Part shown: one piece after another, positions 1 through 43,620 of the stretch | Layout: each line of letters starts with the position of its first letter | How positions within the stretch are numbered: the first letter of the stretch is position 1 | Assembly: GCA_003140095.1 (NCBI GenBank) | Contig: PLIU01000077.1 | Location: 1 to 43,620, forward strand | DNA from: Verrucomicrobiales bacterium | Lineage (GTDB): Bacteria; Verrucomicrobiota; Verrucomicrobiia; Limisphaerales; Palsa-1400 | DNA length: 43,620 nucleotides | Direction of reading: 5' to 3' | Translations under genes and position numbers: made by a program | Notes under the pieces: generated by a model | The model's database searches: none | The model's input: only the letters and a program-made list of their open reading frames with translations | Told to the model about the DNA's origin: nothing

Positions 1-2
1 CA

Positions 3-92
3 TTCACGCTGAACCGGTACAATCCCTTCCTGGCCAAGCCGGTGGTGTTGACGGAAATGGTCGCCTGTCTCAAGCATCAATTGGGAGGATAA
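3..92 (+). CDS. C-terminal end of a response-regulator-like receiver domain (5' truncated by window edge)
   Basis: Frame 3 reads FTLNRYNPFLAKPVVLTEMVACLKHQLGG*, with the 'KP...L...V...L' pattern of receiver beta5-alpha5. Confidence 0.45.
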   Translation, partial: FTLNRYNPFLAKPVVLTEMVACLKHQLGG

Positions 93-125
93 CGCGTCGC
101 GAAGCAAATCTTGCGAAGCCCCGAA

Positions 126-965
126 CTACGGCACTCGTTTCAGACGGACTTGGAACAGCTTGGGCCAGCATTTCCCGGTGACGAAGAGGCGGTCGGCGGC
201 GCTGTCGTAAGCGATGCCGTTGAGGACATCGGTGTTGGTGTTGTGGTCCGCGGGCGGCAGCAGCCTGGCGAAGTTGATCACGCCTGTGACCGCGCCGTTG
301 GACGGGTCGATGCGCACCACGTAATCTGTCCGCCAGACGTTGGCGAGAATCTCTCCTTGAATGTACTCCAACTCATTCAACTGATCGACCGGACGGCCTC
401 CGAAGGCAACTTGAATCGTGCGCTGGACTTTGAAGGTGGCAGGATCGAGAAATCGAATTTGCGCAGTGCCATCGCTCAGGATGAGCCAATGGCCGTCGGT
501 CGCCAGGCCCCAACCTTCACCGGTGTAAGTGAATTCATGTTCGAGGCGAAAAGTCGCCTCGTCATAGACAAATCCCTTCCGCGCCTTCCAGGTCAATTGA
601 TAGGCCTTGCCGCCCAGGACGGCCAGACCTTCGGCAAAATAGCGGTCTGGAACAGGCACCTGCCGCAGGACCCGGCCGCTGAGGAGATCGACTTCGCGCA
701 AGGTTGAGTGACCGTTCAAGCCAGTGCTCTCGATCAATTTCCCGTCGAGGAAGACCAATCCTTGGGTAAAGGCCGTTGTATCGTGCGGGAAGGTGTTCAC
801 GATTTCGTATGAATATCGCCAGACCTGGCCGTTGGCCGGATGATCCTCGCCAATCGAACTGGGCGTCCGTGCCTGTTGGGGAGTGGGAGCGGGCGTCGCG
901 GGATGCTGATCGCAGCCTGCGTACGAAGAAAGGAACAAGACCGTTAATAGCAAAATGCCGCGCAC
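126..965 (-). CDS. Glutaminyl-peptide cyclotransferase (glutamine cyclotransferase family), lipoprotein/secreted
   Basis: FPHDTTAFTQGLVF..ESTGLNGHSTLREV..YFAEGLAVLGGKAYQLTW..GWGLATDG..LILSDG..LNELEYI.G.ILANVW.TD.VVRIDP; N-terminal signal with Cys. Confidence 0.9.
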   Translation of the reverse strand: MRGILLLTVLFLSSYAGCDQHPATPAPTPQQARTPSSIGEDHPANGQVWRYSYEIVNTFPHDTTAFTQGLVFLDGKLIESTGLNGHSTLREVDLLSGRVLRQVPVPDRYFAEGLAVLGGKAYQLTWKARKGFVYDEATFRLEHEFTYTGEGWGLATDGHWLILSDGTAQIRFLDPATFKVQRTIQVAFGGRPVDQLNELEYIQGEILANVWRTDYVVRIDPSNGAVTGVINFARLLPPADHNTNTDVLNGIAYDSAADRLFVTGKCWPKLFQVRLKRVP

Positions 966-1017
966 ATACTAGAATAAAAAGGGTGGTCGTTGGGCTACAA
1001 GTTCAAAGTCCTCTCCT

Positions 1018-1046
1018 AAATGAACTTTAAAAAACGCGCGGTCAAA
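1018..1046 (+). repeat. Direct repeat copy 1 (aaatgaactttaaaaaacgcgcggtcaaa)
   Basis: 28/29 identical to 3903..3931, same orientation. Confidence 0.85.
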
Positions 1047-1824
1047 AATGGTCAATGCCGTGCCACGGCTGTTTCTCCATCGGAAATAAGCGAATATATC
1101 TGCCCAACATGTGTCAATCAAAAATCGCCCCAACAGCCAAAATCCGAAAAGCTCGAATAAACTGTAGTGCTGTAGTGAGTCAGCGCTGCGATTTAAGCCC
1201 ATGGCCGGCCCGTTAAACTTGGTTTGCCCAGTCGCCCTTTGCCGTGGCCGGACTCCTCCAAACCGCGGTCCGGCAAATTTGTTCGCCAGGAACAGCTTTG
1301 GCGCCCCTGCGCCATCCACAGACGTCCGCCCAAGACCAAGAGCGGCGCGCGCAGTTCCGGCGGCCATTTGCCGCGCCGCAACTCTTGGCGGAATGTTGCT
1401 CTGGGACGAACAGGCCTTCTTGCCCATCGGCATCCTGTTCATATTCCATTCTTTCTCGCTCACGTTTTAATTCAACTTTCGCGCCCAGTATGCGCCCAGA
1501 GGTTGGACATCCGCTGTCCATGTGAATAACTTTTCGGCGAAAAACACGCTTTTTTTGCGTACACCATAAGTAGTAGTTGGCGCTTGCCAGGCACAACATG
1601 ATGTGCCAAAACAGCGGCCAAAAGCAGTTCAATGAATGCCAAGACGCGGAGGCAATTCGCCTCTTGGCGTCGGCGGTCGGGCATTTTCCAAAAGATGAGT
1701 GAGTCTTCGCTTGGCGTTTACCGGCCCTATTTCGCTGCGTCTCGAAGGGACATCCTGACAATAGTCCGGCGTTTCAAGGCCGGGTCCAACGCAGCAGACC
1801 TCCAGTCCCGAAGGGACGGCTGAT

Positions 1825-1938
1825 TCAATCCCACAAATACCCCTCCTCATATTCGATGCGATGTCTTTTCAGCAACGCCAAAAACTCCTCCTGATACGTC
1901 CCAGCCAGGAACCGGGTTATACCCTGGAAGTCTTTAAC
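1825..1938 (-). pseudogene. C-terminal remnant of an IS200-like / REP-associated (RAYT-type) transposase
   Basis: ORF tail ...TYQEEFLALLKRHRIEYEEGYLWD* resembles the conserved C-terminus of these transposases; the catalytic region is absent. Confidence 0.45.
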
Positions 1939-2392
1939 GCGGTGGGCGATACCGTGGTGGCGCGGCAGGGAGTTGGAAGTCGACAATAATTCAAACCTTG
2001 ATTCCCACTCCTCTCGAATATTGAGGGGTTTGGCTGTTCCGTCTAGCCGCAATTTCAGATTGCGTTTCCGATTGTGCGTTTGCTTCCTCGGTGACCTCCG
2101 CAGATGTGCTGTCGAGTTGGTTTGAAGCCTGGTTCTTGGTCAAGTCAAAGGCTTCGGGCATGTCGACATTTGATTTGAGTGTCGTCACAGTATTGCCAGC
2201 GAACTTTCCGCGCCATGTCGGGAATTTGCATCATTCCACCCAATCTGTAAAACCAGAATTAGTCACTGTGAGGAACCGATCCATTTAGGGGGCAAACTAT
2301 AGCGTTTTCCTACTTCCGTGCATTCGCTAAAACTATAAATTGACCTCACTGGACTGGTGGTTGTGGCTGACGGGATGTTCCAGGATCCATAT

Positions 2393-3298
2393 TCACTCAG
2401 GAAGTGAACGCAGTTTATTGCGAAACGTGATCGGAAGCACGTGCCCGTCCATATAAAGAGCTCGCCTGATACCACGGCTGTAACCCGTCATCACCGCCAC
2501 AGGATAATCCATCAAGCCAAATTCAGAAAAGACACGAAAAACCCATTGCTCTCTTTCTTCTGTGAAGGGATTGTGAAGGTCGCTAGGTAGAAGTTGGAAT
2601 CCGAGACTTTCCCAAGCAAATGGGAAAAGAGTTTCTAAGTTTGGAAATAAATACATTGTCTGGTTATCTGGTAAGGGTACGGCTTTGACAAAATAAGCGG
2701 TATCGCCGTCAAAACCGTTGGTGGCGATTAGTCCAATCCGAATTGAACCTGAAGGGACAGTTTTAGAAGTGGGATTATGAATTTCAAGAGACATTGCTTT
2801 AATTGGCGTCGGATAGGTAATCTGGAAGCCTTCATAGAGAAGTTTGCCGCCAATGTAAAGGTTAAGATTCTTTGCAACAGCCTCAACTCTCCTTTGGGGG
2901 TTCTCAATGCTCAAGCGGACTTTGGTTGCGAGTTGGTCCTTCAAAGACACAATGCTTTTTGCATACACAATATGCGGGTAGTGCATTAGGTCGAAAGGAA
3001 TATCCACAACACTCTCCGTGGCAAGAATAACTTGCTTTGCCAAAGCATGGGCGTATCCGACCTCGTAAAAGACGTTTGGATTTTTGCCCGTCATATCGGC
3101 AATGATGATGTCGGCTTTTGCGATTTGGTTATATACGCGGGCAAGAATGGAACCGTCATAATGTTGCTCATCGACCCGTTCGCAATAGGCCCCCGCATCT
3201 ATGCAAGCAGGCTTAATGCCTAATTTGTAAACGTCGTCGAATGCCGCTTCAAAGGGCATTAATACAAAAACAAAGGGCTTTGGTGCTGTGTCTACCAT
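2393..3298 (-). CDS. Nucleoside 2-deoxyribosyltransferase/TIR-like nucleotide-hydrolase-fold protein with uncharacterised C-terminal domain
   Basis: PKPFVFVLMPF...YKLGIKPACIDAGAYCERVDEQ...ILARVYNQIAKADIIIADMTGKNPNVFYEVGYAHALAKQVILAT...PFDLMHYPHIVY; likely start at internal Met (MVDTAPKP). Confidence 0.75.
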   Translation of the reverse strand: MVDTAPKPFVFVLMPFEAAFDDVYKLGIKPACIDAGAYCERVDEQHYDGSILARVYNQIAKADIIIADMTGKNPNVFYEVGYAHALAKQVILATESVVDIPFDLMHYPHIVYAKSIVSLKDQLATKVRLSIENPQRRVEAVAKNLNLYIGGKLLYEGFQITYPTPIKAMSLEIHNPTSKTVPSGSIRIGLIATNGFDGDTAYFVKAVPLPDNQTMYLFPNLETLFPFAWESLGFQLLPSDLHNPFTEEREQWVFRVFSEFGLMDYPVAVMTGYSRGIRRALYMDGHVLPITFRNKLRSLPE

Positions 3299-3568
3299 GA
3301 GAAAAGTCAGCACGGTTTCCTGACAAAAGCAATTCAATTTTCAGTCTGGAATTCAGCTCGTTGAATTCAACTGCAAGACCACCTGGGATTTGCCTTGATT
3401 GGGAGGGGTTCCGACAGCCGGGCATCCGTCTCGTGGCATACGCTCCTAGTCCACAAAAAGAAAATGAGATCGATGGAGCGAGCGGCGGGTGTCAATGGGG
3501 GCAACGGGGTGGCGTCTCGGGTTTTTGACGATGGCGCATCAAGGCCGACCGGGCGACCGATCCGAGTT

Positions 3569-3591
3569 GTTGTCGTGCGGCTGACGACAAC
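3569..3591. repeat. Perfect 8-bp inverted repeat (gttgtcgt-gcggctg-acgacaac)
   Basis: Direct reading; lies at the truncation point of the methyltransferase remnant. Confidence 0.6.
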
Positions 3592-3594
3592 CAA

Positions 3595-3825
3595 AATCAG
3601 CCGGTTGCGCCATTCCGATGGCCGGTGCTGCCCGAAAAGCTCCATCGTGTGCCGCCGATCCGCCGCCGATTCATTGACCGTCTCGACCGTTTGAAATGGC
3701 AACGACACCCGCAACGGCGCAACGCGGTTCCCCGCGCTGTCATATTTGCCCTCCCAAACCAACTCCGTCCGCGTCACGGCGAGCGGGTGTTGAGGCTGTC
3801 CTGCCGGATTATTGCGTTCTGCCAT
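3595..3825 (-). pseudogene. 5' remnant of a site-specific (adenine) DNA methyltransferase, type III Mod-like
   Basis: TRTELVWEGKYDSAGNRVAPLRVSLPFQTVETVNESAADRRHTMELFG..RPSEWRNRLI resembles the N-terminus of these methylases; catalytic motifs absent, homology ends after RNRLI. Confidence 0.5.
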
Positions 3826-3902
3826 GTGCGGATCGTAACAGACAAACAGCCAACGCGGCAAGCCCGGCACGGCCTGGCGTAACGGTCGGAATCAGCAATC
3901 AT

Positions 3903-3931
3903 AAATGAACTTTAAAAAACGCGCCGTCAAA
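3903..3931 (+). repeat. Direct repeat copy 2 (aaatgaactttaaaaaacgcgccgtcaaa)
   Basis: 28/29 identical to 1018..1046. Confidence 0.85.
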
Positions 3932-3998
3932 TTCAATCTCATTACCAGCTTGATTTTGCGGCGGCGGGCCATATTTCCTGGCCGGAAATCACAAATTT

Positions 3999-4165
3999 AT
4001 GGGACTATTTGACAAACTATTTGGCAAGCAAAAGCCAAACTCGGATGCGACGATTTCGCAAACCAGGTTGCGGGATTTGCCCAGCAGGCTGTTGACGCCG
4101 CGCGCACTCGAGGCCGTGGTGTCTTGGATTATTCGGAGGAGAGCCTGAAGCTTATCGAAGATATC
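3999..4165 (+). pseudogene. Frameshifted 5' fragment of a small conserved protein (MGLFDKLFGKQK...LDYSEESLKLIEDIHE)
   Basis: Frame 1 MGLFDKLFGKQKPNSDATISQ then a shifted frame ANQVAGFAQQAVDAARTRGRGVLDYSEESLKLIEDIHE; body lost afterward. Confidence 0.4.
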
Positions 4166-4300
4166 CATGAGCGTTTCGCTCCGGTGCGTGACCGGCAGGC
4201 CGAGCACCGAACCGTAACAATTCGCGGCCTTCGCCCAATTGTTGGTTCGGAAAATGACATCGCGCGAAGCTCGAAATTTGCGTTTCACGGCCATCTCCAT
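4166..4300 (-). pseudogene. 5' fragment of a VOC/glyoxalase-superfamily protein
   Basis: MAVKRKFRASRDVIFRTNNWAKAANCYGSVLGLPVTHRSETLM; continues into antisense of the neighbouring fragment. Confidence 0.5.
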
Positions 4301-4344
4301 TAACCGGCGCTCCGCGATTCATCAAGCCTTTAACGCCCAAGCCG

Positions 4345-4437
4345 ATGGCAACTAAAAAAATTGCGGTTCCCGCGCCTAAAAAGTTGCGCTTATTGTCGCA
4401 TCAAGCGATAAAAACGGACCGGGTCATTGCTGGCTGA
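4345..4437 (+). pseudogene. Possible 5' gene fragment (MATKKIAVPAPKK...)
   Basis: Lys/Ala/Pro-rich start truncated at about 4389 where it meets the 3' end of the opposite-strand ORF. Confidence 0.25.
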
Positions 4438-4908
4438 GGGGTCGCGCAACAGTGCGCTGCCATTGGTCAGGGTCAGGGCGTTCGTCAACGGAATCCAGCC
4501 AATCAGGTTGCTGCTCGCTTCAAATAGCACACTCGACGGATCACTCAATGCAAGGCTGTTGCCGTTGGTCGTATAGACGTTGAAGAGCAGGCTGCCGTCC
4601 GACAAAAGCGTCGGAACGCCCAGTTGCGCCGGCAACGCGGGGATGAAGCTGACCTGATCGAGCCATCCGGCATCCTGGCCGACGGTGACGTCCGGGTCTT
4701 TGGCATAAATCCATGAAAGCGTTTGGGAACCTGGGCCAATGAGAAATGTCTCTTGCTCCCAATCGACTTCGCCGGAGATGGTCGCGGCATAGTTAGTTCC
4801 CGATCCAATGAAGAAGGAGAGGCCGTCGAAAAATTCCTCAGGGGAAACCATCCACCAAAAAGTCAACGTTCCAGGCCCGGTGACGGTTGTTTGCAGTTCA
4901 CTGTACAT
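4390..4908 (-). pseudogene. 3' fragment of a large secreted beta-rich protein
   Basis: TTVTGPGTLTFWWMVSPE..DGLSFFIG..ISGEVDWEQETFLIGPGSQTLSWIYAKDPDVTVGQDAGWLDQVSF and terminal SSNLIGWIPLTNALTLTNGSALLRDPSASNDPVRFYRL; in-frame stop shortly upstream (SHITQDGIAASQSGRITNS precedes the Met). Confidence 0.5.
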
Positions 4909-5048
4909 GCTGTTGGTGATGCGGCCGCTTTGGGAGGCGGCGATGCCGTCTTGGGTGATATGAGAGCGGCATTTGTCTCATTCGCGATGGGATCGCCATT
5001 GAAGATCCATTGCTAACTAAGCGGGAGGGCGAGAATCAACACGGGCGC

Positions 5049-7220
5049 TTATTTCACGTCCATGCCGAGGTTTTGCATGAGGAAGGCGTAGGCATCGGCC
5101 TTTTCCGCGACGACCTGGCTGGTGGTCGGGCCGGAGCCGTGGCCCGTGGATAGACGAACGCGCAATAGCACCGGCGCGGGACCGGCCTGGGCGAATTGAA
5201 GGGCGGCGGCGAATTTGAACGAATGCGCGGGCATGACCCGGGTGTCATGATCGCCCGTGATGACGAGTGTCGCCGGGTAGCGGGTGGCCGGACGCACGTT
5301 GTGATAGGGCGAGTAGGCGCGGAGGATTTTGAAATCCGCCGGGTTGCGCGGCACCCCGTAATCGCCCACCCATCCTGCGCCCTGGCCAAACTGGTCGAAG
5401 CGCAACATGTCCATCACACCGACGTAGGCCAGCGCCGCGCCAAAGAGGTAGGGGCGCTGGGTGACGCAGGCGCCGATGAGCAAGCCGCCATTGGAGCCGC
5501 CTTCGATGGCCAGCTTGGGCGTCGAAGTGTAACCCTGCTCAATGAGCCACTCGGCCGCGCTGATGAAGTCGTCGAACACAATCTGCTTGCGCGCGCGAAT
5601 AGCCTCCCGATGCCACTCCTCGCCATATTCGCCGCCGCCACGAATGTTCGCCACCGCGAAGATGCCCCCGCGTTCCAGCCAGACGAGCCGGGTGGCATCG
5701 AAATGCGGCAGCAGGGAAATCCCGAAGCCACCGTAACCGTAGAGCAGGGTCGGGTTCTTGCCATCAAGCTTGATGCCTTTCTTATAGACCAGGGACATAG
5801 GGATGCGGGTGCCATCCTTGGCCGGATAAAAGACCTGTTTCGATTCCAGAGCACTGGTATCGAAGGGCACTTTGGGCGCGCGGTACACGGTGCTAGCGCC
5901 CGTTTCCAGATCGAGGCGAAAAACCGTCAGCGGCGTGACCATATCCGTGTAGGAGTAGAACGTTTCCAGGTCATCGGGTTCGCCGCCAAATCCTCCGGCG
6001 GTGCCGCGGCCAGGCAGCTTGATTTCGCGCCGTAGGCGGCCATCCAGCCCATAGATGGTGACCTTGCTGGAGACATCGTGCAACGTTCGGACGATGAGTT
6101 GATGATTCACCAGCGTCACGCTGCCGGCGTCCACATCCATGGTGTCCGAGCCTTGCGGAACCACTTCCTTCCAATCGGAACGACCAGTGGCCGAAGGGTC
6201 GATTGCAACAACTCGTCCACGCGGGGCCGCGACCGTGGTCTCGAAGTAGAGCAATCCATGATCGGCGCCCGCATAGATGTAATTGGCGTCGAAACCTTCG
6301 GCGAGGGGTTTGATCGCGACGTTTGGCGCCTGAAGATCAATCACATAAAGATTTTCCAGCCCCTTGTCTCCGACCTCTCCTTCGCCAACCCTGAGCACCA
6401 GCCAGCGACCATCCCCGGTTAGGTGCGGTTCGAACTGCCAATCGGCGTGATCGGGCCGCTCGTAGAGCTTGTGGTCGGCGTCTGCCGGTGTGCCCAGGAC
6501 ATGATAATAAACCGCATCGCGGAGGTCGCGCTCCCGGAGCTCCTGCCCTGGCACCGGGCTTGGGAACGCGCTGTAGTAGAGACCTCTGCCATCCGTGCTG
6601 AAAATCGGATGGTAGTACTTGGTCCACCTCAATACGTCGGGCAGGTCCTTGCCCGAAGCGAGATCTCGGAGGTGCCAATCCGTCCAGTCCGACCCACCTT
6701 GCGACACGCCGTAAGCCAGCGTCCCGCCGTCCGGGCTGGCCAGGTAGCCGACGATGGCGAGGGTGCCGTTGGTTGAGAGCGCGTTCGGATCGAAGGCGAT
6801 CGCCGGCGTGCCGTCAAGACCGAGGCTGGCAAAGAGAACACTTTGCTGCTGGAGACCGGTGTTATGGGTATAGAAGTAATGATGGCCCTTGTGGAACGGC
6901 AGACCGAATTTCTCAAAATCGAGCAACGCGGTCAGTCGCTGTTCGATGGACTGCCGAACGGGGATGCCGGCCAGATACGAGCCGGTGAGACGCGCCTCGG
7001 CCTGCACCCAGAGGCGCGTTTCGGCGGAGTCCAGCCGTTCGAGCCAGCGATAGGGGTCGGCGACTTTGACTCCATTGTAGTCATCCAACGCGTCGTCGCG
7101 CCGGGCCTTCGGATAGGCCGCCCCCGGCGCGGCCGCGCCGGTGAGCGCGACCAGCAGCGTGAGGAGAGGAAGACCGGCCTTGAGCCGTGAGAGCAAGATG
7201 CCATTTATATTGACAATCAT
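5049..7220 (-). CDS. Prolyl oligopeptidase (S9A family), exported
   Basis: YPKARRDDALDDYNGVKVADPYRWLE; GGSNGGLLIGACVTQRPYLFGAA (catalytic Ser), GDHDTRVMPAHS (Asp), GHGSGP (His); signal peptide. Confidence 0.95.
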   Translation of the reverse strand: MIVNINGILLSRLKAGLPLLTLLVALTGAAAPGAAYPKARRDDALDDYNGVKVADPYRWLERLDSAETRLWVQAEARLTGSYLAGIPVRQSIEQRLTALLDFEKFGLPFHKGHHYFYTHNTGLQQQSVLFASLGLDGTPAIAFDPNALSTNGTLAIVGYLASPDGGTLAYGVSQGGSDWTDWHLRDLASGKDLPDVLRWTKYYHPIFSTDGRGLYYSAFPSPVPGQELRERDLRDAVYYHVLGTPADADHKLYERPDHADWQFEPHLTGDGRWLVLRVGEGEVGDKGLENLYVIDLQAPNVAIKPLAEGFDANYIYAGADHGLLYFETTVAAPRGRVVAIDPSATGRSDWKEVVPQGSDTMDVDAGSVTLVNHQLIVRTLHDVSSKVTIYGLDGRLRREIKLPGRGTAGGFGGEPDDLETFYSYTDMVTPLTVFRLDLETGASTVYRAPKVPFDTSALESKQVFYPAKDGTRIPMSLVYKKGIKLDGKNPTLLYGYGGFGISLLPHFDATRLVWLERGGIFAVANIRGGGEYGEEWHREAIRARKQIVFDDFISAAEWLIEQGYTSTPKLAIEGGSNGGLLIGACVTQRPYLFGAALAYVGVMDMLRFDQFGQGAGWVGDYGVPRNPADFKILRAYSPYHNVRPATRYPATLVITGDHDTRVMPAHSFKFAAALQFAQAGPAPVLLRVRLSTGHGSGPTTSQVVAEKADAYAFLMQNLGMDVK

Positions 7221-7248
7221 AATTCGACCCGCGCGGCGCAGCCTTCCA

Positions 7249-8688
7249 TCAGGGGCCTTCACCGGCCTTGAATTCGACCCACGGTTCCGCCGGGCGGCTT
7301 TTGAGGTATCCCTCCATCCAATCGAATTGCGGATGCGCGGCCAGAAACGCCGGCGCGTCGAACGAAGACCCGTCGGCCGAGCCCCAGCGCGCCGCGAAAC
7401 TCATCGCTTTGGCCATGCGTGAATCGACCACCTTGGCGTCGAACGTGCCATTGGGATGGAAGGGAACATCCCCGCCGCCAGGGGCCGTCGATTCCGGTTC
7501 GAGTTCGAAGTGTCCCGACAGCGTCCGGCTGTCCGGGCTTTCCTTGTTGAGGCAGGTATCGTAACAGTCCCCTTCCATTTTTTCGCCTAATTCCAAATCG
7601 ATTTTGCCGGCGTTTTCCTTCATTAATTGCTTCCAGCGGACGCGGCGGGCAACATCGGAGAGACGGATATCGTCGTCGCGCGTGTCCGTTTCCAGCCGCA
7701 GGATGTGCGGATCCTCCGCGATGTTGGAGCCGATGAAGAAGCCGTCGTTGGTCCGCTCGAACCCGATGTATTTGAGACCGAGTTCAAGGCGGGCGATTTC
7801 GCCGGTATTGATATCGCCCAGCAGCCAGGCGTTGGCATAACCGCCATTGTTGCCGTTCTTCATGATGGCGCACCATTGGTCAATGCTGGCGGCGTCCTGC
7901 GTCGCCCGGCGCATCCGGACAAACTCCGGGACGCCCTTTTCCGAAAAATGCTTGAATCCTCCAATGGTGGTTTCTGAGCCAACCAAGCCGGCGTCGGTAA
8001 TGAAGAAATCCGTGCCGCTGTGAATCCAGCCTGGCTGCGTCTGCATGAGAATGCGATGGCCTTGGTCGGGCTTGATGTCGATGACCACGTTAGCCACCGC
8101 TTCAACGTAGTCGCCCATTGTGTTATGTCCGAGGACAATGCCGCCGTCCTTGGTCATCCGGCCCGTGGCAATGAAGGAGGAGCACGATTGCTTCGGCTTC
8201 TTCACCACGTCGATGTTGTCGGTCAGCTTTTTCGCGGCCAACGGCCACCAATACAATTCGATTTCGAGCTCGGCGTTATAGGTGACGATCTCGTCGTAAG
8301 TCGTCGGAAAGCCGGCGGCGCTCATCCCTTCGGCGATGCCCTGCAACTCAGCGCGGTTCTCCGAGTCGATGCCCGGCTCGATGAACCCTTTGGTGTGAGC
8401 GATGAGCCAGGACCACTCCATGCTGCTGTCGTACCGCCAATGCGCTCGGACCACCCGGAGGCATTCCGCGATATCCCTGGCCAGCAGATAGCCATGCTGA
8501 AAACCGCGCTCGCGCGGCCCGCCTTCGACATGGAGATAAATCCAACCTGCACGCTCATGCCGCTCCGCCGCGCGCAGCCATCTCTGCTCTCGATCAGAGA
8601 GGCCGGCCCCATGAAGTCCGGCCTGGGCGAAGGAAAGACAAGCGAGACCAAGGGCAAAAGTGCGAAATTTCACGAGCCGAAAATTCAT
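7249..8688 (-). CDS. C45 / phospholipase B-like (Ntn-type) hydrolase, exported
   Basis: Signal peptide; GGPRERGFQHGYLLA, QGIAEGMSAAG, predicted nucleophile in KQSCSSFIATG, VLGHNTMGDY, GLVGSETTIGGF. Confidence 0.7.
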   Translation of the reverse strand: MNFRLVKFRTFALGLACLSFAQAGLHGAGLSDREQRWLRAAERHERAGWIYLHVEGGPRERGFQHGYLLARDIAECLRVVRAHWRYDSSMEWSWLIAHTKGFIEPGIDSENRAELQGIAEGMSAAGFPTTYDEIVTYNAELEIELYWWPLAAKKLTDNIDVVKKPKQSCSSFIATGRMTKDGGIVLGHNTMGDYVEAVANVVIDIKPDQGHRILMQTQPGWIHSGTDFFITDAGLVGSETTIGGFKHFSEKGVPEFVRMRRATQDAASIDQWCAIMKNGNNGGYANAWLLGDINTGEIARLELGLKYIGFERTNDGFFIGSNIAEDPHILRLETDTRDDDIRLSDVARRVRWKQLMKENAGKIDLELGEKMEGDCYDTCLNKESPDSRTLSGHFELEPESTAPGGGDVPFHPNGTFDAKVVDSRMAKAMSFAARWGSADGSSFDAPAFLAAHPQFDWMEGYLKSRPAEPWVEFKAGEGP

Positions 8689-8849
8689 GAACCGAGTATG
8701 AGCGCAATGAGCCGCGTGTCAAACGAGTTTCAAAGACACAGAACTGGCCTAGGGCGAATCAAGTAATCTAGGAGCGATTCCTGCTAGCGCCACCCTGATC
8801 TGCGAAGTGGAATTGTTGTCCATTGCCTAAGCGCCGCACGGCGCGTTCT

Positions 8850-9455
8850 TCATTTCGGCTGACCCGCCTCCAAGTGTTCGAATAGTGGGCCAAATCGTTT
8901 CTGGGCGTATTTGGAGGAATGGATCATCATGGCGAAAAACAGCGGCACCAGCACCATCAGCAAGACCGTGCTCCACCAGTGATGGGGTCGAAACCGTTTC
9001 ACATTCGGCGCAAACGCCAGCAAACCCAGCACCGCCGCCAGCACCCCCACCGCATCCAGGCTGGCGCGCTGCCAGTAAGTCGAGCCATCCAGCCGCACCC
9101 ACATGCCAAACTCGTCGAACGTCAGCGCCAGTCCGATGCCGTAGGCGACGGCGGAGATTTTCAATTCCCGCCCCGTTGGATCGCGAAACAGCAGGAGCGC
9201 ACCCACTGCCACGAGCAGGAAAATGCCGTAATTCAAATGATGGATATGGTTTCCCCCCAGGTGCAGATAGAGGTCCGGGATCGTTCGCGACATGATCAGA
9301 TAGACCGTCACGCGCGACGCGATGAAGGTCAGCAAGAACGAGAACAAAACCCGGCGGGCCATGTGGGCTTGATCCGGGTGGTCTGCCAGATGGGATATGG
9401 GCGCGTTCTGTTCGATGCCCCATGTTTGCGCCAACCCGATTGCCAGCGCAACCAT
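8850..9455 (-). CDS. Integral membrane protein of unknown function
   Basis: About five hydrophobic segments, conserved-looking GGNHIHHLNYGIFLL and LTFDEFGMW. Confidence 0.6.
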   Translation of the reverse strand: MVALAIGLAQTWGIEQNAPISHLADHPDQAHMARRVLFSFLLTFIASRVTVYLIMSRTIPDLYLHLGGNHIHHLNYGIFLLVAVGALLLFRDPTGRELKISAVAYGIGLALTFDEFGMWVRLDGSTYWQRASLDAVGVLAAVLGLLAFAPNVKRFRPHHWWSTVLLMVLVPLFFAMMIHSSKYAQKRFGPLFEHLEAGQPK

Positions 9456-9480
9456 TTCGCGCGCGCTTTTCGTGGGGTCT

Positions 9481-10161
9481 TCAGCCTAATGGTTCCATAC
9501 AGCCTGGCGGAGAGGCTCCAAAATGCGCGGCGTGGGATGCGTAGGCCGCGGCGTCCTCCAGCATCGCGGAAATCGTCGCGGCCATGGGGGCGGCTTTGGC
9601 CAGGCCGGAAAAAACAGCGCGGTCGCCGATGTTGCTGGTCAAAACAAAGGCGGGGCGTTGTGTGACCTGCAAGGCGTGAAATTCGGCGGTGCTGGCGCGC
9701 AGGCGTTTTTCTATTTCCGCGGATTGCGCTTTGGCCAGCAGCTTCTTGGCATCCAGACCCGCGGCTTTGGCGGCCACGCCCGCGGAGACTTTCCATTGGA
9801 GGATTTTTTGGCCTTCGCGCAAGGCGGCGGTGGCGATGGCCAGGCGGACGCGGTCGTCCGTCACGCCGAAATCCTTGGCTGCCTCGGGCACGCAGTTGGC
9901 CGCGAGGTATTCCTTCTGGCCGGCCTCAAACCAGCCGGCGCTGAGCATGAAGGGCGAGCGCATGACGGAGCCGCTGCGTCGGTAAAACCATTGCGATTGC
10001 TCCTTCGAGGCCGGGAGCGCGGATTCATCGAGGAGGGCGATGCGCCAACTGAATTCCACCGGTTGATGGGCAAAGCCGTGTTTGAGTTCCACCCACGCCG
10101 GTTCGGCCCAGTAACACCAGGAGGAGGTGACGTCCAGATAGTAAATGATTTTCACGTTCAT
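9481..10161 (-). CDS. DsbA-like thioredoxin-fold oxidoreductase
   Basis: MNVKIIYYLDVTSSWCYWAEPAW...; alternative upstream start at 10197 not favoured. Confidence 0.8.
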   Translation of the reverse strand: MNVKIIYYLDVTSSWCYWAEPAWVELKHGFAHQPVEFSWRIALLDESALPASKEQSQWFYRRSGSVMRSPFMLSAGWFEAGQKEYLAANCVPEAAKDFGVTDDRVRLAIATAALREGQKILQWKVSAGVAAKAAGLDAKKLLAKAQSAEIEKRLRASTAEFHALQVTQRPAFVLTSNIGDRAVFSGLAKAAPMAATISAMLEDAAAYASHAAHFGASPPGCMEPLG

Positions 10162-10321
10162 GGCGAACAACCTTAAGCAACGCGCCGAAATCGGCAATCA
10201 GTTTTGGCGCCGGTTTTCCTTCGTTTTTCCTCCTCGGGTTGCGCTTGACGCACAACATGCATTTCCTGTTCCCGACCATGCTGATCCATTGCCGCTTCTT
10301 ATCCTCCAGATCATTCCAAGG

Positions 10322-10340
10322 TAGGGTTTTACCCCATTGG
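10322..10340 (+). promoter_or_regulatory. Motif site A: TAGGGTTTTACCCCATTGG
   Basis: 38 nt upstream of the ferritin-like ATG; matches four other intergenic sites. Confidence 0.55.
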
Positions 10341-10377
10341 AAAGTCTCAGGCCATCGCTTAATGTTTTCTCACTATT

Positions 10378-10884
10378 ATGACAGGATTGAATATCACTCG
10401 CGAACAAATGATCCAACTGCTGAACGAAGACCTGGCGGGCGAATACCAGGCGATTATTGCCTACACGGTGTACAGCCAGGTGCTCAAGGGCGCCGCCTAC
10501 ACGGACATCGCGCGGGAGTTGGAAGCTCATGCTGGAGAAGAACTGGCTCACGCCATAAAAATTGCCAAACAGATTGATTATCTGGGCGGCATGCCGTGCG
10601 TGACGCCCAAGCCGGTTAAAACTTCCAATGACCCGGTCGAAATGCTGCGTGCAGATTTGGAGAATGAACGGAAAACGGTGGGCCGCTACCGCGAGCGCAT
10701 CCGCCAAGCCGAAGCGATGGGGGAATTCGCCTTGAGCGAGACCTTGCGGGCGATCATTTTGCAGGAGCAGGACCATGAAATTGATTTGAGCGCCGCGTTG
10801 GACATCAATGTGCCTCCCGCCATAAAGCCCGCCGAACACAACGGGCGCAGCCACCTGAAAGGCAACCATGCCTCAAGGCGATAA
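10378..10884 (+). CDS. Ferritin-like / bacterioferritin-type protein
   Basis: LLNEDLAGEYQAIIAYTVYSQVLKG..DIARELEAHAGEELAHAIKIAKQIDYLGGMP..; E...H di-iron pattern. Confidence 0.85.
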   Translation: MTGLNITREQMIQLLNEDLAGEYQAIIAYTVYSQVLKGAAYTDIARELEAHAGEELAHAIKIAKQIDYLGGMPCVTPKPVKTSNDPVEMLRADLENERKTVGRYRERIRQAEAMGEFALSETLRAIILQEQDHEIDLSAALDINVPPAIKPAEHNGRSHLKGNHASRR

Positions 10885-11050
10885 ATCCAGCTACACCGAC
10901 AAACAGAAGCGCCAAGCGGAGCACATCGAGGCTGGCTACGAGAAAAAGGGAGTCAGTGCGAAAACAGCGGAAGCGCGGGCATGGGCCACGGTGAACAAAC
11001 TCACCGGTGGCGGCAAGAAGAGCGGCTCCGGCCGGAAGAGAACCCATTAA
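10868..11050 (+). CDS. Small basic conserved protein (often annotated 'plasmid stabilization protein')
   Basis: MPQGDKSSYTDKQKRQAEHIEAGYEKKGVSAKTAEARAWATVNKLTGGGKKSGSG; overlaps the ferritin-like gene by 17 nt. Confidence 0.6.
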   Translation: MPQGDKSSYTDKQKRQAEHIEAGYEKKGVSAKTAEARAWATVNKLTGGGKKSGSGRKRTH

Positions 11051-11054
11051 AATT

Positions 11055-11351
11055 ATGGCAGCCCTAACCACCAAACAGGTCAGTCTTCACTTGAAGGCCG
11101 TTCCGAGTTGGTCAAAGCGCGCTCAAGCAATTGTTCGGACGTTCAAGTTTGAGGGATTCCTCAATAGCATCGATTTTGTGAACCGGATCGCCAGGAAAGC
11201 TCAAAAAAGCAATCACCATCCGGACATCGATATTCGATTTAACAAGGTGACGCTGAGGCTCTCGACGCAGGATGAGGGTGGAATCACCGCCAAGGATTTT
11301 TCCCTTGCCCGCCAGTGCGATGTAGTTCTCTCCAAATTTTTCACGTCCTGA
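11055..11351 (+). CDS. phhB: 4a-hydroxytetrahydrobiopterin dehydratase (pterin carbinolamine dehydratase)
   Basis: W...A.AIVRTFKFEGFLNSIDFVNRIARKAQKSNHHPDIDIRFNKVTLRLSTQDEGGITAKDF. Confidence 0.88.
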   Translation: MAALTTKQVSLHLKAVPSWSKRAQAIVRTFKFEGFLNSIDFVNRIARKAQKSNHHPDIDIRFNKVTLRLSTQDEGGITAKDFSLARQCDVVLSKFFTS

Positions 11352-11438
11352 CGACCGCGGATCCCTGTTCAGGCCATAAAGTCCTGGGCGTCACGGAAAG
11401 ACAGAAGGCGAGTGTTGACTATCAAGCGACTCAAAGGT

Positions 11439-11460
11439 TATGGGTGGAATACCCCATAGC
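11439..11460 (+). promoter_or_regulatory. Motif site B: TATGGGTGGAATACCCCATAGC
   Basis: 74 nt upstream of DUF4142 ATG; inverted repeat ATGGG..CCCAT. Confidence 0.55.
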
Positions 11461-11533
11461 ACGCATTCCGTCAGCCGTGTATGTTCTTTGGTAATGTCGA
11501 AAACAAATAACAATAATTAACGGAGATTTACTC

Positions 11534-12118
11534 ATGAATGCGAATACACAATTACAGCAGACGGTTGAGCAAAACAAGCCGGGGCTGAAACTCATTTCCA
11601 AATCAGCCTCAGCCACACTGGGCACGGCTTTAGTGGCGGTGGGACTGTTGATGACGCCCGCACGCGCAAACGCGGGGCCGCCGGTCTGCGCGGCCGACAA
11701 CAACTTTATCCAGTCGGCCGCCCAAGGGGGCATGACCGAGGTTAAATTGGGTGCGCTGGCTTCCACCAGCGGGACGCGCGAGGATGTCAGGGAATTCGGC
11801 CAGAGGATGGTCAAGGATCATACCAGCATCAATGGCGACTTGAAAGCGCTGGCCACGGAAAGAGGCGTATCCTTGCCCGACAGCCTGGATTCGGAACATC
11901 AGGGGATGGTGGACAAAATGTCGGCCCTGTCAGGTTCGGACTTCGACAATGCCTATATCTCCTGTATGATCAAAGACCACAAAACGGATGCCAAGGCCTT
12001 TAAAGCCGAATCTGCCGCAACGAAAGACACGGATATCAAAAGCTTTGTGGATAAAACCATTCCGGTTGTGCACGAGCATTTGAAGCTCATCACGGCCATG
12101 AACAAACAGCGGTCTTAG
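11534..12118 (+). CDS. DUF4142 domain-containing exported protein
   Basis: AAQGGMTEVKLGALASTSGTREDVREFGQRMVKDHTSINGDLKALA...; upstream GGAG. Confidence 0.85.
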   Translation: MNANTQLQQTVEQNKPGLKLISKSASATLGTALVAVGLLMTPARANAGPPVCAADNNFIQSAAQGGMTEVKLGALASTSGTREDVREFGQRMVKDHTSINGDLKALATERGVSLPDSLDSEHQGMVDKMSALSGSDFDNAYISCMIKDHKTDAKAFKAESAATKDTDIKSFVDKTIPVVHEHLKLITAMNKQRS

Positions 12119-12206
12119 GCAAGCGTTCCCTGTAACGCAGTTTTCAATCCAAGACCATGTAGACCTTTCCCATCGTCATCTAGGGTTGGGGGCGTAGTGG
12201 CTGGCT

Positions 12207-12431
12207 ATGCCGCGAAGGAAGGTGGTTGCTTTGACGCAGAAGAATCATGAGTGCCAGATCGTGTTGGCCTCCGGAAATCAAGTGCCCAGTTCCATGGATG
12301 GGACCACTCCAATTCCTGCCACCACAAAATCTGTGAATGGCGGGATTCATGTCAATAAATTCCTTGAGACTATTATACCGGGCGTCTGGGCTGCTGGTGA
12401 TGTAACCAACTACCCCGATCATTGCCAATGA
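12207..12431 (+). pseudogene. 3' remnant of a FAD/NAD(P) pyridine-nucleotide oxidoreductase
   Basis: GGIHVNKFLETIIPGVWAAGDVTNYPDHCQ* matches the C-terminal FAD-binding 'PGV(W/F)AAGDV' motif; upstream domains absent. Confidence 0.4.
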
Positions 12432-12491
12432 AAGCTAAGATAACTGCAAGGCACTTTCCTGTTGTTTGCGTCGTCCACTCCGCTTGTTCTT

Positions 12492-14117
12492 TTATTTGGG
12501 GCTGGCGCGCCGGAGTGTTTCTAGCACTTTCATTGCGGCATTGTGACCCGGGATGCCGCTGACGCCGCCGCCGCGGCGGGCGCTGGCACCACAAAGGAAG
12601 ACGTTCGGGAATTCCGTCTCTACACCCCACGAGCCGGCCGCTTCGGGTGTTTCGGCGAATGGAAAAGCCAACGCGCCGTGAAAGATGTTTCCCCGAAAGT
12701 GACCCAGTTCTTCCTCGATATCCACGGGGCTTTTGGCTTCCAGGCACGGTGCGCCGTTCCGCGCGAGGGCCAGACAATCCTCAATGGGTTCGGCGAGCCA
12801 ACGATTCAATCCGGCCAGACACTTGTGTTTGACAGCTTGGCGCATGGTTTCGTTTTTGGTGCGGAACAGACGCCACGGCGTATCCAGCGCGAACAAGGTC
12901 ATGGCGTGGAAACCCCGTGCGCGCAGTTCGGCGGATAGAATGCTGTCGTCCGTGAGCGTGTGACAATATACCTCGCACGGAATTCGGTCGGGCAGGCGCA
13001 AGTCCGATGCTTGCTGGCAGCTCGTCTTCATTTGCTCATAACCTTCGTCGATATGAAAAGTGCCGCAAAACGCCGTGGCCGCGTCCGCCAGCGGTGCCAG
13101 GAGCCGGGGCAACCGGCGCAAGAGCATGTTGATTTTGAAGACCGATCCCTCATGCGTGGCATCGGGCTGGTAGGGCCGTCCCAACAGGCCGGCCAGGATG
13201 TTCAGGCCAAAGTTCAGAAGAACGAACCGTGCTTCCACGGTCTGCCGTTGCTTGCCCATCTCAAACTCGATTGTCCGGGTGTAGCTTGTCAAGTCGAGCG
13301 TTCTCAAATGAACGTTTGTCATCATGCTGGCGCCGTGCCGTGCCGCAGCCTGGGTCAATTCATGCGCGACCCTGCCCATTCCGCCCACGGGCACCTTCCA
13401 TTCACCGGTCCGATTGCCGATGGTATGATAGAGGAAGCAACGATTTTGCAGGAGGGATTCATCGTGCGGATGGGTCAAGAGACCGATCTTGGCATCGGTG
13501 AAAACGACCCCGCGCAGCAGATCGTCCTGAAGGCGCCTTTCGATGGCGCACCCCAGAGGCTCCTCGACCAAACTGCGCCACGCCTCGCGATGCAATGGAT
13601 CCAGCGTGAAGCGGCGGCGCAATTCGTCTTTGGCAGGAAGAGGGCTTAGCATCGTATCCCAGACTTGGCCGGCGAACGCCTGGGAGAGCCGGTAGAAGTC
13701 GCGCATGCGGTCGAATTCAACGTCGCTGCCGGTCAGCGCGCGGAGCGAGGCGCGTCCGGCGTCCTCCGAATGGTTGCTGAGCAGGCAAGCGCCCGGCACT
13801 CCGTTCCGGAGGTACGGGGTGAAGGAGGCGGTGGCGCGGGTTCGCAACTCAAGGTTGAGGCTCAACTCACGAATGATTTTCTCCGGGAGCAGGCTGACCA
13901 GATAGGCATAGCGCGAAAGCCGGGCGTCGTAATCCGGAAAAAGGCGCTGCGACGTGGTCGCGCCGCCGATGTAATCATTCTTCTCCAGCACGAGCACACT
14001 CAATCCCGCGCGGGCCAGATAAGCCGCCGCCACCAAGGCGTTATGGCCCGCGCCTAAAATGACGACATCATATTTGAATTTCACCCGCTGCCATGATCTG
14101 CCACAAATTGCCCGCAT
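12492..14117 (-). CDS. FAD-dependent NAD(P)-type oxidoreductase, phytoene desaturase/carotenoid isomerase-like
   Basis: YDVVILGAGHNALVAAAYLARAGLSVLVLEKNDYIGGATTS (Rossmann) and C-terminal NVFLCGASARRGGGVSGIPGHNAA. Confidence 0.85.
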   Translation of the reverse strand: MRAICGRSWQRVKFKYDVVILGAGHNALVAAAYLARAGLSVLVLEKNDYIGGATTSQRLFPDYDARLSRYAYLVSLLPEKIIRELSLNLELRTRATASFTPYLRNGVPGACLLSNHSEDAGRASLRALTGSDVEFDRMRDFYRLSQAFAGQVWDTMLSPLPAKDELRRRFTLDPLHREAWRSLVEEPLGCAIERRLQDDLLRGVVFTDAKIGLLTHPHDESLLQNRCFLYHTIGNRTGEWKVPVGGMGRVAHELTQAAARHGASMMTNVHLRTLDLTSYTRTIEFEMGKQRQTVEARFVLLNFGLNILAGLLGRPYQPDATHEGSVFKINMLLRRLPRLLAPLADAATAFCGTFHIDEGYEQMKTSCQQASDLRLPDRIPCEVYCHTLTDDSILSAELRARGFHAMTLFALDTPWRLFRTKNETMRQAVKHKCLAGLNRWLAEPIEDCLALARNGAPCLEAKSPVDIEEELGHFRGNIFHGALAFPFAETPEAAGSWGVETEFPNVFLCGASARRGGGVSGIPGHNAAMKVLETLRRASPK

Positions 14118-14158
14118 GGCAAGGCCCCAGCCGTTGCTCAAATGTGTTGGTATTAAAT

Positions 14159-14482
14159 TTAGTCCCGAGCGCGCCGCGGCGAGCGAAACGCCAGCCAGAT
14201 GGTGGAAACCAAGCTCGCGGTTTTGAGGATCGTCTGTAACCAGGAAGGTTTCGGCTCGGGGGGCGCGGACTTGCGGCGCCGGTAGGCCGCCAGGCCCGCC
14301 ACCAGCACAGCGGCGGACGAGGCGATCGAAGCGAAGGACTTGGCACGGCCGGCGACCGACCACACTCCCTCTGCCAACGTCTCCCATTCCTGAACCAATT
14401 GGGCGCGATTGAGTTCGCTTTCCGCGATCAACAATTGCTTGCGTGATTGGAGCGGGTTCAGGCGAGGACTTTTTCCAGGCAT
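14159..14482 (-). CDS. YqjK-like small protein
   Basis: LQSRKQLLIAESELNRAQLVQEWETLAEGV..RAKSFASIASSAAVLVAGLAAYRR; position after yqjD/yqjE-like genes. Confidence 0.5.
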   Translation of the reverse strand: MPGKSPRLNPLQSRKQLLIAESELNRAQLVQEWETLAEGVWSVAGRAKSFASIASSAAVLVAGLAAYRRRKSAPPEPKPSWLQTILKTASLVSTIWLAFRSPRRARD

Positions 14483-14847
14483 GCGCGATCCTTTCGAAGT
14501 TGCTCCAGTGTGGCGGAGAGTGTCTGCCAGTCCCGCAGAAGTCCGGTCAGCCGCCACCAAAGACAAACTCCGGCTGCTCCGTAGAGGCCGGTCAAGCTCA
14601 GGAGGGCAGCCACGGGTGCGCTTGGCCACAACCAAAGGACGATGGCGGCGCTCAGTGTCATGCCCGCGAGCAGACCGAACACCGCCACGCCAAGGGCCAA
14701 AAGGAAAGCGCGCAGGAGCCCCTCGCGCTCCTCCTGAAGTTCCACCCTTAAGAGTTCGAGCCGATTTTCCCCGATGGTCAGCAAGCGCCGCGCAAAATGT
14801 TTGGAGTTCGTGGCCAATTCGCTGAAGCCGGCAGTGGATTCTGCCAT
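14458..14847 (-). CDS. Phage-holin-family / YqjE-like membrane protein
   Basis: LLTIGENRLELLRVELQEEREGLLRAFLLALGVAVFGLLAGMTLSAAIVLW; two TM hairpins. Confidence 0.7.
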   Translation of the reverse strand: MAESTAGFSELATNSKHFARRLLTIGENRLELLRVELQEEREGLLRAFLLALGVAVFGLLAGMTLSAAIVLWLWPSAPVAALLSLTGLYGAAGVCLWWRLTGLLRDWQTLSATLEQLRKDRACLEKVLA

Positions 14848-14854
14848 AACCTAA

Positions 14855-15160
14855 TCAATCATGGTTGCGGGAGCACCGGCGCGCAGCCAGATAGCCGATG
14901 AGCGCACCGACACCCAAAGCGATGGCTATGGCTTGATAGGGGTGTTCATGCACAGCCTCGTCAGCCACTTTGGCGCCTTGGACCGCTTTGTCCCGCACAC
15001 GTCCCGCGAAGTCCTTGGCCCTATCCAGCGCGGCGGCGAGGCGCTTGCGGGCTTCCCCGACTTTGTCTCCGGCCACGTCGGCGGTGGCGGCCAATAAGGC
15101 GCGCGCATCTTCAGCGAGCGAGCCCACGTCAGGACTGGTTTCTTCTGTATGTTTGTTCAT
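14855..15160 (-). CDS. DUF883 / ElaB-YqjD-like membrane-anchored protein
   Basis: LAEDARALLAATADVAGDKVGEARKRLAAALDRAKDFAGRVRDKA..ADEAVHEHPYQAIAIALGVGALIGYLAARR. Confidence 0.82.
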   Translation of the reverse strand: MNKHTEETSPDVGSLAEDARALLAATADVAGDKVGEARKRLAAALDRAKDFAGRVRDKAVQGAKVADEAVHEHPYQAIAIALGVGALIGYLAARRCSRNHD

Positions 15161-15175
15161 ATTTTTCTCTCGTTT

Positions 15176-15349
15176 CTATATGTTTGTGTTTTTCATTGGT
15201 GAATTATCCTCATCGGCCAGATGATTCGCTTCCGGGGAGCGAGGCGCGTTGGGAACCGGCTTGCTCCCACAAAACGGGATGGGCGCGGTTTCTCCGGCCA
15301 GCGGATCGGGCATCCATTGGACGCCCAGCGCCAGGCTGTATTCACGCAT
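15176..15349 (-). CDS. Possible small ORF, no recognised family
   Basis: MREYSLALGVQWMPDPLAGETAPIPFCGSKPVPNAPRSPEANHLADEDNSPMKNTNI between motif site C and the DUF883 gene. Confidence 0.2.
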   Translation of the reverse strand: MREYSLALGVQWMPDPLAGETAPIPFCGSKPVPNAPRSPEANHLADEDNSPMKNTNI

Positions 15350-15401
15350 TTGGAAGAGTGTTCCATTTCCCACCGCCACAATGCACCGGAGAGCTGGCGG
15401 G

Positions 15402-15420
15402 TGCCATGGGGTATAACCCT
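15402..15420 (-). promoter_or_regulatory. Motif site C (minus strand AGGGTTATACCCCATGGCA)
   Basis: Upstream of the DUF883-YqjE-YqjK cluster, motif oriented toward it. Confidence 0.5.
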
Positions 15421-15482
15421 AAGTGCTGATGGGCATAAATACGATGCCATCATCCTATTTATGGCCATCGTCACTTAGGGTT
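15415..15482. repeat. Long imperfect inverted repeat: 27-nt arms (24/27 complementary), 14-nt loop
   Basis: aaccctaagtgctgatgggcataaata / tatttatggccatcgtcacttagggtt. Confidence 0.8.
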
Positions 15483-15637
15483 CAAGAAATTATGAAACGT
15501 TTCGTTCCGCGAAACTCGATCACGTGCAGCTCATTGGCGAGCCGAACAATTCCTCCGCCCCTGCGTTCGCCCAGGCCTGGTAAAACCAGCCACGAAATCG
15601 CCGAAGGTCAATGGCTTTGTTCTGAGAAGGGCTTTGA

Positions 15638-16426
15638 TCACGTGAGGCACTTTCGATGGGCGGGTTGCGCTCCTTGTTTTGGCGGCGGTTCCTCCGCAGC
15701 GAACGTTTCCATAACCGCCTGGAGCTTGTCCGGTTGGAGGAGGTCTCCCACGACTGGAAGGCCGTCCTGCATGGTTAAGGCCATTTTTTCGAGTCTGATT
15801 TCGGTGCCGGTACTAGCTGTAATCGCACTTGCTGCGGACCGAAAAGGTGACAGCGATGGGGCGAGCGGGATTGTCCTGGGATTGGAGGAGGAATTCAGGA
15901 ATTCCCCGTCTTGCTCCGGCTCCTGGCCTTGGATGTTGGCCGGCAGACCCAAGGGCGACTTGCCTATGGGGACGCCTGCGCGCAGGACGTTCTTGACCGT
16001 GTCCAGCAGCGCATCCAGGGCAAAAGGTTTCCACAGCGTGGCCGCACATGGAAGCGACAAGTTTTCGGCCGACTCGTGATCGGGCCAAGTTTCCGCGACA
16101 AGGACGACCGGCAGGTCCATACGGGCGGAACGCAGCTTCTTGATCAGTTCATCGCCGGTCAGGTTCGGCATCTCATTCTCGGTGATCAGAAGATTGTAGT
16201 GGCGGGCCTGAAGTGCCTCCCAGGCGGCCGCGCCATTTTCGGCGAGGTCCACGCGGCAGCCGGGACCAGCCAAAGCATCGGCGTAGAGAAGCCGAAGATC
16301 GCTGTTCTTGTCCACCACCAGAATGCGGCAGCGGGAATTTACCGGGCCTGGCGGTGGCGCGCCTTCCGGCGCAAGGGTTTGTGAATTTTTGTAGGTGTTC
16401 ATGGTGCGAGACACGGTGTTGCTCAT
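15638..16426 (-). CDS. Receiver-domain protein with degenerate phosphorylation site and about 100-aa uncharacterised C-terminal extension
   Basis: RCRILVVDKNSDLRLLYADAL..YNLLITENEMPNLTGDELIKKLRSARMDLPVVLVAE..ATLWKPFALDALLDTV; start overlaps upstream kinase stop. Confidence 0.75.
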   Translation of the reverse strand: MSNTVSRTMNTYKNSQTLAPEGAPPPGPVNSRCRILVVDKNSDLRLLYADALAGPGCRVDLAENGAAAWEALQARHYNLLITENEMPNLTGDELIKKLRSARMDLPVVLVAETWPDHESAENLSLPCAATLWKPFALDALLDTVKNVLRAGVPIGKSPLGLPANIQGQEPEQDGEFLNSSSNPRTIPLAPSLSPFRSAASAITASTGTEIRLEKMALTMQDGLPVVGDLLQPDKLQAVMETFAAEEPPPKQGAQPAHRKCLT

Positions 16427-17739
16427 AGGTTGACTCCTTTCAATTGAATCCAGAATTTGCTGCCCTGGCCGACCTCCGATTCGACGCCCATCCGGCCGCC
16501 CATACGCTCCACCGCCTTGCGGACGATGGTCAGGCCCAGGCCCGTGCCTTCGTAGGCGGTGGGGTGGTCGATCCGAGCGAACATCTGGAAGATGCGGACC
16601 TGATCTTTTGGGGCGATGCCGATGCCGTTGTCCTCGACCCACAGCCGGACGTCCGCCCCCATGGCTTGGGCCCGGATTTTGACCCGGGGTTTGGCTCCCG
16701 GCACGATAAATTTGACGGCGTTGGTGAGCAGGTTGGAGAGGCATTGCACCAGGCCCACCTCGGTGCCCATGACTTTGGGCAGCGCGCCTTCGATTTGAAT
16801 TTCGACCTGGCCTGTCTGCAACTGCGGGTAAGTTTCGATGACTTGGCGGACCAAGGAGTCCAGATCAACTGCTTCGATTTTTACTTCGCCGCCGAGCACC
16901 ATGGTGTAGGCCAGCACTTCCTGAATCAAGGTGTCCAAGCGGTTTGCCGCCACGTCGATCTTTTCCAGATATTTGATTCCATCGGCGTCGAGTTGGGTCG
17001 AATGATCTTGCAAAAGAATCTCGGCGAAACCCCGCATGGCCGAAAGCGGAGAGCTCATATCATGGGAGACGCTGAAGGAAAAGGATTCCATTTCAGCGAT
17101 CGTTTGGCGAAGCTGAGCGGTGTGTTCGGCGACCTTTTGGCGCAACTCGGCGGCTTGCCGGCTGATTTCATCTTTGGCGGCGAACAATTCCTGCTCGACT
17201 TGCTTGCGCGCGGTAATGTCGCGCACGTTGCATTGGATGACGAGGTGCGTGCCTTCTTGATAGAGGTTGGCCTCCACTTCCACTTCGCGGGTCCGGCCCG
17301 TGCTGCTCTGGAGAGGCAATTCCTTGTAGCAGATAAAATTCTTCTTGCGCAAGACGCGAAACATCTCTTCACCGGCGTGCTGGTCTTTGAGCAGACCGAT
17401 TTCCCAAAGCTCCTTGCCCACAAACTCCTCCAGTGTGGAGCCGAGCAGTTCGATCATAAACGGATTGGCGTCCGTGATCTTGCGCGTGCCGGGATCGAGC
17501 AGCAGAACGCCGTCGCGCGCCGATTCAAATAGCCGGCGGCAACGCATCTCCGAAACGCGCAAGGCGGCCCGCGCTGCTTCCTCCAAAACCTCCACCGATG
17601 AGGGCACGCCGCCCAGAGGCAAGGCCGGGGCGGGTGGTTTGGAAATCCCGGCCCGTCCGGCGCCGCGGACTTTCTTGAGGGGGGCGGCCGTCGATTGGAG
17701 GAGGGACTTTTTATTATTCGCCAAATGGATCGTATGCAT
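16423..17739 (-). CDS. PAS-domain sensor histidine kinase
   Basis: CRRLFESARDGVLLLDPGTRKITDANPF (PAS); FSVSHDMSSPLSAMRGFAEIL (H-box); DNGIGIAPKDQVRIFQMFAR, GTGLGLTIVRKAVERMGG. Confidence 0.92.
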   Translation of the reverse strand: MHTIHLANNKKSLLQSTAAPLKKVRGAGRAGISKPPAPALPLGGVPSSVEVLEEAARAALRVSEMRCRRLFESARDGVLLLDPGTRKITDANPFMIELLGSTLEEFVGKELWEIGLLKDQHAGEEMFRVLRKKNFICYKELPLQSSTGRTREVEVEANLYQEGTHLVIQCNVRDITARKQVEQELFAAKDEISRQAAELRQKVAEHTAQLRQTIAEMESFSFSVSHDMSSPLSAMRGFAEILLQDHSTQLDADGIKYLEKIDVAANRLDTLIQEVLAYTMVLGGEVKIEAVDLDSLVRQVIETYPQLQTGQVEIQIEGALPKVMGTEVGLVQCLSNLLTNAVKFIVPGAKPRVKIRAQAMGADVRLWVEDNGIGIAPKDQVRIFQMFARIDHPTAYEGTGLGLTIVRKAVERMGGRMGVESEVGQGSKFWIQLKGVNL

Positions 17740-17766
17740 AACAGCCTTTCTCTCTCTACGAGGTGT

Positions 17767-18900
<1,134 letters not shown>

Positions 18901-18909
18901 AAATTCTTT

Positions 18910-19314
18910 CTACCTTGGGCTGCTGGTTGTTTGACGCTCGCTGGCCGAGGCAATGAAGCGCGTGATGGTCTCCGCGAATGTTCGGGTTTGTATGGGCTTG
19001 GTCAGATAACCATCGCAGCCAGCACTGAGGGCAATTTCCTTGTCGCCCTTCATGGCGTGGGCGGAGTGTCCGACGACGGCCAGGTGGCGTGTGGCGGGGT
19101 TGGCTTTGAGAGCTTTGGCCGCGGCCAGTCCATCCATGCCGGGCAAACCCAAATCCATCAGCACCAGATCCGGGGAAATCTCCCGCGCCATCCGCAACCC
19201 TTCTTCAGCCGTCTGCGCCGAAAAAACAGCGAAGCCGTTTGCCAGCAACAGGTCGGTGGCCAGCTCAAGGTTTAGTAAGTTGTCCTCGACGATGAGTATT
19301 CTTTTTCGGGTCAT
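18910..19314 (-). CDS. Single-domain response regulator (DivK-like)
   Basis: RILIVEDNLLNLELATDLL..PDLVLMDLGLPGMDGLAAAKAL..GHSAHAMKGD..GCDGYLTKPI. Confidence 0.88.
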   Translation of the reverse strand: MTRKRILIVEDNLLNLELATDLLLANGFAVFSAQTAEEGLRMAREISPDLVLMDLGLPGMDGLAAAKALKANPATRHLAVVGHSAHAMKGDKEIALSAGCDGYLTKPIQTRTFAETITRFIASASERQTTSSPR

Positions 19315-22300
19315 GGGTTCGTTTCTGTTAAGAGGGCCTCGGCGCGCACGGTGTCAAGGCGTCCTAATTCGGCCAGCAGACTTCCGCGTTCCGTTTTGGA
19401 GGTGATGGCCTGCACGTGACCGGCCAAGCGTTGGCGTTCCTCCTCGCTGAGCACGGTGCCCGTTTGGATCAGAATGGGGATGTCTTTGGTGCGTAGTTGG
19501 GCGCGCAGTTGTTCCACGACTTTGGTCCCGTCGAATTCGGGCATGGTAAAATCCAGGATGATCACGTCCGGTTGATAAGTCGTGGCCAAGGCCACACCCT
19601 TGCGGCCATCCGGCGCGCGAAGAACGCGAAAACCTTCTTGCAGGAGGGTCGTGGTCAGCAGTTCCAGCAAAGCGGGCTCGTCGTCGATGATGAGGACCGT
19701 TTTGAGTTCTTTGCCGGCGGTTTTGTCCGAGCGGCGAATGGCGTCCACGAGCCTGGCACTCAACCGTTCATCGCCGCATAACCTGAATGCCGGCCTGCCA
19801 TCGCGATCAACGGAAAAAATGACCAGTGGGATCCTGGGCGGGATCTTTGAGCTGCACTTGAGCCATTCCTGTTCTCCATGGTGATCCGCGAGTTTTCGAT
19901 CGATCACAACCGCATAAAAGGATTTGGCCTTGACCGTGCGGACGATCGCCTCCATTTGCGGAATCACCTCAATACCATAACCAACACCGGTCAGATAATC
20001 GCCCGCCAGTTGTTCGCTTGCGGCATCGTTCGTCACGATCAAAACGAGTGGCCGGATGGTGTCCTCGCGCGAGTCGGTCTTGTCAGGAGTTGGAGGTGGC
20101 TTGGCCTCGGGATTTGGGAGGGGAATCAGGAAAGTGAAGATGCTGCCCTTGCCTTCGATGCCTTCGCTCTCCACCCAGATCCGCCCGCCATGCAGCTCGA
20201 TCAGCCTTTTGGTCAAGGCCAGCCCCAGGCCGGTACCTTGCTGCCGCCGGCCGTAGGAGGAGTCCACTTGTTCAAACTCTTTGAAAACGCGCGCCTGATC
20301 GCGCGCTTGAATTCCGATGCCGGTGTCGGTGACCGCCACGCGCAGGGCCTCACCCGCCAGCGCAATGTTCGACGCTGCCCTGGCATCTCCGTTGGCTTCG
20401 TTTTGGAAAGCGGCCGTCACGGTTACTCTTCCGCCATCCGGGGTGAACTTGATAGCGTTGCTGAGCAGGTTGTACATGACCTGCTTGAACTTCGCTTCGT
20501 CAGCGTAGAGCACGGGAAGGTTTGCCCCGACTTCAAACTCAAGGCTGATGCCCTTCTTGTTGGCCAGCGTCTTAACAATCGTTTGCACCTCGTGCAACGC
20601 TTTGGTGACGGCGAACGTATTGCGCATCAACTCCACCCGGCCTGCCTCCACCTTGGCCAGGTCGAGAATGTCATTGATGAGCTGGAGCAGGTGGCGTCCG
20701 CTGCTGAGAATGTTGTTGCTGTATTTGAGTTGCCGGACGTTCAGATCGCCAAAAGTTTTGTCGGAGAGGATTTCCGAAAAGCCGATGATGGCATTGAGCG
20801 GGGTGCGCAGCTCGTGGCTCATGTTGGCGAGGAACTGGCTCTTGGCGAGGTTGGCGGATTCGGCCGCTTCCTTGGTGTGCTGAGCGGCGGCTTCGGCCAG
20901 GCGGCGCTGCGTGACGTCCAGAAAAATGCCGTCGGCACACCTGATGCCCTGGCGTGGCTGCGTGGTCAGCGCCCGGTCATGCAACCAGATCCACTGGCCG
21001 TCTTTCCGGCAGATCTGGTATTCCACGTCGAACTTTTCGCCATCGGAGAAAAGTTTCTGGTAGGCGTGGCTGACATGCTTGGCGTCTTGCGGATGGATCC
21101 GATCCAACCAAAGCTGCCCGCTTTGCTCAAGAAGTTCCGCGGAACTGTAACCCAGCACCTTGACGGCATTGCCGCTGATATAAAGCAGTTCCCGGTTGAG
21201 ATCGGCGGTCCAAACCACGTCCGGAATATGATCAATGAGCGAACGGTGTTTTTCCTCACTGGCCCGCAAGGCCTGGTCGGATTGCTTGCGTTGCGTGATG
21301 TCCTGAATGACAGCCTGGAACTCCCGCGTATCGTCTTTTTCTTGAAACAAGCGCCGGATCCGGTATTGATGCCACACGAGCTGGTCGTCAGGCGAATGCA
21401 GGCGGTGATCAAACGAAACGACCGGTTCATCTGCCGGCAAAGAGTTGATGTAGCTCAGCGGAACGGCGGCATCCTCCTCGGAGAGGGTTTGAAAGAAGTT
21501 AGTTCCGATCAGCTCCTCGCGGCTTTTGGCATGGAAGCGGCAGAAAGTATCATTGACAAAAGTGAGCAAACCGTCCGGCTTGAACCGGCAAATCAAATCC
21601 GTCTGGTCTTCCACCACCGCCCGAAAACGCTTTTCGCTGACCGAGACCGCGCGTTCCGCCGCACGGCGTTCGGTCGCCGCCGCCGCCAGGAGCATATTAG
21701 TGACCGCCAGAATCCCGATGTAACTGCCGATGAGCATCAGACTGTCCTTCTCCGTATTGGTGACGAAGGGCCCTCGTGCGTGGAGGAGTGAATAGATGGC
21801 CAGCGCCGAGACCAGCAAGGTTCCGGCAGTGGCGCCGCGCGGGCCAAAGCGCAATGCACCCCAGACCAGAAAAGGAAACGGCAAATAGGCCAGCGGATAA
21901 TTTTGAATCCCATAGACAAACCATGAATTGAAGGAAAACAGGGTGCCGCCGACCAAACCTGCGCCGCAGATGACGGCTTCGGCAATCAGCCTGGCGTTCC
22001 AGCGGGTGGCCGTGGGCGTGGCCCAAGTGATGAGGAAGGGCGCGACCACCAGCCCGGCCAGCGCATTGGGCACCCACCACACCAGCGTCATGGGAAATAA
22101 ATTGTCCCATGCCACCGCCCCACCGTAGGCGAGACTGACGACGTTGAAGGCGGCATTGACCGTGGTGCCCAGAAAACAGGCCAGCCCAATGTAGGCGGTC
22201 ACGTCCCGAGTGCGTTCCATCGCATTGTCGAAAGCGGTGATTCTTTTGAGCAGGAAAGTGCAGACGATGGCGCCCATGGTATTGCCAATGGCCGTACCGA

Positions 22301-22553
22301 GGGTGAAGAATCCAAAGGGCCTTCCATCCATGGTCGAAAATAGAATCGCTCCCAAAGCCACGCCAGGCCAGAATCGGTAACCGAAGAGCAGAATGGCGGC
22401 CAGCGCGATGCCCGCCGGCGGCCAGACCAGGACCACACTGCCGGAAAGAAAAGTGGTTTTCTTGCCGACCAATCCGCCCACGAAATAAAGGGCGATGAGA
22501 ACGACCACGCGTGTGGAGGCCGAGAGTTTTTGGTTCTGTATCCATTTAACCAT
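19311..22553 (-). CDS. Hybrid histidine kinase: MASE1-like TM region, PAS x2, HisKA-HATPase, pseudo-receiver, receiver
   Basis: N-terminal multi-TM VVLVWPPAGIALAAILLFGYRFWPGVALGA; two PAS; FLANMSHELRTPLNAIIGFSEIL; GTGLGLALTKRLIELHGG; IVTNDAASEQL..VIDRKL; VLIIDDEPALLEL..VIILDFTMPEFDG. Confidence 0.9.
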   Translation of the reverse strand: MVKWIQNQKLSASTRVVVLIALYFVGGLVGKKTTFLSGSVVLVWPPAGIALAAILLFGYRFWPGVALGAILFSTMDGRPFGFFTLGTAIGNTMGAIVCTFLLKRITAFDNAMERTRDVTAYIGLACFLGTTVNAAFNVVSLAYGGAVAWDNLFPMTLVWWVPNALAGLVVAPFLITWATPTATRWNARLIAEAVICGAGLVGGTLFSFNSWFVYGIQNYPLAYLPFPFLVWGALRFGPRGATAGTLLVSALAIYSLLHARGPFVTNTEKDSLMLIGSYIGILAVTNMLLAAAATERRAAERAVSVSEKRFRAVVEDQTDLICRFKPDGLLTFVNDTFCRFHAKSREELIGTNFFQTLSEEDAAVPLSYINSLPADEPVVSFDHRLHSPDDQLVWHQYRIRRLFQEKDDTREFQAVIQDITQRKQSDQALRASEEKHRSLIDHIPDVVWTADLNRELLYISGNAVKVLGYSSAELLEQSGQLWLDRIHPQDAKHVSHAYQKLFSDGEKFDVEYQICRKDGQWIWLHDRALTTQPRQGIRCADGIFLDVTQRRLAEAAAQHTKEAAESANLAKSQFLANMSHELRTPLNAIIGFSEILSDKTFGDLNVRQLKYSNNILSSGRHLLQLINDILDLAKVEAGRVELMRNTFAVTKALHEVQTIVKTLANKKGISLEFEVGANLPVLYADEAKFKQVMYNLLSNAIKFTPDGGRVTVTAAFQNEANGDARAASNIALAGEALRVAVTDTGIGIQARDQARVFKEFEQVDSSYGRRQQGTGLGLALTKRLIELHGGRIWVESEGIEGKGSIFTFLIPLPNPEAKPPPTPDKTDSREDTIRPLVLIVTNDAASEQLAGDYLTGVGYGIEVIPQMEAIVRTVKAKSFYAVVIDRKLADHHGEQEWLKCSSKIPPRIPLVIFSVDRDGRPAFRLCGDERLSARLVDAIRRSDKTAGKELKTVLIIDDEPALLELLTTTLLQEGFRVLRAPDGRKGVALATTYQPDVIILDFTMPEFDGTKVVEQLRAQLRTKDIPILIQTGTVLSEEERQRLAGHVQAITSKTERGSLLAELGRLDTVRAEALLTETNP

Positions 22554-22555
22554 GA

Positions 22556-25500
22556 TCAGTCCCTGGGTACTCCTGGCTTGGAGGAGATTCTCGTTAATCC
22601 AAATGTGGTCGGCGCGGCGTCCAACCTCGGAGGGCGCGGTTGATCGAGCACTTCGCGCAATTTATGCGCCAGCGCGGAGGGCGTGAACGGTTTTTGGAGG
22701 AGGGCCACGCCTTTGTCCAACATGCCTTGATGGACGATGGCATTCTCGGTGTAGGCGGAGGTGAAAAGAATCCGAGTGTGCGGATACAATACCTGGACAC
22801 GGTCCGCCAATTCCTTGCCGCTCATGTGGGGCATGACGACATCGGTAAACAAGGCATCGATGTGTCCGGTAGTGGCCTGCCGTTTGAGGCTCAAGGCTTC
22901 GATGCCGTTGGCCGCCGACAAAACCGTGTAACCCAGCCGCTTTAACAATGTCCCCGCCATCTCGCGCAAAGCGGGATCGTCCTCGACCAGCAGAATGGTT
23001 TCGGTTCCGCGGGGCAAATCAGGGGAATTCAGACGTGGCATGGGAATCTTGGCCTGGTGTTGTGCTTGGGGCAGATAAATTTTGAAGGTGGCGCCACGGC
23101 CTTGTTCGCTATAGACGCTGATGTGACCGCCGCTTTGTTTGACGATCCCGTAACAGGTGGACAATCCCAAACCCGAGCCCTGGCCCACCTCTTTGGTGGA
23201 GAAAAACGGTTCGAATGCCCGCGCCTTGACTTCCTCGCTCATGCCCGCGCCGGTGTCGGTGATGGCGAGCATGACATAGTCGCCCGCGCACAATTCTGGA
23301 TAACGGCCCACGCTTTCCTGCTCGAAGGAGACGTTGCTGGTTTCCAAAGTGAGTTTGCCGCCGTTGGGCATGGCGTCGCGCGCGTTCATGGCCATGTTCA
23401 TGATGACCTGTTCAATCTGTCCGGCGTCCGCATGGACCATTTTGAGGCCCGGGCCTGGACGGAGCTGGGTGTCCACATCAGCGCCCATGAGTTGGCCAAA
23501 AATCCCTTGCATACTGGCCATGACCTGGTTCAGATCCAGGCTTTCCGGCTGAAGAATCTGCTTGCGGCCATAGGCCAGGAGTTGCCGTGTGAGCGCGGCG
23601 GCACGGACGGCGGCCCGGATGATTTCGGTCGCACTTTTGGACTGCGGACTGCCCGCGGGAAGATCGCCCAGGAGCAATTCACTCTGGCCGATGATGGCCG
23701 TGAGGATGCTGTTGAACTCATGCGCGACACCGCCGGCCAATTTGCCGACGGTTTCCATTCTCTGAGATTGGAATAACTGGGCTTCGAATTGTTTGCGCCT
23801 GGTAATATCGCTGGCGATGCCCGTCAATCGAATGACCTTGCCCGTGGCATCGCGGACTTGAAACCCGCACTGTGTATCCAGCGCATCTCGCCGCCCGGGT
23901 GTGCGATTCGAAACTCCTCGCTCACGCTCTGCTCGCCGGCGATGAGCCGTGCAAAACTAGCCAAGACGCGCTCACGCTCCGCCAGCGGTATGGCGTCGGA
24001 CCACACTCGCGCATTGGCGTAAAGGCTTTCCACGGAATGGCCCCAAATCCGCGCAAAGGCTGGACTGACATAATGGACTTGTTGCATGTCAGGGGATGTT
24101 ATCCAGAATACGTCGCTGATGTTTTCAGCCAACTGGCCGAATTTCTCATTGCTTTCCAGCAAGGCATTCTCGGTCTGCTTGCGCGCGGTGATGTCGCGAA
24201 AGGTCCAGATTCTGCCGTAGCATTTGCCATCTTGGCCGACAACGGGAGAGGAATACCGGTCCAGAATCGTTCCGTCCCGAAGCTCCATCTCATCGCGGCT
24301 GACCTCAATCGGGTGAGCATAAAGGTGGAGAATCTTTTCGATGAACGGCTCTGGAATTTTAATCATGCTTGCGACCCACCGGAGCCGGTTGTCGCCGGCT
24401 CCCTGCTCCGCGAAGTGCGGGGGCATGTTGAACAAGTCAACAAAACGCTGGTTTTGGAGAATCGTCTTGCGATCCTGGTCAACGATCAAAATCCCGTCCA
24501 GAGTCGAATTCACCTGGGCCTCAAGGAGCGCGGTCTTGCACCGCAACTGCTCCTCCGCCCGTGCGCTCGATGCCCACGGCGATGTTTCTGGAGACGGAGG
24601 CCAACGCTTGCAGGGCCGTTTGGGTAAGAGAGTGACGAGCGAACATCGCCACCACACCGAGCAAACGATCATCCACCACCAGAGGATAACCGGCAAAGGC
24701 GACTATGCCTTCGCGTTTGGCCCATTCCTGATCGTTGACGCGCGGATCGCCCACCACCTGGTTGGTCATATGCGGCATGCGTTCTTGCGCAATGAGTCCG
24801 ATCTTGAATTTGCCGACGGGCACGCGTCCATGCGGGCCGTTGAGGTGCGTGTAGAGGCCGGCACTGGCCTGCAGCTCCAGCATCTGCTCCCGTTCATTGA
24901 GCGTCCAAACGCGCGCGAACGCCGTGTCCAAATGTCGCACGATGGCTTCACTGCACAGCCGAAGCATTTCCGCCAAAGTTCCGCCCCGTGTGAGGGCCGT
25001 GCCGACATCCACTTCCAGCCCCGCCAACTGCGCTCGTTCCTGCAACGCCTCTTCGGTTCGTTTGCGCGCGGTGATGTCGTGCTGGACGGCGACAAAGTGC
25101 GTGGTGTTTCCGCCGGCGCCGCGGATGGGTGCGATTTGCCATTCCAGGTAAAATTCCTCCCCGCCCTTACGGTAATTGATGCCTTCGCCTTCAAAGGCTT
25201 CGCCGCGTTGGAGGGTTCGACGGAGCCGGCTCAAGACGGTTGGGTCCGTGCGCGGCCCTTGTAGGATGCGAGGTGTATTGCCAATGGCTTCCTCAGCCGA
25301 ATAGCCAGTCATCTTGGTGAAGGCGGGATTGACGAAAAGGATTTTTGGCCCCGGCAAATCGAGTTGCGCATCTGTGATGACGATGGACTCCTTGGACTGT
25401 TCGACGGCGGATCCGAGCAAGCGCAATGATTCTTCGGCGCGACAGTGTTCGACCACTTCGGTCTCCAGGGCGTGATTGGTGTGTTGCAACTCGTGGGTGC

Positions 25501-26044
25501 GCTCGGCGACGCGGCTCTCCAACTCTTCCATTTTACGCCGGAATTGCGCGTGCAACCACCATTTCTCCGTGAGCGCGTTGGCTAATTGGGAGGCTTCGAC
25601 AGTGTCGAAGGGCTTTTTGAGAATGAGCAACCCGTCGCGACGGCCAAGCTTTTCAAACATCTCACCCCATGAATAATCGGAGTAGGCGGTGCAGAGGACC
25701 ACTTGCAGGTCGGAGTCCAACTCCCAAATCTGCCTGGTTGTTTCCACCCCGTCCCAGCCAGGCGGAATGCGCACGTCCACAAAGGCCATGGCGTAAGGGC
25801 GCCCTGCGGCCAGGGCCTTTTTGACCATCAGCACGCCCTCTTGTCCCTGATAGGCCGAGTCCACTTCAAACTGGGTTTGCGGCGCCGCCGCCTTGGCATC
25901 TCCAAACACGGCCACCTCCGTAAGGTCCAAGGCCGCGGCCGTGGCGTCGCCAGGCGACAAAATCTTTCGAAAATCATCGTGAATGGCGCGATTGTCATCA
26001 ATGACCAGCACGCGCCGGTTTTTGTCGGCTGGCTCAAGATTCAT
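22556..26044 (-). pseudogene. Very large hybrid histidine kinase (receiver-PAS-GAF-PAS-PAS-HisKA-HATPase-receiver) broken by two apparent frameshifts near 24560 and 23855
   Basis: Three ORFs join at domain level: ..LASVSRNIAVGIER | ARAEEQLRCKTALLEAQVNSTLDGILIVD.. ; ..EMRWIHSAGFK | VRDATGKVIRLTGIASDITRRKQFEAQLFQSQRMETVGKLAGGVAHEFNSILT.. Confidence 0.8.
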
Positions 26045-27661
26045 GGGCGTGCTCCCGTTTTGGGCAGGGTAGTTCCAAGGTGAAGGCCGCGCCCAAGCCG
26101 GGGCCATCGCTCTGAACGGTCAACGAACCGCCCATTTCCTTGGCGGCCAGCGCGCCGCTATGGAGGCCGAAGCCGTGCCCATGCTTGCGGGTGGTGAAGC
26201 CGTGATTGAAAATGCGCGCCATATTTTCCGGCGAAATGCCAATTCCATTATCCGTGACGGAAATTCTGACGCGGCCGTGACCGTTGGCCACGCGCACCTT
26301 GAGCCGTTTGTCCGCGCGCCCCGACTCCTGGCAGGCGTACTTGGCGTTGCTGAGCAAGTTGACCAGAATTTGCAGGATTTTGTGCTTCTCGGCGTTCATG
26401 GGCGGCACAGGTTCAAACTCGCGCCCGACCTCCACGCCGTGGCGGCGCAACCCCCCCTCATTGAGGCACATGCCATCCTCGACCAAATCCACCACGTTGA
26501 TCATTTCCTTGACCCCGCCGACCATCGCGTAGTTCTGCTGCATGGCGACAATTTCCTTGATATGTTCGACGTTGCGCCGCAAGGAATCCAATTCGCTGAC
26601 GATAGCCCGCTGCTCGGCCATGAGATGTTCGGAGAGTTGCGCCAATGAGCCGGCAGATGTTTGCCCCTGGAGTCATGGGTCATGAAGCCCCCAAGGTTAT
26701 GCGCGTGCTGCCCCAGTAAGTCCACGACTTTGGCCAGTCCTGAGGTCTTGGACTGCTTGACTCGCTCCACGATCAAGCCTGTGGAGACGTTGACGCTGTT
26801 GAGCACATTGCCGACGTTATGGAGCACGTTGGTGGCGATTTCCGCCATGCCGCCCTGGCGGGATGCTTCCACCAGTTGCTTGTGGATGGTCTCCAGTTCC
26901 TGGGTTCGTTCCTCGACGCGCGCTTCGAGGTGGTCGCGCGCGGCCTCCAACGCGGCATCGCGCTGTTGAATCTGCGCCAGCATTTCGTTGAAGCGGTCAA
27001 TCAAGACTCCGATTTCATCCGTACTGCGTTTGACCGCGCGAATGGAATAATTTTTCTCTTGCGCCACGGCGCGGACCGTTCGCACCAGATCTAGAATCGG
27101 CTCCGAAATAAATCGTTGCAGGCGCGCTGACAAGAGAAGGGCGACCAGGAGTGTCAACAGGAATACAGCCACCGTAATAAAGGCAAACTGCGTCAGTTTC
27201 GAACGCAAGCCTTGCATGTTTGATTCCAAATAAATCACGCCGATGACGTCGCCTTTGGAAGTAATCGGCTCAAATAAGGCCAGCCTGTCCCGGGCAAAAG
27301 AAGATCCGTAGGCCTGGGGTTTTGGGGGCGGCGCGAAAGTGATTCCCTGCCCGGGACGATCATACTTGTCGAAAATGTTTCCGCTCCGGGAATAGACGCA
27401 GGCGCCGATGATGTTGGGTTGCGCTTCGAACGCCAAGAGCGTTTCGTTGGCGGATTGAGCATCATTAAAGTCCAGCGCGGCGGCGGTGTTGTTGCCGATG
27501 ATTCCGGCCAGGGTGAAAAGGTTCCACACCATCTCCTTGCGAAAATCAATCGTTTCAAAGGTGACGAACATGGCGCAGGCCAGCAGCAAAGCGACACTGG
27601 TGATCAGCAAGATGATGAAAATCTGCTTGTGCCGGATGGATGTGTGTTGGAAAATGCGCAT
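26034..27661 (-). pseudogene. CHASE8-HAMP sensor histidine kinase broken by one apparent frameshift near 26645
   Basis: IRHKQIFIILLITSVALLLACAMFVTFETIDFRKEMVWNLFTLAGIIGNNTAAALDFND..; ..HNLGGFMTHDSRGKHLPAH | LAQLSEHLMAEQRAIVSELDSLRRNVEHIKEIVAMQQNYA..NHGFTTRKHGHGFGLH. Confidence 0.82.
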
Positions 27662-27665
27662 AGTG

Positions 27666-28262
27666 CTAGTTCGCTTTGCCTTTCACCATGTCGGCCACCG
27701 CCAGCAACCTGGAATGGATGGTCAACCCAGCCTTCCTGGCCGCCGCGAGATCAATTTCGAGGCGGACATTTCCATTTTTGAGCACGAAGTTAATGATGCC
27801 GCCGTTTTGCGCGAAAGCTTCGTCCTCGCCCACGGTCAGAATGGGCAACGGGCTGGCTTTATCCAAGATGCCGCGCATCCGGGATGATTCTGAATCGCTG
27901 ATGAATAGAACATGGCATGGGCTGAAGTCATCGGTGCCATCGATTTGACGGATGACAATGGTGCGGCCGCCCACGGCCTTGCCTGCCACGGCGGTTCGCA
28001 ACGCCTCGCCTAGTTTGCTTTCGCCATAGAGGCCGATGGTGACGTTGGTGTTGCTGCCGGCAAACGCATTGGGCGGCCAATCGACGTATTTGATGAAGTT
28101 CAGCAGGAAAAGCGCCTTGACCTGTAAGACGGTCAGAGACCCATCGGCTCGACTAACCAGGCAAAAGCCACACCAAAGGCCGAGGCATACACTGCACGCG
28201 ATGACATAAGCCCACCAGTGGATTCTTCCCAGCCTCCGGCCCTTGAATCGGGATGTTTTCAT
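27666..28262 (-). CDS. YfiR-family (DUF4154) periplasmic protein
   Basis: VLQVKALFLLNFIKYVDWPPNAF..TIGLYGESKLGEAL..VGGRTIVIRQ..CHVLFISDSESSRMRGIL..PILTVGEDEAFAQNGGIINFVLKNGNVRLEIDLAAARKAGLTIHSRLLAVA. Confidence 0.9.
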   Translation of the reverse strand: MKTSRFKGRRLGRIHWWAYVIACSVCLGLWCGFCLVSRADGSLTVLQVKALFLLNFIKYVDWPPNAFAGSNTNVTIGLYGESKLGEALRTAVAGKAVGGRTIVIRQIDGTDDFSPCHVLFISDSESSRMRGILDKASPLPILTVGEDEAFAQNGGIINFVLKNGNVRLEIDLAAARKAGLTIHSRLLAVADMVKGKAN

Positions 28263-28273
28263 GGATGGGAGCG

Positions 28274-30319
28274 CTAAAACCGTACGGTGACTTTGGCCAG
28301 GACACTCCTCGGTATTTCCGTCAAGGCCGGGGTTTCCTGGCTGGCGAATTCCACGTGCTGATTTTGCAGCAGGTTCGCCCCCCAAATGCCAACCTCCAAC
28401 CATTGGCGCGGACTCCAGAGCAGACCCAAGTCGGCCCGCACGTAAGAAGGAATGTCGTCGAAAGCCGTCCCAGGGGCGGGCGCGGTGCTACGGTCCACGA
28501 CATAGATCGCGCCGTTCAATTGCAAGTGGTAAGGCAGGTTGAGATAGGAACGAACTTGGAATTGTTGCCGCGGACTTTGCGGATAGTCCGAAACGGGCGT
28601 CAATCGGGTTCCCAGCCAGCTATAGCTGGCCGTCAGTCTCCAGTACTCCAGGACGCGCCACTGACTGGACAGTTCGACTCCGTAGGTATCGCCAGAGCCC
28701 GCGTTCATATAGGTGGAGGAGACGAGCAGATGCGTTGGGGATGGGCTGGTTTGAATGACCGTGGGATTGGCAACCGGGACTATTAAATTTTCATAGACAT
28801 TGTAGAATCCAGTGATGTCGAAGGACAAATTCCTGGTTGGCGCGACCCGGTAGCCCACCTCGTAGGCCAGCAATTTTTCCGCCGTGAGGTTTTGAGCCCC
28901 ATAAATGGTCGCCAAGGCAGGTGGACTCGGAGAGGGGGGCTGAAAAGCGGCTACATTCAATTGTCCATCCAACTCGAAGAGGGAGGGAGTTCGCGCGGCG
29001 CGCGAAACCGCCGCCCAAACGCTTTGGTTTTCGGCCGGCGTCCACAGCAGCCGCCCATTCGGTTCCACTTCCCATTGGACCAGGCTGTTGTCTTCGAATT
29101 TGTTGCCCAGAATAAGATGGAGCCGATCGGGCACGACCTGGATGTCATCCTGCCCGAAGATATTGAAGAGCCGGATGTGTTGGGTCTCTGGCGTCCAGGT
29201 TAACTCGAAAGACGGGGTATCCTCCACGGCCTGGTAGCGATAGCCAGTGCCCCACACGAAATCGTTCCAGGAGCCGAGAGAGAAGCGGTCCTGCAACGCG
29301 ATGTCATACGTATTTTGCTCGAGTGTCCCGAAGCCGGTTCCCTGCTCGACATGATCGAAGTAGGCTTGCAATGTCCATTGCGCCGAATCCGAAACATTAC
29401 GCGTCCATCGACCCAGGATATTGCCTCTTTGATTGTATTCAGTTGGAGTGATCAATAAGACTGACGGCGGAGCGAGGCTGACACGATCGGTTGGCGTGCC
29501 CACTTCATCATAATAATAGTCGCCTTGCAGAGTCAGGACGTTCTGGCTGGGCGGTTCCCAATCGCTGCGAAAGCCGCCCTGGGTGGAATTCCAAGCGTCC
29601 CCCGCTGATTTTTCGTAGGAGTCGTTAAGATCAGACACATCAGAACGCTTGGCATAGACGCGGTAATAGAGATTGCTGGCGAGTTCCCCGCCATAGCGCA
29701 CCGTCGCCGAATCTTGATCGACGCTCCCGACGCTGCTGGAGACCAACAGCCCCTGCGTCTCCTTGGCGCTTTTGCTGGTAATGTTGATAACTCCGTTGAC
29801 CGCGTTAGCGCCCCACAAAGTAGCGCCTGGACCGCGAATGACTTCGATTCGATCCAAATCCTCCATCACGACGTCCTGCGAGTTCCAGAACACCCCGGCG
29901 CTGGAGGGTGTATAGACCGTCCTGCCATCGACCAGGACGAGTAAGTCTCTGCCAAATTCGCCATTAAAACCTCGGGCGCTGACGGCCCATTCGTTGGCGT
30001 TAATTTGCGCCACGTCCATGCCCGGCACCAGACGAAGCGCTTCGGGCAAGGAGGTGATTCCCAGCCGACGTATATCGTCGGCGGTCACCACGGAAATGGC
30101 GGCGGGCGAGGAAAAAAGATCGGTTTGCTCTTTGGCAACGGAGGTGACCTTGACGTTGACCAACTGTTCCAAGGTCAAGTCCTCCAAATTGTCGGCGGAC
30201 TTTGAGAGTTGATTGGTGTCTGTCACCTCCGCCAAAGCCGGTATTAACACGAGCACCAAGAAGGCGCCGCAACATAACCATTGCTGGAATGATAGTTGTT
30301 GCAACATGCAAGGCTTCAT
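28274..30319 (-). CDS. TonB-dependent outer-membrane receptor
   Basis: Plug: AAISVVTADDIRRLGITSLPEALRLVPGMDVAQINANEWAVSARGFNGEFGRDLLVLVDGRTVYTPSSAGVFWNSQDVVMEDLDRIEVIRGPGATLWGANAVNGVINI. Confidence 0.93.
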   Translation of the reverse strand: MKPCMLQQLSFQQWLCCGAFLVLVLIPALAEVTDTNQLSKSADNLEDLTLEQLVNVKVTSVAKEQTDLFSSPAAISVVTADDIRRLGITSLPEALRLVPGMDVAQINANEWAVSARGFNGEFGRDLLVLVDGRTVYTPSSAGVFWNSQDVVMEDLDRIEVIRGPGATLWGANAVNGVINITSKSAKETQGLLVSSSVGSVDQDSATVRYGGELASNLYYRVYAKRSDVSDLNDSYEKSAGDAWNSTQGGFRSDWEPPSQNVLTLQGDYYYDEVGTPTDRVSLAPPSVLLITPTEYNQRGNILGRWTRNVSDSAQWTLQAYFDHVEQGTGFGTLEQNTYDIALQDRFSLGSWNDFVWGTGYRYQAVEDTPSFELTWTPETQHIRLFNIFGQDDIQVVPDRLHLILGNKFEDNSLVQWEVEPNGRLLWTPAENQSVWAAVSRAARTPSLFELDGQLNVAAFQPPSPSPPALATIYGAQNLTAEKLLAYEVGYRVAPTRNLSFDITGFYNVYENLIVPVANPTVIQTSPSPTHLLVSSTYMNAGSGDTYGVELSSQWRVLEYWRLTASYSWLGTRLTPVSDYPQSPRQQFQVRSYLNLPYHLQLNGAIYVVDRSTAPAPGTAFDDIPSYVRADLGLLWSPRQWLEVGIWGANLLQNQHVEFASQETPALTEIPRSVLAKVTVRF

Positions 30320-32251
30320 CTATTTGGCATCCAGCATTTCACGCACTTTGCAGGCCAGAGTCGCCGGCGTATAGGGTTTGGGCAGGAACTGGACTCCTGT
30401 CTCCAGCACCCCGTGGTGTGTAATGGCGTCATCCGTGTAACCCGAGGTGAAGAGGATTTTGAGCTCGGGATCGGCCGTTTGCAACCACTCCGCCATCACC
30501 TTGCCGCCCATCAGCGGCATGATGACGTCGGTGACGACCAAACGGATCGGTGATCCTTTATGTTCACGCGCTTCTTGCAAACCTTCCTGGCCGTTGGAAG
30601 CCGAGAGCACATCATAACCTTGCGTTTCCAAGACATGGCGAGCCAGATGCCTGACGGACGGTTCATCTTCCACCACCAGCAAGGTTTCCGTCCCGCGCGG
30701 CAACGGGCCGGTCTGGCTGGATCTGGCCGCGGCATCCAGCGGCAGATCGACGCGTGGAAAATAAATTTTGAAGGTCGTGCCTTTGCCAAGATCACTATAA
30801 ACGTCGATGTAACCGCGGGATTGTTGGAGGATGGTTTGGCAGGTCGCCAGGCCCAGGCCCGTGCCTTTGCCCTTGGCCTTGGTGGTGAAAAATGCTTCAA
30901 AGAGGCGTGCTTTGACCTCCTCGGTCATGCCAGTTCCGGTATCGCTGACGCTGAACATGACATAGTCACCGGGTATGGCGCTCGCGTGTGTCCGCGCGTA
31001 GTTTTTATCCAGCGTGGCATTGCTGGTAGCGATGGTGAGGTTGCCGCCGTTGGGCATGGCATCGCGGGCATTGACGACAAGATTCATCACTACTTGTCCG
31101 ACGTAGCCGGAGTCGGCCTTGACGCGACCGATGTCGATTCCTGGAACAATGGCCAACTCAATGTTCTCGTCAAGCAGCCGCCGAAGCATCTTGTCCAAGT
31201 CTTTGATGACGTCATTGAGGTCCAGGACAACGAGTTGCACCGTCTGTTTGCGGCTGAAGATGAGCAGTTGCCGTGTCAACCCAGCGGCGCGCTGGGCGGC
31301 CGAGCGGATCGTTTCAAGATGACCGGTAAGCTCGGCGTCCGAGCCGAGTTTTTGCATCGTCAGGTCGCTGTAACCCATGATGACGGCCAGGATGTTATTA
31401 AAATCGTGAGCCACGCCACCGACCAACTGGCCGATGACTTCCATTTTTTGCGCTTCGATAAACTTGGCCTCCAAATGCCGGCGCTCGGTGATATTCTCGA
31501 TCATAGCAATGGCGAAGTCGCCGCGGCCCGCCGCATCACGGGCCACACTGACGGAGATACGCGTCCAAACCACCTGAGCGTCCTTGCGGACATAACGCTT
31601 TTCCATTTGGTAATCTTTGAGCGCGCCCTGAATCAATTGCTGATAATTGTTGGTATCCTTGGCGCAGTCGTCCGGATGGGTGAATTCTTGAAAGGTCATT
31701 CGGCTCAACTCCTCGCCGGTGTAACCGAGCATTTTCTGCAAGGCCGCGTTGGTCAGGATGGGGCGGCCATCCGCTCCCACCAGAGCGATTCCCAGGGGGG
31801 ATTGGTCGAAGATGATCCGTGAGCGTTGCTCCGTGTCATGCAGCGCCTCTTGAGTGCGCCGATTCTCCGCGCGCTCTTCAACTCCTTGCATGGCGCGGCG
31901 CACTGCCGGGACCAGCCGGGCCAGACGTTCCTTCAGGACATAATCGGTGGCGCCATTCTTGAGCGAATCAATGGCCCGCTCCTCGCCCAGCGTCCCGGAC
32001 ACAAAAATCAAGGGTATGGCCGGCCAAGTAGTATGCATGATTTTCAAGGCGGAATTCCCATCGAAGGCAGGCAGCGAGCAGTCCGAAAGAACCAGGTCAA
32101 TGCCGCCGTGTTCGAGCGCCGCCACAAAATCATCGCGGCTTTGCACGCAGGTGGCCGCACACGAAATGCCCCCGGCTTCCAGGGTCGATCGCACGAGCGC
32201 CGCGTCGTTTGGATTATCCTCCAAGTGGAGGATGTGCAGTGGGGATTTCAT
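30320..32251 (-). CDS. Hybrid histidine kinase: receiver-PAS-HisKA-HATPase-receiver
   Basis: [93 protein letters not shown]. Confidence 0.92.
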
Positions 32252-32600
32252 GTTGAGCGTTTTTTTTCCCAAAGTGTTTGTAGCGCTCGACCAAGTCGGG
32301 CGTTTTGCGCGAGGATGAGTGGATGACCACGGGAATAATCTTCAAAGACTCGCCGGCCTTGATGATCTTCAAGACATCCAGTCCGCTGACCTTGGGCATC
32401 TTGAGGTCGAGGAGCACCAGGACGGGATGGCTGCCGGCGCGCTTTTTGAATTTCCCCCGTTGATAAAGATAATGCAGGGCGTCGGCGCCGTTGTCCACGA
32501 TGGCCACCCTGTGGGCCAAATGGTTCTGCTCCAGCGCGGTCAATATGAGTTCCGAAACCCGCGGATCGTGTTCGACCAATAAGATGTTCTTGATGCGCAT
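32214..32600 (-). CDS. Rcp1-type response regulator lacking the C-terminal beta5-alpha5 (truncated receiver)
   Basis: KNILLVEHDPRVSELILTALEQ..PVLVLLDLKMPKVSGLDVLKIIKAG..KIIPVVIHSSSRKTPDLVERYKHFGKKNAQ..; runs into the next gene's start without the conserved K-P. Confidence 0.7.
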   Translation of the reverse strand: MRIKNILLVEHDPRVSELILTALEQNHLAHRVAIVDNGADALHYLYQRGKFKKRAGSHPVLVLLDLKMPKVSGLDVLKIIKAGESLKIIPVVIHSSSRKTPDLVERYKHFGKKNAQHEIPTAHPPLGG

Positions 32601-32604
32601 GGAT

Positions 32605-34398
32605 TCAGTCTCCATGGTTGCCTCCATCGATTCTTGGGATGGAAAAGTAAAAGGTCGCCCCGCCGTCCACCACGCCTTCGGCCCAAGTGCGGCCGCCGTG
32701 GCGCTGAATAATGCGCTGAACGTTGGCCAGGCCGATGCCCGTGCCCTCAAATTGATCCTGGCTGTGCAGGCGTTGAAAGACGCCGAAGAGCTTGCTGGCA
32801 TACTGCGGATCAAAACCGGCCCCGTTGTCGCGAATAAAGATCACGTCCTCGGCGTTTGTGCCGGGAGCAGGACCGATTTCGATTTTGGCCTGGGCGCGGG
32901 CGCTGGTGAACTTGACGGCATTGGAGATCAAATTGACCAGCGCCAAGCGCAGCAACTCAGGATCTGCCCGCACGGTTGGCAACGGGTGGATTACCCAGGC
33001 AATGTTGCGTTTCTTGGTGTCAATCTGAAAATCGCCCAAGGTCTCGCGGACCAACAGATCGAGATTGACCACCGACTTTCGCACTTCCGCGCGTCCGAGG
33101 CGCGCGAACGAGAGCAAGTCGTCGATCAAGTTCCCCATGCGTTTGGTCGCTTGGAAAATGACCGTCAGATGATGGAAGTTTTCCTTTGAAAGAGAAGACC
33201 CGGCGCCTTTTTGCAAAAGATCCACGAAGCCCATGATATGGCGCAGCGGAGCGCGCAAATCGTGGGAGACGGAATAACTGAAGGCTTCCAGTTCCTGGTT
33301 GGCGGTCTGCAGTTGCGCCGTGCGTTCGACGACTCGTTGCTCCAAGTCGGCATTGAGTTGGTGGACTTTCGCCTCCGTCGCTTTGCGTTCGGTGATGTCG
33401 CGCACCACTTTCGAGACACCGATGACCTTGCGGTTGGCATCCCTGATCGGGGATGCCGTGATGGAGACACTGATCAGGCGACCGTCCTTGGTTTGTCGCA
33501 GCGTCTCAAAGTGCTCCACACTTTTGCCAAGCTTGATGTTCTCCAGAATTTGTCCCTCCTCAGGGTGCCGGTCCACTGGAATGAGGCGAATGATGGAAGT
33601 CCCTAAAATTTCTTCGGCGCCGTAGCCGAAAATCTTTTCCGCGCCTCTGTTCCAACTGGTGATGATGGAGTCTAAATCTTTGCCAATGATGGCGTCGTCC
33701 GAAGATTTGACTATGGATGCCATGAGGTTGGAAGCCATTTCAGCCTGCTTGCGCGCGGTGATGTCGCGGATGTTGCATTGGATGACCTTTTTGTCGCCGG
33801 CTTGATACACGTTGCTGACAAACTCGACGGCAACATGGCGGCCGTCTCTGGTTTCCAGCGGCAGGTTTTCATAGCGGACATACCTGTCCTTTTGCAGGCG
33901 ATCGAGCATGTCTTTGTTTGACTCAATGTCCTTGAACGGACTTAGCTCCGCGACGGTTTTGCCGATCATTTCGCTGTGAGAAAAACCCAGCAGTTCAGCC
34001 AGGAAAGGGTTCGCGTCGTTGACGCGGCCCGTGTCGGCGTCCAGAATCAGGATGCCGTCCCTCGCCGCTTCGAATAACCGGCGGTAACTAAGGTCCGAGG
34101 TGCGGATGGCCTGCTCCCCCCGTGCCTCGGCCTGTTCCTCCCGCAATTCCGCTTGCTCGGTGCGCAACTCCGCTTGCTCCGTGCGCGTCCTGGACTGTTC
34201 GGCCCGCGTCTCCGCCTGCTCCCTGCGCGTCTCGGCCTGCTCGGTGCGCGCCTCCGCCTGCTCCACGCGCGTGTCGTGGCCTGGGACGAAGGGGTTTTGA
34301 TTCACGGCTATGGCCGCTTCATCAGGAGTCACCGTTTGGCCTGAATCCTCGGCCGGTGAGGGCTTGCATTCTGTTGCTGGAGAATCGTTGAAATTCAC
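32605..34398 (-). CDS. PAS-PAS sensor histidine kinase with N-terminal heptad-repeat coiled coil
   Basis: RLFEAARDGILILDADTGRVNDANPFLAELLGF; SSDDAIIGKDLDSIITSWNRGAEKIFGYGAEE; FSYSVSHDLRAPLRHIMGFVDLL; GTGIGLANVQRIIQRHGG. Confidence 0.93.
   Translation of the reverse strand: MNFNDSPATECKPSPAEDSGQTVTPDEAAIAVNQNPFVPGHDTRVEQAEARTEQAETRREQAETRAEQSRTRTEQAELRTEQAELREEQAEARGEQAIRTSDLSYRRLFEAARDGILILDADTGRVNDANPFLAELLGFSHSEMIGKTVAELSPFKDIESNKDMLDRLQKDRYVRYENLPLETRDGRHVAVEFVSNVYQAGDKKVIQCNIRDITARKQAEMASNLMASIVKSSDDAIIGKDLDSIITSWNRGAEKIFGYGAEEILGTSIIRLIPVDRHPEEGQILENIKLGKSVEHFETLRQTKDGRLISVSITASPIRDANRKVIGVSKVVRDITERKATEAKVHQLNADLEQRVVERTAQLQTANQELEAFSYSVSHDLRAPLRHIMGFVDLLQKGAGSSLSKENFHHLTVIFQATKRMGNLIDDLLSFARLGRAEVRKSVVNLDLLVRETLGDFQIDTKKRNIAWVIHPLPTVRADPELLRLALVNLISNAVKFTSARAQAKIEIGPAPGTNAEDVIFIRDNGAGFDPQYASKLFGVFQRLHSQDQFEGTGIGLANVQRIIQRHGGRTWAEGVVDGGATFYFSIPRIDGGNHGD
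34099..34266 (-). repeat. 8 tandem 21-bp units encoding heptads (consensus TEQAExR)
   Basis: VEQAEAR TEQAETR REQAETR AEQSRTR TEQAELR TEQAELR EEQAEAR GEQAIRT. Confidence 0.9.
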
Positions 34399-34430
34399 GA
34401 ATTATAGAATATGCAGAAAAAAACGGCGCG

Positions 34431-34450
34431 TGCCATGGGGTGTTCACCCC
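34431..34450 (-). promoter_or_regulatory. Motif site D (minus strand GGGGTGAACACCCCATGGCA)
   Basis: 33 nt upstream of the first gene of the signalling array; palindromic core GGGGTG-TT-CACCCC. Confidence 0.55.
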
Positions 34451-34477
34451 GTCCCTTAAATCAGACTTTTGTCAACA

Positions 34478-34494
34478 GGGGTAAACACCCCGTA
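34478..34494 (+). promoter_or_regulatory. Motif site E: GGGGTAAACACCCCGTA
   Basis: Second copy 41 bp from site D, in the gap between the signalling array and the ABC transporter operon. Confidence 0.45.
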
Positions 34495-34752
34495 GCCCAA
34501 TGGCCAAGCAATTGGGTGATGTGCCATGCGTGATAAGAATCATTACCCGAAACCCGACGAACTGATGTGATGTACACTATAGCGACAATCCATCCGATCA
34601 AGCACGATCCAGGCAACTCAGGAGTGACTTACCGCCGAACACCTGGAATCTCAAATAAACGTCCGAAGAAGCAAAAAGCTCGAGGTTTTTCGAGCATTTC
34701 GAGATTGCTCTCTCTGGCAATGTCCGTTAGTCTGCCGTGCCGTATAGATGCC

Positions 34753-35511
34753 ATGAACCCAGCCATCGAAACCAGCAACTTGACCCGTGACTTCGGGAAC
34801 TTTCGCGCCGTCAACCAACTCAATCTACGGGTGGAAGCGGGGCGGTTTTACGGTTTTCTGGGGCCCAACGGCGCGGGCAAATCCACCACGATCAAGATGT
34901 TCACGGGCCTGCTGGCCCCGAGCGGAGGCACGATGCGCATTCTCGGCCAGGACATGAGCGACGCGCGGCGCGCGCTGGAAGTCAAACGCCACATTGGCGT
35001 GGTGCCGGAAAACCTCGCGCTGTTCGATAACCTGACCGCGCGCGAGCACCTCACGTTCATCGGCCGCATGTATCTTTTGCCCCCGGCCACGGTTCGCGCG
35101 CGTTGCGACGAATTGCTGGCGATGATGGACCTCGCGCACGAGGAAAAAAAGCTCACGCTCGAATTCTCGCATGGCATGAAGAAGAAACTGGCCCTGGCCG
35201 CCGCGTTGATTCCCAATCCCGATTTGTTGTTCCTGGACGAGCCGTTTGAGGGGGTCGATGCCGTCGCTTCGCGCGTGTTGCGCGACACGCTCAAACAGTG
35301 CGTCGGGCGCGGCGCGACGGTCTTTCTGACCTCGCACGTCCTGGAGATTGTGGAGAGACTCTGCACCGACGTGGGCATCATCGCGCATGGGGAACTGGTG
35401 CATCAAGGCACAATGGAGGAGTTGAGGCGCGCGGGTTCGCTGGAGGACAAGTTCCTGGCGGTGGTCGGCGAAGAGGGGCACGAGGCGCAGAAGTTAAGCT
35501 GGCTGGAATGA
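34753..35511 (+). CDS. ABC transporter ATP-binding protein
   Basis: GFLGPNGAGKSTTIKMFTGLL (Walker A), LEFSHGMKKKLALAAALI, LLFLDEPFEGVD; start at MNPAIETSNLTRDFG preferred over ORF start 34567. Confidence 0.93.
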   Translation: MNPAIETSNLTRDFGNFRAVNQLNLRVEAGRFYGFLGPNGAGKSTTIKMFTGLLAPSGGTMRILGQDMSDARRALEVKRHIGVVPENLALFDNLTAREHLTFIGRMYLLPPATVRARCDELLAMMDLAHEEKKLTLEFSHGMKKKLALAAALIPNPDLLFLDEPFEGVDAVASRVLRDTLKQCVGRGATVFLTSHVLEIVERLCTDVGIIAHGELVHQGTMEELRRAGSLEDKFLAVVGEEGHEAQKLSWLE

Positions 35512-35515
35512 TGAA

Positions 35516-37273
35516 ATGAACTGGGACCAACTCCAGACGATTCTCTGGCTGCGCTGGCGGCTGGCGCGCAACCAGTGGACGCGCGGCAAAGGCGTCGGCG
35601 CTGTCATCGCCGGGATTGTCGCTGTGGGCGCCTGCGTGATGGGCGGGGTGAGCTTCGTCGTGGCACTGCTCGGCGGGATTTATGGGCTGCGCGAGGCGAA
35701 AGCAATCGTGCTGTGGGAAGTTTGGTGCGGGGTGATGGTGGCGTTCCTGTTCTTTTGGATGGTCGGTCTGCTGCAGGAACTCCAGCGCTCGGAAACCATT
35801 GACCTCCAGCGACTGATGCATCTGCCGGTCGCCCTGGGCCAGATGTTCGTGATCAACTACATCGCGTCGCTCTTCGCCCTGAGCATCGTCATCGTCGTGC
35901 CGGCAATGATGGGACTGGCCCTTGGCCTCAGCATAGCGCGCGGCGCCGCCATGTTGCTGCTGGCGCCCCTGGCCCTGGGCCTGATCTTCACGGTCAGCGC
36001 CTGGACTTATTGCCTGCGTGGCTGGCTGGCCACGCTGATGAGCAATCCGCGCCGGCGGCGCAATGTCACGATGGTCATCGTGCTGGGCTTCATTCTACTG
36101 GCCCAGACCCCCAACCTTTACTTCAACGTTTTTCGGCACATCGATCGCCCTGTTCCCGGTGCCACGCCCGAAGAAGCGCGACGCCAGCGCGAGGCCCGCA
36201 AAACCGCCAATCAGGCCCAATTCGACCAACTCCTCGCCGTGCAGAAATTCATTCCGCCGCTGTGGCTGCCTGCCGGCGCCCAGGCGCTGGGAGATGGACG
36301 CGCGTGGCCGGCTTTGTTCGGCACGTTTGGTTTTTGTGCCATCGGCGCGCTGGGCCTGCGGCGCGCTTATCAAGGCACCCTGCGTTTTTATCTCGGCGAA
36401 ACCGGCCGCAAAGTCATGGCACGCGTTGAACCAAATCGGATGCCGGCCGCCGCCGCTGGCCCGGCAAAATCCGGCCGTCGTTTCCTCGAACTGCGTGTGC
36501 CGGGCGTGCCGGAACAATCCGCCGCGCTGGCGCTGGCGACCTTCCGATCCATGCTGCGCGCGCCCGAAGTGAAAATAGCGTGGGGGAGTTCGTTCCTCGT
36601 GCCGCTGGTCGTGGGGGGGTCGCTGCTGATCCGCTCCAACCTAAAGGTGCCCGAAGCAGCGAAGCCATTCATTGCCACGGGGGCGGTGGCATTCTCGATT
36701 TTCATGCTCATTCAATTCTTCGGCAATCAATTCGGTTTCGATCGCGACGGCTTTCGTGCGTTGGTTCTTTCGCCTGCGGAGCGAAAACTCATTCTGCTGG
36801 GCAAAAACCTGGCCTTCCTGCCCGTCGGGGTGATAGGCGGTATGATGCTGCTGGTGTTGAGTTCCGTGCGGTTGCATCCGCCGCCGCTGGTGTTCGTGGC
36901 GGCCATGCTGCAACTGGCCGCGATACTCTTGCTGGCCGGACTGGTCGGCAACGTGTGTTCCATCCTCGTGCCCTACCGCATCCAACAAGGCTCGATGAAG
37001 CCGACCAAAATGCCCGGTCTGGCCATCGTGACGATACTTGTTTGCCAGATGCTTTTTCCCATCGCGATGGCGCCGGCATTTGTGCCGCCGCTGGCGGAGT
37101 ATCTGTGGCGGAAGGCGGGATGGCCAACGGCCGTGCCTGTGAACCTGATCCTTTCCGCGATACTGGCGGCGGTGTTGGCGTTGGTTTACTGGCAGACCCT
37201 AGGCCCGATGGGCCGTCTATTGCGACGCCGGGAAACCCGCATACTCGGCATTGTGACTGTGGAGGTGGAATAG
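35516..37273 (+). CDS. ABC-2-type transporter permease
   Basis: Multi-TM, directly downstream of the ATPase gene. Confidence 0.8.
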   Translation: MNWDQLQTILWLRWRLARNQWTRGKGVGAVIAGIVAVGACVMGGVSFVVALLGGIYGLREAKAIVLWEVWCGVMVAFLFFWMVGLLQELQRSETIDLQRLMHLPVALGQMFVINYIASLFALSIVIVVPAMMGLALGLSIARGAAMLLLAPLALGLIFTVSAWTYCLRGWLATLMSNPRRRRNVTMVIVLGFILLAQTPNLYFNVFRHIDRPVPGATPEEARRQREARKTANQAQFDQLLAVQKFIPPLWLPAGAQALGDGRAWPALFGTFGFCAIGALGLRRAYQGTLRFYLGETGRKVMARVEPNRMPAAAAGPAKSGRRFLELRVPGVPEQSAALALATFRSMLRAPEVKIAWGSSFLVPLVVGGSLLIRSNLKVPEAAKPFIATGAVAFSIFMLIQFFGNQFGFDRDGFRALVLSPAERKLILLGKNLAFLPVGVIGGMMLLVLSSVRLHPPPLVFVAAMLQLAAILLLAGLVGNVCSILVPYRIQQGSMKPTKMPGLAIVTILVCQMLFPIAMAPAFVPPLAEYLWRKAGWPTAVPVNLILSAILAAVLALVYWQTLGPMGRLLRRRETRILGIVTVEVE

Positions 37274-37300
37274 GGGAAAATGGGACAACTCTAATGGGCG

Positions 37301-37316
37301 ATTTTCATGTGAAAAT
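37301..37316. repeat. 16-bp inverted repeat attttcatgtgaaaat (7-bp arms, 2-nt centre)
   Basis: Direct reading; 35 nt upstream of the prepilin-like start. Confidence 0.5.
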
Positions 37317-37351
37317 GAGAAACAATATGTTGACATTTTAAAAACCGCTTT

Positions 37352-38128
37352 ATGGTTATGAATTCTATACGCGCCTCAACTACGGATCGGACGGGAAACC
37401 GCCGCTTCGGATTCACGCTTATTGAACTGTTGGTGGTTATCGCCATTATCGCCATTCTGGCGTCAATGCTGTTGCCAGCGTTGTCACGAGCCAAGGAACA
37501 GGCGCAATTGACCTCTTGCATAAATAATAACAAACAATTGGCGCTGGCCATGCACATGTATGTCAATGATAACAAGGATTACATGGCTTACCCAAATTGG
37601 GGCAATGACCAGGTTGGATGGCTTTACGACCCCATCGGTGGCGAGCCTCCTCCGCTCAACAGGCAGTCGCCCCAATTGCCCTACCTGGGAGGGTTGTGGT
37701 GGCCTTACGTCAAAACCGTCAATACTTACGTCTGCCCAAATGATTACACCAATACCAGCTATTGGGCGGCCAGGGCCGACAAGCTTTCGACGTACATTAT
37801 GAACGGGGTCGTCTGTGAATGGGGCGCGATCGTGCCGAGGACTTACAAAATGGGGCAGTTCAGGGGCGACTCCGTTATATTGTGGGAACCGGATGAAGCT
37901 CTTTATCAGCAAACTTGGGGCTTTGCCGGGGCTTATAACGACGGTTCCAGCGCGCCGGACCAAGGTTGCGGGGTCGGCCCTTATCACATGAAATCCGGCG
38001 GCGTGCTCATGGGCATTACCGGGCAGGCTTATTTTATCACGCAAAGAGTTTTCAACCAGGAGCTGAACATAAAGCCAGGACCGCTCTGGTGCGATCCCGG
38101 CGAGAGATCCGGCGATGATGGACAATAG
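37352..38128 (+). CDS. Prepilin-type N-terminal cleavage/methylation domain protein (pseudopilin-like)
   Basis: [54 protein letters not shown]. Confidence 0.9.
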
Positions 38129-38165
38129 CGCCGGCACCATTTGTCGGGGCGATGGGCCATTCCAT

Positions 38166-38909
38166 TTACCAGGTTTCGGGATGTGGATTGTGGTCATTGT
38201 TCCAGCGTCGGCGGGCGGTGTCGGTTTCCTCAATCCACTTTGCCTGTTTGGCGAACTCTATATGGGCATCACAAAAAGCAAGGTTTGCTCCTCCGTTGTG
38301 GCGGGCTGCCGGATTGCCGCCATGTGTGGCAGAGAGAGATGGATCAATAGTGGTGACGAAGAGGCTGGGCACATCGGCCAGATCGCCGACGGCGATCATT
38401 TCCGATGGCGCTCTGACTTGCGAGTCGGATACTTCCCATAGCAGCGTGGAGGGATCGTATTCAGGAGGATGGTAGCGGCCAAGTCCAAGATTCAAGACCG
38501 ACGACGTCACCGCGCTGCCATAAGCATTGTAGCCGTAGGTGTAATTGGTCAGGGACAAGGAAGGGGAAAGCTTGAGGGATGAAGGCTGGACGGCGGGGCA
38601 GAGAAAGATGGATTGACTCCCTGAAACATAAGGTAAGAGCTGGTGGTCCCAAATTTGGTCCCAATTAGTGAAAAAGCGCGGCATGGAGCGCGGAACCGGA
38701 ATTGGGGCGCCGCGCGTGCCGGGATACTCCTGAAAATCGGCTGTGTAACTCGCGAGGGCTTGGCCGATTTGCGCGAGGTTATTTTTGCACATAGTCGATT
38801 GCGCTTGCCCTTTGGCGCCAGACAGAGCGGCTAAAAGCATCGCGGCGAGCACGGCCAGAATTGCGATGACAATTAACAGTTCGAGCAAAGTGAAGGCGCG
38901 GAGCTTCAT
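38166..38909 (-). CDS. Prepilin-type N-terminal cleavage/methylation domain protein (DUF1559-like)
   Basis: MKLRAFTLLELLIVIAILAVLAAMLLAALSGAKGQAQSTMCKNNLAQIGQAL..HNGGANLAFCDAHIEF; internal Met start. Confidence 0.9.
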   Translation of the reverse strand: MKLRAFTLLELLIVIAILAVLAAMLLAALSGAKGQAQSTMCKNNLAQIGQALASYTADFQEYPGTRGAPIPVPRSMPRFFTNWDQIWDHQLLPYVSGSQSIFLCPAVQPSSLKLSPSLSLTNYTYGYNAYGSAVTSSVLNLGLGRYHPPEYDPSTLLWEVSDSQVRAPSEMIAVGDLADVPSLFVTTIDPSLSATHGGNPAARHNGGANLAFCDAHIEFAKQAKWIEETDTARRRWNNDHNPHPETW

Positions 38910-39364
38910 GTTTGAGGAGGAGAGGGAGGCTGGTTCTTGTTTATGGGCAGCAATTGAGCGCGCAGTTCGTTCAGTTGCCGCTGGAGCTCTCCGAGCGCGG
39001 CCTGCTGCGCCTTGGCTTGTGTGCGGCTGAGCTTCCGGCGGTATTTGAAGAGGTAAAGGCCAAGCAGCAGAAGCGCGGCCAAGGGCACAAGCAAGACACA
39101 GGCGGCCAAGACCAGCGCAAACCAGTCTGGGAAAGGGCTGGGAGGGCTCTTCAGACGATAACAAAGAACCGCCACAATAATGTACAGCGCGACGGTGCCG
39201 CCCCAAGCGCCGGCCACAATGCGTCGCATCGACTTTTCCTCGCTCCGCGCGCGCGCGAGTTTTTCGTCCAACTCTTGGCGGTAATGTTGGTACTGTTCGG
39301 AATTGAGTTGCGGCATCTGGTTGAGCAACTCTTCCAAAAACTGCTGGCGCTGACTGCTGGTCAT
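38906..39364 (-). CDS. Small membrane protein downstream of an ECF sigma gene (possible anti-sigma-like partner)
   Basis: MTSSQRQQFLEELLNQMPQLNSEQYQHYRQELDEKL.. then two TM segments and a coiled-coil tail; ATGA overlaps at both ends. Confidence 0.65.
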   Translation of the reverse strand: MTSSQRQQFLEELLNQMPQLNSEQYQHYRQELDEKLARARSEEKSMRRIVAGAWGGTVALYIIVAVLCYRLKSPPSPFPDWFALVLAACVLLVPLAALLLLGLYLFKYRRKLSRTQAKAQQAALGELQRQLNELRAQLLPINKNQPPSPPQT

Positions 39365-39942
39365 AATTTCGTTTCCTCCAAAAACTTTCGCGCCTGAAAT
39401 TTTGCGTAGTGCAATCGGGATTTGACGGTCCCCGAGCTGCAACGGAGCGTCTCGGCGATTTCCTCCAGGCTCAAATCCCTGAGAAAGCGGAGGGTAAGCA
39501 CTTCCCTGTGTTCGGGGGAAAGTGAGTCCAGCGCGCAATGCGCCAAATCGATGCGTTCAAACAATGGGTCGGCATAAAGCTCCCCCGCCGGCTGCTCTTC
39601 GGCGAACGCCTCAAAAAACTGTTCCTTTCTGCACTCGCGGCGGATCAGGGAAGCGATTTTGTCATGAGCAATCTGGTAAACCCAAACGCGAAACGCTTCG
39701 GGTGCGCGGAGATTCCTTAATCCTCGAAAAACGGTCAGCCACACTTCCTGCAAGGTGTCAGCCGCGTGGTCCTGGTTTCGGGCGAAGCGCATCAGATAAT
39801 AGAAAAGTTGACGTTCATAGAGGTTCACGAGCGAACGAAAAGCCGAAGGATCGCCTTCCTGAGCTTGCAACACCCACAGTTTTTCCTGAAGCCTTGCGAG
39901 CTTCGACGCTACCTCGCTGCCGGTTCGTTCAATCACTTCCAT
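39361..39942 (-). CDS. ECF-type RNA polymerase sigma factor
   Basis: FRSLVNLYERQLFYYLMRFARNQDHAADTLQEVWLTVFRGL (region 2); LSPEHREVLTLRFLRDLSLEEIAETLRCSSGTVKSRLHYAKFQARKFL (region 4). Confidence 0.9.
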   Translation of the reverse strand: MEVIERTGSEVASKLARLQEKLWVLQAQEGDPSAFRSLVNLYERQLFYYLMRFARNQDHAADTLQEVWLTVFRGLRNLRAPEAFRVWVYQIAHDKIASLIRRECRKEQFFEAFAEEQPAGELYADPLFERIDLAHCALDSLSPEHREVLTLRFLRDLSLEEIAETLRCSSGTVKSRLHYAKFQARKFLEETKL

Positions 39943-40137
39943 GAGATAGGTCGATTGGGGTCGGGAAAAGGTTCAATTGGGCAAACTCTGCCAGCCTGAA
40001 CCGTTGCGTGTCAATTTTCCCGTGGAGTCCGGAAATTCGACGGGCGCATCCCGATTTTGAGAGCTCAAAGGACGTTTCAGCCACAGGTGCAAGGATTGTG
40101 AGTCACATTTTAAACGGGTGCCGGCCCCCTGCGCCGA

Positions 40138-40205
40138 CTGGAAGCCGGCGATACGGCACCGCGTAAAACGTGGCAAGGGCTGGAAGTCTGCGGTACGAAA
40201 CCGCG
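40138..40205. repeat. Two imperfect direct repeats, ctggaagYcKgcgRtacgRMaccgcg, 42-nt spacing
   Basis: Copies at 40138 and 40180, about 22/26 identical. Confidence 0.6.
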
Positions 40206-40282
40206 ATGCGCCCGCTGACCGCCCTGGCTGAAAAGTGGCTTGCGCGACAAGAATCTTTGGTTAAACTGTCGGCAGTCTGCTT

Positions 40283-40915
40283 ATGCAAATGAATATGAAA
40301 TACTTGAAATACTTCTTGTCTCCCTCGATCGGGCTGGCACTGGCTGCCGTCTGCGCCCAATTCTCCACCCTCGCGGCGGAACCATCCGCCGCCACTGCCG
40401 CCAAAGCGGACGACCCGGAGGTGGCGGTCATCAAGACGACCGAAGGCACCATGGTGGTGCAGTTCTGGAGCGACGCGGCCCCCAAAACCATCGCCAATTT
40501 CAAGAAGCTGGCCAAGGAGGGGTTTTATGACGGCACCTGTTTTCATCGCGTCATCAAAGGTTTTATGATCCAGGGCGGCGATCCGAACACCAAGGACCCG
40601 AGCAAGGACCCATCCTCGTGGGGTATGGGCGGCCCCAATTATACCGTCGATGCCGAATTCAACGATCATTCGCATGTGCGCGGAGTCATCTCCATGGCCC
40701 GCTCCAACGACCCCAATTCCGCCGGCAGCCAATTCTTCATCTGCCACGGGAGTCCGACCCAACTTGACCATCATTACACCACTTTCGGCAAATTGATCAA
40801 AGGCGACGAGGTGTTGGAGAAAATCGCCACCACGCCCACCAATCCGCAAGACCGGCCGGACAAACGGATGGACATCATCAGCATTAAAATCGTCGCGCTC
40901 AGCACGGTCAAATAA
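40283..40915 (+). CDS. Peptidyl-prolyl cis-trans isomerase (cyclophilin), signal-peptide bearing
   Basis: FYDGTCFHRVIKGFMIQGGDPNTKDPSKD..GVISMARSNDPNSAGSQFFICHG. Confidence 0.95.
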   Translation: MQMNMKYLKYFLSPSIGLALAAVCAQFSTLAAEPSAATAAKADDPEVAVIKTTEGTMVVQFWSDAAPKTIANFKKLAKEGFYDGTCFHRVIKGFMIQGGDPNTKDPSKDPSSWGMGGPNYTVDAEFNDHSHVRGVISMARSNDPNSAGSQFFICHGSPTQLDHHYTTFGKLIKGDEVLEKIATTPTNPQDRPDKRMDIISIKIVALSTVK

Positions 40916-40925
40916 GGAGGACTAT

Positions 40926-41423
40926 ATGGCGGAGAAGGAACTGGCAATCATCAAAACGACCGAAGGCGACCTGGTGGTGGAGTTTTGGCCGGAGGTCGCC
41001 CCCAAGACGGTGGAGAATTTCAAGACGCTGGCGCGCAAGGGATTTTACGACGGGACCTGCTTTCACCGCGTGATCAAGGGCTTTATGATCCAGGGCGGCG
41101 ACCCGAACACTAAAGACCCATCCAAGGAATCCAGTTGGGGCACCGGCGGCCCCGGCCACACGGTCAAGGCCGAGTTCAGCGACCGCTCGCACACGCGCGG
41201 GGTGCTGTCCATGGCGCGCTCCAATCATCCCGATTCGGCCGGGAGCCAATTCTTCATCTGCCACGGCAACGCCAAGTTCCTGGACGGGCAATACACCGCG
41301 TTCGGAAAGGTAATCAAAGGGGACGAAGTGCTGGAAAAGATCGCGACCACCCCGACGCGCCAGCCCGACCGGCCCAACAAACGGATGGGAGTGGAAAGCG
41401 TCACGATTCAGCCGGCGGCGTAG
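40926..41423 (+). CDS. Peptidyl-prolyl cis-trans isomerase (cyclophilin), no signal peptide
   Basis: FYDGTCFHRVIKGFMIQGGDPNTKDPSKESSWGTGG..GVLSMARSNHPDSAGSQFFICHG. Confidence 0.95.
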   Translation: MAEKELAIIKTTEGDLVVEFWPEVAPKTVENFKTLARKGFYDGTCFHRVIKGFMIQGGDPNTKDPSKESSWGTGGPGHTVKAEFSDRSHTRGVLSMARSNHPDSAGSQFFICHGNAKFLDGQYTAFGKVIKGDEVLEKIATTPTRQPDRPNKRMGVESVTIQPAA

Positions 41424-41431
41424 AACGTGGC

Positions 41432-41989
41432 ATGATCCAGCCGTGGCGCGAGCTATCCTCCCGGACGCTGGGGAACTATCGCATCTTTTCGGTGCGGCAG
41501 GAGCGAAAGGTGTCGCCGCGGACGGGACGGGAGCACGATTTCTTTGTGCTTGACACTTCCGATTGGGTCAACGTCGTCGCCCTCACGCCGGAGCGGCAGA
41601 TGGTCTTGATCGAACAATACCGACACGGCTCCAACACGGTGGAGTTGGAAATACCGGGCGGCATCATTGATAAGGCGGACGCTTCGCCGGCGGCGACCGG
41701 AGTCCGGGAATTGGCGGAGGAAACCGGTTATCAGGGCGATGCGCCGGTGCTTGTCGGCCAGGTCTTTCCGAACCCGGCCATCCTGCGCAACCATTGTTAC
41801 ACGGTGCTGGTGCGAAACTGCCGCCTGGCCAAATCGGTGGAATTGGACGAAGGCGAAGACCTGGCGACCAAACTGGTGCCGATGGAGCAAGTGCCGGAGT
41901 TGGTGGCGTCGGGCCAAATACGGCATTCGCTGGTGGTGGCGGCGCTGTATCAGTTTGATTTGTGGTGGAAGAAAAACGAGAAGATTTGA
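41432..41989 (+). CDS. NUDIX hydrolase (ADP-ribose pyrophosphatase-like)
   Basis: ELEIPGGIIDKADASPAATGVRELAEETGY (Nudix box); start MIQPWREL. Confidence 0.9.
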   Translation: MIQPWRELSSRTLGNYRIFSVRQERKVSPRTGREHDFFVLDTSDWVNVVALTPERQMVLIEQYRHGSNTVELEIPGGIIDKADASPAATGVRELAEETGYQGDAPVLVGQVFPNPAILRNHCYTVLVRNCRLAKSVELDEGEDLATKLVPMEQVPELVASGQIRHSLVVAALYQFDLWWKKNEKI

Positions 41990-42141
41990 ACGCGAAGGGC
42001 GAAGGCTTAGCGCGGCGAAGCCGCAACAAAAGGATTGACCAATGATTTCACGGATGGATGCAGGGATGGTTTTGAACAGAGGAAACGAAGCCAACAGGCG
42101 TCGTTAAAGGTATTTCGCAATGGCCGGGAGACCGTGTTCCC

Positions 42142-42463
42142 CACCAGATTATTGACACCATCGCGTTCGAAGGCGACATCCCCGTGCTGGCGACAGGCAG
42201 CATTGGCTCCTCAATGGTACCCGAAAGCATTCGGGTGCTGCTGGGGGTATTGGGTCAGCGGGGCGGTGTCGATTCCGCAAGGCGCGTATGGCCCAGATTT
42301 CATCGCGAAATTGAAGGCGCGAGGCTTGAAGGTGACCGAGATGCCCGCCAAGACCGTCGTGGGTCAGCGTGGTACTCTTGCCGCAGTGACAATCGACCCG
42401 AAGACTGGCAAACGCACAGCGGCAAACCAACCGGGTGTCATGGTTTTCAATGACGCGGAATGA
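42142..42463 (+). pseudogene. Frameshifted 3' remnant of a gamma-glutamyltranspeptidase-like gene
   Basis: HQIIDTIAFEGDIPVLATGSIGSSMVPESIRVLLGVLGQ then other frame GAVSIPQGAYGPDFIAKLKARGLKVTEMPAKTVVGQRGTLAAVTIDPKTGKRTAANQPGVMVFNDAE*. Confidence 0.55.
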
Positions 42464-42491
42464 TCCGGGGAACATCGATTGTGGCTCCTGA

Positions 42492-42581
42492 ATTGCGCGG
42501 AGCGGCTTTCGTGAATTCTGGATCGAGGCGGCGAGGATCTCGCACCGTGGACAATCAGCCGGATACCAACCAGCGGCCTAA
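42492..42581 (+). pseudogene. Possible 3' end of a truncated cassette ORF (..GFREFWIEAARISHRGQSAGYQPAA*)
   Basis: Stop codon TAA lies inside GCCTAAC of the attC-like site, as usual for cassette genes. Confidence 0.3.
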
Positions 42582-42702
42582 CCGCGCTGGAGTCAAAGTC
42601 CACTGCCCCTTGAGTTTTTGGTTGAGATATGAAATTTGCGAGTCCACATTGCCGTCGAGAGCCAGCCGCCCGTGGCCGTGGCTCAACTTTGGATCGTTAG
42701 GC
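42576..42702 (+). other. Candidate integron attC site (127 bp): R'' GCCTAAC ... R' GTTAGGC
   Basis: Perfectly complementary terminal 7-mers matching RYYYAAC / GTTRRRY; inner partial complementarity (caaagt/actttg, ttgag/ctcaa). Confidence 0.65.
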
Positions 42703-42719
42703 ATCTCGTCGCACCGTTC

Positions 42720-43541
42720 ATGGATACAATCGCCAAAAGGCAAAGCACATGGAAAAGCCGTGATGCGTGGCTCTGTGTGCTCGCGCTGATTGTTTTTTGG
42801 TCTATTATTGTGCTTTCGCTTCGTTTTGCGACTCGCAGCAGCCCAGCATTCTCGCATTGGAGGGCGACGCCAATTGGCAAAGGAGTCCTTGACATTATTG
42901 GGAATGCTTTGTGGGTATTTGTTCCTCTTTGGTTTTCGCGTGTCGAGGCGGTCCGAGATTTTTTAGAACCTGCTGGTTTACGGCGTGCGGTCAGCATTTT
43001 TGGTTGGTGTGCAGCTTGGTTGGCAATTGCCATTGCGTTTATTGGCGCCTATGGAGGTTCCAGAGGATTGACGGCATCATCTAGACTGCACCATGGTATT
43101 GGCTTTGATGCGTCTGGCGGGGGGTGGTCCTTCTTCATGGCGTGGCCCTACTTCACTTTGTCAAGAGTCGTGATTGGTCCGTTTTGCGAAGAAGTAACCA
43201 CACGAGGATTTTTATACCCTGCGTTTCGGGGGAGTTACAGTTTCTTGGCCTCTACGGTTATTATCATTTGCTTTTCGACATATTATCATTTTGGTAGTGT
43301 TTGGCATTCGCTATTCATATTCGGCTGCTTGGCATCGCTGTGGGCATTGTTGTGCATTGTCCGCGAGCGGACTGGCAGTTTGTGGGATTGCCTGCTTTGT
43401 CATGCTGTTTACAATTTGGCCGTGCTACAGCTTTGGATTTCGGCGGTGGTTGTGTTGATATTATTTTTGCCGTTTATCATGGGCCAGATTTGGGCCAAGC
43501 GGCGAGAGACCATTTTGGCAGCACCAAACCGAGTTGCCTAA
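42720..43541 (+). CDS. CPBP-family intramembrane protease (CAAX/Abi-like), likely integron cassette gene
   Basis: Multi-TM; GPFCEEVTTRGFLYPAF (EExxxR motif), YYHFGSVWHSLFIFG, LLCHAVYNLAV; ATG 17 nt after GTTAGGC. Confidence 0.8.
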   Translation: MDTIAKRQSTWKSRDAWLCVLALIVFWSIIVLSLRFATRSSPAFSHWRATPIGKGVLDIIGNALWVFVPLWFSRVEAVRDFLEPAGLRRAVSIFGWCAAWLAIAIAFIGAYGGSRGLTASSRLHHGIGFDASGGGWSFFMAWPYFTLSRVVIGPFCEEVTTRGFLYPAFRGSYSFLASTVIIICFSTYYHFGSVWHSLFIFGCLASLWALLCIVRERTGSLWDCLLCHAVYNLAVLQLWISAVVVLILFLPFIMGQIWAKRRETILAAPNRVA

Positions 43542-43620
43542 CAAGTCGCCGCAGCCAACCGCCATTGGCACTTGCACTTCCGCCATCACGGTTCACATCA
43601 CGAGTCGGCGGTGGCTCAGC
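43536..43620 (+). other. 5' part of a second attC-like site (cut by window end)
   Basis: GCCTAACAAGTCGCCGCAGCCAACCGCC...GGCGGTGGCTCAGC; arms agcc[a]accgcc / ggcggtggct pair with a single bulged A; the gene stop TAA is within GCCTAAC. Confidence 0.7.

Follow-up and report, generated by a model that had tools for sequence, protein, structure and literature searches.

A CPBP protease gene cassette with a downstream attC site in a Verrucomicrobiales genome, probably a cluster of attC sites lacking an integrase

Does the membrane protease gene at the right edge of this stretch belong to an integron gene cassette and, if so, to what kind of integron? The window, that is, the whole stretch of 43,620 nucleotides analysed here (C21:1-43620), comes from a host assembly of 7.8 Mb in 515 contigs that is 89% complete. 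In the reading that we prefer, to which we give a probability of about 0.88, a single CPBP cassette with its downstream attC site follows a more degenerate attC site in a CALIN (an attC cluster that lacks an integron integrase), the cassette was inserted through the integron integrase IntI, and the encoded protease is probably active. The features concerned are as follows.

42576..42702, + strand: attC site 1 (probable), with core boxes and held-out covariance-model matches
42697..43620, + strand: gene cassette between two like-oriented attC sites, extending past the window into the scaffold gap
42720..43541, + strand: CPBP/Rce1-like intramembrane protease of 273 aa (PF02517)
43536..43620, + strand: attC site 2, 85 bp to the window end, with a held-out covariance-model match

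These limits of the cassette would apply because the cut point of attC is G^TTRRRY. The gene starts with an ATG at 42720, 17 nt past the GTTAGGC box of site 1, and its TAA (43539-43541) lies inside the GCCTAAC box of site 2 (43536-43542); the initial annotation had pointed out both features, and both were borne out. Site 1 ends 834 bp before site 2, and the locus comprises these two sites only.

The sites were examined with two covariance models, R1, built from ten related sites, and R2, built from 69 sites of the order, with both window sites left out of each. R1 found both sites in the same orientation as the CPBP gene between them, and its next match in the window scored 13 bits. For site 2, the scores were 73.3 bits (E 8e-19) with R1 and 74.4 bits with R2. 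A covariance-model search had been proposed with the initial annotation, and both sites were matched by our own held-out models. Complementary core boxes were found (both boxes at site 1, the first box at site 2), together with an L''/L' stem with an extrahelical base. In site 2, AGCCA (43553-43557) pairs with TGGCT (43612-43616) and CCGCC (43559-43563) pairs with GGCGG (43607-43611), leaving one A unpaired between the two helices, exactly as first described. Across the 69 sites, pairing holds in 94% of the cells and 15 of the 20 stem pairs have changes on both sides, values clearly higher than those of slid controls, in an alignment that was fitted to the structure. The relatives of site 2 are 79 to 87% identical overall, with four in its own genome (79 to 85%) and more in the family. 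Because such relatives adjoin genuine integron integrases in the same family and order and the stem pairs covary, these sequence comparisons identify site 2 as an attC site beyond reasonable doubt. Single-strand MFE folding, which had also been suggested, did not help: the folds of site 1 (z +0.90) and site 2 (z -0.34) were no better than those of shuffles, and MFE was therefore not used as evidence, so that the support for the sites consists of the covariance models and the homologues. A scan against Rfam gave nothing at the gathering score; one snoRNA match (E 0.23) was set aside as chance.

Of the core boxes of site 2, only the first is readable; the second is missing because a scaffold gap, written as NN at 43621-43622, begins directly after the last base of the window. 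The contig continues to 45751. No GTTRRRY box was found directly beyond the gap on C21. Further attC sites had been expected downstream, and none was found in the remaining 2.1 kb of the contig, across the gap to its end.

About six attC sites were found in the host assembly. On contig C8, two of them surround a 97-aa lipoprotein-like ORF (L006:1295-1807), which makes a second two-attC cassette in this genome; further sites lie on C261 and C511, and decayed candidates on C494 and C390. A 22.5-bit match on C371 had no core boxes, read as coding sequence and was rejected. In the host genome (7.8 Mb, 89% complete), nothing reached the cut-off of 265 bits of the integron integrase model TIGR02249; the best match scored 86.7 bits and was read as an ordinary tyrosine recombinase. 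Since the assembly has some six attC sites but lacks an integrase above the cut-off, the locus is either a CALIN or part of an unassembled integron. The threshold for a CALIN is two attC sites (PMC9024848). The window has two within 1 kb and no integrase nearby, counting site 1, which is weak, and site 2, which is cut by the gap. The locus resembles a CALIN in that a cassette gene stands between two attC sites of one orientation and no integrase was found; it differs in its minimal size, in the right-hand site being cut by the gap, and in that the absence of an integrase is unprovable in a draft genome.

Alternatively, the integron could be complete, with its integrase and additional cassettes in sequence that was not assembled, so that the look of a CALIN would be an assembly artifact, a reading that we hold to be possible, if on the unlikely side. 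The NN gap falls exactly inside site 2, as another does inside the attC site beside intI in a related genome (G005, L036), and the host assembly is fragmented and incomplete. In addition, similar attC sites complicate assembly, and draft genomes lead to overestimates of CALINs (PMC9024848). However, a search of the 7.8-Mb assembly with the G005 IntI gave weak partial matches only and no integrase fragment close to IntI, and the other attC sites of the host are solitary or paired. A complete integron was not recovered, with no intI above the cut-off in the host assembly, which is itself incomplete. Under the preferred reading, that of a CALIN, an integron integrase of the lineage, since lost or unassembled, would have recombined the folded bottom strand of attC, and this bottom-strand recombination would have inserted the CPBP cassette into a chromosomal attC cluster.

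The left boundary of the cassette depends on site 1. Its boxes, GCCTAAC (42576-42582) and GTTAGGC (42696-42702), lie where the initial annotation had placed them, and an L'-like sequence, GTGGCTCAACTTTGGATC, precedes the second box. When the whole window was searched with 57 to 149 bp between box starts, this was the only perfect complementary RYYYAAC/GTTRRRY pair in the 43.6 kb. Site 1 was matched exactly from box to box by the held-out models, at 24.0 bits (E 1.6e-4) with R1 and at 24.8 bits (E 3.8e-4) with R2; at genome scale the match is weak (E 0.03 to 0.07), and 3 of the 20 model pairs are nonstandard. It could be argued that site 2 is a solitary attC site and the only genuine one, and that site 1 resembles one by chance or after decay, which leaves the gene unbounded on the left, since its 24 bits come close to the 22.5 bits of the C371 match without core boxes and its fold does not exceed shuffles. 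This reading is improbable, given that site 1 has perfect complementary boxes, exact model boundaries and the same orientation as site 2, and lies 17 nt ahead of the ATG and 834 bp ahead of a certain attC. Judged by its location, its orientation and its perfect boxes, site 1 is very likely an attC site, and the gene would be bounded on both sides, as in the preferred reading.

Sites of this attC family were found in 61 of 116 genomes of the order. Matches to TIGR02249 at E 1e-40 or better occurred in 44 of the 116 genomes and above the cut-off in 40; a comparison of the two lists gave 28 genomes with both a site of the family and a TIGR02249 match. Site and integrase lie on one contig in several of them (e.g., G046:C6, G049:C183, G054:C47, G081:C89, and G112:C40). 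In G005 (Verrucomicrobiales MAG bog_1405), relatives of site 2 adjoin a TIGR02249 protein that scored 277 bits against the cut-off of 265, and G004 has an array of seven sites with the spacing of cassettes. That the sites belong to a dispersed palindromic repeat with no relation to integrons, as several solitary and partly degraded host copies might suggest, is hardly credible and is contradicted by the family's linkage to integron integrases and cassette arrays in these relatives. The chromosomal integron of bog_1405 (PLGF01000075) has the same attC family as the window locus, with 86% identity to site 2, but intI stands beside its sites and its cassettes are different ones (a DUF3592 protein and a small protein). 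The G005 locus (L036:1-4371) also holds, besides the full-length intI, a partial intI copy (an ORF of 103 aa) about 2.1 kb off, each near attC sequence. Verrucomicrobiota are among the phyla with integrons (PMC8618304). Integrons in this phylum are already known, and the window locus adds a new member. For a phylum that has been sampled poorly, this gives an attC family with good support, whose model can be used to find cassettes in environmental MAGs.

The cassette gene was identified as a CPBP gene, in line with its original annotation, by a PF02517 match of 46 bits (E 6.7e-12; gathering score 22.4). CPBP proteases carry the motifs EExxxR, FxxxH, and HxxxN. The protein has EEVTTR at residues 157 to 162 (EExxxR) and HAVYN at 228 to 232 (HxxxN), and its second motif, FSTYYH, is one residue longer than the FxxxH spacing. 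With EExxxR and HxxxN present, it probably acts as an intramembrane protease of the glutamate type. It shares these two motifs, hydrophobic segments and an above-cut-off PF02517 match with the Rce1-like proteases; it differs in that its relatives, searched for in 390 genomes of the phylum, match mostly over the domain only, at about 28 to 39% identity, and a search of PDB by sequence found no match. No close homologue was found in those 390 genomes or in plasmids, and none among the contigs of its own genome. Matches in NCBIfam were weak, below the cut-off of every equivalog matched. An AlphaFold2 model made without an alignment (mean pLDDT 53, pTM 0.31) was of too low quality for a fold search. 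The GC content of the gene is 49.1%, against a mean of 57.3% for stretches of 822 bp taken from the window, of which 2.3% have a value as low as this.

Among the relatives examined in other genomes, no attC lay near a CPBP gene except in G114. In that genome, which is of the same order, contig C60 has a different PF02517 gene (21% identity to the cassette protein) with its start cut off by the contig end. The gene terminates within the core box of a short candidate attC (659-705, 21 bits), and this candidate heads an array with additional attC sites and with DUF1348, GNAT, DUF2306, and GFA cassette genes. Enrichment of CPBP genes in cassettes was considered and is not claimed, because two cases among some 330 attC sites of 13 genomes, one of them the prompting case, are too few.

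The integron-type cassette, the integrase-less attC cluster and the CPBP gene of the initial annotation held up. The defense or self-immunity role attached to them is possible; PADLOC gave no match for the cassette protein up to E 1, and no relative among those examined was found in a defense setting. Chromosomal integrons elsewhere reportedly keep a stock of anti-phage genes that escape bioinformatic detection. Vibrio integrons are described as stores of anti-phage genes in work cited in PMC12444791, and a defense role is therefore reasonable to consider. Defense, bacteriocin immunity, and envelope processing are possible roles, and the protein may cleave a membrane substrate as an accessory trait in one of them. 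The CPBP cassette is a candidate for phage protection. The broader idea that Verrucomicrobiota cassettes repeatedly carry divergent CPBP proteases for phage defense or bacteriocin immunity that are missing from defense libraries is doubtful at best. In the open-access literature on integrons with CPBP or CAAX proteases, no paper on a CPBP cassette was found by title or abstract.

Some features of the surrounding sequence were also observed. At 40283-41423 of the window lie two adjacent genes for proteins that by eye resemble each other and are of cyclophilin type, followed by a NUDIX-like ORF. The ORF at 42035-42463, upstream of the cassette, resembles, on inspection by eye, the remnant of a frameshifted gamma-glutamyltransferase gene; searched in two pieces, it had no match in Pfam. 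A 135-bp block starting with GGTGTCGCCGCGCCACTTGACGC occurs with 92% identity to the right of the window on C21 (L009:3624-5752) and on C8 (L006:1-751). It is accompanied by many short repeats of the AATCAAACC type, and both the block and the repeats flank the attC loci of C21 and C8, in opposite orientations.
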